Assembly (NCBI RefSeq): GCF_014202435.1
Contig: NZ_JACHGU010000002.1
Coordinates: 372,001-436,000 of the forward strand
Reading direction: 5' to 3'
Length of the DNA stretch: 64,000 bases
Origin: Pseudoxanthomonas broegbernensis
GTDB lineage: Bacteria; Pseudomonadota; Gammaproteobacteria; Xanthomonadales; Xanthomonadaceae
Numbering within the stretch: position 1 is the stretch's first letter; each line of letters begins with the position of its first letter. The notes beneath the pieces were generated by a model. That model was not told the DNA's origin and did not search any database. It saw nothing but the letters and a program-made list of their open reading frames with translations. Of the stretch, positions 1-64,000 are shown piece by piece. The translations under genes and the position numbers were made by a program.

Positions 1-1901
1 GTCTGCGTTTCCCGGGCAGCGTAGCGCGCGGCGGCGAAACGCCGGCTGAGCGCCAGCAGCGCCGGGCCCGAGGCCGGATGGGCGGCGGCCACGCGCCCGG
101 CCCAGGCCAGGGCCGGCTCGTGGGGCGCGCGGCCCAGGCCCAGCTTCGCGTAGTGCCTGCCGAGGCGGCGCCAGGCACGCAGCAGCGGGTCGCGTTCGCG
201 CTCGCCACGGGCCAGCACCCAGATCATGCCGGCCAACGCCAGCGCGGCCAGGGCGGCGAACATCGCCAGCAATTGCGTCGGTCGCAGGTGCTGAAGGCCC
301 AGCGGGCTGAGCAGCGCCTGCTGGCGTCCGGCGTCGAACCCGAGTACCAGGTCGTTCCAGCCGCGGCGCAGCCAATCGGTGAGATCGCCGAGGTTGTCCA
401 GGCGCAGCAACTCCATCCCCGTGCCGCTGCGGGCGGCGTTGCGGCGCTGTTCCAGGGTGTCGTAGATGCGCTCGGGCGCCACCGCCGCGGTCGGGTCCAC
501 CCGCACCCAGCCGTGGCCTTCCAGCCACACCTCGACCCAGGCATGGGCGTCCATGCGCCGCACCACCCAGTAGCCGCCGAACGGGTTGCGGTAGCCGCCC
601 ACGTAGCCGGTCACCACCCGCGCCGGGATGCCGGCCGCGCGCATCAATACCGTATAGGCCGAACTGAAGTGCTCGCAGTAGCCTTCCTTCGTCCCGAACA
701 GGAACTCGTCCACCGCGTCGCGGCCGGGCAGCGGCACGTCCAGGGTGTAGGCGAACTCGGCGCGGATCCATTCCAGCGCGCGCGTGGCGATGGCCGCGTC
801 GTCCCCGCCCGCCTCCTCACGCCATTGCCGGGCCAGCGCCAGGGTGCGTGGATTGCGCCCGCCGGGCAGGTCCAGGGCGATGGCGCGCAGGGCCGGGCGC
901 AATTCCGGCTCGAACTGCGCGGGGGGCGAGGAACGCAGCCGCCACCGGCTGGGCGCGGACAGCGGCCGCTCCGCGGTGAGCGAGTGGTCGAAGCCCAGGC
1001 GGCTGCCCGCGGGCGCGGCTGTGGGCAGGTCCAGGGCGACCAGTTGCCGGCGGTCGGTGGCCTCCATCTCGATCTCGTAGTCCCACGTCGTGCCCTGCGC
1101 GCGCACCTCGGGCATCGGGAGGCCGTCGAGCCAGCGCAGCCGGGTCCAGGCGCGGCCGTCGAACTGCCACAGCACCGGCCCGCGCCAGTACATCTGCTCC
1201 GGCGGCGGCGGGTCGCCCCGGAACGAGGCGCGCAGCGCCGGCGAGTCGTCGCTCATCAATTCGCCCCAGGCGCCGGGTTCCATGCTGTCCGACAGCCCGG
1301 GTCGGGCCAGGGCGCGCTCGGGCACGCCCCACAGCGGCGAGCCCAGCCGCGGGAACAGCCAGAACGCGGCCATCGCCAGCGGCAGGCCGATCCCGACCAG
1401 CCGCGCCATCACCCCCATGCGCTGCCGCAGCGGCAGCGGCGGCGCCTGGTTCTCGGCGTCGGCCAGGCGCTGCAGGGTGAGCAGGGCGCACAGGGCGGCG
1501 ACCAGGCCCAGCACCATGACCATCGGGCCTTGGTCCAGCAGAAACGCGGCGAACGGGGCGAACAGGGAGAAGCCGAGCAGGCTGCGCGCATCGCGCAGGG
1601 AGTGCGCCTCGGCCGGCTTGATCGCCAGCATCGCCGCCAGCAGGGCGCAGCCGGTATCGCGGCCCAGGCGCGTGCCCATTGTCGCGAACACCGCCGCCAG
1701 CATCGCCAGGGTCAACAGCAGCCGCAGCCAGCCGGGCAACGGCGCACGCCAGGCCAGCGCCGCCACGACCACGGCGGTCAGGCCGAAGCCCAGGGCCAGG
1801 GTGGAGGGCAGGATCAGCAACAGCGGCAGCAGGGCCAGGCCGGCGGTGGCCAGCGCCCAGCCGCGGCTGGAGGGGTCGAGGATCTGCGAAGGATGCGCCA
1901 T
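1..1901 (-). CDS. tgpA: Transglutaminase-like TgpA family membrane protein (C-terminus cut by window edge)
   Basis: The frame starts at ATG 1901 and is still open at base 1. The N-terminal third is strongly hydrophobic, with several membrane segments typical of the DUF3488/TgpA N-terminus. A periplasmic transglutaminase-like core follows, with the catalytic series Cys (GYCEHFSSAY), His (MDAHAWVEVW) and Asp (WVRVDPTAA). A further membrane segment and a charged C-terminal tail (DUF4129-like) run into the edge. It begins 6 bp after the DUF58 gene stops, so moxR-DUF58-tgpA is an operon, an arrangement common in proteobacteria. The substrate is not known; Pseudomonas TgpA is essential. Family assignment is secure, function is not. 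Confidence 0.93.
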   Translation of the reverse strand, partial: MAHPSQILDPSSRGWALATAGLALLPLLLILPSTLALGFGLTAVVVAALAWRAPLPGWLRLLLTLAMLAAVFATMGTRLGRDTGCALLAAMLAIKPAEAHSLRDARSLLGFSLFAPFAAFLLDQGPMVMVLGLVAALCALLTLQRLADAENQAPPLPLRQRMGVMARLVGIGLPLAMAAFWLFPRLGSPLWGVPERALARPGLSDSMEPGAWGELMSDDSPALRASFRGDPPPPEQMYWRGPVLWQFDGRAWTRLRWLDGLPMPEVRAQGTTWDYEIEMEATDRRQLVALDLPTAAPAGSRLGFDHSLTAERPLSAPSRWRLRSSPPAQFEPELRPALRAIALDLPGGRNPRTLALARQWREEAGGDDAAIATRALEWIRAEFAYTLDVPLPGRDAVDEFLFGTKEGYCEHFSSAYTVLMRAAGIPARVVTGYVGGYRNPFGGYWVVRRMDAHAWVEVWLEGHGWVRVDPTAAVAPERIYDTLEQRRNAARSGTGMELLRLDNLGDLTDWLRRGWNDLVLGFDAGRQQALLSPLGLQHLRPTQLLAMFAALAALALAGMIWVLARGERERDPLLRAWRRLGRHYAKLGLGRAPHEPALAWAGRVAAAHPASGPALLALSRRFAAARYAARETQ

Positions 1902-1907
1902 GGAGGA

Positions 1908-2863
1908 TCAGCCCTGCGGCAACACGGCCAGCGCGCGCAGGCAGGCGTGGCGGTGGTCGGGGCCGCGGGCGGGGCCCAGTTCCGGCTGCCCGGGCAGGCG
2001 CAGGCGGTAGCGCCTGCCTTCGCGCTCGGCCTGGTCGACCCAGGCCGCGAGGCGGGCGATGCGCCGCTCGTGCGCCAGCGGCGCCAGCGACCGCCAGTCC
2101 AGCACCACGTCCAGGCCCTGGCTGCGTTCGAATTCGCGCACCACCAGGCTGTCGCGGCGTGCGCTGTGCTTCCAGGCGATGCTGCGCGGTGGGTCGCCGG
2201 CGCGATAGGCGCGCAACTGGTGCGGTTCCTCGCCGAGCGGGTGCAGGCGGCTGTGGCCGGCGCTGCCGCCGCTCTCCGGCAGCGGCGGAGCCGGGGTTTC
2301 CGCGCGTGGATAGACCAGCAGCAGATGCCGCGGCCATACTCGCGACCAGCCGCGGACCAGGCCCAGCGGCTGGGTGGTGGACAGGCGGATGCGGCCGGGC
2401 TCGAGCCAGCCGCGGCGGTGCGTGGCAAGGACCAGGGTGAATTCGCAATGCCCGTCGCTGCCGCTGCTGGCGCGGTCGCTCGCCGTGTCCAGGTCGGCAC
2501 GCAGGCCGCGCCGGCGGCGCCCGTCGCGGCTGGACAGCGCCAGGCGCATGGCCAGCGGCTGGCCGGCGGCGACCGGCTCGGCCGAGACCGCCTCCACCCG
2601 CAGCCCGGACAACTGCAGGTGGGTGGCGATGAGGCTGGCCAGGCCCGCCGCGCCCAGCAGCAGCGCCAGCAGCAGCGCGGGGTTGTTGTTGTAGTTCAGC
2701 GCGCCCAGCACCATCGCCAGGACCAGCGCGGCGTAGAACAGACCGAACGGCGTGGGCAGCACGTAGATCCGCCGCCGGCCGATGGCCACCGGTAGCGGTT
2801 CGGGCGCGCGCGGCCGTTCCAGCGCCCGCAGGCGGTCCATGAAGCGGCGCAGCGCCGCCGCCA

Positions 2864-2864
<1 letters not shown>
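1908..2864 (-). CDS. DUF58 domain-containing protein
   Basis: 318 aa. The ATG at 2864 overlaps the moxR stop (ATGA), so translation is probably coupled. Two hydrophobic segments near the N-terminus (around residues 30-75) are followed by a cytoplasmic domain with the DUF58 signature (RAYRAGDPPRSIAWKHSAR, then VVREFE). DUF58 proteins are VWA-like partners encoded beside MoxR AAA+ ATPases and TgpA-type transglutaminases. The trio is thought to act in envelope or complex assembly, but its exact job here cannot be read from sequence. Confidence 0.93.
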
Positions 2865-3820
<956 letters not shown>

Positions 3821-3860
3821 CGCATGCCTGTGTCCTGGGTCGCTCCGGAGTGTAGCGGGT

Positions 3861-5726
3861 ATGCAGGGAGAACAACGCGCGCGGCGCACGTTCACCGCGC
3901 TCTGGGCGGCGGCATGCCTGGCCAAGCTGGTGATCGCCGCGCGTCTGCCGCTGTTCGTGGACGAGGCGTTCTACTGGCAGGAAGGCCGGCACCTGGCCGC
4001 AGCCTATTCCGACCTGCCCGGCATGACCGCCTGGCTGGCGCGGCTGGGCACCGCGCTGGGCGGCGAGCATCCGTTCGCGCTGCGCCTGCCGTTCCTGGCG
4101 ATGGGCGCGCTGCTTCCGTGGTGGGTAGTGCGGATCGGCCGGCAGTGGTTTGGCGCGATCGCCGGATGGCGGGCCGGCAGCCTGGCGGTATTGCTGCCGC
4201 TGGTGGGCATGCTGGGGGTGATGGCGGTGCCGGACGTGCCACTGGCCCTGGCCACCGTGATGTGCCTGCACGCAGGCACCCGCCTGCTGCGCGAGGCCAG
4301 CCCCGGCGCGGCGCTGGAACTGGCGCTGGGCCTGGCCCTGGGGGCCACCAGCCACTACCGCTTCGGCGGGGTGGCCGTGGCCGGAGCGGCGGCCATGCTG
4401 TGGCTGCCGCAGGGGCGGCGCCTGCTGCGTGATCCGAGGGTGCTGCTGGCGCTTGCGGTTGGTGCGCTGGCCTGGGTGCCCCTGCTGCTGTGGAACCTGG
4501 AGAACGGCGAGGCCGGTCTGCGCTTCCAACTGATCGACCGGCATCCCTGGACGCTGCACGCCGGCGGGCTGGCGTTCCTGCCGGCGCAGGCGCTGCTGGT
4601 CACGCCGGTGCTGTTCGCCGCCCTGCTGGCCGCGGCCTGGCGCGATGCCTGGCCGCGGCGGGCGATGCGGCCGCAGTGGCGGTTCCTGGGCATGTTCGGG
4701 GCGATCGTGCTGTGCGGCATCTTCCTGCTCGGCTTCTTCGCCGACAGCGAGCGGGTGAGCTTCCACTGGCCGGTGCCGGCCTGGCTGGCGCTGCTGCCTG
4801 CCGCCGCCATGGCCCTCCACCGCTGGCCGGTGCCCTGGCGGCGCGCGGCATGGGTCACCGCCGCGCTGGGTTCGTGCGCGGCCCTGGGCCTGTGCCTGGC
4901 GCTGGCCTCGCCTTCGCTGCGCGCAGCCAGCGCCGGCGGCAAGCACTATCCGCGCAATTTCGCCGGCTGGAAGCCGCTGGCCACGGCGGTGCGCTCGGAA
5001 TTGCAGGCGATGCCGCCCGGCACACGCGTGCTGGCCGGCGACTTCAAGCTCGGCGCCGAACTGGGCTTCGCCCTGGGCGACCCGGACATCGCGGTCCTGG
5101 ACCATCCGCTCAACCACGCGCACGGCCGCGCGCCGCAGCTTCGCCTGTGGAAGTTGCAGGCCGATGCGCCGCCGCCGGTGCCGACCCTGCTGGTGCTGGC
5201 GCCGGGGCACCTGCCGTTCCGGCAATGGCTGCAGCACTACCACGGCCTGTGCGCGCGGCTCGGGCCGCTGCCGCCGGTGCGCCGGACGGTGATGGCCGAT
5301 CACGGCGCGCAGCGCTTCCTGTTGCTGCACCTGCCGCCGGCCCCTGCCGCCGCGGCGGGCACGGCCTGCAGCGTGCCGGCGATGGCCTGGATCGACGCGC
5401 CCGCGCGGCGGCAGGCGGTGCCGCTGCGCTTCGAGGTGAACGGCTGGGCGTTCAAGGACGGGCCCGGGCTGTCGCGGGTGGAGATCACCCTGGACGGGGC
5501 GGTGGTGGCCGAGGCCGAGTACGGCTTCCGCTTTCCGGTGGATGCGTATTTCCCGCAGTCCACCGACCCGAACCAGCCGCACGTGGGCTTCCGCGCGCTC
5601 GTCGACGTACCGGCCAGCCAGGCGGGCCGGCGCTGGCTGGGGCTGCGCCTGCACGGCGCCGACGGCAGCGTGGAGGAATGGCCGGAGCAGCCGGTGGACG
5701 TCATGGACGCCGCGCCCGCCCGGTAA
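3861..5726 (+). CDS. ArnT/PMT-like membrane glycosyltransferase with C-terminal extracytoplasmic domain
   Basis: 621 aa. The hydrophobic N-terminal part has about ten membrane spans and an early VDEAFYWQEG loop, which fits the acidic motif in the first periplasmic loop of GT-C (PMT_2/ArnT) enzymes. These use lipid-linked sugars. Residues of about 340-500 are periplasmic. The last ~120 residues form a separate beta-rich module (VNGWAFKDGPGLSRVEITLDG) resembling Ig-like add-ons of cell-surface glycosyltransferases. It is divergent from moxR with a 40-bp gap and is followed by a GT2 gene and another polytopic protein, suggesting a glycan or lipid-glycosylation pathway. Start ATG 3861; the longer in-frame start at 3759 would overlap moxR. 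Confidence 0.8.
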   Translation: MQGEQRARRTFTALWAAACLAKLVIAARLPLFVDEAFYWQEGRHLAAAYSDLPGMTAWLARLGTALGGEHPFALRLPFLAMGALLPWWVVRIGRQWFGAIAGWRAGSLAVLLPLVGMLGVMAVPDVPLALATVMCLHAGTRLLREASPGAALELALGLALGATSHYRFGGVAVAGAAAMLWLPQGRRLLRDPRVLLALAVGALAWVPLLLWNLENGEAGLRFQLIDRHPWTLHAGGLAFLPAQALLVTPVLFAALLAAAWRDAWPRRAMRPQWRFLGMFGAIVLCGIFLLGFFADSERVSFHWPVPAWLALLPAAAMALHRWPVPWRRAAWVTAALGSCAALGLCLALASPSLRAASAGGKHYPRNFAGWKPLATAVRSELQAMPPGTRVLAGDFKLGAELGFALGDPDIAVLDHPLNHAHGRAPQLRLWKLQADAPPPVPTLLVLAPGHLPFRQWLQHYHGLCARLGPLPPVRRTVMADHGAQRFLLLHLPPAPAAAAGTACSVPAMAWIDAPARRQAVPLRFEVNGWAFKDGPGLSRVEITLDGAVVAEAEYGFRFPVDAYFPQSTDPNQPHVGFRALVDVPASQAGRRWLGLRLHGADGSVEEWPEQPVDVMDAAPAR

Positions 5727-5757
5727 CATTCGCGCCGACAAGAATTGAGGAAACACC

Positions 5758-6834
5758 ATGGTCCGCACGACATCGGCCGGCACCGCACAGGGTGCGCGGG
5801 TCGGCCCGTCACCGCTTCCTGCGCCGCTGCGCATCGCGCTGCTGCTGCCGTGCCGGAACGAGGCGGCCACCGTGCGCCGCGTGCTGGACGGGTTCCGCGC
5901 CAGCCTGCCGGGAGTGGAGTGCCACGTGTTCGACAATGCGTCGGACGACGGCACCGGAGCGATCGCCCGGGAGGCCGGCGCGCACGTGCACGCGGTCGCG
6001 CTGCGCGGCAAGGGCAACGTGATCCGCCGCGCCTTCGCCGACGTGGAGGCCGACATCTACCTGATGGTCGACGGCGACGCCACCTACGACGCGGACGCCG
6101 CGCCGGCGCTGGTGCGGCGCCTGCTCGACGACGGCCTGGACATGGTGGTCGGCGCGCGGGTGGACAGCGAGCGCGCCGCCTACCGCGCCGGCCACCGTGT
6201 CGGCAACCGCCTGCTCACCCGGTGCGCCGCGCTGCTGTTCGGCGACAGCTTCGAGGACATGCTGTCGGGCTACCGGGTGTTCTCGCGGCGCTACGCGAAG
6301 TCGTTCCCGGCGCACGCCTCCGGCTTCGAGATCGAGACCGAGCTGGCGGTGCACGCGCTGCAGTTGCGCATGCCGGTGGCCGAGGTGCCGACCGCCTACG
6401 GCGCCCGCCCGGAGGGCTCGGCGAGCAAGCTCAACACCTGGCGCGACGGCCTGCGCATCCTCGGCACCATCGCCCGCTTGTTCAAGGCCGAGCGGCCGTT
6501 GCTGTTCTTCTCGCTGTTCGCCGGCGCCAGCCTGCTGCTGTCGGTGGTGCTGGCCGCGCCGCTGCTGGCCACCTACCTGCAGACCGGGCTGGTGCCGCGC
6601 TTCCCCACCGCGATCCTGTGCTCGGCGCTGGCGCTGCTGGCGGCGTTGGCGCTGGCCTGCGGCCTGATCCTGGACACGGTCACCCGCGGGCGAACCGAGG
6701 CCAAGCGGATGGCCTACCTGGCGGTGCCCGCGACCCGCGGTTCGTGGCACAGGGACGCAAGCCACGCCGCCCCGCGGACGGCCCCGGACGAACCGCCGGT
6801 CCGTGCCGGCCCCGCCGCACCAGCCCCGCGATGA
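5758..6834 (+). CDS. Family 2 glycosyltransferase (polyprenyl-phosphate sugar transferase type)
   Basis: 358 aa. The N-terminal GT-A domain has PCRNEAATVRRVL, DNASDDGT and the metal-binding DGDATYD, and then the ML-SGYRVFSRR region of DPM1/polyprenol-phosphate glycosyltransferases. Two C-terminal hydrophobic segments (around residues 245-305) anchor it. A GAGGA-like ribosome site precedes ATG 5758. It probably charges undecaprenyl phosphate with a sugar that the flanking GT-C-like proteins use, though this pairing is inferred from context. The stop overlaps the next gene's ATG (ATGA). Confidence 0.88.
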   Translation: MVRTTSAGTAQGARVGPSPLPAPLRIALLLPCRNEAATVRRVLDGFRASLPGVECHVFDNASDDGTGAIAREAGAHVHAVALRGKGNVIRRAFADVEADIYLMVDGDATYDADAAPALVRRLLDDGLDMVVGARVDSERAAYRAGHRVGNRLLTRCAALLFGDSFEDMLSGYRVFSRRYAKSFPAHASGFEIETELAVHALQLRMPVAEVPTAYGARPEGSASKLNTWRDGLRILGTIARLFKAERPLLFFSLFAGASLLLSVVLAAPLLATYLQTGLVPRFPTAILCSALALLAALALACGLILDTVTRGRTEAKRMAYLAVPATRGSWHRDASHAAPRTAPDEPPVRAGPAAPAPR

Positions 6835-8738
6835 GCGCCGCGTCCCGCGGTTCCCGCCTGCAGCGTACCGCGGCACGGACAGGTCGCGCGCTGGAACGCA
6901 GGTTCGGGTTCCGCTCGCGGCGCGGCGTGCTTGCCGCGACCCTCGGCGTGGCCGCGCTGTGCGCGCTGCTGTCGCTGCTGCGTGGCCAGGACGCCAACTG
7001 GGACCTGCGCAACTACCACCTGCACAATGCCTGGTCGCTGCTGCAGGGCCGCATCGGCCTGGACCTGGCGCCGGCGCAGTTGCAGAGCTACTTCGTGCCG
7101 CTGCTCGACGTGCCGTACTACCTGCTGGTGCAGCATTTCCCCGCGCCGGTGGCCGGCGCCGCGCTCGGGCTGCTGCACGGGCTCGCGTTCCTGCCGCTGG
7201 CCTGGATCGCCTGGCGCGTCCTGGGCGGCGATCCGCGCCGGGATCGGCGGGCGCCGTTGCTGGCCCTGGCCGGGCTGGCCAGCGCGGCCTTTTTGTCCGA
7301 ACTGGGCAACACCATGGGCGACAACAGCACCGCGCCGCTGGTCCTGGGCGCGCTGGCGCTGGCGCTGCCGGGCGGCGATGGCCGCTGGCGCGGCATGCGC
7401 CTGTTCGCGGCCGGCGGCCTGCTCGGCCTGGCGGTGGGCCTGAAGCTGACCAATGCCGGCTATGCCGTCGCGCTCGGCCTGGCGGTGCTGGCTGCCCCGC
7501 TGCCTGCGCGCGAGCGCCTGCGTGCGGCCACGCAGCTCACCCTGGCCACGGCGGCGGTGTTCGCGCTGGTGGCCGGGCCCTGGTTGTACCGGGTGTGGAG
7601 CGAATTCGGCAATCCGCTGTTCCCCCAGTACAACGCCTGGTTCCAGGCACCGCTGGCCGCGTCCGACGTCACCGGCGACATCCGGTGGCGGCCGAGGGGC
7701 TGGGGTCAGGCCCTGCTGTGGCCGCTGCTGTTCACCGCCGATCCCTACCTGGCCGGCGAGGTCGCACTGCCGCAGGTGGCGTGGGCGGTGCTGTACCTGG
7801 CAGCGCTGGCGGCCGCCGCGGCCTGGTTGCGGCGGCGCCTGAGCGGCGTGGCGACGACCGCGCCCGTGGCATCGGCTGTGCCGGCCGCGGTGCCGCGGAT
7901 GGTCGGGGTGTTCTTCCTGGCCGGCTTCGTGCTGTGGCTGGGGATGTTTGGCATCCATCGCTACCTGGTGGTACTGGAACTGCTGGCGCCGGTGGTGCTG
8001 TGGATGCTGCTGCGCGGGCTGCTGCCGTCACGCTCCGGTGAGCGCCTGGCCTGGCTCGCCGTCGCCGGCTGCGCACTGGTCGCCGTGGCCGGATGGAACG
8101 GCTGGGGGCATGCGCGCTGGACGCGGCAGGCGTTCGCGGTGGAAAGGCCGGCGCTGCCCGCACCGGGCACGGTGCTGCTGGTCGGCGACGAACCGCATTC
8201 CTGGCGGGTGCCATTCCTGTGGCCGGAATCGAGCTATGTCGGCGTGGCCTCGAATTTCCCCGAATCGCCCGCCTACGTGCAGCGGGTGCGCACGATGGTG
8301 GCCGCGCGCGGCCCCGCGCTGGCCCTGCTCAAGGCCACGGCCGACGAGGCCGGCTTCCGCGAACGGCGCAGGAACGCGAAGATCGAGCGCGAGAACCGTT
8401 GGGCCTCGCGCCTGCGGCTGGATCGCGGCGATTGTGGCGCGATGCGCTGGCTGGCGTCGCGCGGCAAGCGCAGGGAATTGCTGCAGGCCGACCGTTCCCC
8501 CAGCGGGCGCTGCCGGTTCGTCGCAGCCGCCACTGCGACTGCGGGGCACGGGGGCGACGCGCCGGCGGCCGGCCGCGACCGCGAACAGTTGGTCGCGGCG
8601 GCGGCACTGGCCCGGCGCTACGGGTTGCGCATGGCCGTTGAAGACTGTTCGTCCCACGCCAGCCGCGTGGGCGACGCCGCCTTTCCCTACCTGCTGTGCC
8701 CGGTGGAATGGACCGCGCGGGCGCCGGGGGCGCGGTGA
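6831..8738 (+). CDS. Polytopic membrane protein, probable GT-C-type glycosyltransferase
   Basis: 635 aa, translationally coupled to the GT2 gene. The first hydrophobic segment is followed by DANWDLRNYHLHNAW, a loop with the acidic and aromatic residues expected of GT-C enzymes and one I associate with an uncharacterised xanthomonad membrane family. About ten membrane spans follow to residue ~430, then a soluble C-terminal region (from about residue 445, LVGDEPHSWRVPFLWPESS). It likely transfers the sugar activated by the upstream GT2 onto an extracytoplasmic acceptor. Enzyme class is inferred; the acceptor is unknown. Confidence 0.72.
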   Translation: MSAASRGSRLQRTAARTGRALERRFGFRSRRGVLAATLGVAALCALLSLLRGQDANWDLRNYHLHNAWSLLQGRIGLDLAPAQLQSYFVPLLDVPYYLLVQHFPAPVAGAALGLLHGLAFLPLAWIAWRVLGGDPRRDRRAPLLALAGLASAAFLSELGNTMGDNSTAPLVLGALALALPGGDGRWRGMRLFAAGGLLGLAVGLKLTNAGYAVALGLAVLAAPLPARERLRAATQLTLATAAVFALVAGPWLYRVWSEFGNPLFPQYNAWFQAPLAASDVTGDIRWRPRGWGQALLWPLLFTADPYLAGEVALPQVAWAVLYLAALAAAAAWLRRRLSGVATTAPVASAVPAAVPRMVGVFFLAGFVLWLGMFGIHRYLVVLELLAPVVLWMLLRGLLPSRSGERLAWLAVAGCALVAVAGWNGWGHARWTRQAFAVERPALPAPGTVLLVGDEPHSWRVPFLWPESSYVGVASNFPESPAYVQRVRTMVAARGPALALLKATADEAGFRERRRNAKIERENRWASRLRLDRGDCGAMRWLASRGKRRELLQADRSPSGRCRFVAAATATAGHGGDAPAAGRDREQLVAAAALARRYGLRMAVEDCSSHASRVGDAAFPYLLCPVEWTARAPGAR

Positions 8739-8742
8739 GCCG

Positions 8743-9309
8743 CTATGGCACCGCGTGGCCGGCTTCGCGCAGGAGCCCGGTCAGGGCGATCAGCGGCAAG
8801 CCGACCAGGGCGGTCGGGTCCCGGGTCTCGATCGCCTCGAACAGGGCGATGCCCAGGCCCTCGCACTTGAAGCTGCCGGCGCAGTCGTAGGGCCGCTCGG
8901 CATCCACGTAGCGGGCGATTTCCGCCGCGTCCAGGCGGCGGAAGCGGACGCGGGTCAGGTCCGCGGCGGCCAGCACGCGGTCGCCCCGGCGCAGGCAGAC
9001 GGCGGTGTGGAAGTCCACCGTGCGTCCGCTGGCCGCGGCCAACTGGGCGATGGCCGCCTCGCGGCCGCCGGGCTTGCCGAGGATGCGTCCTTCCAGGTCG
9101 GCGCACTGGTCCGAGCCGATCACCCACGCATCGGGGCGGCTGGCCGCGACCGCGGCGGCCTTGGCCGCGGCCAGGCGCGGCGCCAGGTCCGCCGGTGGCT
9201 CAGCCGGCCGGGGCCGCTCGTCGGTGCCCGGGCCCACGCACTGGAACGGCAGCCGCAGCCGCTCCAGCAACTGGCGGCGATAGGGCGAGGTCGAGGCGAG
9301 TATCAGCAT
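8743..9309 (-). CDS. yceF: Maf-like nucleotide pyrophosphatase (YceF type, m7GTP-directed)
   Basis: 188 aa from ATG 9309. It contains the Maf N-terminus (LILASTSPYRRQLLERL), the catalytic region with GSDQ and GKP, and the CAGSFKCEGLGI and PTALVGLPLIAL motifs. CAGSFK...GFGI-type sequence is typical of the YceF subgroup, which hydrolyses 7-methyl-GTP, rather than YhdE (dTTP/UTP). It is convergent with the preceding membrane protein and divergent from yceD, the usual gammaproteobacterial context. An in-frame extension to 9420 would span the yceD promoter and was rejected. Confidence 0.92.
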   Translation of the reverse strand: MLILASTSPYRRQLLERLRLPFQCVGPGTDERPRPAEPPADLAPRLAAAKAAAVAASRPDAWVIGSDQCADLEGRILGKPGGREAAIAQLAAASGRTVDFHTAVCLRRGDRVLAAADLTRVRFRRLDAAEIARYVDAERPYDCAGSFKCEGLGIALFEAIETRDPTALVGLPLIALTGLLREAGHAVP

Positions 9310-9391
9310 GGCCGGGGCGCGGCGAGGACGGCCCCAGTGTGCGTCGGCCGCGCCGGCCCGGCAAACCCGCCGGCGCCGGTATTGACCGTGT

Positions 9392-9420
9392 TTGACAGGG
9401 CGTGGGACGGTCCTTAACAT
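9392..9420 (+). promoter_or_regulatory. Sigma-70 type promoter for yceD-rpmF-fab
   Basis: A consensus -35 TTGACA (9392-9397) is separated by exactly 17 bp from a -10 TAACAT (9415-9420, four of six consensus bases). The predicted transcription start is near 9427, only a few bases before the yceD ATG at 9431. Confidence 0.6.
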
Positions 9421-9430
9421 TCAGCGGCTT

Positions 9431-9955
9431 ATGTCCGCGGGTGCGTCCGTCGTGCAGGTTCCCGAAACGCTGGATGCTTGGCGGATGGTCGCTACGGGGC
9501 GGCGGTTCGAGGGGGGTGTCCCGCTGTCGGCGATGGCCCGGCTGGGCGGCAGCCTCGCCGATGCCGAGGGCGAATGCCGCTTCGCGCTGGAGTTTGGCTG
9601 CGATGCGCTGCAGGTGCCGTTCGTCGAACTGTCGATCGAGGCCGGCCTGCCGCTGGTGTGCCAGCGCAGCCTGGAGCGGTTCGTGTTCCCGGTGAAGTCC
9701 GTGCAGCGGCTCGGCCTGATCCGCGACGAGGCCGATGACGCCGCGTTGCCGCCGGGCTACGAGGCGCTGCTGGTGCCGGAGGATGGACAGTTGCGCCCGC
9801 TGGACCTGGTCGAGGACGAGCTGGTCCTGGCCCTGCCGGTGGTGCCGGTGGCGCCCGACAGCCGGCCGATCGACCACACCTGGTCGGCTGGCGAGGAAGA
9901 ACAGCAGGCGGCCAGCCCGTTCGCGGCGCTGGCATCGCTGAAGAAGAGGCAGTAG
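9431..9955 (+). CDS. yceD: YceD/DUF177 family protein
   Basis: 174 aa. The family is identified by position before rpmF, by the N-terminal [11 protein letters not shown], and by the cysteine-containing core ([19 protein letters not shown]) and acidic stretch ([16 protein letters not shown]). YceD proteins are linked to 23S rRNA or L32 accumulation in bacteria and plants. The xanthomonad form is short at its N-terminus, so ATG 9431 is kept although only a few bases separate it from the predicted transcription start. Confidence 0.9.
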
Positions 9956-10056
9956 TACGGCCGCGCCGCCGTTGCAGGCGCCCTGGAACGGCACCGGCGG
10001 GTGGCTTCGAGGTCACAAACCAGTACACGCAATTCAACCGAGTTTGGAGCAATCCC

Positions 10057-10251
10057 ATGGCTGTGCAGAAATCCCGAGTCACCCCGTCCCGCCGCGGCCA
10101 GCGCCGTTCCCACGATGCGCTGACGGCCAAGCAACTGGCCACCGATCCGACCAGCGGGGAGATCCACCTGCGCCACCACGTGACCGCCGACGGCTACTAC
10201 CGGGGCAAGAAGGTCATCGCCACCAAGTCTTCCACGGTCGAGGAAGACTGA
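10057..10251 (+). CDS. rpmF: 50S ribosomal protein L32
   Basis: 64 aa, standard L32 length. It has the N-terminal [20 protein letters not shown] of gammaproteobacterial L32 and [21 protein letters not shown] in the second half. The four-cysteine zinc motif is absent, so this is the zinc-independent (C-minus) form seen in most gammaproteobacteria. It follows yceD, and a GGAG-type site precedes the start. Confidence 0.97.
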
Positions 10252-10259
10252 GCGCGACG

Positions 10260-10317
10260 CCGGCGCGCGGACTGCGCGCCGGAAGGCGGCGGCATTCGTC
10301 CGGCTCCCGCGGGAGCC
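10260..10317 (+). terminator. Two GC hairpins between rpmF and fabH
   Basis: A 9-bp stem (10260-10268 with 10274-10282, loop GGACT) lies right after rpmF. It is followed by a 16-bp perfect palindrome GGCTCCCGCGGGAGCC (10302-10317), 16 bp before the fabH ATG. There is no T-tract, so these look like RNA-stabilising or partial-termination elements that could set the rpmF:fabH ratio; the palindrome could also be a protein operator. Confidence 0.4.
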
Positions 10318-10333
10318 TTCAGCGGGAGTGGGC

Positions 10334-11314
10334 ATGAGCGAGCGGATCTATTCGCGCATCGCCGGAACCGGCAGCTATCTGCCGGAGAAGGTGGTGACCA
10401 ACGACGACCTGGCCAAGGTGGTCGACACCAGCGACGAATGGATCCGAACCCGCACCGGCATCCGCGAGCGACGCATCGTCGCCGACGACCAGGCCACCAG
10501 CGACCTGGGCTACGAGGCCGCGCTGAAGGCGATCGAGGCGGCCGGCGTCGATGTCGGCCAGATCGACCTGATCGTGGTCGGCACCACCACGCCCGACGTG
10601 GTGTTCCCGTCCACCGCCTGCCTGATCCAGCAGAAGCTGGGCATCGCCGGCTGCGCGGCGTTCGACGTCAACGCGGCGTGCTCCGGCTTCGTGTTCGCGC
10701 TCAGCGTCGCCGACAAGTTCATCGCCAGCGGCGCGGCGAAGACGGCGCTGGTGATCGGCGCCGAGACCCTGACCCGCATCGTCGACTGGACCGACCGCAC
10801 CACCTGCGTGCTGTTCGGCGACGGCGCCGGCGCGGTGGTGCTCAGGGCCGACACCGAGACCGGCATCCTGTCCACGCACCTGCACGCCGACGGCAGCAAG
10901 AAGGACCTGCTGTGCTGCCCGGCGGGCGTGTCCAGGGGGTTCGACAGCAATGCGGCCAACGGCGGCGTGCACATCCTCATGGCCGGCAACGAGGTGTTCA
11001 AGTACGCGGTCAAGGCCCTGGACAGCGTGGTCGACGAGGCGCTGGACGCCAACGGCCTGGACAAGTCCGCGCTGGACTGGCTCATCCCGCACCAGGCCAA
11101 CCTGCGCATCATCGAGGCCACCGCCAGGCGGCTGGACATGCCGATGGAGCGCGTCATCGTCACCGTGGACCGCCACGGCAACACCTCCGCCGGCTCGGTG
11201 CCCCTGGCCCTTGACGAGGCGGTGCGCTCGGGCCGCGTGCAGCGCGGCCAGTTGATCCTGCTGGAAGCCTTCGGCGGCGGTTTCACCTGGGGTTCGGCGC
11301 TGCTGCGCTATTGA
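10334..11314 (+). CDS. fabH: 3-oxoacyl-ACP synthase III (KAS III)
   Basis: 326 aa. It starts fatty acid synthesis by condensing acetyl-CoA with malonyl-ACP. The catalytic triad is visible: Cys116 ([11 protein letters not shown]), His253 (IPHQANLRI) and Asn283 (GNTSAG). ATG 10334 has GGGAG six bases upstream and is preferred over GTG 10328. plsX, which sits between rpmF and fabH in Escherichia coli, is absent, as I recall for Xanthomonas. Confidence 0.97.
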
Positions 11315-11396
11315 TGGGGCGAGTCTTCGCGCCTTCCCCTCCGGAAGGATGGGTCATCGTCCGCACTTTCTCGCGAAGCGGGTGCAGGGAGAGGTC

Positions 11397-12194
11397 ATGG
11401 CCGTACAATCGATGCGCCTGGCCGGGCGCCGGGCCTGGATCAAGCGCTATGGGCAAGGCCGCCGCAGGCTGAGCCTGGGTTCGCTGGACCTGGTGGCGCG
11501 CAAGCTCGACCTGCCGGCGCTGCGGCCGCCGCCGCACCATGGTGGTCCGCTGGCCAAGGAAACCGAGCGTCGCCGCATCGCCGAACTGGACGCGCTGGGC
11601 GTACGCGTGCCCGAGGTGCTGGGCGAGAACGGCGACACGCTGCTGCTGGGCGACATCGGCGCCACGCTCTCCACGCGGCTGCGCGCGGTGCGCGGCGATC
11701 CGCAGGCGATGGACGGCCTGGTCGCCAAGACGATCGCCGCCATCGCCGATGCCCACCGGCGCGGCGCCTACCTGGGACAGCCGCTGCCGCGCAACATCAC
11801 CCTGGATGCCGGCGGCGCCATCGGCTTCATCGATTTCGAGGAAGATCCGCTGGAGGTGATGCCGCTGGAGCAGGCGCAGGCACGCGACTGGCTGCTGTTC
11901 GCCTTCGGCATGGCCAAGTACTACCACGACCGTCCCGAGGCGCTGGCGCGGATGCTCGGGGAGGTCATGCGGGCCGGGCCGCCGCAGGTGGGCCGGCATG
12001 CGCGCCATGTGGGGATGCGGCTGCATGGCATCGCGCGCCTGGCGCGGAAGCTGGGGCGTTCGGCACGCACGTTCGCGCATGCGGTGTTCGTCATCCACGG
12101 CGCCACCGCCTGGCTTGCGCTGGCGCTGATGCTGCTGCTGATCGACTGGATCGGCGACGGCGAGCTCGACCTGCTGCAGGCCATCGTCGGGTGA
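11397..12194 (+). CDS. Kinase-like (BUD32/RIO or lipopolysaccharide-kinase type) protein
   Basis: 265 aa. The order of motifs resembles small protein-kinase-fold proteins: ETERRRIAELDALG (helix C), LLLGDIGATL, AIADAHRRGAYLGQ, LPRNITLD (HxxxxN-like catalytic loop) and GFIDFEEDP (DFG equivalent). A C-terminal hydrophobic segment (around residues 229-248) suggests membrane association, so it may act on a lipid or lipopolysaccharide core sugar. It sits inside the fab cluster between fabH and fabD, where E. coli has no gene. A strong GGGAGAGG site precedes ATG 11397. The substrate is unknown. Confidence 0.75.
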   Translation: MAVQSMRLAGRRAWIKRYGQGRRRLSLGSLDLVARKLDLPALRPPPHHGGPLAKETERRRIAELDALGVRVPEVLGENGDTLLLGDIGATLSTRLRAVRGDPQAMDGLVAKTIAAIADAHRRGAYLGQPLPRNITLDAGGAIGFIDFEEDPLEVMPLEQAQARDWLLFAFGMAKYYHDRPEALARMLGEVMRAGPPQVGRHARHVGMRLHGIARLARKLGRSARTFAHAVFVIHGATAWLALALMLLLIDWIGDGELDLLQAIVG

Positions 12195-12297
12195 AGGGCG
12201 CGGCTCGCCCGTCGGGCCTTGGGCATACGCCCGGGTACAGACAAACCCGGTGGTTCGCCCGTATCATCGCCGCTCTCTTTTTTGGCTGCGACAGCGC

Positions 12298-13239
12298 GTG
12301 ACCGAACCGACGCTCGCCTTCGTTTTTCCCGGACAGGGTTCCCAGTCCGTGGGCATGCTCGCCGAGCTGGCCGAACTGCATCCGCAGGTCCGCCAGGCCT
12401 TCGCCGAAGCCTCCGACGGCGCCGGGGTCGACCTGTGGGCGCTGTCCCAGGGCGGTCCGGAAGAAATGCTCAACCGCACCGAGTACACCCAGCCGGCGCT
12501 GTTGGCCGCGGGCGTGGCGGTATGGCGCGCGTGGCAGGCGCAGGGCGGCCCGCAGCCGGCGCGGCTGGCCGGGCACAGCCTGGGCGAGTACACCGCGCTG
12601 GTCGCCGCCGGCGCGTTGTCGCTGAAGGACGGCGCCCACCTGGTCCGGCTGCGCGGCCAGTTGATGCAGGACGCCGCGCCCGCGGGCATCGGCGCGATGG
12701 CCGCGGTGCTCGGCGCCGAGGATGCGCTGGTGCAGGAGGTCTGTGCGCAGGCATCCGGCAGCCAGGTCGTGGTGCCGGCCAACTACAACTCGCCCGGCCA
12801 GGTCGTGATCGGCGGCGACGCGGCGGCGGTGGACCGTGCGCTGGCGCTGCTGGCCGAGCGCGGCGTGCGCAAGGCCGTGAAGCTGGCGGTCAGCGTGCCG
12901 TCGCACACGCCGCTGATGCGCGAGGCCGCCAATCGCCTGGCCGAGGCCATGGCCGGCCTGGCATGGCGCGTGCCGGCGCTGCCGGTGGTGCAGAACGTGG
13001 ACGCGCAGGTCCATGGCAGCGTGGACGCGATCCGCGACGCGCTGGTGCGCCAGCTCTACCTGCCGGTGCGCTGGACCGATTGCGTGAAGGCGCTGGCCGC
13101 CGGAGGCGCCGCCCGCATCGCCGAGTGCGGGCCGGGCAAGGTGCTGGCCGCCCTGGCCAGGCGCATCGACAAGTCGCTGGATGCGCGTGCGCTGGGCGGC
13201 GTGGGCGACTTCGAGTCCGCGCTGGCCGACTGGCGCTGA
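12298..13239 (+). CDS. fabD: Malonyl-CoA:ACP transacylase
   Basis: 313 aa from GTG 12298 (VTEPTLAFVFPGQGSQS), which matches the usual xanthomonad N-terminus; the longer in-frame start at 12250 adds unrelated residues. It has the nucleophile motif GHSLGEY (Ser94), the oxyanion QGSQ near the N-terminus and the catalytic His in SVPSHTPLM. It loads malonate onto ACP for the neighbouring condensing enzymes. Confidence 0.97.
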   Translation: MTEPTLAFVFPGQGSQSVGMLAELAELHPQVRQAFAEASDGAGVDLWALSQGGPEEMLNRTEYTQPALLAAGVAVWRAWQAQGGPQPARLAGHSLGEYTALVAAGALSLKDGAHLVRLRGQLMQDAAPAGIGAMAAVLGAEDALVQEVCAQASGSQVVVPANYNSPGQVVIGGDAAAVDRALALLAERGVRKAVKLAVSVPSHTPLMREAANRLAEAMAGLAWRVPALPVVQNVDAQVHGSVDAIRDALVRQLYLPVRWTDCVKALAAGGAARIAECGPGKVLAALARRIDKSLDARALGGVGDFESALADWR

Positions 13240-13305
13240 TCCCGCACGCGGCACGGCGCATCGCGCCCGCGGCCGCCCACTAGAGCAACGCAAACGAGGT
13301 CCACG

Positions 13306-14052
13306 ATGACGAACCTGCCCCTCACCGGTGAAATCGCGCTGGTCACCGGCGCCAGCCGCGGCATCGGCGCGGCGATCGCCGATGCGCTGGCCGAGCGCGG
13401 CGCCACCGTGGTCGGCACCGCCACCAGCGACGCCGGTGCCCAGGCCATCGGCCAGCGCCTGGCCGGGCAGGGCGGCCATGGCCGCAAGCTGGACGTGACC
13501 GACACGGCCGCGGTGGACGCGCTGATCGAAGCCATCGCCAAGGCGTTCGGCCCGGTCTCCATCCTGGTCAACAACGCCGGCATCACCCGCGACAACCTGC
13601 TGTTGCGGATGAAGGAGGAGGACTGGCAGGCGATCCTGAACACCAACCTGACCAGCGTCTACCGCACCTCCAAGGCGGTGATGCGCGGAATGATGAAGGC
13701 GCGCCGCGGCCGCATCGTCAACATCGCCTCCGTGATCGGCGCCACCGGCAATGCCGGGCAGGCCAATTACGCCGCGGCCAAGGCCGGGATCGTCGCCTTC
13801 TCCAAGTCGCTGGCCAAGGAGATCGGCAGCCGCGGCGTCACCGTGAACGTGGTGGCGCCCGGATTCATCGACACCGACATGACCCGCGAACTGCCCGAGG
13901 ACGCCCGGAACGCGCTGCTGGGCCAGATCGCGCTGGGCCGCTTCGGCGAGCCGGCCGACATCGCCCGCGCGGTGGCGTTCCTGGCCGGGCCGGACGCCGG
14001 CTACATCACCGGCGAGACCCTGCATGTGAACGGCGGCATGTACATGGCCTGA
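13306..14052 (+). CDS. fabG: 3-oxoacyl-ACP reductase
   Basis: 248 aa short-chain dehydrogenase. The NADPH-binding TGASRGIG motif is near residues 14-21, NNAG is at about 89-92, and the catalytic Ser142, Tyr155 and Lys159 lie in SVIGATGNAGQANYAAAKAG. The C-terminus (GETLHVNGGMYM) is characteristic of FabG. It lies in the fabD-fabG-acpP-fabF order. Confidence 0.97.
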   Translation: MTNLPLTGEIALVTGASRGIGAAIADALAERGATVVGTATSDAGAQAIGQRLAGQGGHGRKLDVTDTAAVDALIEAIAKAFGPVSILVNNAGITRDNLLLRMKEEDWQAILNTNLTSVYRTSKAVMRGMMKARRGRIVNIASVIGATGNAGQANYAAAKAGIVAFSKSLAKEIGSRGVTVNVVAPGFIDTDMTRELPEDARNALLGQIALGRFGEPADIARAVAFLAGPDAGYITGETLHVNGGMYMA

Positions 14053-14234
14053 GGGCCGCGCGTTACACGAGGATTTCAAAGACTTCGTAAGTTTTTGATT
14101 CGGCTGCGGTTGCCGGCCAGTGCCCGGGGCCGCGGCTTTTGACTACACTATCCGCCTTGCTGGAAAGTGAAACCCGCACCGCCGCGATCGCGGCGGTCCG
14201 ATCGACAACCACTCCGTCTGGAGCAGAGAAACCT

Positions 14235-14474
14235 ATGAGCACCATCGAAGAGCGCGTCAAGAAAATCGTCGTCGAACAGCTCGGCGTTAAGGAAGAGGAA
14301 GTCACCAACAGCGCCTCGTTCGTCGACGACCTGGGCGCGGACTCGCTCGACACCGTCGAGCTGGTGATGGCCCTCGAGGAAGAGTTCGAGTGCGAGATCC
14401 CGGACGAGGAAGCCGAGAAGATCACCTCGGTCCAGCAGGCGATCGACTACATCAAGGCGCACGTCAAGAGCTGA
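14235..14474 (+). CDS. acpP: Acyl carrier protein
   Basis: 79 aa, acidic. The phosphopantetheine attachment serine is Ser37 in [15 protein letters not shown]. It is near-identical in pattern to other proteobacterial AcpP. The ~180-bp gap upstream contains AT-richer sequence (14080-14160) suited to a separate strong promoter, as expected for an abundant protein, but no clear hexamer pair is seen. Confidence 0.98.
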
Positions 14475-14525
14475 GGCGCGCCGCGGCCGCGGACCGGAGC
14501 CTCCGGCTCCGCGGCGCCACATCAC

Positions 14526-14554
14526 GGACGGGGCCGCTGCGTGCGGCCCCGTCC
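14526..14554 (+). terminator. Strong stem-loop between acpP and fabF
   Basis: A perfect 12-bp GC stem (14526-14537 pairs with 14543-14554) has a 5-nt loop TGCGT. No T-run follows. Placed between acpP and fabF, it could attenuate read-through or protect the short acpP message, helping ACP to outnumber the condensing enzyme. Confidence 0.5.
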
Positions 14555-14622
14555 GCATCCGGCGATTGCGCCCGCCGGTGCGAAACGCAGAAATCCGATC
14601 CGAAGGACAGCAGGAGCCGCCA

Positions 14623-15861
14623 ATGAGTCAGCGTCGCGTCGTCGTCACCGGCATGGGCATGGTCTCGCCGCTGGGCAACGACCTGGCCAGCAGTTGGGAC
14701 GGCATCGTCAACGGCCGTTCCGGCATCGGCCCGGTCACCCATTTCGATACCACCGGCTTCACTACCCGCATCGCCGGCGAGATCCGCGATTTCGACCCCA
14801 CCGCCTTCGTGCCGCCCAAGGACGCGAAGAAGATGGAGCCGTTCATCCACTACGGCCTGGCCGCCTCGTTCATGGCCCTGGACGACTCCGGGCTGGAGAT
14901 CGGCGAGGCCAATGCCGAGCGCGTGGGCGCGATCGTCGGCTCGGGCATCGGCGGCATCCTCGGCATCGAGGAGCAGACCGCCAAGTACATCGAGGGCGGC
15001 CCGCGCAAGATCTCGCCGTTCTACGTGCCCAGCACCATCATCAACATGCTGCCGGGCCAGTTGAGCATCATCCGCGGGCTGAAGGGCCCGAACTTCTCGG
15101 CCGTATCGGCCTGCGCCACCTCCAACCACTCCATCGGCACGGCCATGCGCCTGATCCAGCACGGCGATGCCGACGTGATGGTCGCCGGCGGCGCCGAGCG
15201 CGGCTCCTCGCCGACCTCGATGGGCGGCTTCTGCTCGATGAAGGCCATGTCCACCCGCAACGACGACCCGCAGCGCGCCTCGCGTCCCTGGGACGCCGAG
15301 CGCGACGGCTTCGTCCTGGGCGACGGCGCCGGCATCCTGGTGCTGGAGGAGTACGAGCACGCCAAGGCGCGCGGCGCGAGGATCTACGCCGAGCTGCTGG
15401 GCTTCGGCGCCAGCGCTGACGCCAGCCACATGACCGCTCCCAGCGAGGACGGCGATGGCGCGGCGCGCTGCATGCTGGCCGCGCTGCGCGATGCGAGGAT
15501 CGACCCGGCCGCGGTGGGCTACCTCAACGCGCACGGCACCTCCACCCCGCTGGGCGACCTGGCCGAGACGCGGGCGATGAAGCGCGCCTTCGGCGAGCAT
15601 GCGTACAAGCTGATGGTCAGCTCGACCAAGTCGATGACCGGACACCTGCTGGGCGCGGCCGGCGGCGTGGAGGCGATCTTCTCGGTGCTGGCCATCCACG
15701 AAGGCATCGTCCCGCCGACCATCAACCTGGAGCACCCGGGCGAGGGCTGCGACCTGGACTACGTGCCCAACGTGGCCCGCGAGGCGCGGGTCGACGTGGC
15801 CGTGTCCAACGGCTTCGGTTTCGGCGGCACCAACGGCACCCTGGTGTTCGGCCGGATCTGA
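14623..15861 (+). CDS. fabF: 3-oxoacyl-ACP synthase II
   Basis: 412 aa elongating ketosynthase. Cys164 lies in SACATSNHSIG, and the two catalytic histidines are in NAHGTSTPLGD and TGHLLGAAGG. ATG 14623 (MSQRRVVVTGMG) has AGGAG upstream. Length and motif spacing are standard for FabF. Confidence 0.97.
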   Translation: MSQRRVVVTGMGMVSPLGNDLASSWDGIVNGRSGIGPVTHFDTTGFTTRIAGEIRDFDPTAFVPPKDAKKMEPFIHYGLAASFMALDDSGLEIGEANAERVGAIVGSGIGGILGIEEQTAKYIEGGPRKISPFYVPSTIINMLPGQLSIIRGLKGPNFSAVSACATSNHSIGTAMRLIQHGDADVMVAGGAERGSSPTSMGGFCSMKAMSTRNDDPQRASRPWDAERDGFVLGDGAGILVLEEYEHAKARGARIYAELLGFGASADASHMTAPSEDGDGAARCMLAALRDARIDPAAVGYLNAHGTSTPLGDLAETRAMKRAFGEHAYKLMVSSTKSMTGHLLGAAGGVEAIFSVLAIHEGIVPPTINLEHPGEGCDLDYVPNVAREARVDVAVSNGFGFGGTNGTLVFGRI

Positions 15862-15874
15862 TCGCGAGCGCCAC

Positions 15875-15899
15875 GGGCGTGCCGCGTACCGGCACGCCC
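15875..15899 (+). terminator. Stem-loop after fabF
   Basis: A 10-bp perfect stem (15875-15884 with 15890-15899) and loop CGTAC lie 14 bases after the fabF stop. It may end or attenuate the fab transcript before pabB; there is no T-tract. Confidence 0.4.
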
Positions 15900-15994
15900 G
15901 CCTTGCCGGGCCGGCATTCCTCCGCACCTCCGCCACGGACGGGCGGGGCGCGGCGCCGGCTTCCGCCTCTCCCAGAGCCGCGCCTGCGCCGACC

Positions 15995-17353
15995 ATGCCC
16001 TGCCTCCACCCGCTTCCGGCCGACACCGACCTGCTGGCGCTGCACCGGCTGGCGCCGTCGCGCTATCCGCTGCTGCTGGAGTCGGTGGCGGCGGGCACCG
16101 CGCAGGGGCGCTGGGACCTGCTGCTCGCCGCCGACGGCCACGGCCTGCGCCTGGATGCCGACGGCATCACCCGCGACCTGGCGGGGCAGGTGCACCCCGG
16201 CGGCTTCCTGCAGGCGCTGGACACGCAGTGGCAGCGCCTGCGCAGCGAGGCCCGGGAGCCGCGCTGGCCCTTCATCGGCGGCTGGGCGCTGCTGCTGGAC
16301 TACGAACTGGCCGCCCAGGTCGAACCGGTGCTCGACCTGCCGCTGCGGCCGTCCGGCGACCGCCCCATGGCGCTTGCGCTGCGCTGCCCGGCGGCGGTGC
16401 TGCGCGACCGCGCCAGCGGCGAATGCGTGGCGCTGGCCGAGGCCGGGCATGCCGCATCGCTGCAAGCGGTCCTCGACGACCTCGCCGCCGCCGCGGCGCT
16501 GCCACCGTTGCCGGCCTGGCGCCCGCCCGCGGCGATCGCCGAGGACGACCCGCAGCGCTTTCTCGACGGCGTCGGGCGCGTCCTCGACTACCTGCGTGCC
16601 GGCGACGTGTTCCAGGCCAACCTCTCGCGCGGCTGGCGCGCCCGCTTCGATGCGCCGCCGGACCCGGCCGCGCTGTACGCACGGCTGCGACAGGCCAACC
16701 CGGCCCCGTTCGCCGGCCTGTTCGCGGGCGAGGGCTGGGCGGTGGCCAGCTCCTCGCCGGAGCGGCTGGTCTCGGTGCGCGGGCGCGTGATCCAGACCCG
16801 CCCCATCGCCGGCACCCGTCCGCGTTTCGCCGGCGACGACGACGCGGCGCGCATCCGCGAGCTGGTCGGCCATCCCAAGGAGCGCGCCGAGCACGTGATG
16901 CTGATCGACCTGGAGCGCAACGACCTGGGCCGCGTGTGCGCGGCGGGCAGCGTGCAGGTGGACGAGCTGATGACGGTGGAAAGCTACGCCCACGTCCATC
17001 ACATCGTCAGCAACGTGCGCGGGCGGTTGCGCGGGGAGGTCACGCCGGGCCAGGCGATCGCCGCGGTGTTCCCCGGCGGCACCATCACCGGGTGCCCGAA
17101 GGTGCGCTGCATGCAGATCATCGCTGAACTGGAGGGCACGCCGCGCGGCGCCTATACCGGCGCCATCGGCTGGCTTGGCCGCAATGGCGACCTGGACCTG
17201 AACATCCTGATCCGCAGCGTGGAAGTGCGCGGCGACGAGGCCTCGTTCCGCACCGGCGCCGGGATCGTGGCCGACTCGGTGCCCGCGCGCGAACTGGACG
17301 AGACCCGGGCCAAGGCGCGCGGCGTGCTGCGCGCGCTGGAGCCGTCGGCGTGA
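15995..17353 (+). CDS. pabB: Aminodeoxychorismate synthase component I (chorismate-binding enzyme)
   Basis: 452 aa. The C-terminal chorismate-binding domain (about 185-450) has QANLSR, SSPERLVS, the HPKERAEHVMLIDLERNDLG segment, and FPGGTITGCPKVRCM. Such enzymes make 4-amino-4-deoxychorismate for folate. In E. coli this position is held by pabC, so this is a lineage-specific arrangement before mltG. The active-site motif reads PIAGT (Ala272), whereas E. coli PabB has PIKGT with a nucleophilic lysine; Ala is the anthranilate-synthase-type residue. The name is therefore family-based. Confidence 0.85.
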   Translation: MPCLHPLPADTDLLALHRLAPSRYPLLLESVAAGTAQGRWDLLLAADGHGLRLDADGITRDLAGQVHPGGFLQALDTQWQRLRSEAREPRWPFIGGWALLLDYELAAQVEPVLDLPLRPSGDRPMALALRCPAAVLRDRASGECVALAEAGHAASLQAVLDDLAAAAALPPLPAWRPPAAIAEDDPQRFLDGVGRVLDYLRAGDVFQANLSRGWRARFDAPPDPAALYARLRQANPAPFAGLFAGEGWAVASSSPERLVSVRGRVIQTRPIAGTRPRFAGDDDAARIRELVGHPKERAEHVMLIDLERNDLGRVCAAGSVQVDELMTVESYAHVHHIVSNVRGRLRGEVTPGQAIAAVFPGGTITGCPKVRCMQIIAELEGTPRGAYTGAIGWLGRNGDLDLNILIRSVEVRGDEASFRTGAGIVADSVPARELDETRAKARGVLRALEPSA

Positions 17354-17422
17354 GCCGGCCGCCGGGCTCCTGCGCGGGCCGGTCGCGGTATCCTGAGCGG
17401 CCTCAGCAGCGATGGAGCGGAC

Positions 17423-20215
<2,793 letters not shown>

Positions 20216-20219
<4 letters not shown>

Positions 20220-20569
20220 GTGCTGCGAGCGGGCGCCAGGGCATCCTGTCGCTGGCGGTCAAGGACAAGGCCGCGCTGTACAACGCCTACATGCCGTACA
20301 TCAAGCATGGCGGCATTTTCGTACCCACGCCCAAACGCTATTTTCTCGGCGACGAGGTGTTTCTGCTGCTCACCCTGCCCGACTCCAGCGATCGCCTGCC
20401 GATCGCCGGCAAGGTGGTGTGGGTGACCCCGGCCGGTGCGCAGGGCAATCGCATCGCCGGCATCGGCGTCCAGTTCCCCGAGGGCAGCGACGGCGAGGCG
20501 GTGAAGAACCGGGTCGAGACCCTGTTGGCCGGCACCCTGGGCGCGGACAAGCCGACCCAGACCATGTGA
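20216..20569 (+). CDS. pilZ: Atypical PilZ-domain protein for type IV pili
   Basis: 117 aa. The conserved GGIFVPTPKRYFLGDEVFLL and AGIGVQFPEG are hallmarks of the xanthomonad PilZ encoded after holB. That protein lacks the RxxxR and (D/N)xSxxG c-di-GMP motifs, as this one does, and works through FimX and the PilB ATPase in pilus assembly. Its start overlaps the holB stop. Confidence 0.93.
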
Positions 20570-20572
20570 ACG

Positions 20573-20590
20573 GCCGGGCCCGGGCCCGGC
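20573..20590 (+). repeat. 18-bp perfect palindrome after pilZ
   Basis: GCCGGGCCCGGGCCCGGC is fully self-complementary and lies 3 bases after the pilZ stop. It can form a compact hairpin separating pilZ from the next gene; there is no T-run. Confidence 0.45.
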
Positions 20591-20610
20591 GGAACTTCTT
20601 GGAGGATGCG

Positions 20611-21666
20611 ATGCGCGCTGCGCCGAACCTGATCGCCGGCCTGCTGGCCGCATGGCTGCTGGGCCTGCCGGCCGGCGCGGCAGCGGCCGACGCGCCCGCG
20701 CGTGCGGCCCTGCGCAGCGACGTGCTGGAACTGGAGGCCGTCCCGCGCCTGGGCGGGCGCGTGCTGCACCTGTCGCTGCGCGGGGCGCCCAACCTGATCA
20801 AGGTCGGCGAGGAGGCGATGGCCAGCCAGCCCGATCCGCGCGTGCAGGCCGGCGGCCAGAACATCCCCTACCTGGGCCACGAGGTCTGGGTCGGGCCGCA
20901 GGCGGACTGGTGGCGCTTCCAGACCGTCAACGCCGCGCGCCGCAAGGCCGGCGCGCAATGGCCGCCGGATCCGTGGCTGGCGCATGCGCCGACGAAGGTG
21001 CTGGCGCACGACGATGCGCGCCTGGTGCTGGAAGGCGCGGCCAGCCCGGTCAGCGGCGTGCAGCTCACCCAGACGTTCTCGATCCCACCGCAGCGCCCGG
21101 ACACCGTCGAGATGGCGGTGGAGATGCGCAACATCCGCAAGCAGCCGGTGGCGCGCGACATCTGGTTCAACACCCGCGTGCCGCCGCACACGCGCGTCTA
21201 CGTGCCGGTCGCCGCCGACGGCAGCGGCGTGCGCGTGCGTTCCGATACCGAGGACGGCTACGACGGCCTGCTCAGCAGCACCGCCGACGGCCTGTTCTCG
21301 CTGGAGCTGCCGCCGCCGGCCGAAGGGCTGCAGGGACGGCGGGGCAAGGTCTTCATCCAGCCGCGCGCGGGCTGGATGGCCGGCTTCGCGGCCGGCCAGG
21401 CGTTCCTGATCCATTTCGAGCACCAGCCGCTCGAGCGCATCCATCCGGACCAGGGGCAGATCGAGCTGTACCTGGACTGGAAGCCGGGCCAGGCCGACAC
21501 CGGCCTGATGGAGCTGGAAGTGCATGGCCCGTACATCGCTCTCGAGCCCGGCGCGACCACCACCGCCCGCGAGTGGTGGGTGGTGCGCAGCTACGATGGC
21601 CCCGACCGTCGTGATGCGCAGGTCGCCTTCCTGCGGCGCATGCTGGATGAGGCCGGCGTCGAGTAG
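20611..21666 (+). CDS. Secreted DUF4380-like protein
   Basis: 351 aa. A Sec signal peptide (MRAAPNLIAGLLAAWLLGLP, cleavage after the AAA-rich stretch near residue 26) precedes a beta-rich body. The body opens with LELEAVPRLGGRVLHLSLRG, the aldose-epimerase-like start seen in DUF4380 proteins, and continues with GGQNIPYLGHEVWVGPQ. A GGAGG site precedes ATG 20611. It probably binds or modifies a sugar in the periplasm; no catalytic residues can be assigned. Confidence 0.7.
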   Translation: MRAAPNLIAGLLAAWLLGLPAGAAAADAPARAALRSDVLELEAVPRLGGRVLHLSLRGAPNLIKVGEEAMASQPDPRVQAGGQNIPYLGHEVWVGPQADWWRFQTVNAARRKAGAQWPPDPWLAHAPTKVLAHDDARLVLEGAASPVSGVQLTQTFSIPPQRPDTVEMAVEMRNIRKQPVARDIWFNTRVPPHTRVYVPVAADGSGVRVRSDTEDGYDGLLSSTADGLFSLELPPPAEGLQGRRGKVFIQPRAGWMAGFAAGQAFLIHFEHQPLERIHPDQGQIELYLDWKPGQADTGLMELEVHGPYIALEPGATTTAREWWVVRSYDGPDRRDAQVAFLRRMLDEAGVE

Positions 21667-21753
21667 GCCCCTCGCGCGGCCGCTTCCGGCGCATCGCCCG
21701 GCACCGGATCACGCCGATACGCACGCATCGCGGTCGCCGGCTGCATCCGGCGC

Positions 21754-23841
21754 CTACAGCAGCTCCCGCAGTAGCGGGTTGTCCCAACCGGGGCGTGGGG
21801 CGAAGCGCTCGCCATGGCGGGCGCGCAGGGTCTTGAGCGTTTCCAGCAGGGCGTCGGCGCCGCTGGCGCGGATGTGCTGGATCGGGCCGCCGCGGAACGG
21901 GGCGAAGCCGGTGCCGAAGATCGCCCCGGCATCGAGCAGGTCGGCATCGGCGACCACCCCTTCGTGGAGGCAGGCCACCGCTTCGTTGAGCAGGGGCAGG
22001 ATGAGGCGATCCTCCAGGTCCGCCGGCGCCTGGTAGCCGGCCGGCACCTCCGGCTTGACCGGCTTGCCGTTCTCCCAGCGGTAGATGCCCTGGCCGTCCT
22101 TTCTGCCGCGCTTGCCCGGCTCGACGGCGGACAGCGCCGCCGGCAGCGGCAGGCCGAGGAAGGGCGACAGTTCCGCGCCCACGCCCTGGGCCACGTCCAG
22201 GCCGACGGTGTCGATCAGTTCGATCGGGCCCATCGGCATGCCGAACTTCACCGCGGCCCGGTCGATGACCGCGCCGGGGATGCCCTCGGCAAGGGCGGTG
22301 GCCGCCTCCAGCATGTAGGGGAACAGCACCCGATTGACCAGGAACCCGGGGGTACCGGCCACCGGCACCGGGAACTTGTCCAGTGCCTTGCAGAACGCGG
22401 CCAGGCGCTCGACCGTGGCCGCGTCCAGGCGGTCGTGCTGGACGATCTCCACCAGCGGCATCGACGCCACCGGGTTGAAGTAGTGCAGGCCGGCGAACTG
22501 CGCCGGGCGGGCGATGTGTTCGCGCAGCTCGTCCAGCGGGATGGACGAGGTGTTGCTGGTCAGCAGCGCATCGGCCTTCATCCGCGGCTCCAGCGCCTGG
22601 TACAGCGCGCGCTTGGCCTGCGGGTCCTCGACGATCGCCTCGATCACCAGGTCGGCCTGGGCCGCGCCATCGCCGGCCAGGTCGGATTTCAGCCGCGCGG
22701 CCACGGCCGGCCGCTTGCCTTCGTCCTTGACCTTCTTCGCGAACAGTTCCTGCGCGCGTCCCAGCGCGGCGTCGATGAAGCGCTGCTCGCGGTCCTGCAG
22801 GGTCACCTCGAAGCCCTTGTAGGCCGCCCAGGCGGCGATGTCGCCGCCCATCACCCCGGCGCCGACCACGTGCACGCGCGCGATCCCCGCCAGCGGCTCG
22901 CCGCTGGCATCCAGCGTGTCCTTGCCGCCCAGGCCCTTGAGCCGCTCGCTGAGGAAGAAGATGCGGATCAGGTTGCGCGCGGCCGGAGTGCCGGCCAGCT
23001 TGACCACGGCGCGGCGCTCGGCGTCCAGGCGCGCCTGGATGCCGCCGCCGCCGCTGCGCTCCCACACGCCGATCAGCGCGTACGGGGCGGGGTAGTGGTC
23101 CTTCCTGGCCTTGCGCGCGACCTGCTTGGCCATCTGCGGGGCGAGGACCTTGCGCGCCACCCAGGTATTGGTCGCCCAGCCCAGGAAGCGCTGCCGGAAC
23201 GGCCGCTGCACGCCCTTGAGCGCCAGCGCGGCGGCCGCGTCCTCCAGCAGCGCCGTCTCGACCACCTTGTCGACCAGGCCGATGCCGCGCGCGGCCGGGG
23301 CCGACAGGGTGCGCCCGGTCAGCATCATGTCCATCGCCGCCGGCGCGCCGACCAGCCGCGGCAGGCGCGCGCTGCCGCCCCAGCCGGGGAAGATGCCCAG
23401 CTTGGTCTCGGGCAGGCCGATCCGGGTGGAGCCGTCGCTGGAGGCCGCCCGGTAGTCGCAGGCCAGCGCCAGCTCGGTGCCGCCGCCCATGCAGAAGCCG
23501 TGGATCGCCGCGGCGGTCGGACAGGGCAGCTCGGCCACCTTCTGGAACACGGCCTGGCCGCGGCGAATGGCGTCGTCCACCGTGCCCTTGCGGTCGAACT
23601 CCTGGAATTCCTTCAGGTCGGCGCCGGCGATGAAGCCCGACGGCTTGGCCGAGCGGAACACCACGCCGGCCGGCGGATCGATGGCCAGCCGCTCCACGAT
23701 GTCGGCCAGTTCGATCAGCACGTCCTGCGACAGCGCGTTGACCGGTGCGTCCTGGCGGTCCAGCGACAGCACTACCACGCCGTCGTCGCGGCGCGCGGCT
23801 TGCCAGTGGCTGAATCGGAGTCCGTCGAAACCTGCGAGCAT
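21754..23841 (-). CDS. fadJ: 3-hydroxyacyl-CoA dehydrogenase/enoyl-CoA hydratase (FadJ-type)
   Basis: 695 aa bifunctional beta-oxidation enzyme. The N-terminal crotonase domain (1-~190) has FIAGADLKEF and HGFCMGGGTELALACDYR. A NAD-binding domain begins near residue 315 (VHVVGAGVMGGDIA) with SNTSSIPL and HYFNPVASMPLVEIV, then the C-terminal 3HCDH domains with FGTGFAPFRGGP. No thiolase gene adjoins it, so it is probably a single-gene transcript. It could equally be called FadB-like; no fadA is in the window. Confidence 0.9.
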   Translation of the reverse strand: MLAGFDGLRFSHWQAARRDDGVVVLSLDRQDAPVNALSQDVLIELADIVERLAIDPPAGVVFRSAKPSGFIAGADLKEFQEFDRKGTVDDAIRRGQAVFQKVAELPCPTAAAIHGFCMGGGTELALACDYRAASSDGSTRIGLPETKLGIFPGWGGSARLPRLVGAPAAMDMMLTGRTLSAPAARGIGLVDKVVETALLEDAAAALALKGVQRPFRQRFLGWATNTWVARKVLAPQMAKQVARKARKDHYPAPYALIGVWERSGGGGIQARLDAERRAVVKLAGTPAARNLIRIFFLSERLKGLGGKDTLDASGEPLAGIARVHVVGAGVMGGDIAAWAAYKGFEVTLQDREQRFIDAALGRAQELFAKKVKDEGKRPAVAARLKSDLAGDGAAQADLVIEAIVEDPQAKRALYQALEPRMKADALLTSNTSSIPLDELREHIARPAQFAGLHYFNPVASMPLVEIVQHDRLDAATVERLAAFCKALDKFPVPVAGTPGFLVNRVLFPYMLEAATALAEGIPGAVIDRAAVKFGMPMGPIELIDTVGLDVAQGVGAELSPFLGLPLPAALSAVEPGKRGRKDGQGIYRWENGKPVKPEVPAGYQAPADLEDRLILPLLNEAVACLHEGVVADADLLDAGAIFGTGFAPFRGGPIQHIRASGADALLETLKTLRARHGERFAPRPGWDNPLLRELL

Positions 23842-24072
23842 GGCGAAACCATCCGGTCGTGTACGGAGAAGCGGCTATCATCCCGAGGTTGTTTCCGCCG
23901 CGTCAAATCCCATACATGTGCATACGGAGCCGGCACCAGGCGTGACGGGCGGCACGCGCGATCCTGCGCGCACGGCGGTTAAGGTTCTGCATGGGCGCCG
24001 CACCCGCGGCGGCGGCCGTGGCTCCATCGAACCCGAATCCATGATTTCCGGAGCGGCCCGCGCCAGGCCGCT

Positions 24073-24099
24073 GAACTTTTCCCGGCAACGGCGGTCACA
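24073..24099 (+). promoter_or_regulatory. Candidate RpoE-type autoregulatory promoter
   Basis: GAACTT (24073-24078), a 15-bp spacer and GTCACA (24094-24099) match the GGAACTT/GTCnnA pattern of sigma-E promoters in five of seven and four of four defined bases. It lies 40 bp before the rpoE start in the otherwise featureless 300-bp divergent gap between fadJ and rpoE. Confidence 0.4.
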
Positions 24100-24139
24100 G
24101 CGCACGGCCATGGCCGAGCTGACAGGAGTGCGGCCCGGC

Positions 24140-24769
24140 ATGGCCGATGCGATGCAAAAGGATTCACCCCAGGAGCTGGACCTCGAGCTGGTCCGTCGCG
24201 TGCAGCGCGGCGACAGCGCGGCATTCGACCTGCTGGTGCGCAAGTACCAGCACCGGATCGTCGGGCTGATCGGCCGCTATGTCGCCGACTGGAGCGAGTG
24301 CCAGGATGTCGCCCAGGACACCTTCATCCGCGCCTACCGCGCGATCGGGAATTTCCGCGGCGACGCCCAGTTCTATACGTGGCTGCACCGGATCGCCGTG
24401 AACACCGCCAAGAACCACCTGGTCGCCCACAACCGCCGTCCGCCCATGGACGACATCGACGCCGGCGACGCCGAGCAGTACGACGTCGGCATCCGCCTGC
24501 GCGACACCGACACGCCCGAGCGCGAGGCCATGCGCGAGGAACTGGAGCGCACGGTGATGAAGGCGGTGGACGCGTTGCCCGAGGAGTTGCGGACCGCCAT
24601 CACCCTGCGCGAGGTGGAAGGCCTGAGCTACGAGGAGATCGCGCAGAAGATGCAGTGCCCGATCGGCACGGTGCGCTCGCGAATCTTCCGTGCCCGCGAA
24701 GCCATCGATGTCGAACTTCGGCCGCTGCTCGATGTCCAAAGCGCTACCCGCGAGCGAAACCGCCCATGA
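24140..24769 (+). CDS. rpoE: RNA polymerase sigma-E factor
   Basis: 209 aa. Region 2 is LLVRKYQHRIVGLIGRYV then DVAQDTFIRAYRAIGNFRG. Region 4 is LREVEGLSYEEIAQKMQCPIGTVRSRIFRAR. The core is close to RpoE of Xanthomonas and Pseudomonas AlgU. It reads envelope-stress promoters. ATG 24140 has an AGGAG at 24124-24128; an internal ATG at 24152 is possible. Its stop overlaps the anti-sigma gene (ATGA), as in other xanthomonads. Confidence 0.96.
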   Translation: MADAMQKDSPQELDLELVRRVQRGDSAAFDLLVRKYQHRIVGLIGRYVADWSECQDVAQDTFIRAYRAIGNFRGDAQFYTWLHRIAVNTAKNHLVAHNRRPPMDDIDAGDAEQYDVGIRLRDTDTPEREAMREELERTVMKAVDALPEELRTAITLREVEGLSYEEIAQKMQCPIGTVRSRIFRAREAIDVELRPLLDVQSATRERNRP

Positions 24770-25710
24770 GCCAAGACATGACCCCTTCCACCACCGGCGC
24801 CGACAAGCTCGAACGCCACCACCGCCAGCAGTTGTCGGCCCTGGTCGATGGCGCGCTGGCACCGGACGAGGCGCGCTTCCTGCTGCGCCGCCTCCAGCAC
24901 GACCAGGAGCTGGCCACCTGCTACGAGCGCTGGCACCTGTGCGGCCAGGCGCTGCGCGGGCAGTTGCATGCGCTGGCCGCGCCGGACCTGGGCGCGCGCG
25001 TGGCCGCGGCGATCCGGATGGAAGTGGCGCTGCCCGTGGCGCGCACCGCCGGCACCCGCCCCGGCTGGGTCCGCTGGGGCGGCGGGGCGGCGGCGCTGGC
25101 CGCCTCGGTCGCGGCGGTGGCCCTGTTCGTGAGCCGGCCGCAGGCGCCGGTGCAGACCGGCCCGGCACCGGCGGTGCTGGCGGCCGATTCGATCCCGGCC
25201 GATGCTGCGCCCGCGGCCGCTGCCACCGCACAGGCGCTGGCCGCGTCGGACGCGTCCCGGGCCGTGCCCGAGGGCGATGCGCGGCTGGCCGCCACGCAGG
25301 ATGAGCCGCGCGCCGCGACCCGCACCCCGCGTCCCGCGCGTCCGCAGGCGGTGGTGCGCGAATCCCTGCCGATCGCGGCAATGGCCCCGGCCCCGGTCCG
25401 CAGCGTCGCGGTGGCCGATGCCGGCCCTGCCGGTGCAGCGGTCGCCGCCGCCAGCGCGATGGCGCCTTCCACTTCCGTCGCCTCGCAGCAGGCGCGCGCG
25501 CCGTTCGCCTCCGCGCCGCTGGATGCGCGGCCATGGCCGCGCGCGGCGCTGCCGCAGCAGGCCAACGGCGCCTATACCGCCAGCTTCGGCGGCGAGAGCA
25601 CCGCCGCGCGCACCTTCTATCCGTTCGAGCCGCGGCTCCCCGCCGCCGTGCCGGCCGCGGAAGGCGTGCCCCCGCCGGCGCCGCATCCGGCCGGGGACGC
25701 GCCGCGCTGA
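24766..25710 (+). CDS. rseA: Anti-sigma-E factor (RseA-like)
   Basis: 314 aa. The cytoplasmic N-terminal RseA domain (HRQQLSALVDGALAPDEARFLLRRL) binds the sigma factor. One membrane helix follows at about residues 104-122. The periplasmic part is long, Ala/Pro-rich and low-complexity, ending in AYTASFGGESTAARTFYPFEPRLP. It should be released by regulated proteolysis under envelope stress. Coupled to rpoE by overlap. Confidence 0.9.
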   Translation: MSQDMTPSTTGADKLERHHRQQLSALVDGALAPDEARFLLRRLQHDQELATCYERWHLCGQALRGQLHALAAPDLGARVAAAIRMEVALPVARTAGTRPGWVRWGGGAAALAASVAAVALFVSRPQAPVQTGPAPAVLAADSIPADAAPAAAATAQALAASDASRAVPEGDARLAATQDEPRAATRTPRPARPQAVVRESLPIAAMAPAPVRSVAVADAGPAGAAVAAASAMAPSTSVASQQARAPFASAPLDARPWPRAALPQQANGAYTASFGGESTAARTFYPFEPRLPAAVPAAEGVPPPAPHPAGDAPR

Positions 25711-25816
25711 AGCCGCGGCCGTTGCTCCCTTCCTGCCGTTCCGCTCCCGGAAGCCGCCTGCGGCCGGCCGGGCAGCGGCCGGTCGTTTCCACGCACGATA
25801 CGAGGCCCGCCTCCGC

Positions 25817-27325
25817 ATGAATCCACGTGTCCGCAATCGCCTGTTCGCCGCCCTGGCCCTGACCGTCCCGCTCGTGGCCTGCGCGCGCGATCCCCAGCCC
25901 GCCGCGCCGCCGCCCGCGCCGGCCGCCGCCCAGACCGTACCGGCCGCGCCGCTGGTCACCGGCCTGCCCGATTTCACCCGCCTGGTGGAACAGGTCGCGC
26001 CCGGCGTGGTCAACATCGAGGCGCGCACCAGCCCGCGCGTGGCCTCGCGCGGCGGCATGCCCGACGAGCAGCAGATCCCGGAAATCTTCCGCCGCTTCTT
26101 CGGCCCCGGCTTCGGCATGCCCGGCCCGGCGCCGGAAGCGATGCCGGGGCGCTCGCTGGGTTCGGGCTTCCTGATCGGCGACGGCTACGTGCTGACCAAC
26201 CACCACGTGGTCGACGGCGCCGATACCATCACCGTGCGCCTGGACGACCGCCGCGAGTTTTCCGCCGAGCTGGTCGGCAGCGACGAGGCCTACGACGTGG
26301 CCCTGCTCAAGGTCGAGGCCAAGAACCTGCCGAGCCTGCGCCTGGGCGACTCGGCCGCGCTCAAGCAGGGCCAGTGGGTGGTGGCCATCGGCTCGCCGCT
26401 GGGCCTGGAGCAGTCGGTGACCGCCGGCATCGTCAGCGCGCTGGGGCGCAGCGGTGGCCGCGGCCAGCAGTACGTGCCCTTCATCCAGACCGACGTGGCG
26501 ATCAACCGCGGCAACTCCGGCGGGCCTCTGCTCAATACCGCCGGCGAGGTGGTGGGCATCAACTCGCAGATCCTGAGCAACTCGGGCGGCTACATGGGCG
26601 TGAGCTTCGCCATCCCCATCGACCTGGCGATGAGCGCGGTGGAGCAGATCAAGAAGACCGGCAAGGTCAGCCGAGGGATGCTCGGGGTGACCATCGAGCC
26701 GGTCGACGCGAACAAGGCCAAGGCGCTGGGCCTGGACAGCAGCCGCGGCGCGCTGGTCAACAACGTCGAGGCCGGCAGCGCGGCGGCCAAGGGCGGGGTG
26801 GAGATCGGCGACGTGATCGTCTCGATCAACGGCCAGCCGGTGAACAGCCACGCGGACCTGCCGCCCATGGTGGGCATGCTGCCGCCGGGCACCAAGGCCA
26901 GGGTCGGCGTGATCCGCGACGGCAAGCAGCGCGAACTGGGCGTGACCCTGGGCGAGCTGACCAGCGACATGCAGCGGCTGGCCGCCAGCCCCGGCGCCGA
27001 GCGCGGCACCGGTCCGGCCGCGGCCGCGCCGGCTACGCTGATCGGCCTGCGCGTGGCCGACCTGGATGCGGCCGCGCGCCGGCAACTGGGCCTGGACGCG
27101 GGCGAAGGCGTGCGCATCGTCGGCGTGGAAAGCGCCGAGGCGCGCGAGGCCGGGTTGCGCCCGGGCATGGTGATCCTGCGGGTGGGGCGCACGCCGGTGG
27201 CCAGCGTGGCCGAGCTGGAACGCCAGGTGCGCGGTTTCCGCAGCGGCGAAGTGGCGATGCTGCTGGTCCGCAACCCGTCCGGGGCGACCAGCTTCGTGGC
27301 GCTCGCCATCGGCGCGGGCGACTGA
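25817..27325 (+). CDS. mucD: HtrA/DegP-type periplasmic serine protease, probably lipid-anchored
   Basis: 502 aa. The trypsin-like domain has the His (LTNHHVVDG), Asp (AYDVALLKV) and Ser ([10 protein letters not shown]) of the catalytic triad, followed by two PDZ domains (from [10 protein letters not shown] and from [10 protein letters not shown]). Third gene of rpoE-rseA-mucD, the usual xanthomonad operon for envelope quality control. The N-terminus reads [15 protein letters not shown] (19-22) fits a lipobox, so it may be a lipoprotein rather than a soluble DegP. Confidence 0.94.
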
Positions 27326-27522
27326 GTCCGCCGAGGTGGCCGGTTCCCTCGGGCCGGCCACCGAAGATTCCCGCGCGGCGCGGTCTTCACGCGCACGGGA
27401 AGCGCCCCGTCCGGCCGATACGGGCCGGGCGAGGCGACACGCAGGCGATGGGCAGGCCCATGGAGAGCGTCGCGGCATGCGATAATCCGCGACTGTCCGA
27501 CGACGGTCCCGCCGCCGCTCCC

Positions 27523-29331
27523 ATGTCTTCCGATCCGATGCGGTCCATCCGCAACTTCTCCATCATCGCCCATGTCGACCACGGCAAGTCGACCCTGGCC
27601 GACCGCATCATCCAGATCTGCGGCGGCCTGACCGCGCGCGAGATGGAGGCGCAGGTGCTCGACAACAACCCGATCGAGCGCGAGCGTGGCATCACCATCA
27701 AGGCGCAGTCGGTGTCGGTGCCCTACACCGCGCGCAACGGCCAGACCTACCACCTCAACTTCATCGACACCCCCGGCCACGTCGACTTCAGCTACGAGGT
27801 CAGCCGCTCGCTGGCCGCCTGCGAGGGCGCGCTGCTGGTGGTCGACGCCGCGCAGGGCGTGGAGGCGCAGTCGGTGGCCAACTGCTACACCGCGGTGGAG
27901 CAGGGCCTGGAAGTGGTGCCGGTGCTGAACAAGATCGACCTGCCCACGGCCGACATCGAGCGCGCCAAGGCCGAGATCGAGGCGGTGATCGGCATCGACG
28001 CCTCCGAGGCGGTGGCGGTCAGCGCCAAGACCGGCCTCAACGTGGAGGAGGTGCTGGAGGCCATCGTCCACCGCATCCCGCCGCCGCAGCCGCGCGACAC
28101 CGACAGGCTGCAGGCGCTGATCATCGACTCATGGTTCGACAACTACCTGGGCGTGGTCTCGCTGGTGCGCGTGATGCAGGGCGAGATCAAGCCCGGCGAC
28201 AAGCTGCTGGTGATGTCCACCGGCCGCAGCCACCAGGTCGACAACGTCGGCGTGTTCACGCCCAAGCGCAAGGTCATGCCGCATCTGCGCGCCGGCGAGG
28301 TCGGCTGGATCACCGCCAGCATCAAGGACGTGCACGGCGCGCCGGTGGGCGACACCCTGACCCTGGCCGGCAACCCGGCGCCCAAGCCGCTGCCCGGCTT
28401 CCAGGAGATGCAGCCGCGCGTGTTCTCGGGCCTGTTCCCGGTCGACGCCGAGGACTACCCCGACCTGCGCGAGGCGCTGGACAAGCTGCGCCTGAACGAC
28501 GCCGCGCTGCGCTTCGAGCCGGAGAGCTCGGAGGCGATGGGCTTCGGCTTCCGCTGCGGCTTCCTGGGCATGCTGCACATGGAGATCGTGCAGGAGCGCC
28601 TGGAGCGCGAATACGACCTCAACCTCATCACCACCGCGCCGACGGTGGTGTACGAAGTCCTGCTGACCGACGGCGAGGTGATGCCGCTCGACAACCCGGC
28701 CAAGCTGCCGGCGGCGAACAGGATCGACGAAATCCGCGAGCCGATCATCCGCGCCAACATCCTCACGCCGCCGGACTACGTCGGCAACGTCATCACCCTG
28801 TGCGAGGAGAAACGCGGCAGCCAGGTCGGCATCCAGTACCTGGGCAGCCAGGTGCAGATCAGCTACGAGCTGCCGATGGCCGAGGTGGTGCTGGACTTCT
28901 TCGACCGGCTGAAGTCGGTCAGCCGCGGCTACGCCTCGCTCGACTACCACTTCGTGCGCTTCGAGGCCGGCCCCTTCGTGCGCGTGGACACGCTGATCAA
29001 CGGCGACAAGGTCGATGCGCTGTCGATCATCGTCCACCGCAGCCACGCCGACCGCCGCGGCCGCGAGCTGTGCGACAAGATGAAGGACCTGATCCCGCGC
29101 CAGCAGTTCGACGTGGCCATCCAGGCGGCGATCGGCTCGCAGATCATCTCGCGGTCCACGGTCAAGGCGCTGCGCAAGAACGTGCTGGCCAAGTGCTACG
29201 GCGGCGACATCTCGCGCAAGAAGAAGCTGCTGGAGAAGCAGAAGGAAGGCAAGAAGCGGATGAAGCAGGTCGGCCGCGTGGAGATCCCCCAGGAGGCGTT
29301 CCTGGCGGTGTTGAGTACTGGCAAGGAATGA
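27523..29331 (+). CDS. lepA: Elongation factor 4 (LepA)
   Basis: 602 aa from ATG 27523 ([12 protein letters not shown]); the internal ATG 27538 gives 597 aa and is a credible alternative, since neither has a clear ribosome site. G1 [10 protein letters not shown]2 [10 protein letters not shown]3 DTPGHVDF and G4 NKIDLP are intact. The C-terminal LepA-specific region ends [21 protein letters not shown]. It is a ribosome-associated GTPase. GATAAT at 27481 could be the -10 of its promoter. Confidence 0.97.
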
Positions 29332-29340
29332 GGTGTCCGA

Positions 29341-30141
29341 ATGAAATGGTTTGAGATCGGCCTGGTCGTGCTGACCTTCGCCACCGGCATCGTGTGGCTG
29401 CTGGACAAGCTGTTCTTCGCCAAGCGCCGCGCCGCCTCCGGCGGGCTGCTGGACGACGAGCCGGTGGTGGTGGACTACTCGCGCGCCTTCTTCCCGGTGC
29501 TGGCGGTGGTGCTGGTGCTGCGCAGCTTCGTCGCCGAGCCGTACAAGATCCCTTCCAGCTCGATGATGCCCAACCTGCTGATCGGCGACTTCATCCTGGT
29601 CAACAAGTTCGCCTACGGCCTGCGCCTGCCGGTGAACAACCACAAATTCGTGGCGCTGGGCGAGCCGGCGCGCGGCGACGTGGTGGTGTTCAAGCCGCCG
29701 CACGACCCGGAGCAGAACTGGATCAAGCGCGTGGTGGGCCTGCCCGGCGACCGCATCGGCTTCCACGGCGACACCCTGTACATCAACGGCGAGGCGGTGG
29801 AATACCAGCCCATCGGCCGGTACACCGGCACCGGCCGCGGCGCGGAGATGACCGGCGCCACCCTGCTGACCGAGCGCCTGCCCGGGCGCGAGCACCAGGT
29901 GCTGGAGTGGATCGACCGGGCCAACCCGTCCGGGCAGGGCGAGTGGACGGTCCCGGCCGGCCAGTATTTCGTCATGGGCGACAATCGTGATAATAGCGAG
30001 GACAGCCGGTTCTGGACGCGGACCCACTTCCTGCCCGAGGAGAACCTGCGGGGCAGGGCGTTCCTGATCTGGCTGAACTGCGAGGGCTGGTTCTGCAAGG
30101 GAAGTTTCGATCCGTCGCGGATCGGGACATCGATCAAGTAG
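29341..30141 (+). CDS. lepB: Signal peptidase I
   Basis: 266 aa. Two N-terminal membrane segments (about 5-22 and 49-65) precede the catalytic Ser74 (IPSSSMMPNLL) and Lys129 (NWIKRVVGLPGD). The C-terminal VMGDNRDNSEDSRFW box is present. It removes Sec signal peptides. It follows lepA by 9 bp, the conserved lepA-lepB order. Confidence 0.97.
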   Translation: MKWFEIGLVVLTFATGIVWLLDKLFFAKRRAASGGLLDDEPVVVDYSRAFFPVLAVVLVLRSFVAEPYKIPSSSMMPNLLIGDFILVNKFAYGLRLPVNNHKFVALGEPARGDVVVFKPPHDPEQNWIKRVVGLPGDRIGFHGDTLYINGEAVEYQPIGRYTGTGRGAEMTGATLLTERLPGREHQVLEWIDRANPSGQGEWTVPAGQYFVMGDNRDNSEDSRFWTRTHFLPEENLRGRAFLIWLNCEGWFCKGSFDPSRIGTSIK

Positions 30142-30163
30142 GCATGCAGCGAAGGGGATGGCA

Positions 30164-30541
30164 ATGAAGCGCAAGCAAGGCGGTCTGAGCCTGGTGGGGT
30201 TCCTGGTCGTGCTGGCGGTGGTCGGCTTCACCGCCTACATCGGCATGAAGCTGTTCCCGATGTACCAGGAGTACTACTCGGTGCGCACGGCGATGAAGAG
30301 CCTGGCCAACGAGCCGGGCGTGGCCGACATGGACCCGGCCAAGGTCCAGGACCTGTTCTTCCGCCGCCTGTACATCAGCTACTCGGAGAACGTGAAGGCG
30401 CAGAACGTGAAGTTCGAGCGCACCGACGGCGGCTGGCGGATGAAGGTGAACTACGAGGTGCGCCGGCCGCTGGTCGGCAACCTGGACGTGGTGGGCCGCT
30501 TCGACACCACCCAGGACCTGACCCGGCGCGGTGCCAACTGA
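30164..30541 (+). CDS. DUF4845 membrane protein
   Basis: 125 aa from ATG 30164, which has GAAGGGG at 30151-30157; the in-frame ATG 30158 would leave almost no spacing. Its pilin-like N-terminus ([25 protein letters not shown]) gives one membrane helix, followed by a small domain ([16 protein letters not shown] ... [21 protein letters not shown]). The gene is regularly found between lepB and rnc in gammaproteobacteria. Function unknown. Confidence 0.88.
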
Positions 30542-31229
30542 CCGCGCCATCCTCCGCGACCGGATCGGCCATCCCTTCGCCGACCCGTCGCTGCTGGCGC
30601 AGGCGCTGACCCATCGCAGCGCCGGCACCCCGCACAACGAGCGCCTGGAGTTCCTCGGCGACGGCGTGGTCAACCTGATCGCCGCCGAGGCCCTGTACCA
30701 GCGCTGGCCCAAGGCCGACGAAGGCGTGCTCACCCGCGCCCGCGCCGAACTGGTGCGCGAGGCCTCGCTGGCCGCCATCGCCCGCACCCTGGAGCTGGGC
30801 GAACGCCTGACCCTGGGCCCGGGCGAGCTGAAGTCCGGTGGCTTCCGCCGCGATTCGATCCTGGCCGACGCGCTGGAGGCGGTGGTGGCGGCGATCTACC
30901 TGGACGCCGGCTACGAGGCCTGCCGGCGCGCCGTGCTGCCGTGGTTCGAGCAGGCCCTGGCGGCGCTGCCGGTCGGCAAGCCGGAGAAGGACGCCAAGAC
31001 CCGGTTGCAGGAATGGCTGCAGGCGCGTCAGCGGCCGCTGCCGGCCTACGAACTGGTTTCCGAAGCGGGCGAGGAGCACGCCAAGCTGTTCCTGGCCCGA
31101 TGTACCCTGAACGAACCTGCCGTCAGCGCCGACGGGCAGGGCACCTCGCGGCGGCTGGCCGAGCAGGCCGCGGCGGCGGCGGTGCTGGAACGGCTGGCGT
31201 CCCTACGCGGCACACATGAGCGGCATTGA
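30531..31229 (+). CDS. rnc: Ribonuclease III
   Basis: 232 aa from GTG 30531, overlapping the DUF4845 stop by 11 bp. The catalytic signature [15 protein letters not shown] (Ser of the usual LGDSVL replaced by Gly) and the second acidic motif [18 protein letters not shown] are present; a C-terminal dsRNA-binding domain follows ([15 protein letters not shown]). It processes rRNA and structured mRNAs. It abuts era without a gap. Confidence 0.96.
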
Positions 31230-32162
31230 GTGAACCCCCAAACCACCCCCGATCGCGCACCTCCCCACCGCTGCGGCAGCGTCGCCGTCGTCGGCCGCCC
31301 CAACGTGGGCAAGTCCACCCTGGTCAACGCCCTGGTCGGGGCCAAGGTCAGCATCGTCTCCAACCGGCCGCAGACCACCCGCCACCGGCTGCTGGGCATT
31401 GCCACCGTCGAGGGCGGGCAGATGCTGCTGGTCGACACGCCCGGCCTGCATCGCGAGCAGGGCAGGTTCAAGGCCTCGGCGATGAGTCGGGTGATGAACC
31501 GCACCGCGCGCGGCGCGGTGCAGGACGTGGACGCCGCGCTGCTGGTGGTCGAGGCCGGGCGCTGGGACGAGGAGGACACCCTGGCGTTCCGCGTGCTGCA
31601 CGACGCCGGCATCCCGGTGGTGCTGGTGGTCAACAAGGTCGACCGGCTCAAGGACAAGAGCGCGCTGCTGCCGTTCCTGGCCCAGGTCAGCGACGGCCGC
31701 GACTTCGCCGCGGTCCATCCGCTGTCCGCGCTCAAGCGCAAGGGCCTGGAGGCGCTGGTGCGCGACGTGCTGGCGCAATTGCCGGAAGCGCCGCCGGCGT
31801 ACGAGGAGGACGAGATCACCGACCGCAGCCAGCGCTTCCTGGCCGGCGAGCTGGTCCGCGAGCAGCTCATGCGCCAGTTGGGCGACGAACTGCCCTACGC
31901 GACCACGGTGGAGATCGAGCGCTTCGCCGAGGACGGCGCCCTGCTGCGCATCGGCGCGGTGATCTGGGTCGAGCGCGAGGGCCAGAAGCCGATCGTGATC
32001 GGCAAGGCCGGCACGCGCCTGCGCGAGATCGGCAGCAAGGCGCGCCAGCAGATGGAACGCCTGTTCGACCGCAAGGTGTTCCTGGAGACCTGGGTGCGCG
32101 TGCGCGAGGGCTGGTCCGACGACGAGGCGGCGCTGAAGGCCTTCGGCTACGGCGACAACTGA
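31230..32162 (+). CDS. era: GTPase Era
   Basis: 310 aa from GTG 31230, the base after the rnc stop. G1 [10 protein letters not shown]3 DTPGLH, G4 NKVDRLKDK and the C-terminal KH domain with [15 protein letters not shown] are clear. Era helps mature the 30S subunit. The rnc-era-recO order is standard. Confidence 0.97.
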
Positions 32163-32191
32163 CCGCGGCATGGCCGCGCCGGGCTGACAGC

Positions 32192-32923
32192 ATGCGGATC
32201 GAAGGCGAGGCCGGCTTCGTCCTGCACGCGCGCTCCTGGCGCGAGACCAGCCTGCTGGTGGAAGTGCTCAGCGATGGCCACGGCCGCCTGGGCCTGGTGG
32301 CGCGCGGCGTGCAATCGCCCAAGCGGCAGCCGCTGCGTGCCGCGCTGCAGCCGCTGCAGCGCATCCGCTTCGACGCGGTGATGGCTGGCGAACTGGCGCA
32401 GTTGCGCGCGGCCGAGGCGCTGGACGTGGCGCCCCGGCTGGCCGGCGAGGCGCAACTGGCCGCCTTCTACCTCAACGAGCTGGTGCTGCGCCTGGCGCCG
32501 CGCCAGGACCCGCTGCCCGAGCTGAGCGCCGCCTACGCCCGCACCCGCGAGCGCCTGCGCGCGGGCGAGGCGCTGGCCTGGACCCTGCGCCGCTTCGAGC
32601 GCGACCTGCTCGACGCGCTGGGCGTGGGCTTCGAACTGCATTGCGACGGCGACGGCGAGCCGATCGACCCGGCCGCGCGCTATCGGCTCGATCCCGAGCA
32701 CGGCCCGCGGCGGCTGCTCAGCGACCGCGGCCAGGCCGAGCGCGGTACCGCAGCCACCGGCAGCGCATTGCTGGCGCTGGCGGCCGACGCGCGTCCGGCC
32801 AGCGCCGACCTGGCCAGCCTGCGCCTGCCGCTGCGCGCGGTGCTGGGCCATCACCTGGGCGCGCGCGGGCTGAAGTCCTGGGAGATGGCCGCGTCGCTGG
32901 GCCGCCTCCACGCCCCGGGCTGA
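32192..32923 (+). CDS. recO: DNA repair protein RecO
   Basis: 243 aa. N-terminal OB fold ([20 protein letters not shown] then [21 protein letters not shown]) and a helical C-terminal domain without the zinc cysteines, typical of gammaproteobacterial RecO. It loads RecA with RecF/RecR. The expected next gene pdxJ is absent here; a NUDIX gene follows. Confidence 0.94.
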
Positions 32924-33059
32924 GCCGCATTCGCCGCAGGCCATCTTCTCGCGGAACCGCGCCCGATCCGACGGCACGGGGGGAGAAGCATCGCGCCCAG
33001 GGGCGCTCCCACGGGACATGGCCGGTAGAATGCGCGGGTTTTCCGCGCAGGACCGGCCG

Positions 33060-33548
33060 ATGCCGTATACCCCCATCGTCGCCACCCTCGGCTACGTGCT
33101 CTCGCCCGACCGTTCGCGGGTGCTGATGATCCACCGCAACACGCGTCCCGGCGACCAGCACCTGGGCAAGTACAACGGCCTGGGCGGCAAGATCGAGCGC
33201 GACGAGGACGTGGTGGCCGGCATGCGCCGCGAGATCCGCGAGGAGGCCGGCATCGAGTGCGGCGCGATGCGCCTGCGCGGCACTATCAGTTGGCCGGGCT
33301 TCGGCAAGCAGGGCGAGGACTGGCTGGGCTTCGTCTTCGTCGTCGATGCGTTCGAAGGCGCGCCGCTGGAGCGCAATCCGGAGGGCACGCTGGAATGGGT
33401 GGCGGTGGAACGCATCCTGGAGCTGCCGCTGTGGGAAGGCGACCGCCACTTCCTGCCGCTGGTGTTCGACGCCGACCCGCGCGCCTTCCATGGGGTGATG
33501 CCGTACAGCGGCGGCCGGATGCAGTCCTGGAGCTATTCCCGCCTCTGA
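33060..33548 (+). CDS. NUDIX hydrolase (MutT/8-oxo-dGTP diphosphatase-like)
   Basis: 162 aa. The complete Nudix box GGKIERDEDVVAGMRREI followed by REEAGIE is at about residues 42-66. The surrounding sequence (TLGYVLSPDRSRVLMIHRN and YNGLGGK) resembles MutT-like 8-oxo-dGTP/2-OH-dATP hydrolases. A -10-like TAGAAT (33026-33031) lies 29 bp before the start, so it likely has its own promoter. Substrate specificity is inferred. Confidence 0.88.
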   Translation: MPYTPIVATLGYVLSPDRSRVLMIHRNTRPGDQHLGKYNGLGGKIERDEDVVAGMRREIREEAGIECGAMRLRGTISWPGFGKQGEDWLGFVFVVDAFEGAPLERNPEGTLEWVAVERILELPLWEGDRHFLPLVFDADPRAFHGVMPYSGGRMQSWSYSRL

Positions 33549-33647
33549 GCGGAGAGGGCGGCGAAGGCGGTTCGCCCGGCGCATGCCCCGCGCCGCCGCG
33601 GGCCGGTGCGGTGGCGGCCGGCGGTGCGGCCGCCGGTGGCGCGCGGG

Positions 33648-33869
33648 GTTGTCCACATTCGGTGTGGATGATGATGGGGCAAGTTTGTGGATAACCGCGC
33701 GTCCGCCTTGCGTGCCAACGCTGTCAAGATGCATGGCCAATTTTTGTCCAGCCCGCGTCCGGCGCGTCCCGGAGTTTTCCACACCGGGTGTGGATGAGCG
33801 CCGGGCAAACATGTGGATAACCGGCGGAGCGCCTTGCGTGGCGGCCACGTCAAGAGGGATGGCGAAGAA
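33648..33869. repeat. Two direct repeats carrying DnaA boxes
   Basis: The 349-bp gap between the NUDIX and 3-hydroxybutyrate dehydrogenase genes holds two gap-free copies of a ~96-bp unit (33648-33743 and 33774-33869; offset 126 bp). Each unit has an inverted repeat TCCACA-N5-TGTGGA, and 15 bases further a perfect DnaA box on the minus strand (TGTGGATAA at 33686-33694 and 33812-33820; TTATCCACA when read on the minus strand). The outer arms are one-mismatch DnaA-box variants, giving three box-like sites per unit. GCGCCTTGCGTG-like sequence is also shared. No coding capacity was recognised. Confidence 0.8.
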
Positions 33870-33896
33870 ATGACCAGGCGTCGTGCGCGCCCCGGC

Positions 33897-34655
33897 CTAT
33901 TGCACCGTCCAGCCGCCGTCCAGCACCAGCGTCTGCCCGGTCATGTTGCGCGCGGCCGGCGAGATCAGGAACGCGGTGGTGCCGGCCAGCTCGTCGTATT
34001 CGATGAACACGCCCTTGGGCATCGGCTTGAGCATCACCTGCGACACCACGTCCGCCTCGGAGATGCCGCGGGTGCGTGCCTGGTCGGCGATCTGCCTGTC
34101 CACCAGCGGAGTCTTCACGTAGCTGGGGCAGATGGTGTTGATGGTGATGTCGGCATCGGCCGTCTCCAGCGCGATCACCTTGGAGAAGCCGACCAGGCCG
34201 TGCTTGGCCGCCACGTAGGCGCTCTTGTACGGGCTGGCCACCAGCGCGTGGATGCTGCCGATGTTGACGATGCGGCCGAAGCCGCGCTCGCGCATGCCCG
34301 GCAGCACCGCGCGGGTCAGGCGGGCCACGCCGACCAGCATCACCTGGACCAGGAAATCCCACTTGGCCAGCGGGAACTCCTCCAGCGCGGAGACGTGCTG
34401 CAGGCCGGCGTTGTTGACCAGTACGTCCACCGGGCGGCCGAGTGCGGCCAGGGCGGCGGCCACGCTGGCGTCGGAAGTCACGTCCAGCGCGACCGACTCG
34501 GCCGAGCCGCCGCGGGCACGGATGCCGGCGGCCACGGCTTCGGCGGCGTCGCGGTCCAGGTCGCTGACGATGAGGTGATGGCCGGCGGCGGCCAGTGCGT
34601 GGGCGATGCCGGCGCCGATGCCGCTGGCCGCGCCGGTGATGAGGATGCTGCGCAT
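33897..34655 (-). CDS. bdhA: D-3-hydroxybutyrate dehydrogenase
   Basis: 252 aa short-chain dehydrogenase from ATG 34655. TGAASGIG, NNAGLQHVSALEEFP, the catalytic Ser/Tyr/Lys in GSIHALVASPYKSAYVAAKHG, and CPSYVKTPLV are diagnostic of 3-hydroxybutyrate dehydrogenase. It oxidises 3HB to acetoacetate. It is divergent from the 3HB-oligomer hydrolase and near phaE-phaC, so it belongs to PHB re-mobilisation. Confidence 0.92.
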   Translation of the reverse strand: MRSILITGAASGIGAGIAHALAAAGHHLIVSDLDRDAAEAVAAGIRARGGSAESVALDVTSDASVAAALAALGRPVDVLVNNAGLQHVSALEEFPLAKWDFLVQVMLVGVARLTRAVLPGMRERGFGRIVNIGSIHALVASPYKSAYVAAKHGLVGFSKVIALETADADITINTICPSYVKTPLVDRQIADQARTRGISEADVVSQVMLKPMPKGVFIEYDELAGTTAFLISPAARNMTGQTLVLDGGWTVQ

Positions 34656-34861
34656 GGGAATACCGGGAACGTGGGGAAATGGCCGGGCCAGCTTAGCAAG
34701 CCGTGCCGGCAGCGGCGTGGCGGCGAAGTGCGATGATGCATCGGGCGTCGGGCCGCGCGCGGGCATCCGGGCGTGGTCGAACCGCGCGTGCGCGTGGCTC
34801 GTTCCCCGCCTCGCGGCCGCCGGCGCCCCTCCCCCGACGCATCCTCGAACCCACCGATCCC

Positions 34862-36598
34862 ATGCACGAGCCGGCCTCCGCGATCGAACCGCAGCGCATC
34901 ACCGGACATCGCGGCGACGACGACCTGCTCACCGCCGGACTCGGCGCGGAAGGGCTGCGCGCGACGGCGCCGCCGGCGTTCGCCGATGCCGCGCATCCGG
35001 CCGCCGCCGAACTGCGCAGGCGGGCGATCTGGAGCAACTGGCGCGGCATCGCCGACCTGTCGCCGGGCGGCGGCTACGGCAGGCTGTACGGCAGCTTCGC
35101 CTCGATGCCCGGCCGCGAATACTCGGCGCTGGCGCGCGTGCCGGGCGCCAGGCACCCGCATCGCGTGCTGGTCCAGGTGCCCGATGCGTTCGACGCCGGC
35201 AGGCGCTGCGTGGTGGTCGCGCCTTCGTCGGGCTCGCGCGGCATCTACGGCGCGATCGCCGTCGCCGCGCCATGGGCCTTGCCGAAGGGTTGCGCGGTGG
35301 CCTACACCGACAAGGGCGCGGGTACCGACTACGTCGACCTCGACGCCGGCCTCGGCGTGCGCCTGGACGGTACGCCCGCGCGCCTGGATGCGGCAGGCGA
35401 GGACCTGGCCTTCGCGCCGCACGTGCCGGCCGGCGCCGGCGGCATCGCCTTCAAGCATGCCCATTCGCAGGACAACCCGGAGGCCGACTGGGGGCGCCAC
35501 GTGAAGCAGGCCGCCGAGTTCGCCCTGGTTGCACTGGCGCGCGCCTTTCCGCAGGACGCGCCGTTCACCTTCGGCAATACGCGGGTGATCGCCGTGGGCG
35601 TCTCCAACGGCGGCGGCGCGGTACTGCGCGCGGCCGAGCTGGAGGGCGACTGGCTGGATGCGGTGGTGGCCGGCGAGCCCAACGTGTACGTGGATGGGCA
35701 TGGCGGCCGTCCGTTCTACGACTTCGCCACCGAGGCCGCGCTGCTGATGCCCTGCGCGCTGCCGCACGCTTCACCGCGCGCGCCGGCCGAAACCGCGTGG
35801 CGGGTCCGCTGCGCCATGCTGGCGGCGGCCGGGTGGTTGGAGGGCGCCGACGCCCTGGCGCAGGCGCGCTCGGCGCACGCGCGCATGCGGGCGGCCGGCT
35901 GGACCGGCCAGGCACTGGAGGCCGGTGCATCGAGCGTGGACCTGAACCTGTGGCGCGCGGTGGCGGCGACCTATGCCTCGGCCTACGGGCGCCATGGCGT
36001 TGGCGAGCATCCCTGCGGCTTCGCGTTCTCCGTGCAGGACGCCGGCTCCGGCTCGCACCCGGCCACTCCCGCCGAGCGCGGCGCGTGGTGGTCCGATGCC
36101 TCGGGCATCCCGCCGGGCAACGGCGTGGGCCTGGTCGACCCGCACCTGGCGCCACCGGACCTCGCCCTGCCGGGCCTGCTTCGCCTGCGCGCGCTTTACG
36201 CCGGGCAGGGCGAGGAGGCGACGCGGGTGCGCGAGGGCATCGCCGCCACCCGCGCCGCGCCGCCGCGCGAGGGCCTGCCGGTGCTGGTGGTGCACGGCAC
36301 CGACGACGGCCTGATCCCGCCGGCCTTCACCAGCGCGCCCTACGTGGCCGCGGCGCGGGCGGCCGGGTGCGATGGCGTGCGCTACTGGCAGGTGCGCAAC
36401 GGCGGCCACTTCGACGCCTTCCTCGCTGTGCCGGCCTACGGCGCCCGCCATGCGCCGATGCTGCCCTACGTCCACGCCGCCCTGGACCGGGTGTCGGCGT
36501 ACCTGGACGGGCGGGCCGCGCTGCCGGCCGACGCGGTGATCGATGCGCGCGGCCGCGGTGCGGGCGTGGTGGAAGCGGCGCAGTTGCCGATGCCCTGA
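34862..36598 (+). CDS. 3-hydroxybutyrate oligomer hydrolase
   Basis: 578 aa from ATG 34862 (MHEPASAIEPQRITGHRGDD). The 3HBOH family is recognisable from LTAGLGAEGL, VAPSSGSRGIYGAI, GCAVAYTDKGAGTDY, and the nucleophile elbow GVSNGGGAVLRAAELEG; LPVLVVHGTDDGLIP and GGHFDAFL supply the Asp and His. It cuts 3HB oligomers to monomer for the dehydrogenase. Upstream in-frame starts (34703, 34736) add a basic stretch with no signal-peptide hydrophobicity, so an intracellular enzyme is favoured. Confidence 0.88.
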   Translation: MHEPASAIEPQRITGHRGDDDLLTAGLGAEGLRATAPPAFADAAHPAAAELRRRAIWSNWRGIADLSPGGGYGRLYGSFASMPGREYSALARVPGARHPHRVLVQVPDAFDAGRRCVVVAPSSGSRGIYGAIAVAAPWALPKGCAVAYTDKGAGTDYVDLDAGLGVRLDGTPARLDAAGEDLAFAPHVPAGAGGIAFKHAHSQDNPEADWGRHVKQAAEFALVALARAFPQDAPFTFGNTRVIAVGVSNGGGAVLRAAELEGDWLDAVVAGEPNVYVDGHGGRPFYDFATEAALLMPCALPHASPRAPAETAWRVRCAMLAAAGWLEGADALAQARSAHARMRAAGWTGQALEAGASSVDLNLWRAVAATYASAYGRHGVGEHPCGFAFSVQDAGSGSHPATPAERGAWWSDASGIPPGNGVGLVDPHLAPPDLALPGLLRLRALYAGQGEEATRVREGIAATRAAPPREGLPVLVVHGTDDGLIPPAFTSAPYVAAARAAGCDGVRYWQVRNGGHFDAFLAVPAYGARHAPMLPYVHAALDRVSAYLDGRAALPADAVIDARGRGAGVVEAAQLPMP

Positions 36599-36785
36599 GG
36601 CGCCGCCCCGCACGCGTGGTCGACATGCATTCGACGCCAAGGGCGTGGGCGACATGCGGCGCGGCCGAAATGGGAGGGCAGCCGTCGCCGGGCAGGCATC
36701 CCCGCGGCGGAGGCCGCGCGCACCACTCCGCCTCCACGGTGGCATGGGTATGCTGGCCGCCGGTTACCGCAACGGCCGCTCCCGC

Positions 36786-37400
36786 ATGACCCGCCATTTC
36801 TCGATGCTGCGCGATTTCCAGTTGGCCGACGGGTTCACCCTGGCCAACGCGTTCTGCGGCACCGGTGCGATCTTCGCCGCCATGCGCTTCCTGCAGGATG
36901 GCCGCAGCGGCGACCTGCTGCTGGGCATGGCCCTGATCCCCCTGGCCTTCGTGTTCGACGCGCTGGACGGGCGCGTGGCCCGCTGGCGCAAGTCGTCCTC
37001 GACCCTGGGCCGGGAGCTGGACTCGCTGGCCGACGTGATCTCCTTCGGCGTGGCCCCGGCGGCGCTGGCCTACGCCTGCGGCATGCAGGGCGGCTGGGAC
37101 TGGCTGGTGCTGTCCTACTTCGTCGGCTGCGGGGTGAGCCGGCTGGCCCGCTACAACGTCACTGCCGAGCAGTTGTCCGACGGGCAGGACAAGGTGAGGT
37201 ACTTCGAGGGCACGCCGATTCCCACCAGCCTGGCCTTGGTGGTGCTGCTGGCCGTAGCCGCGGCGCAGGGGCGCATCGGCCACGGGTTGTGGTGGGGGCA
37301 ATGGCAGCTTGGCCCCTGGCAACTGCATCCGCTGGTGTCGCTGTTCGCCGTGTCCGGCTCGCTGATGATCAGCAAGACGCTGCGTATCCCCAAGCCCTGA
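36786..37400 (+). CDS. pssA: CDP-diacylglycerol-serine O-phosphatidyltransferase-like enzyme
   Basis: 204 aa, about five membrane spans. The CDP-alcohol phosphotransferase signature DG-x2-AR-x8-G-x3-D-x3-D is complete in DALDGRVARWRK to DSLADVI. GTPIPTS and the N-terminal LANAFCGTGAIF suit PssA. Start ATG 36786 is uncertain; an in-frame ATG at 36744 also lacks a strong ribosome site. It lies inside the PHB locus, between the oligomer hydrolase and phaE. Confidence 0.85.
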   Translation: MTRHFSMLRDFQLADGFTLANAFCGTGAIFAAMRFLQDGRSGDLLLGMALIPLAFVFDALDGRVARWRKSSSTLGRELDSLADVISFGVAPAALAYACGMQGGWDWLVLSYFVGCGVSRLARYNVTAEQLSDGQDKVRYFEGTPIPTSLALVVLLAVAAAQGRIGHGLWWGQWQLGPWQLHPLVSLFAVSGSLMISKTLRIPKP

Positions 37401-37449
37401 CGCCGTGCGCGGAGCGCGCTGCTAGAATCCCACGCATACCGGAGGGTTC

Positions 37450-39153
37450 ATGGCCAACGCACCGTTCTCACCGTTTCAGGGCGAATTCGAATCGCTGGCC
37501 CGGCAATACTGGAACACCTGGAACGAACTGCTCGGCCGCGGCGCCGCGCCACAGGATGGCTGGAGCCTGCTCGCGGGAGGGTTGCCACCGGGGCTGGGAC
37601 GCATGGACCCGGGAGCGTTCGATTGGTTCTCGCGGATCCAGCAACTGGCGGCGCGGTTCGGCGGCGGCACCGGTAGCGCCGGTGCCGCCAACGCCAGTGC
37701 GGCCGATATCGCCCGCGCCTGGCGCGAGATGCTGGGCGGCGAGGGCGCCAACCCCTTCGCCCGTACCTTGCACGCGATGCCGGGCGGCCTGGCGGGCGGT
37801 GCCTGGCTGGAACAGATGCGGCCGCTGCTGGACCTGCTGCTGCGCCCGCTGCGCCAGCAGCAGGCCGAATGGCTGCAGCGCCCGGCCTTCGGCCCGGCGC
37901 GCGAGCACCAGGAGCGCCTGCAGGCGCTGGCCCTGGCCTGGCAGGAATGGGAGCAGCGCAACGAGGCGTTCGGCGCATTGCTGACCCGGGCCGGGCAACG
38001 CGCCTTCGAACGGTTCGAGCGCCTGCTGGAGGACCACGATGCGCCGGGCAAGCGGCTGGAGTCGGCGCGTGCCCTGTTCGACCTGTGGATCGACGCGGCC
38101 GAGGAGGCCTGGGCCGGGATCGCGATGTCGGACGAATACCGCCACGCGTATGGAGAGATGACCAACGCGCTGATGCGGCTGCGCCTGGGCTTGCAGCGCG
38201 AAGTGGAGCACTTGGGCGCCCTGCTCGGGATGCCCGGGCGCGGCGAGGTGGACGCCTTGCATCGCAAGGTGGCCGACCTGGAGCGCGCGCTGCATGCGGC
38301 GCGGCGCGGCGCGGCCGTGCAGCCGGCGCCGGCCAGGGCGGGCGCGACGGTCCGCGCCGAGGAAGAACCAAGCGCTGCGGCGCCGGCCGCCTCGCAGACC
38401 GGCTCCACCGCCTCGGGCACCCGGCGCCGCGGCGCCGCAGTGCGTACGCCCGTGTCCGCCCGCGGCAAGGCATCCGCGGGCCGTGCCCCGGCGGCCGCGC
38501 GAACGCCGAGCGATTCGCGCAAGGCCGCATCCGGTACCGGGAAGCCTTCGCCCGGGCAGGGCAAGGCCGCACGCCCGGCGGCCGCGCGCGCGCCCGTAGC
38601 GGCGAGGACATCGGCGCAAGCCGCAGCGGCGGCGAAGCCCGCGCGGGCCGCACAGGCCGCGACCGCCACGTCACGCCCCGGACGCCTGGCCCCAGGGAAG
38701 GCCGCCAAGGCGGCGCGCAGGGCACCGGCCCCCGTGGTCGCGGCGGCCGGGCCGGCGAAGCGCAGTGCCGCGTCGGCGGCGGGCAAGACCGCCCGTCCCG
38801 TGGCCACGTCCACCGTGGCGGCGAAGAAATCCACCCACTCCGGCAGCCGGGCGCCCAAGGCCGCGGCGGCGAAGAAGGCGGCATCGCCTGCGCGCCGCAC
38901 GCCGGGCGCCACCGCCGCCCGCAAGCAGGCATCGGCCCGGGCTGGGTCATCGCGGGAACGCAAGGCCGCCGCTTCCGGCCCGGCCTCGTCCGCGCGCACG
39001 GGACCGGCCAAGGGGCAGGCGAATGCGGCCGCCGCGTCGCCTCCCGCGCCGGCCAAGGTCGTGTCGATGAAGGACTGGGTGACCCGTAACCTGGCCGCGC
39101 CGCCGCCCGCGGCGGCCGCGCGCGGCGGCAAGCGAGGAGGGCGCGGCAAATGA
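37450..39153 (+). CDS. phaE: Class III PHA synthase subunit PhaE with long histone-H1-like tail
   Basis: 567 aa. Residues 1-285 are a normal PhaE: helical, rich in W/L/E, with the DLWIDAAEEAW ... DEYRHAYGEMTNALMRLR core and a terminal coiled segment. Residues 286-567 are a low-complexity tail of Ala, Lys, Arg, Pro and Ser with AAKK/PKAAAAKKAA/PARR motifs like histone H1 and the C-terminus of PhaM. The last residues are not low-complexity: MKDWVTRNL (540-548), then GGKRGGRGK. PhaE activates PhaC and forms the synthase complex. TAGAAT at 37423 and GGAGG at 37441 suit promoter and ribosome site. The stop overlaps phaC. Confidence 0.93.
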   Translation: MANAPFSPFQGEFESLARQYWNTWNELLGRGAAPQDGWSLLAGGLPPGLGRMDPGAFDWFSRIQQLAARFGGGTGSAGAANASAADIARAWREMLGGEGANPFARTLHAMPGGLAGGAWLEQMRPLLDLLLRPLRQQQAEWLQRPAFGPAREHQERLQALALAWQEWEQRNEAFGALLTRAGQRAFERFERLLEDHDAPGKRLESARALFDLWIDAAEEAWAGIAMSDEYRHAYGEMTNALMRLRLGLQREVEHLGALLGMPGRGEVDALHRKVADLERALHAARRGAAVQPAPARAGATVRAEEEPSAAAPAASQTGSTASGTRRRGAAVRTPVSARGKASAGRAPAAARTPSDSRKAASGTGKPSPGQGKAARPAAARAPVAARTSAQAAAAAKPARAAQAATATSRPGRLAPGKAAKAARRAPAPVVAAAGPAKRSAASAAGKTARPVATSTVAAKKSTHSGSRAPKAAAAKKAASPARRTPGATAARKQASARAGSSRERKAAASGPASSARTGPAKGQANAAAASPPAPAKVVSMKDWVTRNLAAPPPAAAARGGKRGGRGK

Positions 39154-40220
39154 GCGTCGGCCCGCTGCAATTCAATCCGCTGGACCTGGCCCAGGAGGCC
39201 TGGAGCTTCCAGCAGCGCCTGCTCTCCGGCATGCGCGTGCTCGGGCAGGTCGAGGACGTGCACTACGGCGCCACCCGGCGCGAGGAAGTCTGGCGCGACG
39301 GCAAGACCGTGCTGTACCGCTTCGTCGGCGAGCGCCCGGCATCCGGCCCGCCGCTGCTCATCGCCTACGCGCTGGTCAACCGCCCCTACATGGTCGACCT
39401 GCAGGCCGACCGTTCCCTGGTCAAGGGCCTGCTGGCGCTGGGGCTGGACGTGTACGTGATCGACTGGGGCTATCCGGACCGCTCGGACCGCTACCTGGCC
39501 CTGGACGACTACATCAACCGCTACATCGACGGCGCGGTCGACCACCTGGTGGAGGCCAGCGGCGGCCCGGTCAACCTGCTGGGGGTGTGCCAGGGCGGCG
39601 CGTTCTCGCTGTGCTACGCGGCCCTGCATCCGGACAAGGTGCGCAACCTCGTCACCATGGTCACCCCGGTGGATTTCCAGACGCCGGACAACATGCTCTC
39701 CAGTTGGGTGCGCGAGCTGGACGTGGACCTGTTCGTCGACGCCCTGGGCAACGTGCCGGCCGACCTGATGAACGCCAGCTACCTGATGCTCAAGCCGTTC
39801 CGGCTGAACCTGCAGAAGTACGTCGGCCTGGTCGACGCGCTGGACAGCCCGAAGGCGGTGGAGGACTTCCTGCGCATGGAGAAGTGGATCTTCGACTCGC
39901 CCGACCAGGCCGGCGAGGCGTTCCGCGACTTCATCAAGCAGTTCTACCAGGGCAACGCCTTCGTCAACGGCACCGCCAGCATCGGTGGGCGCAAGGTGGA
40001 CCTGGGCTTCGTCGACATGCCGGTGCTCAACATCTACGCCGAGCAGGACCACCTGGTGCCGCCGGACGCCTCGCGCGCGCTGGCCGGGCTGGTCGGCAGC
40101 GACGACTACACCGAGCTGGGCTTCAAGGGCGGCCACATCGGCATCTACGTGTCCAGCCGCGCCCAGCGCGAGGTGCCGGCGGCGATCCACCGCTGGCTGG
40201 CGGCGCGCGGCGGGGCGTGA
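39150..40220 (+). CDS. phaC: Class III polyhydroxyalkanoate synthase subunit PhaC
   Basis: 356 aa, the usual class III length. The lipase-like box with catalytic cysteine is LLGVCQGGAFS. VIDWGYPDRSDRY, AEQDHLVPP (Asp) and FKGGHIGIYVS (His) complete the active site. It polymerises 3-hydroxybutyryl-CoA and needs PhaE, encoded by the overlapping upstream gene. phaA and phaB (precursor supply) are not in the window. Confidence 0.96.
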   Translation: MSVGPLQFNPLDLAQEAWSFQQRLLSGMRVLGQVEDVHYGATRREEVWRDGKTVLYRFVGERPASGPPLLIAYALVNRPYMVDLQADRSLVKGLLALGLDVYVIDWGYPDRSDRYLALDDYINRYIDGAVDHLVEASGGPVNLLGVCQGGAFSLCYAALHPDKVRNLVTMVTPVDFQTPDNMLSSWVRELDVDLFVDALGNVPADLMNASYLMLKPFRLNLQKYVGLVDALDSPKAVEDFLRMEKWIFDSPDQAGEAFRDFIKQFYQGNAFVNGTASIGGRKVDLGFVDMPVLNIYAEQDHLVPPDASRALAGLVGSDDYTELGFKGGHIGIYVSSRAQREVPAAIHRWLAARGGA

Positions 40221-40267
40221 TCCGGGCAGGGCGGCGGCGCGGGCCGGCGCAGGCCGCCGTGCCGCGC

Positions 40268-40660
40268 ATGCGCCCGGGATGGCGCCGGGGATGGATGGCC
40301 GCCGCGCTGCTGGCGCTGGCGGCATGCGCGGCGACGACGCAGGCAGGGGCGGCCGACGCCGGTGCCGCCGACGCCGAGATCCGCGCCCTGATCGGGCAAC
40401 TGGAAGGGTCCGCCTGCCGCTTCCAGCGCAACGGCCGCTGGCACGATGCCCGTCAGGCGCAGGCGCACCTGCTGCGCAAGTACGACGCGGCGCGCAGGCG
40501 TGGGCTGTCCCCGGATGCGGAGGCCTTCATCGAGCATGCCGCCAGCCGCAGCAGCCTGAGCGGGCGTGCCTACCGGGTGGCCTGCCCGGGGCAGGCCGAA
40601 CGGAATGCGGGGGAATGGTTCGCCGAACGGCTCGCCGCGTCGCGACGGGCGCCGCGCTAG
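40268..40660 (+). CDS. DUF5329-like secreted or lipoprotein
   Basis: 130 aa from ATG 40268. Hydrophobic leader MAAALLALAACAATTQ contains LAAC, a good lipobox. The mature part reads EIRALIGQLEGSACRFQRNG, HLLRKYDAAR and FIEHAASRSSLSGRAY, the pattern of DUF5329. A GTG at 40217 overlapping the phaC stop is possible but lengthens the leader with basic residues. Function unknown. Confidence 0.8.
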   Translation: MRPGWRRGWMAAALLALAACAATTQAGAADAGAADAEIRALIGQLEGSACRFQRNGRWHDARQAQAHLLRKYDAARRRGLSPDAEAFIEHAASRSSLSGRAYRVACPGQAERNAGEWFAERLAASRRAPR

Positions 40661-40692
40661 ACTGGCCCGGCCAGCGTCGACGGAGCCAGCGC

Positions 40693-40902
40693 ATGAACAC
40701 GACCAATGCGGGTCCAGGGCTGTCCCGGTCGCTCAGCGACCGCATGATCGCCGGGGTGATGGGCGGCGTCGCCCGGCGCTACGGGTGGGATTCGACCTGG
40801 CTGAGGATCGCCTACGTGGTCGGTTCCATCGTCTCGGCCGCGTTTCCCGGCATCCTGGTGTACCTGCTGCTGTGGCTGTTGATCCCCAACGAGTCGGACT
40901 GA
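40693..40902 (+). CDS. PspC-domain membrane protein
   Basis: 69 aa. It matches the PspC fold: LSRSLSDRMIAGVMGGVARRYGWDSTWLRIAYVV, then a membrane helix (VGSIVSAAFPGILVYLLLWLL) ending in IPNES. Such proteins belong to the phage-shock envelope-stress family. It stands alone without pspA or pspB and probably forms a unit with the next gene. Confidence 0.88.
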   Translation: MNTTNAGPGLSRSLSDRMIAGVMGGVARRYGWDSTWLRIAYVVGSIVSAAFPGILVYLLLWLLIPNESD

Positions 40903-40928
40903 GCGCGCGCCGCGCGCGGGCGTGGCGG

Positions 40929-41366
40929 GTGCTGCGCCCGGCGGCGTTCGCGCTGGGCGTGCTGTGGGCCGCGCCGTGGAGCCTGTGCGGCCTGCTGGCC
41001 GGGCTGGCGGCGCTGCCGTTCGGCGCCCGTCCGGCCTTCAGCCGGGGCGAACGCGCGCTGATCTTCGGGTGCTGCCCGTGGGGGCCGGGCGGGGCGATGA
41101 CTCTGGGCAACGTGATCCTGTGCACCGGACGGGACCTGGACCTGCGCTGCAGCACCTACGAGCACCGCGCCGGCCGCTGCGCGCATCCGCAGGTGCGCCT
41201 GGGCGACCACGAGCGCGCCCACGTGTACCAGTACATGCTGCTGGGGCCGCTGTTCGTGCCGCTGTACTTCCTGTGCGGCGGGATCTCGGTGCGCAACCGC
41301 TTCGAGCGCGCTGCCGATCGCTATGCGCTGCACGGGCGCGGCTGGTGGCCCTGGCCCGCTTCCTGA
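40929..41366 (+). CDS. Small membrane protein with HExxH motif
   Basis: 145 aa from GTG 40929, the only plausible in-frame start after the PspC stop; confidence in the start is low. A hydrophobic N-terminus (ALGVLWAAPWSLCGLLAGLAALP) is followed by TLGNVILC and DHERAHVYQYMLLGPLFVPLYFL. HERAH fits the HExxH zinc-metalloprotease motif, and ISVRNRFERAADRYALHG could provide the third ligand. I know similar uncharacterised membrane proteins (HExxHVxQYExxGPLF). Activity unproven. Confidence 0.65.
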   Translation: MLRPAAFALGVLWAAPWSLCGLLAGLAALPFGARPAFSRGERALIFGCCPWGPGGAMTLGNVILCTGRDLDLRCSTYEHRAGRCAHPQVRLGDHERAHVYQYMLLGPLFVPLYFLCGGISVRNRFERAADRYALHGRGWWPWPAS

Positions 41367-41494
41367 ACGTGCGGCGGCGCCGCAACCGGGCGGAAATATC
41401 CGTCTCCTAACCTGCGTTGTACGGGATTCTCACATCTGCCCGTGCACACTGCGCGCATCGACCGAATGCGGCACAGAACAGAGGAAACGGCCGA

Positions 41495-41731
41495 ATGTCC
41501 ATTGTCCTTTACGTGGGTGGCAGCAAGGACGGCACCCGCGGCTTCCTTCCGAACGGCTTCAGCAAGACCATGCTGGAAACCGTCGAGCACGGACGCGAGA
41601 TCTACGTGGAGCGCATGGTGCGCCTGGCCCGGTACGGCACGGTGCGGGTCATGGCGCTGGAAAGCCTGTGCGAGGATCTGCTCGCAAGCCGCGCCGCGGA
41701 CCACTACGCGGCTGCCGCCTCGGCGGCCTGA
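41495..41731 (+). CDS. Small hypothetical protein
   Basis: 78 aa, soluble, start ATG 41495 with GAGG upstream. MSIVLYVGGSKDGTRGFLPNGFSKTM, a charged middle (EHGREIYVERMVRLARYGTVRVM), and an Ala-rich end. No family recognised. It is convergent with the kinase gene, 22 bp away. Codon use fits the genome. Confidence 0.65.
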   Translation: MSIVLYVGGSKDGTRGFLPNGFSKTMLETVEHGREIYVERMVRLARYGTVRVMALESLCEDLLASRAADHYAAAASAA

Positions 41732-41753
41732 ACGCGCGGCGCGCTAGAGAAAG

Positions 41754-44600
41754 TTAGAGTTCGAGTTCGCGCGCCAGGACCTCCGCTTCCGCGCGCTTGA
41801 ACTCTCCCGGCAGCAGGGCCTCGCGCAGGATCGGCAATACCTGGCCGAGAAGCTCGCCGGCTCCGGCGCGGTCGCCCTGTTCGAGGCGCAGGCGCGCCAG
41901 CTCGACCTGGGCGCGGGCGACGTCGACCGACGAGGTGTCGGTGACCCGCAATCGATCCATGCCTTCGCGCTGCAGGCGCTCGGCGGCCGGCAGGTCGCCC
42001 TGCAGGTAGGCCAGCGCCGACTCGGCCAGCAGCACGTTCGCCATGATCGGGTGCTCGGGCGCGAAGCGCTTGCCGGCGCGTTCCCGCAACTCCCGCACCA
42101 GTGGCTCCATCGCTTGCGCATCCGAGGTGCGGTGCGCAAGCAGCATTTGCTGCCATGCGACGAAGAGGTACTCCATCGAATCCTTGCCTTCGATGCGAAC
42201 GGTGCTTGCCGCCAGGCGCCGCAACAGCGGGCCAGCCTCGGCATGGCGCCCCGCCGCCACCAGGCAGTTGGCCAGGTTGCGCTCGGTCCGGCGCCGGGCC
42301 TGGTGGTCGGCGGGCGCCCCGGCTTCGTCCAGCTTGGCCAGGCTGCGCGAGAACAGTTCCAGCGCGCGCGGATAGTCGCCGAACTCCTTGTGGATGGACG
42401 CCAGTTTGTCCAGGTCCATGGCGATGCGGGCCGGCGTATCGCCGCCGCGGACCTGCATGGCGCGCTCCTGTGCCTGGATCGCTTCGCGGAAGCGGTTCTG
42501 GTGCCGGAGTATGGAACCCATTTGCGCGTATACGTAGCTGCTCGTGTCGCCCTTTCCGTCGAACGCGCCCTCGACCAGCGCGACGGCCTGGCGGACGGCC
42601 GCCTCGGCCGCGTCGGCGTTGCCGCCCCGGAGTTGCGCCACGCCGATGGAGCGCAGGATGTCGATGCGCCAAGGCGATTGAGCCGGCAGCCCTGCCGCAT
42701 CGGCGTATGCCAGGGCCTTTTCCGCGAACTCCACGGCCCGCGCAGGCTGGCCGATGTCCCCTTCCACCCCGGCGAGCATGGAATACGCCTCCACCAGGGA
42801 GAGCGGCGGTGGGTTGGACATCCCTTCGGCCAGCGCCGTCGCCTCCAGCCACAGGTCGCGGGCCTTGCCGTCGTGGTCGGCGTAATAGTTGCCGTACCCC
42901 AGGGCGATCAGCGCGAGCAGTTCCTGGAGGGCATCGCCGGCCGCGTGCCGGCGGCGCACGGCGGCGGCATGCTCCGCGGCCGCCAGGCTGTCGCTGCCGC
43001 GCATCGCCTTGCCGAGCGCGGTGGAATACGCGCCCCAGGTATCGGCAAGGCGCAGCGCCTCGTCGCGGCCACTCGGCTCTGCGCCACGCAGCCCGGCCTC
43101 GTACATGTCTGCGGCGATCTGCGGCTCGCCCAGCGACTGGTACAGGTCGCCCAGCGTCCGCTGCACCGGCTGCCGCACCTGGGCGGCGACGGTGTCGCGC
43201 TTGTCCAGTTCCTCGCGCGCCTTGTCCAGCAGTTCGCGCACGCTGACCTGGTGGCTCATGGCGCTTTCCGGAGCGGCGGCTTTCAGGGTGTCGCTGAGGA
43301 ACTGCAGCGATTCGCGCGCGTTGGCGCTTTGCAGGCGCGCCACATCCGCCTGCCACAGCGCCAGGCCGGCGCCGACCAGCATGGCGGCGGCCACGCTGCC
43401 GGTCGCCGCGGCGAGCGTGCGGTTGCGGCGCAGCCACAGCCCGGCCCGCCTCCAGCGTCCCGGGGCGGCGACGCGCAGCGGCTGGTGTCCGCGCCAGCGG
43501 CGCAGGTCGTCGGCCAGGGCATCGATGGACGGGTAGCGGTGCTCCGGTGCGCGCTGCAGGCAGCCTTGCACGATGCTGGACAGGCCGCCACGCGCGGCCC
43601 GGGCCAGCGTCGCCACGGTGTGCCCGCGCGACGCGGCGGTTTCGGCGCTGGCGTCCGCTGCTGCCCGGGACAGGGGCTCCGGCTCGCGCCCGAGCTGCTG
43701 CAACTGCCGGGGCAGCGGCGTGTCCCGGCCGATGCCGAACGGGTGGGCGCCGCCGAGCAGGCGGTACAGCACCACGCCCAGTTGCCAGATGTCGGTGGCC
43801 GTAGTGATCGGGCCCACGTCCAACTGTTCGGGCGATGCGTATTCCAGGGTCAGCGCGCGCTCGCCGACGGTGGCGGTGGAGTCCCGCAACTGCTTGGCCA
43901 CGCCGAAGTCGAGCAGCTTCACCCGGCCGTCGCCATCGACCAGGATGTTGGATGGCTTGAGGTCGCGGTGCACCACCAGGTTGCGGTGCGCGTACTGCAC
44001 GGCGTCGAGCACCTGGACGAACAACTCGGTACGTTCGCGCAGGCCGAGGCTGCGCGCGTCGCACCAGGCATCGATGGGCTCGCCATCGACGTACTCCATG
44101 ACGAAGTAGGGGGCGCCGTCGTCGGTGAAGCCACCGTCCAGCAAGGTGGCGATGTTGGGATGCCGGAGCTGCGCCAGGGTCTGGCGTTCGCGCAGGAAGC
44201 GCTCGCGCGCGGCCGGCGAATCGGCGCCGATGCGGATCAGCTTGAGCGCGGCGTGCTGGCGGTAGGTGCCGTCGTCGCGCTGCACCTCGTGCACCACGCC
44301 CATTCCGCCGTGGCCGAGGATGCCGACGATCCGCCACGCGCCGAGGCGGCGGCCGCGCCAGTCCGGTGGCCGGGCCGATGGCTGCGTTGCGAGTTCGGCG
44401 CCCCAGCGTGCGGCATCCCCGGAGAACGGTTCGGTGCTGCCGGCATCGGCTGCCAGCATCCGTTCCACCTGCGCGCGCAGCGTGGCGTCGCCGGCACACA
44501 GCGCCTCCAGTCGCGCAGCGCGCTCGGGGTCGGACAGGCGGGCCACCGCGTCGAAGATTCCGGCGGCCTGGCGCCAGCGCCGCTGTTCTTCCCCGGTCAT
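41754..44600 (-). CDS. Ser/Thr protein kinase with membrane helix and TPR sensor domain
   Basis: 948 aa. The N-terminal kinase domain (about 85-370) has the glycine loop GHGGMGVVHEV, Lys120 (ALKLIRIG), HRDLKPSNI (Asp213), DFG (231-233) and EYASPEQ. A single membrane helix lies at about 396-416, then ~500 residues of tetratricopeptide-like helices face the periplasm or a partner protein. ATG 44600 overlaps the stop of the ECF sigma gene. Kinases of this class travel with TIGR02999-type sigma factors and are thought to activate them. Confidence 0.93.
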   Translation of the reverse strand: MTGEEQRRWRQAAGIFDAVARLSDPERAARLEALCAGDATLRAQVERMLAADAGSTEPFSGDAARWGAELATQPSARPPDWRGRRLGAWRIVGILGHGGMGVVHEVQRDDGTYRQHAALKLIRIGADSPAARERFLRERQTLAQLRHPNIATLLDGGFTDDGAPYFVMEYVDGEPIDAWCDARSLGLRERTELFVQVLDAVQYAHRNLVVHRDLKPSNILVDGDGRVKLLDFGVAKQLRDSTATVGERALTLEYASPEQLDVGPITTATDIWQLGVVLYRLLGGAHPFGIGRDTPLPRQLQQLGREPEPLSRAAADASAETAASRGHTVATLARAARGGLSSIVQGCLQRAPEHRYPSIDALADDLRRWRGHQPLRVAAPGRWRRAGLWLRRNRTLAAATGSVAAAMLVGAGLALWQADVARLQSANARESLQFLSDTLKAAAPESAMSHQVSVRELLDKAREELDKRDTVAAQVRQPVQRTLGDLYQSLGEPQIAADMYEAGLRGAEPSGRDEALRLADTWGAYSTALGKAMRGSDSLAAAEHAAAVRRRHAAGDALQELLALIALGYGNYYADHDGKARDLWLEATALAEGMSNPPPLSLVEAYSMLAGVEGDIGQPARAVEFAEKALAYADAAGLPAQSPWRIDILRSIGVAQLRGGNADAAEAAVRQAVALVEGAFDGKGDTSSYVYAQMGSILRHQNRFREAIQAQERAMQVRGGDTPARIAMDLDKLASIHKEFGDYPRALELFSRSLAKLDEAGAPADHQARRRTERNLANCLVAAGRHAEAGPLLRRLAASTVRIEGKDSMEYLFVAWQQMLLAHRTSDAQAMEPLVRELRERAGKRFAPEHPIMANVLLAESALAYLQGDLPAAERLQREGMDRLRVTDTSSVDVARAQVELARLRLEQGDRAGAGELLGQVLPILREALLPGEFKRAEAEVLARELEL

Positions 44601-45166
44601 GGTTCCAGCTCCGTCTTCAGCCAGGCGCGGGTGCGCCGCCAGTCGCGGCGCACCGTGCGCACGCTGATGCCGAGCAGTTCGGCGATCTCGTTTTCGTCGT
44701 AGCCGCCGAAATAGCGCAGCTCCAGCATCCGCGCCGCGCGCGGGTCGAGCCGGTGCAGGGTCTGCAGGAGTTCGTCCAGGCGCAGCACTTCGACCTGGGC
44801 GGCATCACGGGAAGGGATGCAATCGGTCAGGGTCAGCCGGTGCAGTCCGCCGCCATGCTTCTCGGCCTGCTGCCGGCGCACGTGGTCGACCAGGATCTGG
44901 CGCATGGCCTGGGCCGCCAGGCCCATCAGGTGCCGGCGGTCGTTGGGGGCCAGGGCCTGGTTGCCGGCCAGCTTCAGCCAGGCGTCGTGGACCAGCTCGG
45001 TGGTCTGGAAGGCGTCGCGATGGGCGTGCCTGAGACGGGCGCGCGCCAGTTGCTTGAGCTGGGCGTAGACCGCGGTCAGGGCCGCGTCGGCGGCGGCTGG
45101 ATCGCCGTCGCGGGCTTGTGCCAGCCAGAGGGTCAGGGTCGGGTTTTCCGGCGCTGGCAACGTCAT
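44597..45166 (-). CDS. ECF-family sigma factor (kinase-associated TIGR02999 type)
   Basis: 189 aa from ATG 45166. Region 2 has LTAVYAQLKQLARARLR, and the family marker TTELVHDAWLKL. Region 4 is RMLELRYFGGYDENEIAELLGISVRTVRRDWRRTRAWLK. No anti-sigma gene is present; the overlapping Ser/Thr kinase gene is the expected regulator. The divergent side of the 149-bp promoter region carries an element repeated upstream of another secreted-protein gene. Confidence 0.92.
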   Translation of the reverse strand: MTLPAPENPTLTLWLAQARDGDPAAADAALTAVYAQLKQLARARLRHAHRDAFQTTELVHDAWLKLAGNQALAPNDRRHLMGLAAQAMRQILVDHVRRQQAEKHGGGLHRLTLTDCIPSRDAAQVEVLRLDELLQTLHRLDPRAARMLELRYFGGYDENEIAELLGISVRTVRRDWRRTRAWLKTELEP

Positions 45167-45248
45167 GCTGCGATTTCCGGTACCAGGCGCAGGGAAGGGC
45201 GTGTCGGCTCCGCAGTCTGGCACGTGGCCGGGGCTTCCACCAACCGCT

Positions 45249-45280
45249 GTCCTGTCCGCCGCGGATTTCTCGATTGGCTT
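45249..45280 (+). promoter_or_regulatory. Candidate ECF-sigma promoter, copy 1
   Basis: This 32-bp element is identical in 29 of 32 positions to 46058-46089. Constant blocks are GTCCTGTCCG at the left and TTTCTCGATTGGCTT at the right, as expected of -35 and -10 contacts. It ends 35 bp before the ATG of the 219-aa protein and sits between that gene and the divergent ECF sigma gene. Confidence 0.55.
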
Positions 45281-45315
45281 GCGTTGCCGTCCTCCGGATC
45301 CGTAGAGCAGCCCGC

Positions 45316-45975
45316 ATGAAGCCGCCGTTCCCGTCGTCGCGATCGTACCCATCCGCCAGGCCATGGGCGGCCATCCTTGCCGCGGCCGTCCTGTCCATCG
45401 GTTGCGGGGCCGGGCCGGATGCTTCCGGCGACGGGCCGCAAGCGGCCACGCCCCGCACCGGTATGGCCGTGTCCGGCGTGGCGCAACCGCATGCGGGCGA
45501 TCCGCGGGCGCTGGCCGCTGGCGCCGGGAGGACGATGGCGCAGGCGAGCGGTCACGGGCATCTCGACTACCGGATCGATCACATCGACCCGGAGACGGGC
45601 ATCCGCCTGCGCGGGCTCAAGTGCGGAGGCTTGGCGGGGAACTGGACGCTCACTTTCAAGGGCGACCTGGGCGGGGCGATGCAGGTGGAGGGCCAGAGCC
45701 TGGTCGATCTCGACGACGCCGGCACGGGAACGTTCGTCACCCATACCCGCACCGCCGTGGCCGAGGAAGCGGAGGAGTTTCTGGAGGTGTCGCCGGCCCG
45801 CACCCACGGGCGCGCGCGGATGGCGCCGGAACGGACCCACCTGCGCCTGGAGCCGATCGATGCCGATGCGGCGGTGCGATGGGACGGGTACTGGGGCGAC
45901 GCCAAGCCGACCCGGGTCGAGATCGTCCCGGTGCAGGCCGGCAACCACTGCGGCGGGCCGCCCGGTTCCCGCTGA
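45316..45975 (+). CDS. Secreted (possibly lipo-) protein downstream of ECF promoter element
   Basis: 219 aa. Leader MKPPFPSSRSYPSARPWAAILAAAVLSIGCGAG, where SIGC is a weak lipobox. The mature part reads LDYRIDHIDPETGIRLRGLKCGG, NWTLTFKGDLGG and GTFVTHTRTAVAEEAEEFLEV, with two cysteines. No known domain recognised. It is divergent from the sigma factor gene and starts 35 bp after the repeated element, so co-regulation with the OmpA-type operon is likely. Confidence 0.75.
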   Translation: MKPPFPSSRSYPSARPWAAILAAAVLSIGCGAGPDASGDGPQAATPRTGMAVSGVAQPHAGDPRALAAGAGRTMAQASGHGHLDYRIDHIDPETGIRLRGLKCGGLAGNWTLTFKGDLGGAMQVEGQSLVDLDDAGTGTFVTHTRTAVAEEAEEFLEVSPARTHGRARMAPERTHLRLEPIDADAAVRWDGYWGDAKPTRVEIVPVQAGNHCGGPPGSR

Positions 45976-46057
45976 GCCGGCGCCGGCCCGCACGGCCGTC
46001 CTCCGGCGCCATCCACGCGCCGCCGTGCGCACGCGCCCATCGGCCTTCCGGCGGCGT

Positions 46058-46089
46058 GTCCTGTCCGGCGCAGGTTTCTCGATTGGCTT
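46058..46089 (+). promoter_or_regulatory. Candidate ECF-sigma promoter, copy 2
   Basis: Second copy of the 45249 element (29 of 32 identical). It ends 43 bp before the ATG of the OmpA-family gene. The differences fall in the GC-rich middle, leaving the two outer blocks intact, which is the signature of a promoter rather than of a random duplication. Confidence 0.55.
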
Positions 46090-46122
46090 CCATCGACCTT
46101 CCATCGACCTTCCATCGATCCG
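46090..46122 (+). repeat. 11-bp tandem repeat in OmpA-family gene leader
   Basis: CCATCGACCTT occurs twice in perfect tandem and a third copy is degenerate (CCATCGATCCG). It starts immediately after the promoter-like element, within the predicted 5' leader and before the ribosome site of the 46133 gene. Confidence 0.75.
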
Positions 46123-46132
46123 GGGAACCTCC

Positions 46133-47251
46133 ATGAAACTGCATCGTGCAACGCTGTCCCAATTCCGCCTGTCCGGCGGCCTGCTGGCCGTGATGGCCCT
46201 GGCGGTCTCGCCGCCCACCTGGGCCTCCGGCGACTGCAAGCCGCATACGCTGTTCACGCCGATGCAGGGCTACCGCGTCTACGAGTGCGAATACTCGGAT
46301 TTCGACGCCAAGGAGATCCCGGTAAAGGCGGCCGCGAGCCATAACCAAGCGGAAACGAAGCCCATCGAGGGCATCTACGAATACGTGGTGTACGCGGCTG
46401 ATGCGGGCACCGCACCCAGCTCGCCGCTGAAGATCCTGCGCAACCACCTCGATGCCGCCAGGGCCAAGGGCGCGACCGTGGTGTGGGAACCAGGCACCCG
46501 GTCTTTCCACGCCAGCGAGTGGACCGACATCCAGCAGCAGATCGCCACCCTGCGCATGACCCAGGGCGGGCGCGAGTATTGGGTGCACCTGGGCTCGGTG
46601 AACGATGGCGACTACTACGCCATCGCCAGCATCGCCAGCGAGGCCATGGCCCAGGAAGTCTCGGCCAACGAACTGCTGCAGCAGTTCGCCCAGCAAGGCT
46701 TCCTGGCCTTGGACGTCCACTTCGACACCGGCAAGGCGACCATCCGCGCCGAGTCCGCAGCGGTCCTGGACCAAGCGGCGGCGATGCTGCGGCAGGCCTC
46801 GTCGGTGCAGGCCGAGGTTGGTGGGCATACCGACAACGTCGGCAGCCCGGCGTCCAACCTGACTCTGTCGCAGCAGCGCGCCGACAGCGTGCGCGCGGCG
46901 CTGGTGCAGCGCGGGATCGACCCCGCGCGGCTCACCGCCAAAGGCTACGGCGACACCGTGCCGGTGGCCGACAACCGCAGCGAGGAAGGCCGGGCGGCGA
47001 ACCGCCGGGTGGAAATCAAGAAGACCGGCGGCAGCATCGGCGCTGTACCGACGCCTTCCGCGGACGTGGCCACGCCGCGGACGCAGGCGAAGGCGTCCAC
47101 GCAGGAAAAAACGCAGCGGGAAGGCCGCGCCGGGCGCTTCGCGCGTGAGCGCGCGCAACACGCCGGGCATGCCGCCGAGGCCGAGGCCGGCGACAAGGTC
47201 GACGGCAAGATCCGGGAAAAGGCCCGCGGCCTGCTCGACCGGATCCTCTGA
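46133..47251 (+). CDS. OmpA-family peptidoglycan-binding protein
   Basis: 372 aa. Signal peptide to about residue 32 (PPTWASGD). Middle region ~35-190 begins with PHTLFTPMQGYRVYECEYSDFD, unlike OmpA barrels. The OmpA C-terminal domain (~195-300) has FDTGKATIRAES, GHTDNVGSPASNLTLSQQRA and EEGRAANRRVEI for peptidoglycan binding. A basic, polar tail (301-372) ends in KARGLLDRIL. It heads a three-gene unit (31- and 47-bp gaps) behind the shared promoter element. Confidence 0.88.
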   Translation: MKLHRATLSQFRLSGGLLAVMALAVSPPTWASGDCKPHTLFTPMQGYRVYECEYSDFDAKEIPVKAAASHNQAETKPIEGIYEYVVYAADAGTAPSSPLKILRNHLDAARAKGATVVWEPGTRSFHASEWTDIQQQIATLRMTQGGREYWVHLGSVNDGDYYAIASIASEAMAQEVSANELLQQFAQQGFLALDVHFDTGKATIRAESAAVLDQAAAMLRQASSVQAEVGGHTDNVGSPASNLTLSQQRADSVRAALVQRGIDPARLTAKGYGDTVPVADNRSEEGRAANRRVEIKKTGGSIGAVPTPSADVATPRTQAKASTQEKTQREGRAGRFARERAQHAGHAAEAEAGDKVDGKIREKARGLLDRIL

Positions 47252-47282
47252 CTCCCCTCCAACAACGACAAAGGAAACCGAC

Positions 47283-47909
47283 ATGTGCGCATCCCGTCTT
47301 CTCATGGTGTCCGCCGCGTTCGCGCTGGCGCTGGCCGCCTGCGGCAAGGAAAAGTCCCCCGAACAGCAGCGCCAGGAAGCCGTGGCCCAGATGCAGGACA
47401 CCGCCGGCCGGCTGAAGAATCTCTCGTCCGACCCGGACAAGGCCGCGGCCGAACTGCAGGCGCTGGGCAAGGATATGGAGGAAAGGCTGGCGCGGGCCAA
47501 GGCCGGCGAGGGCGGGGCGGTCGTCGATGCCTGCGCATTCCTGGACGAGGCCGACGTGCTGGCGCTGATCGGCGCCGCGGCGACGCGGGAGCCGATGCCA
47601 CGCATGGGCTCGTCGTGGGGCGGGTGCAACTACGGCCCCGCGGAAATGACCCTGGAGAACATGGGCGCATCCCGGTACCTGATGGTCAACATCCGCCCCG
47701 CCAACGAGTTCGACGGCACCGTGGACTACCACCGCCAAGGCGGCGCGGTGGCCGAGGTGCCCGGCCTGGACGGCAAGGCCTACGTCGACGGCAAGTCGCT
47801 GCTGTGGCAGCCGCCGGGCAAGCCGTGGTTCGTGTTCGTCAGCGGCGGCCCGATGGGCAAGCAGGACCCGCGCTTCGCGGTGGATGCGGCCAGGCGGATG
47901 AAGCTCTGA
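47283..47909 (+). CDS. Lipoprotein of unknown function
   Basis: 208 aa. ALALAACGKEK has an LAAC lipobox; retention signal-like residues follow. A helical QQRQEAVAQMQDTAGRLKNL segment (30-75) precedes a domain with CAFLDEADVLALIG, SSWGGCNYGPAEMTL and FAVDAARRMKL, resembling DUF3558-like surface lipoproteins. Second gene of the OmpA-family unit. Confidence 0.8.
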   Translation: MCASRLLMVSAAFALALAACGKEKSPEQQRQEAVAQMQDTAGRLKNLSSDPDKAAAELQALGKDMEERLARAKAGEGGAVVDACAFLDEADVLALIGAAATREPMPRMGSSWGGCNYGPAEMTLENMGASRYLMVNIRPANEFDGTVDYHRQGGAVAEVPGLDGKAYVDGKSLLWQPPGKPWFVFVSGGPMGKQDPRFAVDAARRMKL

Positions 47910-47956
47910 GCGCCGGCCCGCCGGCCGCCGCTTCCCCATCGTCGACGAGGATCGCC

Positions 47957-50026
47957 ATGTCCCGCTCCCGTGCCGTGCCGGCGGCATTCGCCGCCGCCCT
48001 CCTGTTCGCCCTCCATGCCGACGCGATTGCGCAGGATGCCCGTGCCCGGGAGATCCTGGAGGAGCACCGCGAAGGGCTGGAGACAGGCGCCGCCAAGATC
48101 GAGCAAGGAGCACGCAGGGCGGAGCGGGCCGCGCAGCATGCGGACGTGGAGGGGATGCTGCTGGGTACCGGCGAGGTCGCCGAGGGCTTCTGCACGATGG
48201 TCGCGACCAATGCCGACGCCTTCGCCGAACTGGGATTGGATTTCTCCGGCCTGGTCGGGCGCGCCGGCGGCGAGGAGAACGCCGACCGCTATTCCCGGGC
48301 CGAGGACGCCTGCGGCCAGGCACGGGCGCCGGTCGAGGACTTCGCCCTGAGCGGCTGCACCGACATCGTGGTGGGCCATCGCACCACCCTCACCGCCACC
48401 GCCGGCGGCACCTACCGCTTCACCGCCAGCAGGCCGGGCGTGCTGGACGTCGCCACGCGCGGCAACAGCGCCACCCTGACCGCCATCGCGCCGGGCATCG
48501 CCACGGTGAAGGCCGAACGTACCGACAAGGGACGCGCGACCTCCTCGGAAGTGGTGTACAGCCTGCAGGTGAAGTCGATCAACGATGGCCAGCCCGTGCA
48601 GGTCGGCCTGTACGACGCCCGGGGCAGGCGCATCGTGCGCGCGGAAGTGCCGGTGGACGTGCGACCCGGCGGGGCCGCGCGCCGGGTCGTCTACCGGAGC
48701 GACGCCGGCGTGCTTACCGCCGTCGGCGATGCCGGCGGTGCGCTCACCCTGCGCCCGCATGCGCCGGGCGCCACCCAGGTGCAGGCCATGAGCGCCTGCG
48801 GCGCGCCCACCGGCGCGCCGCTGCAGGTGGAGGTCGTGCCCTGCACCGCAGGGGTCCTCGCAGACCTGCGTACCGAAGAACGCCGGTTGCTCCAGCGCCG
48901 GGACAACGTCCTCGCCGCGATCGCCGAGGTGCTCAACGATCCCGAGTTCGAGCGCGCCCTGCGCGATTTCGAGGGCAACGCCACCGAGCTGGCGTTCAAG
49001 CTCGCCGAACTGGCCATCGCGCTCGCCGCCCCAGGCGAGCGATTCAAGGAGGCGCACACGTTGCTCGAGTACACGGCTGACGTCCGCAACCTGCGCGCAT
49101 ATGTGTCCGCCGTGCTGGGCGCCGGTGGCGATGCGGCCGGCCAGCAGAAGGTGGCCGAGGTGGCGGTGGGCGCCTCGATGGACGCGGCCGCGAAGGTCGC
49201 CGGCGCCCGCGCGAAGGCGCGCGGGAAGTCCTCCTGGGCGGGGCCTCTCAACACCCTGCTGCAGTTGGCCTACGCCACCATGAAATCCGCGCGGGACGTC
49301 GGTACCTCCGTGGGCGCGGCCGAGCGGCTGAAGGAACTCGGCATCCAGCTCGACGGCGTGGTCCGCGAACTGGAGGGCGTCTGGCGGCGGATGGAACTGT
49401 GCAAGGACCGGCGCGATCCGCAGGATCGCCGTCCCGGGCCGGAGCACCCGCCGGCCGCCCCGCCGTCATCGTGGTCGTCGCAGCCCGGCCCCCGGCCCGT
49501 GCCGCCGCCGGGAGCGCCGCCGAAGCAGGCGAAGGTCGTCGAGGTCGCGGACAACGATGCGCCGGCCGGTGCGGATACCGATGCGGGGCCGGAGTCGCCG
49601 GTCGGGCCGCCGGGATCGCCGGCCAGCGCGGCGGCCATGGCGAGCCTGATGTTCGAGAAGCAGTGTCCCGGCTGGGTGCCGGTGGCGCAGAAGCAGGCCG
49701 GCGTCTTCGCCACGCTGGCCGGCAACATGGTCGCGCTGGGCGGGGCCTACGGCGAACCGCAGGCCCAGGCGTTGGCGCCGGTGATCGAGCGCATGGAGGG
49801 TGTGGTGCAGGCGCTGGCGCTGTTCGCCGAGGCGAACGCGCAGACCGGGGACGCGCGCGAAGCCGGGCTCAGGCAGGCCGGCGAACTGCTGGCCAGGCAC
49901 GATCCGGACCAACTCGCCGCGCATGCCCCGGCGCTGTACGCCCGGTCGGTCCAGACGCAGGCCTGCGCCGGCCTGCTGCGCGATTCCTTCGAGGTGAAGA
50001 TCGAAGAACTGCGCACGCGCTACTGA
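47957..50026 (+). CDS. Large secreted protein with bacterial Ig-like region
   Basis: 689 aa. Signal peptide ends near residue 26 (HADAIAQD). A helical region with paired cysteines (FCTMVATNADAF ... EDACGQAR) is followed by an Ig-like BIG_2 segment (~140-215: TLTATAGGTYRFTASRPGVLDV ... APGIATVKAE; two further beta stretches follow). A long helical coil (300-480), a Pro-rich linker (500-560), and a final helical cysteine domain end in CAGLLRDSFEVKIEELRTRY. No known enzyme motif. Last gene of the unit driven by the repeated promoter. Confidence 0.75.
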   Translation: MSRSRAVPAAFAAALLFALHADAIAQDARAREILEEHREGLETGAAKIEQGARRAERAAQHADVEGMLLGTGEVAEGFCTMVATNADAFAELGLDFSGLVGRAGGEENADRYSRAEDACGQARAPVEDFALSGCTDIVVGHRTTLTATAGGTYRFTASRPGVLDVATRGNSATLTAIAPGIATVKAERTDKGRATSSEVVYSLQVKSINDGQPVQVGLYDARGRRIVRAEVPVDVRPGGAARRVVYRSDAGVLTAVGDAGGALTLRPHAPGATQVQAMSACGAPTGAPLQVEVVPCTAGVLADLRTEERRLLQRRDNVLAAIAEVLNDPEFERALRDFEGNATELAFKLAELAIALAAPGERFKEAHTLLEYTADVRNLRAYVSAVLGAGGDAAGQQKVAEVAVGASMDAAAKVAGARAKARGKSSWAGPLNTLLQLAYATMKSARDVGTSVGAAERLKELGIQLDGVVRELEGVWRRMELCKDRRDPQDRRPGPEHPPAAPPSSWSSQPGPRPVPPPGAPPKQAKVVEVADNDAPAGADTDAGPESPVGPPGSPASAAAMASLMFEKQCPGWVPVAQKQAGVFATLAGNMVALGGAYGEPQAQALAPVIERMEGVVQALALFAEANAQTGDAREAGLRQAGELLARHDPDQLAAHAPALYARSVQTQACAGLLRDSFEVKIEELRTRY

Positions 50027-50173
50027 TCGCGTGCGCGGTCGCACGGCGCGAACGCGGCGGCACTCGGTGACCAAGCCCGGCACGAGGGGAACCGGGCGAT
50101 CCGATGCCCACAGCCGGTCGCGCACGATGTGCCGCGAGGAGCATCGCCGAAACGGCCCGCGCGCCGCTTCGGC

Positions 50174-50461
50174 CTAGGCGCTGCCCAGGCGGACCACCTC
50201 GACCAGGCGATCGAGCCACAGGTAGCGGGAGGGATGGTCCCCGGCCAGCGGCTCCAGCCGCAGCAGCGCATTGAAGCCCTCCTGCCCGTCGCCGTCGCGG
50301 AATACCTGGACCGTCGGCCGCGCCGCGACCACGCCATCCAGCACGAGGCCGTCGTCGAAGCGCAGGCGCACCTGCTCCTCGTCGTCCAGGGCCGTGCACA
50401 GCGCGGTGAGCCGGTCGATCCCGGCGCGGGTAGTGAGCAGGCGTTCGGGGGATGCGTTCAT
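50174..50461 (-). CDS. DUF3247 family protein
   Basis: 95 aa, start ATG 50461. MNASPERLLTTRAGIDRLTALC, VRLRFDDGLVLDGVVAARPTVQVFRDGDG and a C-terminal VRLG pattern match the short DUF3247 proteins known from Xanthomonas relatives. No mechanism known. Useful taxonomic marker. Confidence 0.8.
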   Translation of the reverse strand: MNASPERLLTTRAGIDRLTALCTALDDEEQVRLRFDDGLVLDGVVAARPTVQVFRDGDGQEGFNALLRLEPLAGDHPSRYLWLDRLVEVVRLGSA

Positions 50462-50756
50462 GGCCGGTCCCGGTCCCGATGGCGGGCCAGTATCGGCGAC
50501 GGCCCGCGAGCGCGGCGTGCAGGCGGATGGCGGTATTCGCGGTAGTTAAGAGCCGGATTCATCCGGCGACATCATCGGATGCCATGTGAGGAACGTGCCG
50601 CCGATATAAAGAGGCGTCGCGATCACACCCACAATTAGTCCGTCGCCGGATTGCTTATGGCAGTAGCTACGTGTAAGAAAAGTCTGATAGACACCTTGGA
50701 GATAGCCACACTAGGATCGGGCTGCCTGGTTAGCGGGCTATTACAAGGAGAACAAC
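50462..50756. other. Non-coding, AT-richer stretch before the cysteine peptide
   Basis: No protein or RNA gene recognised in these 295 bases. Composition shifts to lower GC after ~50545, unlike the preceding 50 kb. The 3' end contains the AAGGAG ribosome site of the next gene. It probably holds that gene's promoter. Confidence 0.5.
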
Positions 50757-50951
50757 ATGAGGCAGGCCGTCAAAAGGCTGATTGTCGGTGGTTTCTTGTC
50801 CTTGGCAGTATTTGGTGGAACTGCATCCGCATCATGGTGTGGTCAGCCTTGTCTGGTGATTTACAACCATTGCCTCGCGCAAGGGCAGTCCGATGAAATC
50901 TGCATGATCAAGTACGAAACGTGCATTTCCGGTTTATGTCCTGGAGGCTGA
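50757..50951 (+). CDS. Small secreted cysteine-rich peptide
   Basis: 64 aa. A good Sec signal (KRLIVGGFLSLAVFGGTASA, cleavage near residue 26) releases a ~38-residue peptide with six cysteines (SWCGQPC, YNHC, EIC, YETC, GLC), enough for three disulphides. AAGGAG lies 6 bases upstream, and a terminator follows. Codon use is AT-richer than neighbours, suggesting recent acquisition. No named family; toxin-like or inhibitor-like roles are guesses. Confidence 0.75.
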   Translation: MRQAVKRLIVGGFLSLAVFGGTASASWCGQPCLVIYNHCLAQGQSDEICMIKYETCISGLCPGG

Positions 50952-50956
50952 GCCCT

Positions 50957-50986
50957 CACCAAGCCCCGCTCATGCGGGGCTTGGTG
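50957..50986 (+). terminator. Rho-independent terminator after the cysteine peptide
   Basis: Perfect 13-bp stem CACCAAGCCCCGC / GCGGGGCTTGGTG, 4-nt loop TCAT, then GTTT-type tail (TTT). It lies 5 bases after the stop codon. Confidence 0.85.
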
Positions 50987-51175
50987 TTTCCAGTCTCCGG
51001 CATGGGATTGCGTCTCCTCCGTTGAGTCTTGCTCCAATCCTCCACAGCATGCCGAAACGACGGTGGCGACCGAGGCAGCTCGCGACGCATAGCCTGCATC
51101 CCCGCCATGGCCGTGAGCCCGCAGGGCGCTAGGATTACGCCAAACAGGCCGGGAAGCCTGCGCCACAGTGGGCAT

Positions 51176-51230
51176 TGGTGCCGAAGGAGAGACTCGAACT
51201 CTCACGATGTTGCCACCGGCGGATTTTGAG
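51176..51230 (-). other. tRNA-Leu 3' half: island attachment site (left junction)
   Basis: Read on the minus strand, the segment is the 3' part of a class II tRNA-Leu (CAA): anticodon-loop CTCAAAA, TCCGC, the long variable arm, T-arm GAGAG-TTCGAGT-CTCTC, and CTTCGGCACCA. The 5' partner of the anticodon stem (GCGGA expected) is absent; the sequence diverges right at the anticodon loop, the usual crossover point of tyrosine integrases. No complete tRNA is present. The intact tRNA-Leu should lie at the other end of the island, past 64000. Confidence 0.85.
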
Positions 51231-51300
51231 CCGCGAAAATTCTACTAGGATGAATTTCGCTGGAGCCCGCTAAGCATTGATTTGCTTGGTGTTTTCGCGG
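51231..51300. repeat. 9-bp inverted repeat next to the attachment core
   Basis: CCGCGAAAA (51231-51239) abuts the tRNA remnant, and TTTTCGCGG (51292-51300) is its exact reverse complement, with 52 bases between. Such pairs beside att cores often serve as integrase or excisionase arm sites. The remaining bases to the integrase gene show nothing coding. Confidence 0.5.
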
Positions 51301-51406
51301 ATTCGTCCTGTGTAGCCTTACGCCATGAATGGACGAAATGCGGCGATGTTGTCGTTGCCGTGGCTCCTATGTGGTCCCTAATTTTTCCGGGGAAACAGGA
51401 GGTGCC

Positions 51407-52819
51407 ATGGCCTCGATCAAGCTTACCAAATCCGTTGTCGAGAAGGCACCGGTGACGGGCAAGGACTACGAACTGCGCGACACCGTGGTGTCCGGATTCC
51501 TGTGTAAGGTGACGGCAAAGGGCCGCAAGGTGTTCATGCTGCACTATCGGACGAATGCGGGTCAGCGGCGCAAGCCGGTGATTGGCCGCTACGGCGGGCT
51601 GGGCGTGGATCAGGCGCGCTCGATCGCGCAGGAATGGCTAGGCGACATCCGCAGGGGGCACGACCCCAGCACGGCGAGGCAGGCGGCGCGCAAGGCGCTG
51701 ACGGTCAAGGAACTATGCACCACGTTCATCGAGGAATACTCCAAGCCCCGCAACAAGCCGCGCACCGTCACCACGAACAAGGAGAACATGAAGCGCTACA
51801 TCCTGCCGCGCCTCGGCCGGATGAAGGTGCCCGACGTGACGCGCGCCGACATAGTTGGCCTGATGACATGGATGGTCAACTCGCCGACCACCGCCAACCG
51901 GGTGGTGGCGTGCCTGAGGAAGATGTTCAACATGGCGGAAGTGTGGGGCTATCGCCCCGACGGGTCGAACCCCTGCCGCCATGTCCCGATGTATCCGGAG
52001 CGGGGCAGGACGCGCTACATCAACGACGACGAATTGCGCCGCATCTATGCGTATCTGGATCGGGCCGACACCGAGGAGCTGGAGCATCCGCTGCTGACCC
52101 TCGCGATCCGGTTGCAGTTCGAGTTCGCCGCGCGGATGTGCGAGATCCGCATGCTCGAATGGGCATGGGTCGATTTCGAGCAGCGGCGGGTGACATGGCC
52201 GGACAGCAAGACCGGCGGCATGTCCAAGCCGATGAGCCAGGAAGCCTACCGTTTGCTGTCGGCCGCGCCGCGCATCGAGGGATCGCCCTACGTGTGCCCG
52301 AGCCTCTACGACGGCGCGCAGCCGATGCCCGAGGGCACCTACAACAACGGCTGGACGCGCATCCAGCAACGGGCGAACGTGCCGCACGTCGGCACGCACG
52401 GCATCCGCCACCGCGCCGCCACCGACATCGCCAACTCGGGTGTCCCGGTCAAGGTCGGGATGGCGCTCACCGGGCACAAGACGGTGGCGATGTTCATGCG
52501 CTACGTCCACACCGAGAGCGAGCCGGTGCGCGAGGCCGCCGACAAGGTCGCCTCCCTCCGCAAAGCCGTGATCGAGCGCAAACCTGCGGATGCCGACTCC
52601 GGAGAGGCCGAAGCCGGCCCAACCCATCGCCATCGCCGCGTCCGTACGCGCTCGGTACCGCCCGTCGCGGAGCCGGCAGCGGCGGACCGGAAGCGGGGTA
52701 AGCCCAAAAAGCGGGTCACCAGGGCGGGGGCTCGGCGTGGCCGGAAACCCGGCCGGCGGCCTGCCGCGCCGCTGCTTCGGCCGTCCGATCGCTTGCCATC
52801 TATATCCGAACAGGTATAG
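51407..52819 (+). CDS. Tyrosine integrase
   Basis: 470 aa from ATG 51407, with AGGAGGT just upstream. The N-terminal DUF4102-like arm-binding part (LTKSVVEKAPVTGKDYELRD) is typical of island integrases. The core domain has Arg (EFAARMCEIRML), Lys (DSKTGGMSKP), HGIRHR, GHKTV and the nucleophile Tyr in FMRYVH. A basic C-terminal extension (~400-470) is unusual in length. It sits directly beside its probable target, the tRNA-Leu remnant. Confidence 0.94.
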   Translation: MASIKLTKSVVEKAPVTGKDYELRDTVVSGFLCKVTAKGRKVFMLHYRTNAGQRRKPVIGRYGGLGVDQARSIAQEWLGDIRRGHDPSTARQAARKALTVKELCTTFIEEYSKPRNKPRTVTTNKENMKRYILPRLGRMKVPDVTRADIVGLMTWMVNSPTTANRVVACLRKMFNMAEVWGYRPDGSNPCRHVPMYPERGRTRYINDDELRRIYAYLDRADTEELEHPLLTLAIRLQFEFAARMCEIRMLEWAWVDFEQRRVTWPDSKTGGMSKPMSQEAYRLLSAAPRIEGSPYVCPSLYDGAQPMPEGTYNNGWTRIQQRANVPHVGTHGIRHRAATDIANSGVPVKVGMALTGHKTVAMFMRYVHTESEPVREAADKVASLRKAVIERKPADADSGEAEAGPTHRHRRVRTRSVPPVAEPAAADRKRGKPKKRVTRAGARRGRKPGRRPAAPLLRPSDRLPSISEQV

Positions 52820-52822
52820 TCT

Positions 52823-53176
52823 ATGGCCGAGAAACGCAAGCTGCTGTACTGGGAAGGCTCCTCGAAGAAAGATTTCAAGGCGTTCCCGGTTCCCGTCCAG
52901 AAGGACATGGGCGTGGCGCTGTTCATCGTGCAACTGGGCGGGACACCGGATTCGGCCAAGTCCTGGAAGGGGCTTGGTTCCAGAGTGTACGAATTGGTGG
53001 AAGATCATCGCGGAGACGCCTTTCGCGCGGTCTACACCGTGCAGATCGGCGATGCGGTGCACGTGCTGCATGCGTTCCAGAAGAAGTCCAAGTCCGGCAT
53101 CGCCACGCCGCAGCCGGACGTGGAATTGATCGAGAAGCGGCTGAAGGCCGTGCTTGCCCGCTACGGGAGATCGTGA
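52823..53176 (+). CDS. RelE/HigB-type toxin (phage Gp49-like)
   Basis: 117 aa. LYWEGSSKKDFKAFPVPVQKDMGVALF, SWKGLGSRVYELVEDHRGDAFRAVYTV and VHVLHAFQKKSKSGIATP are typical of HigB/Gp49 mRNA interferases. It overlaps the downstream antitoxin gene, toxin first as in higBA. It starts 3 bases after the integrase stop. Confidence 0.88.
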   Translation: MAEKRKLLYWEGSSKKDFKAFPVPVQKDMGVALFIVQLGGTPDSAKSWKGLGSRVYELVEDHRGDAFRAVYTVQIGDAVHVLHAFQKKSKSGIATPQPDVELIEKRLKAVLARYGRS

Positions 53177-53496
53177 TGACCCGCAAAGACAACCCCCAAG
53201 GCACCGACAACGTCCTCTTCGACCTAGGCTTCGAAGATGCCGAAGATCTGTCGGCTAAGGCCGCGCTCGCGGTCAAGCTCAACGAATTGATCGACGCGCG
53301 GGGGCTCAGCCAGGTGGAAGCGGCGCGCATCACCGGCATGACCCAGCCCAAGGTGTCCCAGGTGCGTCGCTACAAGTTGCAGAACATTTCTCTGGAACGA
53401 CTGATGCAGGCGTTGGCGTCGCTCGACCAGCGTATCGAAATTGTCGTGCAACCCGCTCGCCGCAAGCACGCGGCTGGTATCGCGGTCGTAGCATAA
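53176..53496 (+). CDS. XRE-family antitoxin (HigA-like)
   Basis: 106 aa from ATG 53176, whose first base is the last of the toxin stop. HTH motif LSQVEAARITGMTQPKVSQVRR near the middle; it should neutralise the upstream toxin and repress the pair. A GTG at 53173 is an alternative start. Confidence 0.88.
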   Translation: MTRKDNPQGTDNVLFDLGFEDAEDLSAKAALAVKLNELIDARGLSQVEAARITGMTQPKVSQVRRYKLQNISLERLMQALASLDQRIEIVVQPARRKHAAGIAVVA

Positions 53497-53534
53497 AAGA
53501 CTGACTGTGTAGTCGGGCGATTGGAGGTGCGATC

Positions 53535-53840
53535 GTGGCGAGCAAAATCATAGAATCCCTGTGTAACGACCTAGCCACGCTGCACGCGGCGGGCGTGATC
53601 GGCAAGGTGACGATGCGCGAGTTCGACGTGATCTATCCGCCGCCGGTGCGGGAGTTCAGCGCCAACGACATCAAGCGTCTGCGCCGGTCGCTGAAGCTCA
53701 GCCAGCCGGTGTTCGCCCAACACCTACACACTACCGCTTCGACCCTGCGCAAATGGGAGCAAGGCGACACAAAGCCGACTGGGCCGGCGCTTAAGCTGTT
53801 GAACGTGATCGCGGACAAGGGATTGCAGATCATTCTCTGA
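53535..53840 (+). CDS. XRE-family regulator, antitoxin-like, without toxin partner
   Basis: 101 aa from GTG 53535. The helix-turn-helix is in IKRLRRSLKLSQPVFAQHLHTTASTLRKWEQG, as in NadS/HigA-type antitoxins (DNA-binding helix preceded by MREFDVIYPPPVREFSANDI). No adjoining toxin gene, so it may serve as an orphan regulator. It is followed by a convergent ATPase gene. Confidence 0.78.
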   Translation: MASKIIESLCNDLATLHAAGVIGKVTMREFDVIYPPPVREFSANDIKRLRRSLKLSQPVFAQHLHTTASTLRKWEQGDTKPTGPALKLLNVIADKGLQIIL

Positions 53841-53927
53841 AATCTGCGGCAAGTCTAGCTGGCAAGCACCTTAGCTCGCAGATGCAGGAGCGGGCCCAAG
53901 GCGATGTTGAACTTGCGGCTCCGTTCT

Positions 53928-55283
53928 TTACCGGCGTAGTGTCGATGGAGGGCCACCCAAGCTCCGCGGGTCGATGTATCTACGTGCAGCTCTGGCTTGA
54001 GCAGTTACTACCGGACGCGGATTCTTGTAGCGAGCATCGACAAGCTCAACACCGTCAGCAGCGGCGCACAATCTGACGTAGCCGCGGGTGATGTTCTCGG
54101 TGAACTCGTAAAGACCTCTCCTCATGCCTCCTTTCAATATGGCTCCGTAGCTTGGCCCTTTGAGGCGCCCAAGCAATGCTGAGAACTTTTTTGATTCTAG
54201 GGAAGGATGTCCGACTCGTTCGCAGATTCCCACGTAAGAAGCGTAAATCTGGCTTGCTCCGCGTTCAAGATCCCACGAATCAGCCGCCGCCCATACCGCC
54301 AACTTTATGTCTCGCGACCTTCCCGAAACTGCTGCCTCATAAGGCGCTCGTATAACCTCCTCAACATCTAGTACTGCATTCTCAATAGCCGTGGAGAGAT
54401 GCTTGGCTGTAATGTCCTCGGCTTCCTTATCTGCGTACAAAGCATGCATCAGCTTTTCAACTACGAGGTGCACGTAGTAGGGGAATCCGTTGGCGATATC
54501 AGCCACGCGAAAGCGTGCGGTGCGCGTAGGTTCTTCTTCCCACCCAAGTTCAAACCGTTGAAGAACATCATCGATGATGTCAAGAGCAGGGTTGTAATCG
54601 AGCCGTTCCAGCGGGATCTGCAGCAGATGACGGTAGCTAGACGGATGATGTCCAAGGATTTCTCGAAAATCTCTGCCTACTCCTGTAAAGATGATTGTTG
54701 TTCGACACGCGCGATCACCGATCAATTTGATTAGGTCCGCGAAGGCTTCTTTAACTGATTTGTCTTCGAGCTTGTCCATTTCATCTATTACGAAGATACG
54801 ACCGTCTGCAAAGGGATCGTCTTCATCGAGACTTGCCAGAATGTCAGCCGCTGTCGAGGCGGAAAGCTTTGGTGCATCTTGGCGAACAAGTTGCTGATTC
54901 TTGAACCCAAAGTCCTTGAGCGAGAAGGACCATCCTTTTGTCCTTTCGACTTGTGTCAATTTATCGGAGCCATATGCCTCGATGATCTGACGGAGAATTT
55001 CCTCAAATGACGTGCCGGCGGCACACCCAATTTGTCGAAATTCTCGGGGCGAGTGAGCGCCCGTCTTGCCCGCTGTCTTTGCCAACGATGTCTTCCCAAC
55101 TCCTCGCTCACCGAAAACAAAGACGTGCCGGCCCTTTGTCAGCACGGCCTGTTCGATCTTCTGCAATTGGACTTCACGACCTTTGAGGTGCTTCAAATCC
55201 TCGATCGGATAGGAATGTCGACTGACTCCATTGAGTGCGAGAATGAACTCTCGGCGCGTGAGTGAGTGAATAGCTTTGATCAT
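53928..55283 (-). CDS. Orc/Cdc6-like AAA ATPase
   Basis: 451 aa from ATG 55283. Walker A FGERGVGKTSLAK (from residue 57), Walker B IFVIDEMDKLEDKS, and sensor IIFTGVGRDF fit AAA_16/Orc1-type ATPases. The C-terminal half (LERLDYNPALDIIDDVLQRFELG ... ) is helical with a possible winged helix. Its lower GC sets it apart from the CBASS genes, so it may be a separate acquisition. Role unknown; defence or replication functions are possible. Confidence 0.82.
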   Translation of the reverse strand: MIKAIHSLTRREFILALNGVSRHSYPIEDLKHLKGREVQLQKIEQAVLTKGRHVFVFGERGVGKTSLAKTAGKTGAHSPREFRQIGCAAGTSFEEILRQIIEAYGSDKLTQVERTKGWSFSLKDFGFKNQQLVRQDAPKLSASTAADILASLDEDDPFADGRIFVIDEMDKLEDKSVKEAFADLIKLIGDRACRTTIIFTGVGRDFREILGHHPSSYRHLLQIPLERLDYNPALDIIDDVLQRFELGWEEEPTRTARFRVADIANGFPYYVHLVVEKLMHALYADKEAEDITAKHLSTAIENAVLDVEEVIRAPYEAAVSGRSRDIKLAVWAAADSWDLERGASQIYASYVGICERVGHPSLESKKFSALLGRLKGPSYGAILKGGMRRGLYEFTENITRGYVRLCAAADGVELVDARYKNPRPVVTAQARAARRYIDPRSLGGPPSTLRR

Positions 55284-55356
55284 TGCAGTACCTCAGGGCT
55301 TTCAGTCCCTATTTGGGCGGAGTAGCGCACAGCTCCGGATAGTTTGGCGGGTACCA

Positions 55357-56259
55357 TCAGGCTCGTTCTTTCGGTCCACAGGATGCACGAAGCGCGTCCA
55401 ACTCATCGCGGTTCTGCAAGATGATTTGCCGTCGGGACGCTGGAAGAAATTTGGTGGGAATGTCGAGTCCGTAATGACGTTCAAAGTACCAAGTCATGCA
55501 CAATCGCATTTGGATTCCGACGGATCCATCTGTCATTCCATAGTCCATTTCAATGGCTTGGCGCTGGGAGTCCGACAGGTCTGGATGCGGGGCCAGTCGC
55601 ATCGTGAACATCTCCTGCCATTCGCGATCGATCGCGGGATCGGTGTTAGATGGGCGACTGTCACCGATCGACAAGATTCTCGCTAGGACGAAATCGGTAA
55701 ACGTCGACCGATTGAAACACCAGCTTCGCGCATGCCAGCGGGCACCGTCATAGACGAGGGCGTGTGGAGCAATCCATCGCAGGATAGGTTCTGGCGTGGA
55801 CATGGACTGGTAGTGGATTTCAATTGCTCGGCGTTGCCGGATTGCCGAGACGACCGGTCGCAGAGTCTGGTTGTCTAGTCGGCGTCGCACGCGCGGCATC
55901 ACCGCATGCATAGGCGTGTGACCCAACCAGGACTCGCTCGAGTCGATCGCATCGTCGGCGAGCAGCAACAGCTGGGTTAGGTATTGGCGTGCGTCAGGCA
56001 CCGTGACATGAGGCCTAAATCGTGGCGTGGCAACGAATGCCTTCTTGACCCGGTCGTACTCCAAATTCCCCGGTGCCAAATCGAGATATTTCGCGATGTC
56101 GTCTGAGGCTTGCGGGGCGGAGATGCCGAAGCGCGACATTAGATCGGTGCGGGTCACCTCTCCTTCCCAATACAGCCGGTTCTCGATGAAGGCGTAGCGC
56201 TGGCGCTGGCTCCAAGTACGTGTAGCAAGAAGAGCGGCGAGGGGAGGGGCGTCAGTCAT
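55357..56259 (-). CDS. capW: WYL-domain transcriptional repressor of the CBASS operon
   Basis: 300 aa. N-terminal winged helix (RYAFIENRLYWEGEVTRTDLMSRFGISAPQASDD), a WYL domain with RRAIEIHYQSMS and YDGARWHARSWC, and the C-terminal domain of the CapW/BrxR group. Homologues repress CBASS or BREX operons and are released during phage infection. Divergent from the CBASS operon with a promoter and an AT-rich imperfect inverted repeat between them. Confidence 0.87.
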   Translation of the reverse strand: MTDAPPLAALLATRTWSQRQRYAFIENRLYWEGEVTRTDLMSRFGISAPQASDDIAKYLDLAPGNLEYDRVKKAFVATPRFRPHVTVPDARQYLTQLLLLADDAIDSSESWLGHTPMHAVMPRVRRRLDNQTLRPVVSAIRQRRAIEIHYQSMSTPEPILRWIAPHALVYDGARWHARSWCFNRSTFTDFVLARILSIGDSRPSNTDPAIDREWQEMFTMRLAPHPDLSDSQRQAIEMDYGMTDGSVGIQMRLCMTWYFERHYGLDIPTKFLPASRRQIILQNRDELDALRASCGPKERA

Positions 56260-56294
56260 GTCAGAGGGGGCGGTGGAAAGAAAGTAGTATGAAT

Positions 56295-56344
56295 GAACTC
56301 TAAAATTAAAGTTTCTTGACTCCGGTTCAGACTAGTGTTAAATT
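56295..56344 (+). promoter_or_regulatory. CBASS promoter and candidate CapW operator
   Basis: TTGACT (56316-56321), 17-bp spacer and TAAATT (56339-56344) form a good sigma-70 promoter pointing at the CBASS genes. Immediately upstream, 56295-56315 is an AT-rich imperfect inverted repeat (GAACT ... AGTTTC) that could be a CapW operator. The predicted leader to 56470 is about 120 bases. Confidence 0.6.
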
Positions 56345-56469
56345 GGCAGTCGATAGGTGAGAGTGCCAGCATACTTCCTTACCGCTAAATCTTGTGGTCG
56401 TGTGTGTATGTGGCCCCATATGCTGGGTCAGGTTTCTCATCCGCAGCTTTTAACAAATTGGAGAAGGAC

Positions 56470-56691
56470 GTGGGTAAGAACGTTCATGTTGTGCCGCACG
56501 ACAGTGGCTGGGCCGTGCGCATCGAGGGCAACGACCGGGCGTCCTCGGTTCACCCGACACAGCGCGATGCGACTCAGGCAGGACGCGCCCGCGCCCGCCG
56601 CGATGGGGTCGAGATCCTTATCCACGGGGAGAACGGTCGCATTCGGGCCCGTGACAGTTACGGCAACGACCCCTTCCCGCCGAAGGGCTGA
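56470..56691 (+). CDS. DUF2188-like protein heading the CBASS operon
   Basis: 73 aa from GTG 56470 with GGAGAAGG upstream. GKNVHVVPHDSGWAVRIEG, THREE-type polar middle (RDATQAGRARARRDGVEILIH) and GRIRARDSYGNDPFPPKG match DUF2188, a small family of unknown function. It is the first gene after the CBASS promoter and is separated from cap6 by 19 bp. Confidence 0.82.
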   Translation: MGKNVHVVPHDSGWAVRIEGNDRASSVHPTQRDATQAGRARARRDGVEILIHGENGRIRARDSYGNDPFPPKG

Positions 56692-56710
56692 CCCACCGAG
56701 ACCGGAGACA

Positions 56711-57640
56711 ATGAAAAATCCTGCCTTGCACCTTGTAACGCCTGTCGATCTCCCGCGCGGCATCCATGCTGTCCATGCGCTGCCCGATGCCGAGCTCTCC
56801 GCGCTGTGGGACAGCATCATTGTCGAGCCCCAGCTCAAGGATCGCCTGCTCTCGCAGGCCATCTTGAACTACACCCTGCGTCCGAACATCTCGCGAAACG
56901 ACGTGCCGCTGCACGGCGTCATCCTGCTGGTTGGCCTGCCGGGCACGGGAAAGACGTCGTTGGCACGAGGCCTTGCGAGCAAGCTCGCTGCCGTACTCAA
57001 GTCGCCCGGCCAAGGGTTTCGTCTCGTCGAAGTGGATCCGCACGCACTGACCAGTTCCGCGATGGGCAAAACCCAACGCGCGGTTTCCGAATTGTTCTCG
57101 CAGACCATCGCCGAACATGCCGCCAATGGCCCGACCGTGGTGTTGTTGGACGAGGTGGAGACGTTGGCGGCTGATCGCGCGAAGCTCAGCCTGGAGGCCA
57201 ACCCGGTGGACATCCACCGCGCCACCGATGCGGTGCTCGTGCAACTAGATGCTCTTGCCGCCTCGCATCCCAACCTGCTCTTCATCGCCACCAGCAATTT
57301 CCCGCAGGCGATCGATGACGCGTTCACCTCCCGCTGCGACCTAGTGGTCGACGTCCCGCTGCCGGGTCCCGACGCGGTCGCGAAAATCCTGGGCAGTTGC
57401 CTCGACGCGATCGCGCAGAAGTTCCCTATGGTGAGCAAGCTCACCCGGGCGGACGGGCTCGCCAAGGTGGCGCGCGCGGCGGTGGGCTTGGACGGCCGCG
57501 CCATCCGCAAACTCGTCGTCAGCGCGATGGCGATGCGCAAGGAGACCGCGCTCGATCCCAACCAACTCTCGCTCCCGGACCTGCAGGCCGCAGTCGCCCA
57601 AGCGCAGGCCTCGCGTCGTCCCGACAAGGAGCGCCCGTGA
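56711..57640 (+). CDS. cap6: TRIP13/Pch2-like AAA+ ATPase Cap6
   Basis: 309 aa. LHGVILLVGLPGTGKTSL (Walker A at about 75-82), TVVLLDEVETLAADR (Walker B) and TSNFPQAIDDAFTSRCD (sensor/arginine finger) match TRIP13-type ATPases. In type III CBASS it unfolds the HORMA protein and so turns the cyclase off. GTGA overlap with the following gene. Confidence 0.93.
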   Translation: MKNPALHLVTPVDLPRGIHAVHALPDAELSALWDSIIVEPQLKDRLLSQAILNYTLRPNISRNDVPLHGVILLVGLPGTGKTSLARGLASKLAAVLKSPGQGFRLVEVDPHALTSSAMGKTQRAVSELFSQTIAEHAANGPTVVLLDEVETLAADRAKLSLEANPVDIHRATDAVLVQLDALAASHPNLLFIATSNFPQAIDDAFTSRCDLVVDVPLPGPDAVAKILGSCLDAIAQKFPMVSKLTRADGLAKVARAAVGLDGRAIRKLVVSAMAMRKETALDPNQLSLPDLQAAVAQAQASRRPDKERP

Positions 57641-58110
57641 GCACCGTAGCCCGGCGTGACTTTCGCAGCACGCCTCATCGCGATGCCCGCCAAACCTGGG
57701 CCGACATCGTCGCTCTGCTCACCGCGAGCGCGAGTGGCGGGGCGGCTCGGCCGGACTTGGTGGCTGTCGCCGGCGTGGCCAGCAGCGTGATTGCCGACCA
57801 GGGACCACGGGACGTGCCCATCATCGTGACATGCGATGGTCCGCGCACGCGCATCTACTGCCATTACGACGACGATGCGCTGGATGAATCGAATGGCAAC
57901 GAGGCCGCGCTCGGTTTCGACCCGCTGAAGGGCGAGTGGCAGGTGTCCCTGCCGGTTGATGCCGAGGATTTGGCGTGGGTGACGGCGGCTTTGCGAGCCA
58001 AGTCCGCGCGAGTCGTGGCCCGCGATAGAAACGAAACGATCGAAACGTCGACCGCCAGCAACGCCACCGCACGGTTTGTCGTGGATGTAGAAGGATTCAT
58101 GAAGACATGA
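57637..58110 (+). CDS. Bacterial HORMA-family 2 protein
   Basis: 157 aa from GTG 57637. [48 protein letters not shown] and [17 protein letters not shown] match the bacHORMA_2 group found with Cap6 and the larger HORMA protein. It probably regulates or assists the main HORMA protein. Overlaps its neighbours at both ends. Confidence 0.82.
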
Positions 58111-58610
58111 CGACCGTAGCCGCCTATACCCGTACGCACTCGGTCACTTACGTCGCCGACAACGTGCTCAAGAGCCTCAAGGACATCATCCGCTTGAGCG
58201 GCATGGATCCGTCCAAGCTGGTCGACGAGTGGGAGAGCATCCACCGCGCCATGCGTACGTGGTTGGACAGTGAACACCTCGAACGCGTGGTCCTGGAGGT
58301 GTTCAACCCCTACACCAATGCCCTCGTGCTGCGCTGGGACGTCGACATCGTTTATCAGTGGGCGGCGGGCGGCGAAGGCAATTTTTATACCGATACCGAG
58401 CAGTTGCGCTACCACATCCGCAAGGCCGGTATCGCACCGGCGGATGCCGAGTACAGCGTCCTGCTGCACAACAAGCCCGGGCGGCCGGATGTCCCGGGCT
58501 GGGGTCCGGGGAGCTACCGGTCAACCAGTGGGCTGGTTCGGCAGAGCCTGGGCTCGACAATTGAGCACAGCGGCCTCGGAGCGAATGCCGCCTACTGGAG
58601 GACAGCCTGA
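58107..58610 (+). CDS. cap7: HORMA-domain protein Cap7
   Basis: 167 aa. [43 protein letters not shown] and [17 protein letters not shown] then FEHSGLG-like ending ([13 protein letters not shown]) are typical of bacterial HORMA family 1. In type III CBASS it senses a closure peptide, binds the CD-NTase and switches it on. Overlaps flanking genes by a few bases. Confidence 0.9.
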
Positions 58611-59515
58611 TGCTGACCATCGAGGAAGCTTTCCGCAAGTTCAAGAGCCGGCTCGAACTCAATGAGCGCGAGCAGAAGAACGCCAGCAAGCGGCACACCG
58701 AAGTGCGCGAACACATCCGGTCGCGATTCACGATTGCCGATGATTTTCTCACCGGCTCCTATCGTCGCCATACCAAGACCAAGCCCCTCAAGGACATCGA
58801 CATCTTCTTCGTCCTGGCAGACTCGCAGCGGGCGAAGTATCGTGACAAGACGCCCAGCGTCGTCCTCCAGGACTTCTATGACGCGCTGGTCGACAAGTAC
58901 GGCGAAAACGCAGTCAGCAAGCAGGGGCGTTCGGTGTGCGTGGATTTTGGCGTGGTCGTCGATGCCGACGACAATACCGACCACCGAGTGGTAAGCGTGG
59001 ACGTCGTACCGGCCTTCACGGCAGGGAGTGACTACGAGATCCCCAACGCCGACACCGGGAAATGGATGAAGACCAATCCGAAGATCCACGCCGAGAAGGC
59101 CACCGAGGCGAACGGCAACTACGACGGCGAATGGAAAGGCCTCGTGCGGATGGTCAAGTACTGGAACAACAACCCCAATCACGGCACGGACAAGCCGGTC
59201 AAGCCGTCGTTCCTGATCGAGGTCATGGCCCTGCAGGTTCTCCACGGCGGTTGGGGTGGGCGTTTCGATTACGAGATGCAGGCCTTGTTTGCCACGCTCG
59301 CCGACCGGATAACAGACGAATGGCCAGACCCCGCGGGGCTCGGGTCGCCGATCAGCGATGGCATGGACGCTGCCCGGAAGCAGCGGGCGCGTGACCTGCT
59401 CCGTACTGCCAGCCGCCAAGCCTCCGATGCAATTGACCTTGTTCGCAAGGGGCGAAACGGCGATGCCTTGAAAGCATGGCGGAGCCTGTTTGGACCGAAG
59501 TTTCCCTTGACCTGA
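58610..59515 (+). CDS. CBASS CD-NTase (cyclic oligonucleotide synthase)
   Basis: 301 aa. The nucleotidyltransferase motif [20 protein letters not shown] gives Gly49-Ser50, Asp62 and Asp64; the third acidic residue is Asp131 ([10 protein letters not shown]). The C-terminal OAS-like helical part ([21 protein letters not shown]) is intact. With NucC as effector it probably makes cyclic triadenylate. Clade CdnC or CdnD cannot be settled by eye. ATG overlaps the cap7 stop. Confidence 0.92.
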
Positions 59516-59524
59516 AGTCCACCG

Positions 59525-60289
59525 ATGACGACAGACACCGATACGTCGAAGACTGCCTTGAACGCTCCGCAGGGAGACGTTTCCTGGATGAGGCAGGCAT
59601 TCGAGCAGGTGCAATCGAACCTGGCTGCGACCATGAAGCTGGCCTCCCAGTCCATCAGTCATGGCGGCGTGATGGGCTCGGTGAACGAGGAGCATTGGGC
59701 AGATCTGTTCCGGAAGTATCTGCCGAACCGTTACGACGTTGCCACCGGGATCGTGATCGACAGTCGGGGGAATCGTAGCGAGCAGATCGACCTGGTGATC
59801 TTCGACCGTCATTTCACGCCCACCTTGCTCGATCAGAAGAGCCATCGGTATATCCCTGCCGAAGCGGTGTATGCCGTCTTCGAATGTAAGCCGACCATCA
59901 ACAAGGACTACCTCGACTACGCGGAGAAAAAGGCCGCTTCCGTCCGCGCAATGCATCGGACGTCGGTGACGATTGCCCACGCGGGCGGCACCTACGAACC
60001 CAAACCGCATTTCCGCATCCTCGCCGGGATCCTAGCCCCCGATGTCAGTTGGGCTGACGGGCTCGGTGAGGCGTTCGAGCGCAATCTCTCGGCCGATCCC
60101 GACGCCATGCTCGATTGCGGCGTGGCACTCGATCGCGGCTGCTTTGATCGCTACGAAGGGGTTCTTTCGATTGCCAACGAACAAGGCGCGCTGATGTATT
60201 TTCTGTTCCGGCTGCTGGCGCGCCTGCAGTCTCTTGGCACGGTTCCCGCAATTGACTGGGCGGCATACAGCCGCATCATCCGTCCCTGA
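59525..60289 (+). CDS. nucC: NucC endonuclease effector
   Basis: 254 aa. The IDx30ExK active site of NucC is exact: Ile88-Asp89 (EQIDLVIFD) and Glu120-x-Lys122 (FECKPT), 30 residues apart. Other NucC features include AYAVFE-type PAEAVYAVFE, RTSVTIAHAGGTYEPKP and AFLFRL-like MYFLFRLLARLQ-GTVP. Trimers bind cyclic trinucleotide, hexamerise and degrade double-stranded DNA, killing the infected cell. It closes the CBASS operon, 9 bp after the cyclase. Confidence 0.93.
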   Translation: MTTDTDTSKTALNAPQGDVSWMRQAFEQVQSNLAATMKLASQSISHGGVMGSVNEEHWADLFRKYLPNRYDVATGIVIDSRGNRSEQIDLVIFDRHFTPTLLDQKSHRYIPAEAVYAVFECKPTINKDYLDYAEKKAASVRAMHRTSVTIAHAGGTYEPKPHFRILAGILAPDVSWADGLGEAFERNLSADPDAMLDCGVALDRGCFDRYEGVLSIANEQGALMYFLFRLLARLQSLGTVPAIDWAAYSRIIRP

Positions 60290-60380
60290 AGATTTTCCGT
60301 CCGTCGCATACCGAGCGTGAAGCGCGAGGCCGGTTGAAGGAGCGCCGGCGTTCACCGCTCCAACAAAACGCTGATGCCAC

Positions 60381-61703
60381 ATGACGAACAAGCAGCGAGC
60401 GCCGAATCTGGAATCACTGATGCGCAGGCGGATCGGTGATCTGCCCGATGGCAAGGCCATGCAGTTGATTGGCACGATCATCGACATGGGTGGCGATGAG
60501 CGATCGTCCGCGGCACTGGATCATGCCGACGGTCTCCTGGCCCAACTCGCGGAGAGGGGCCTGCCGGATCGGGATGTCAGCCGGGCTCACTACTTTCGCG
60601 CCAACATCTGGAGTGCAAAGCGCCGGGCTTCGCCGGACTGTAGCGCGTGGCTGTGGAAGAGTGAGCACATCGATGGGGAGATACTGGAGCTGCGTAAGGC
60701 ATTGGGACATCCAGGTTTCGCGAAGTTCGACCCGGTCGAACGCGCGCAAATCCACACCAACCTGGGCAATGTCCTGAATCACACCGGGCGATTCATAGAG
60801 GCCATCGAGTACTGGGACCGAGCGCTGGCGTCCGTGCCGCGATTCGCGATGGCATGGGGAAATCGCGGAATTGGCTTGGGGTACTACGCCGGTTCGCTCT
60901 ACGATCCGGGACATCATGCCGTGATGATGATTGCGGCTTTTGAGTCGATGCTGCCTTCAATCTCCGCGGGCATGGACGAAGGGCCGGGACCGCCTGCGGT
61001 CATTCGCCACTTCAACCTTATCAAGCAGGAGTTCTGTGCTGCCCGCTACGCGCTGTACGAAGGCATGAACTCCGCCGGCGTGCACTTTTCGGATCGAGGC
61101 GTGCTGCTCTACAACACGTTGGACTACCCGACGCTCGGATTCGCGGTGGAACGGATGAAGATGGCGTTTCGCGGCGCATATGCGGTGTTCGACAAGGTGG
61201 CCTTCCTGTTGAACGACTACCTGAACCTCGGGATCCCGGATCGACAGGTGAACTTCCGGAACCTCTGGTTCGTCAAAGGCAAAGGGAAGACGTTGCACCC
61301 GTCTCTGGACGGATTGGCGAACTGGCCGCTGCGCGGCCTGTTCTGGCTTTCGAAAGACATCCATGAAGAAGGCGTTCGGGAGGTGACCGAGCCTGATGCG
61401 CGAGAGCTGTATGAGCTACGGAATCACATGGAACACAAATTCGTTTCCGTGCACGATGGTTTCCTGCGATCCATGTCTCCGAATTCGGTCGAGGCATCAG
61501 AGTCCGGAATCTTCGACATCTCCATCACCGACCTGATCACCAAGACGCTGCGCCAGCTGAAACTGTCGCGGGCCGCAATCATCTATCTGTCTCTCGGTAT
61601 ACACGTCGAGGAAAAGCGGCGGTTCGAGACACGAGGGAGCAAAATGATCAGCGTGCCCATGATCCTTCCTGTCTGGGAGGACAAGTGGAAGCGGCTGGAC
61701 TAA
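60381..61703 (+). CDS. LA2681-type HEPN protein with TPR-like region
   Basis: 440 aa. A tetratricopeptide-like segment (AQIHTNLGNVLNHTGRFIEAIEYWDRAL) precedes the HEPN part (AFRGAYAVFDKVAFLLNDYLNLGI). The RNase-like Rx4H motif is RNHMEH. It resembles the LA2681-HEPN family annotated near defence genes. Ninety-one bp separate it from nucC, so it may have its own promoter. A toxin or RNA-cleaving effector role is inferred. Confidence 0.82.
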   Translation: MTNKQRAPNLESLMRRRIGDLPDGKAMQLIGTIIDMGGDERSSAALDHADGLLAQLAERGLPDRDVSRAHYFRANIWSAKRRASPDCSAWLWKSEHIDGEILELRKALGHPGFAKFDPVERAQIHTNLGNVLNHTGRFIEAIEYWDRALASVPRFAMAWGNRGIGLGYYAGSLYDPGHHAVMMIAAFESMLPSISAGMDEGPGPPAVIRHFNLIKQEFCAARYALYEGMNSAGVHFSDRGVLLYNTLDYPTLGFAVERMKMAFRGAYAVFDKVAFLLNDYLNLGIPDRQVNFRNLWFVKGKGKTLHPSLDGLANWPLRGLFWLSKDIHEEGVREVTEPDARELYELRNHMEHKFVSVHDGFLRSMSPNSVEASESGIFDISITDLITKTLRQLKLSRAAIIYLSLGIHVEEKRRFETRGSKMISVPMILPVWEDKWKRLD

Positions 61704-61719
61704 TGTGGGTTCTGCTTGC

Positions 61720-62658
61720 TCAGCCGCGATCGAGTTTCTCTGCAAACGCCGCTAACCACGTTTCCGCTATGGCGGAGTAGGGCTGCGTGGGTGACGCCAT
61801 GGCTTTCATCTCAGTGACCGTACGATCGAGTAGCAGTTGCAGGCGCTGCGCCACGGTGCCAGCCTGCGTTCCAGCCAGAGCGGACACTACCACCGGCTGC
61901 GCGAGCTGATCGATGAGTTCGCCGAGTTCGAGCACAAGGTCACCGAGGAATTCCAGATGGCGAAGGACCCGCGTGCGTTCCTGGACCAAGCCAAGGCGAT
62001 TCAAGCCATAGACCTGTATCGACACGGCGCCACGCTCACTCGGATCGGGATCGGCTCGCGGCACGACGAGGCTGACGGGCGGAGTCCCGTCGAACACGAA
62101 CTCCAGGTGATCCCTCGGTACGTCCACGCACGGATTGAGCAGGAGCGCCTGCTCTGCCGTGTAGACAACGTCTTCCGGTTGAAGTCTCGGCGAGCCATCC
62201 TTGATCGGGAAGCTGTCCTGCTTCCCTGATTGGGTGGACGGCTGCCGTTTCATGTTTTCGCGCAGCTCCGTCAGGCTGGCCGAGCTCGCCACCATATGCT
62301 GCTTCCGTTTGCGGTTGCAGTCGATGCAGCTTGGCAACAGGTTGTCCCATGCCATGGCGATCCACCAGTAGCCGGGATGCGCGGGATCCTCGCTTACCGA
62401 GCCCTTGGGGCGGAAATGCTCGACGTCGACCGGTGCAGATGCCGAGTAAAACGTTTCGCAATAAGCGCACTTCCCGTGAAAAATGGCGTCGAGCCGACGC
62501 TTGACCTCGTCGTGCTTGTACGCCTTGAACGGAAACGCCACCCCCGACGCGGGACTTTGCAGGTGCGCGCGAACGCGATCGAGCTCGGTTAGTCCATTTC
62601 TGTTCTTTACGCCGAGTGATGCCGGAGCTGGATCGTCGCCCCTTGAGACATTCCGCAT
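61720..62658 (-). CDS. ptuB: HNH endonuclease, PtuB-like (Septu/retron-associated)
   Basis: 312 aa from ATG 62658. Zinc-knuckle HNH core: KCAYCETFYSASAPVDVEHF, RPKG, then WDNLLPSCIDCNRKRK. This pattern is that of TIGR02646/PtuB HNH nucleases. It starts 1 base from the end of the ATPase gene upstream, as in ptuA-ptuB operons. It should cut DNA when the ATPase senses phage. Confidence 0.84.
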   Translation of the reverse strand: MRNVSRGDDPAPASLGVKNRNGLTELDRVRAHLQSPASGVAFPFKAYKHDEVKRRLDAIFHGKCAYCETFYSASAPVDVEHFRPKGSVSEDPAHPGYWWIAMAWDNLLPSCIDCNRKRKQHMVASSASLTELRENMKRQPSTQSGKQDSFPIKDGSPRLQPEDVVYTAEQALLLNPCVDVPRDHLEFVFDGTPPVSLVVPRADPDPSERGAVSIQVYGLNRLGLVQERTRVLRHLEFLGDLVLELGELIDQLAQPVVVSALAGTQAGTVAQRLQLLLDRTVTEMKAMASPTQPYSAIAETWLAAFAEKLDRG

Positions 62659-62659
62659 G

Positions 62660-64000
62660 TCAGACCTCTCGCAGTATCTGAAGAATACGGTTCCTGGTGT
62701 CTGTGCGCAGCTCATGCATCCTCGCCTCGGACGCCGTGCGGCGCTCCTTGAGGAACAGTGCGACAGCCTCCTGGACGAGCCGATGTGCTTCGGAGGTTCC
62801 GATAGGTAGCGCGTCGGCGATGTCGCGCTGGAACTCAGTGACGATCCTCTCATCAGTGACCGACAACGGCTCTTTGCGACGTCTCACCAGGAGATCGGCG
62901 ATCATGGCTAGGCGATCTTCGAACTTGGGCTCATCAGTAGAAAAGAGCTGAAAGAAATCTGAGGTCAGCAACTGTTCGACTCCCAACTGCTCGACGTTGG
63001 GGAGGTCGACGAGTTGCTCCACAAACACCGGGAGTTGGGTCGGATCCTGGTAGTCGACGCTGGCGATACGCTGAAGGACGGAAACTTCGCCGGTTCCCAT
63101 GCCCCGCAGGCAAAGCGGATCGTGGGTCGTGGCAACGAAGGTCATACCGGGCAAGGCATGACGCAGGCTGGACATGATCTGCATCTTCCAGCGTGGATGG
63201 AGGTGGGCTTCCACTTCGTCGATCAGGATAACGCCGCGTGCAGAAACAAAGGTTTCGAACCCGGGATACACGCGAGGATCCATCAGGCATTGCATGACAT
63301 CGCAAGCCATTGCCAGTACCGACCGGAAACCTGAGGACACGGCGCTTAGCGGCGTTCGGTTCAGAACAGTGTTGCCGTTCCGATCCTGAGTCGCCGTCAC
63401 CACCGAGCATTGTCTGGCCTGAAGATCCCGTACGATGACCTCGAATTCCCCGTCGATCGACAGGATCCCTCGTAATGTCCGTACTACCATCGCGAAGCGG
63501 GCATCGTTCAAGGTCAGCAACCAGGCTTGCGGGTTGCCGAGCAGACCGCCATCGAACAAGTTGCGGATTGTCCGATCCGCCGCGTGCTGTCGCTGCTTAT
63601 GCTGATAGTGCCGGAATGCGCCGTAGGCGAACACGGGCAACGTCTCAAAACTCGGGCCATCTCTGGTGGTCATCCGACCTTCATTGATCGTCAGAGTGCG
63701 TGTAGCGCCATCGCTGAGTGTCACGATGACTTCGGCTGAAGTCGGAGAAACGACGTTCTCGGCGCCCATGTAAGAAGGATTGAGCACATAGTCTCGTGCA
63801 GCCAGTCCTAGCCCCTTCCGTGCCGGATCGTCCACCAAGGTCAGGGCAATTGCTTCGAGAATCGAGCTCTTGCCTGTCGCATTCTCTCCAAGGACCAATA
63901 GCGACGGCACGGGCTTGATCGATTCTGAGTTTGACGATCCGTCGACGGCTTCCGGCATGCTCAGCAGGAGGCGTTCGATGGCCTTGAAATTGGTCAGCCG
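62660..64000 (-). CDS. ptuA: PtuA-like AAA ATPase (N-terminus cut by window edge)
   Basis: At least 447 aa; the frame is open to base 64000, where it reads LTNFKAIERLLLSMPE, the usual start region of OLD/SMC-like ATPases, so only a few residues are missing. Walker A LVLGENATGKSSILEAI, signature region LSAVSSGFRSVLAMA, Walker B GVILIDEVEAHLHPRW and switch TTHDPLCL are present. Such ATPases pair with the HNH nuclease (Septu) and in some cases with a retron, which would lie beyond the edge. Confidence 0.86.
   Translation of the reverse strand, partial: RLTNFKAIERLLLSMPEAVDGSSNSESIKPVPSLLVLGENATGKSSILEAIALTLVDDPARKGLGLAARDYVLNPSYMGAENVVSPTSAEVIVTLSDGATRTLTINEGRMTTRDGPSFETLPVFAYGAFRHYQHKQRQHAADRTIRNLFDGGLLGNPQAWLLTLNDARFAMVVRTLRGILSIDGEFEVIVRDLQARQCSVVTATQDRNGNTVLNRTPLSAVSSGFRSVLAMACDVMQCLMDPRVYPGFETFVSARGVILIDEVEAHLHPRWKMQIMSSLRHALPGMTFVATTHDPLCLRGMGTGEVSVLQRIASVDYQDPTQLPVFVEQLVDLPNVEQLGVEQLLTSDFFQLFSTDEPKFEDRLAMIADLLVRRRKEPLSVTDERIVTEFQRDIADALPIGTSEAHRLVQEAVALFLKERRTASEARMHELRTDTRNRILQILREV

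Follow-up and report, generated by a model that had tools for sequence, protein, structure and literature searches.

Links between PHB granules and the nucleoid are ascribed, in a 2025 review of the subject, to PhaM, PhaF and PhaH (PMC13052382), and the mechanism is treated in a further source (PMC11352279). PhaM is described as a separate activator of the class I synthase PhaC1 (PMC13052382, PMC9049629); its binding to genomic DNA was reported from a gel shift (PMC3556143), and the attachment of granules to the nucleoid is assigned to four lysines of its PAKKA motifs (reviewed in PMC9049629). The tail of PhaF is reported to be unfolded when alone and to bind DNA, and the protein to end in a non-basic stretch of 35 residues (PMC3574117). 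A similar architecture is reported for AlgP, where a tail of 154 residues of KPAA repeats is needed for the spacing of polyphosphate granules; the net charges given for AlgP and PhaF are +55 and +35, respectively (PMC9239181). The name PhaE does not occur in the main text of the 2025 review (PMC13052382), and a literature search, in which coverage of subscription journals was limited, returned no description of a nucleoid tether in PhaE.

The window analysed here is a stretch of 64,000 nucleotides from Pseudoxanthomonas broegbernensis (G000:C2:372001-436000, in a genome of 3.47 Mb), and contains a class III PHA synthase locus with the following features:

36786..37400, + strand: CDP-alcohol phosphatidyltransferase gene, upstream, given for context only (PF01066; start placed by reading)
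37450..39153, + strand: phaE, class III PHA synthase subunit, 567 amino acids plus stop (open reading frame; PF09712 and TIGR01834 matches)
38158..38301, + strand: pre-tail helix, PhaE residues 237-284 (aligns with the C-terminal helix of PF05597 phasins)
38305..39150, + strand: basic low-complexity tail, PhaE residues 286-567, net +48 (composition; tails of relatives)
39058..39093, + strand: short conserved motif VVSMKDWVTRNL, PhaE residues 537-548 (relatives)
39121..39150, + strand: Gly/Arg/Lys-rich PhaE end RGGKRGGRGK, partly conserved (relatives)
39150..40220, + strand: phaC, class III PHA synthase catalytic subunit (TIGR01836, 525 bits)

The phosphatidyltransferase, which might at a guess be a phosphatidylserine synthase, is followed by phaE and phaC, the 3' end of the former overlapping the start of the latter by 4 bp, and then by DUF5329 and PspC genes. 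In profile searches, PhaE residues 63-284 matched PF09712 at 173.5 bits (cut-off 25.7) and residues 55-286 matched TIGR01834 at 162.1 bits (cut-off 154.95); the protein passes the curated profile cut-off and adjoins a class III phaC, and was classed as a class III PhaE. TIGR01837 matched residues 228-285 at E 0.0072, below its cut-off. No match of PhaE to the PhaM model NF043076 or to the phasin profile PF05597 was obtained at E 1 or better, none of the tail alone (residues 286-567) to NCBIfam models at E 1 or better, and a PDB search at E 0.1 found no relative with a solved structure. Naming the tail from Pfam was considered and rejected, as the whole of PhaE returned only a poxvirus-repeat row over residues 266-286 (E 0.048, below cut-off).

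The 282 residues of the tail include 96 Ala, 33 Arg, 29 Pro and 21 Lys, together with 6 acidic residues (Asp plus Glu), and read VVSMKDWVTRNL...GGKRGGRGK at their end. A first-pass annotation, made from the letters of this DNA, had taken residues 1-285 for an ordinary PhaE core and residues 286-567 for an Ala/Lys/Arg/Pro-rich tail with this ending, and both descriptions are borne out. The AAKK and PARR motifs that it had singled out are also present, with AAKK occurring twice and PARR once when counted in the translation, and Arg outnumbers Lys. The reading favoured here, which is held to be probable by a modest degree, is that this tail would build non-specific nucleoid tethering into the synthase itself, working like PhaF or PhaM; the disorder, DNA binding and tethering proposed for the tail, and the role proposed for the motif, are judged from composition, position and conservation.

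The possibility of a chance GC-rich reading frame was addressed with 2000 nucleotide shuffles of the tail DNA, and with a second set in which the base make-up at each codon position was kept. In the first set, the 21 Lys of the tail were reached by 0 of 2000 shuffles (mean 2.6, an 8-fold difference) and an acid count this low by 7 of 2000, and the net charge of +48 was reached by 448 of 2000, a result that counts against the tethering reading. Because random GC-rich DNA encodes much Arg, the net charge is unremarkable against this type of shuffle, and it therefore constitutes no proof on its own. In the codon-position-preserving set, 0 of 2000 shuffles equalled the tail in Lys count, in net charge or in scarcity of acids. 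A chance frame is thus ruled out by Lys and the acids, though not by net charge alone. Growth of the tail by tandem repeats was likewise rejected, with only short arrays being found (scores 32-49).

PhaE is present in all 17 genomes of the genus that were searched, and 14 intact proteins were counted after two that are cut by contig ends (L004, L016) and one that is frame-shifted (L017/L018), with tail and motif visible in another frame (L031), had been left out. A basic tail of 77-282 residues and net +19 to +51 is found in all 14, its charge density kept at net +16.7 to +24.7 per 100 residues despite sequence divergence, and the motif in 13, the exception being G016, which counts against the tethering reading; the check among relatives that the first-pass annotation had proposed for its tail thus came out in its favour, and a strain or assembly oddity as the source of the tail is ruled out by the tails of these relatives. 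The exceptional protein (L002/L032, P. taiwanensis) is an observation in its own right: its tail is down to 77 residues and the motif is lost, and it keeps a GRGGRAR end with phaC directly after, thereby providing a natural motif-less comparison.

The distribution of the motif was further followed in a scan of named records, from which the best 80 of 139 phaE loci were taken and 76 provided a complete reading frame (four were cut or not found). Among these best loci, V[VI]S[MI]KDWV occurs in 25 of the 76 complete frames and is missing in 51, the latter including a locus with the variant IVSMKDWV (L055) and the frame-shifted one (L031). Pseudoxanthomonas records account for 24 of these 25 carriers, the remaining one being Xanthomonas sp. 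XNM01 (L026); the Pseudoxanthomonas records lacking it, again among the best 80 of 139 loci, are L032 (P. taiwanensis) and L067, a P. suwonensis MAG whose tail contains unread letters and which does not group with the carriers on the tree. When VV[ST][IM]KDWV was searched for as a degenerate DNA pattern, with one mismatch allowed, 10 of 149 host-family genomes were hit, once in each and always at phaE; these belong to two genera (five of the six g1 genomes, and all five of the g286 genomes that were read), and within the genome of the window a single occurrence was found even with two mismatches. On a tree of PhaE cores (74 rows, with the bootstrap not settled and some long branches), 18 motif carriers and G016 form one group with support 89/79, and the motif requires two changes, where shuffles need 16.2 on average; its history would most simply consist of one gain and one loss. 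Across 28 carriers the V, V, S, K, D, W, V and R positions are invariant, and the codons for Val and Asp vary, those for Ser and Lys are constant and those for Arg hardly vary; the invariance of the residues together with the variation of the Val and Asp codons suggests that the motif is probably selected at the level of the protein. A strongly amphipathic motif helix was tried and rejected, since for five versions of it 716 to 1590 of 5000 shuffles had a hydrophobic moment as high.

Selection on the tail was estimated in eight pairs, in which its dN/dS was 0.23-0.56, compared with 0.03-0.23 for the last ~200 codons of the core, and was thus below 1 yet above that of the core in every pair. 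Such values fit selection on charge more than on sequence, and weak constraint would fit them too. For the motif and everything after it (seven pairs, 24-34 codons) the values ran from 0 to 0.88, so parts of that stretch are not tightly kept, which counts against the tethering reading. These results bear on an alternative in which the tail is a mostly neutral, GC-driven low-complexity expansion that serves as a passive spacer for a VVS[MI]KDWV docking motif, its charge being a by-product: tails that range from 77 to 282 residues within the genus and are poorly conserved in sequence, a dN/dS that exceeds that of the core in 8 of 8 pairs, and a net charge at the nucleotide-shuffle expectation are all in line with it. 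That alternative is nonetheless considered improbable, as dN/dS in the tail stays under 1 in the same 8 pairs, Lys stands at 8 times the nucleotide-shuffle mean with acids depleted, and basic tails are also found in family members that lack the motif.

Within the host family, PhaE was found in 133 of 149 genomes, and the tails of 62 of them, from 42 genera, chosen by the analyst, were read (L232, apparently frame-shifted, was kept in this count and omitted from the tree). All 62 tails are net positive, from +1 to +51 and at least +10 in 54, and that of the window is the longest. In a class-wide search 68 of 369 genomes matched, and the best 30 loci were taken, 28 of which are PhaEs outside the host family. 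In 16 of these 28 the last 40 residues sum to a net charge of +8 or more, and a clearly basic end is missing in 12, which counts against the tethering reading; their tails are 3-126 residues in length, the value of 3 being that of L128, whose fit to the core model is partial, and L115 has almost no tail. The protein of the window is like other class III PhaEs (TIGR01834, PF09712) in its full core adjoining a class III phaC, and differs from the 28 outside the family in a tail of 282 residues. On the sequences read, a basic PhaE end is common, and its extreme length and VVS[MI]KDWV are special to Pseudoxanthomonas in the broad sense. The conservation across the family that the first-pass annotation had proposed to check holds for a net-positive tail (62 of 62 read), but not for the motif (10 of 149 genomes). 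Its proposal that this organism may have merged PhaM into PhaE is not supported and is too narrow, because a tailed PhaE occurs in every family genome read (62 of 62) and often outside (16 of 28), and PhaF offers the closer comparison. Within the basic PhaE tails of other family genera, short hydrophobic-proline stretches were also observed (such as RQAIAAIAMPEPLKPMP, TAIARPQPP, LFAMSGIAAPMAPEPM and SPFASLMPQAPQPLP; from L194 and L195 of g283, L218 of g285, L228 of g298 and L234 of g304), which are possibly lineage-specific docking motifs in place of KDWV.

Other PHA proteins that might carry such a function were sought by profile. A separate phaM had been named in the first-pass annotation as a finding that would weigh against its claim, and NF043076 found none in the genome of the window at E 1 or better; the search in the host family covered a few members, among them that genome (G000), G001 and G180. 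In the class, NF043076 found PhaM in 1 of 185 genomes, the protein concerned (L270) having a basic end; this sample may hold few PhaM-bearing genomes. The single PF05597 phasin of the genome (L099) has 14 residues past the domain, with net charge -1. Among 14 genus phasins read, the tail is net 0 or less in 13 and +3 in G007; in this set the match of G003 has an internal stop, two genomes are without a match and one has fragments only. With no PhaM found and a phasin that has no basic tail, PhaE is thus the only PHA protein found in the genome with a basic tail, and a tether in PhaE is therefore plausible.

In the wider family, the best-scoring 30 phasin loci all have a basic tail (+5 to +24), and phasins paired with a PhaE have a tail above +2 in 44 of 57 cases, the other 13 belonging to g1 (6), g2 (3), g313 (2), g287 (1) and g322 (1). 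A family-wide rule by which the charge of the PhaE tail trades off against that of the phasin tail was rejected, with a Spearman coefficient of 0.03 (57 pairs, 38 genera) and of +0.31 without the genus, and in the five g286 genomes that were read a long PhaE tail occurs together with a tailed phasin, which counts against the tethering reading. Four of the family genomes read (L174-L177) also encode an additional, shorter protein of phasin type with a weak PF05597 match, whose tail has 28-42 residues and net +11 to +17.

An HC2 (PF07382) search of the genome at E 0.01 matched three places, phaE not among them and all of them Lys/Ala-rich stretches: L271 at 44.8 bits, over the cut-off, and L272 and L273 below it. 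L272 (G000:C1:79733-80152) has ~203 residues, a helical-looking N-terminus and a very Lys/Ala-rich AKK tail, and is possibly a separate granule or nucleoid protein; L273 (G000:C8:5218-5349) is a DNA topoisomerase (PF01131, 288.6 bits) with an AKK-rich end much like the PhaE and phasin tails of the family. The presence of the two H1-like proteins counts against the tethering reading for PhaE. Given these and a tailed topoisomerase, a separate tether is possible, with PhaE a redundant or minor one and the main link between granule and nucleoid lying elsewhere, for example in the H1-like protein G000:C1:79733-80152. The two HC2-type proteins, one over and one below cut-off, and the precedents of PhaF and PhaM as separate proteins would accord with such an arrangement, which is regarded as very unlikely: neither H1-like protein matched the phasin or PhaM profiles at E 0.01 or better, and no link of these proteins to granules was found in this analysis.

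The comparison with phasins extends to the helix that precedes the tail. In an hhalign comparison of profiles, PhaE residues 237-284 were matched to the final 48 residues of the phasin domain (probability 80, E 1.4e-5, 17% identity), some weak PF05597 matches coincide with phaE loci (for example, in G480:C4), and the basic tail, where present, comes after this helix in both families; common descent of the helix is likely on these alignments, although coiled coils can match by convergence. PhaE thus resembles PhaF of Pseudomonas putida (PF05597 plus tail) as a PHA protein with a helix followed by a basic, Ala/Lys/Pro-rich tail towards the C-terminus, a likeness that rests on the profile of the family's phasins, P. 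putida PhaF being known here by description. It differs in that PhaF is a granule-coat phasin and PhaE a synthase subunit, and in that PhaE ends in the KDWV motif and RGGKRGGRGK in place of the non-basic 35-residue end reported for PhaF (PMC3574117). With PhaM of Ralstonia eutropha it shares a partnership with the synthase and a basic C-terminal end, the granule-nucleoid link being that reported for PhaM (PMC9049629); unlike PhaM, it has no match to NF043076 and is a class III synthase subunit rather than a separate activator of class I PhaC1 (as described in PMC13052382). The comparison with AlgP of Pseudomonas aeruginosa covers the tails: both are long and H1-like, with the positioning of storage granules being reported for AlgP, but AlgP acts on polyphosphate granules through regular KPAA repeats (PMC9239181), and in the PhaE tail Arg outnumbers Lys and the DNA repeats are short and weak.

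A further alternative is that the tail, as a general polycation, has some polyanion other than DNA as its main partner (polyphosphate, RNA or ribosomes, or anionic lipid) and gathers the synthase at that site. Composition cannot separate one polyanion from another, and the similar tail of AlgP is reported to act on polyphosphate granule spacing (PMC9239181), whereas binding to DNA or the nucleoid is what has been reported for such tails on PhaF and PhaM (PMC3574117, PMC9049629), and an AKK tail is also found on the topoisomerase of the same genome; this alternative is considered fairly unlikely.

Under the favoured reading of nucleoid tethering through PhaE, the N-terminal ~285 residues would do what PhaE ordinarily does, associating with PhaC on the nascent granule, and the long, Lys/Arg-rich and acid-poor tail, which is probably disordered, would bind DNA by charge and without sequence specificity, as for the tails of PhaF, PhaM and AlgP. 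Synthase foci and young granules would thereby be distributed along the chromosome and divided between the daughter cells, and PhaE may be the main or only PHA protein that tethers in this genus, considering a phasin without a basic tail and a genome in which no PhaM was found. VVS[MI]KDWV, near the end of PhaE, would be a putative docking site for a partner. A broader and more tentative proposal, which is rather doubtful, is that class III PHA synthases of gammaproteobacteria usually carry their own nucleoid tether, that PhaE and PhaF-type phasins share an old module of helix plus basic tail, and that in Pseudoxanthomonas the task may have come to lie wholly on PhaE, whose long tail would have newly acquired, in KDWV, a docking motif for recruiting a further partner. 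If the favoured reading is true, a tether within the synthase subunit would couple the start, position and inheritance of the granule in one polypeptide, and would be relevant to the engineering of PHA production by class III enzymes.
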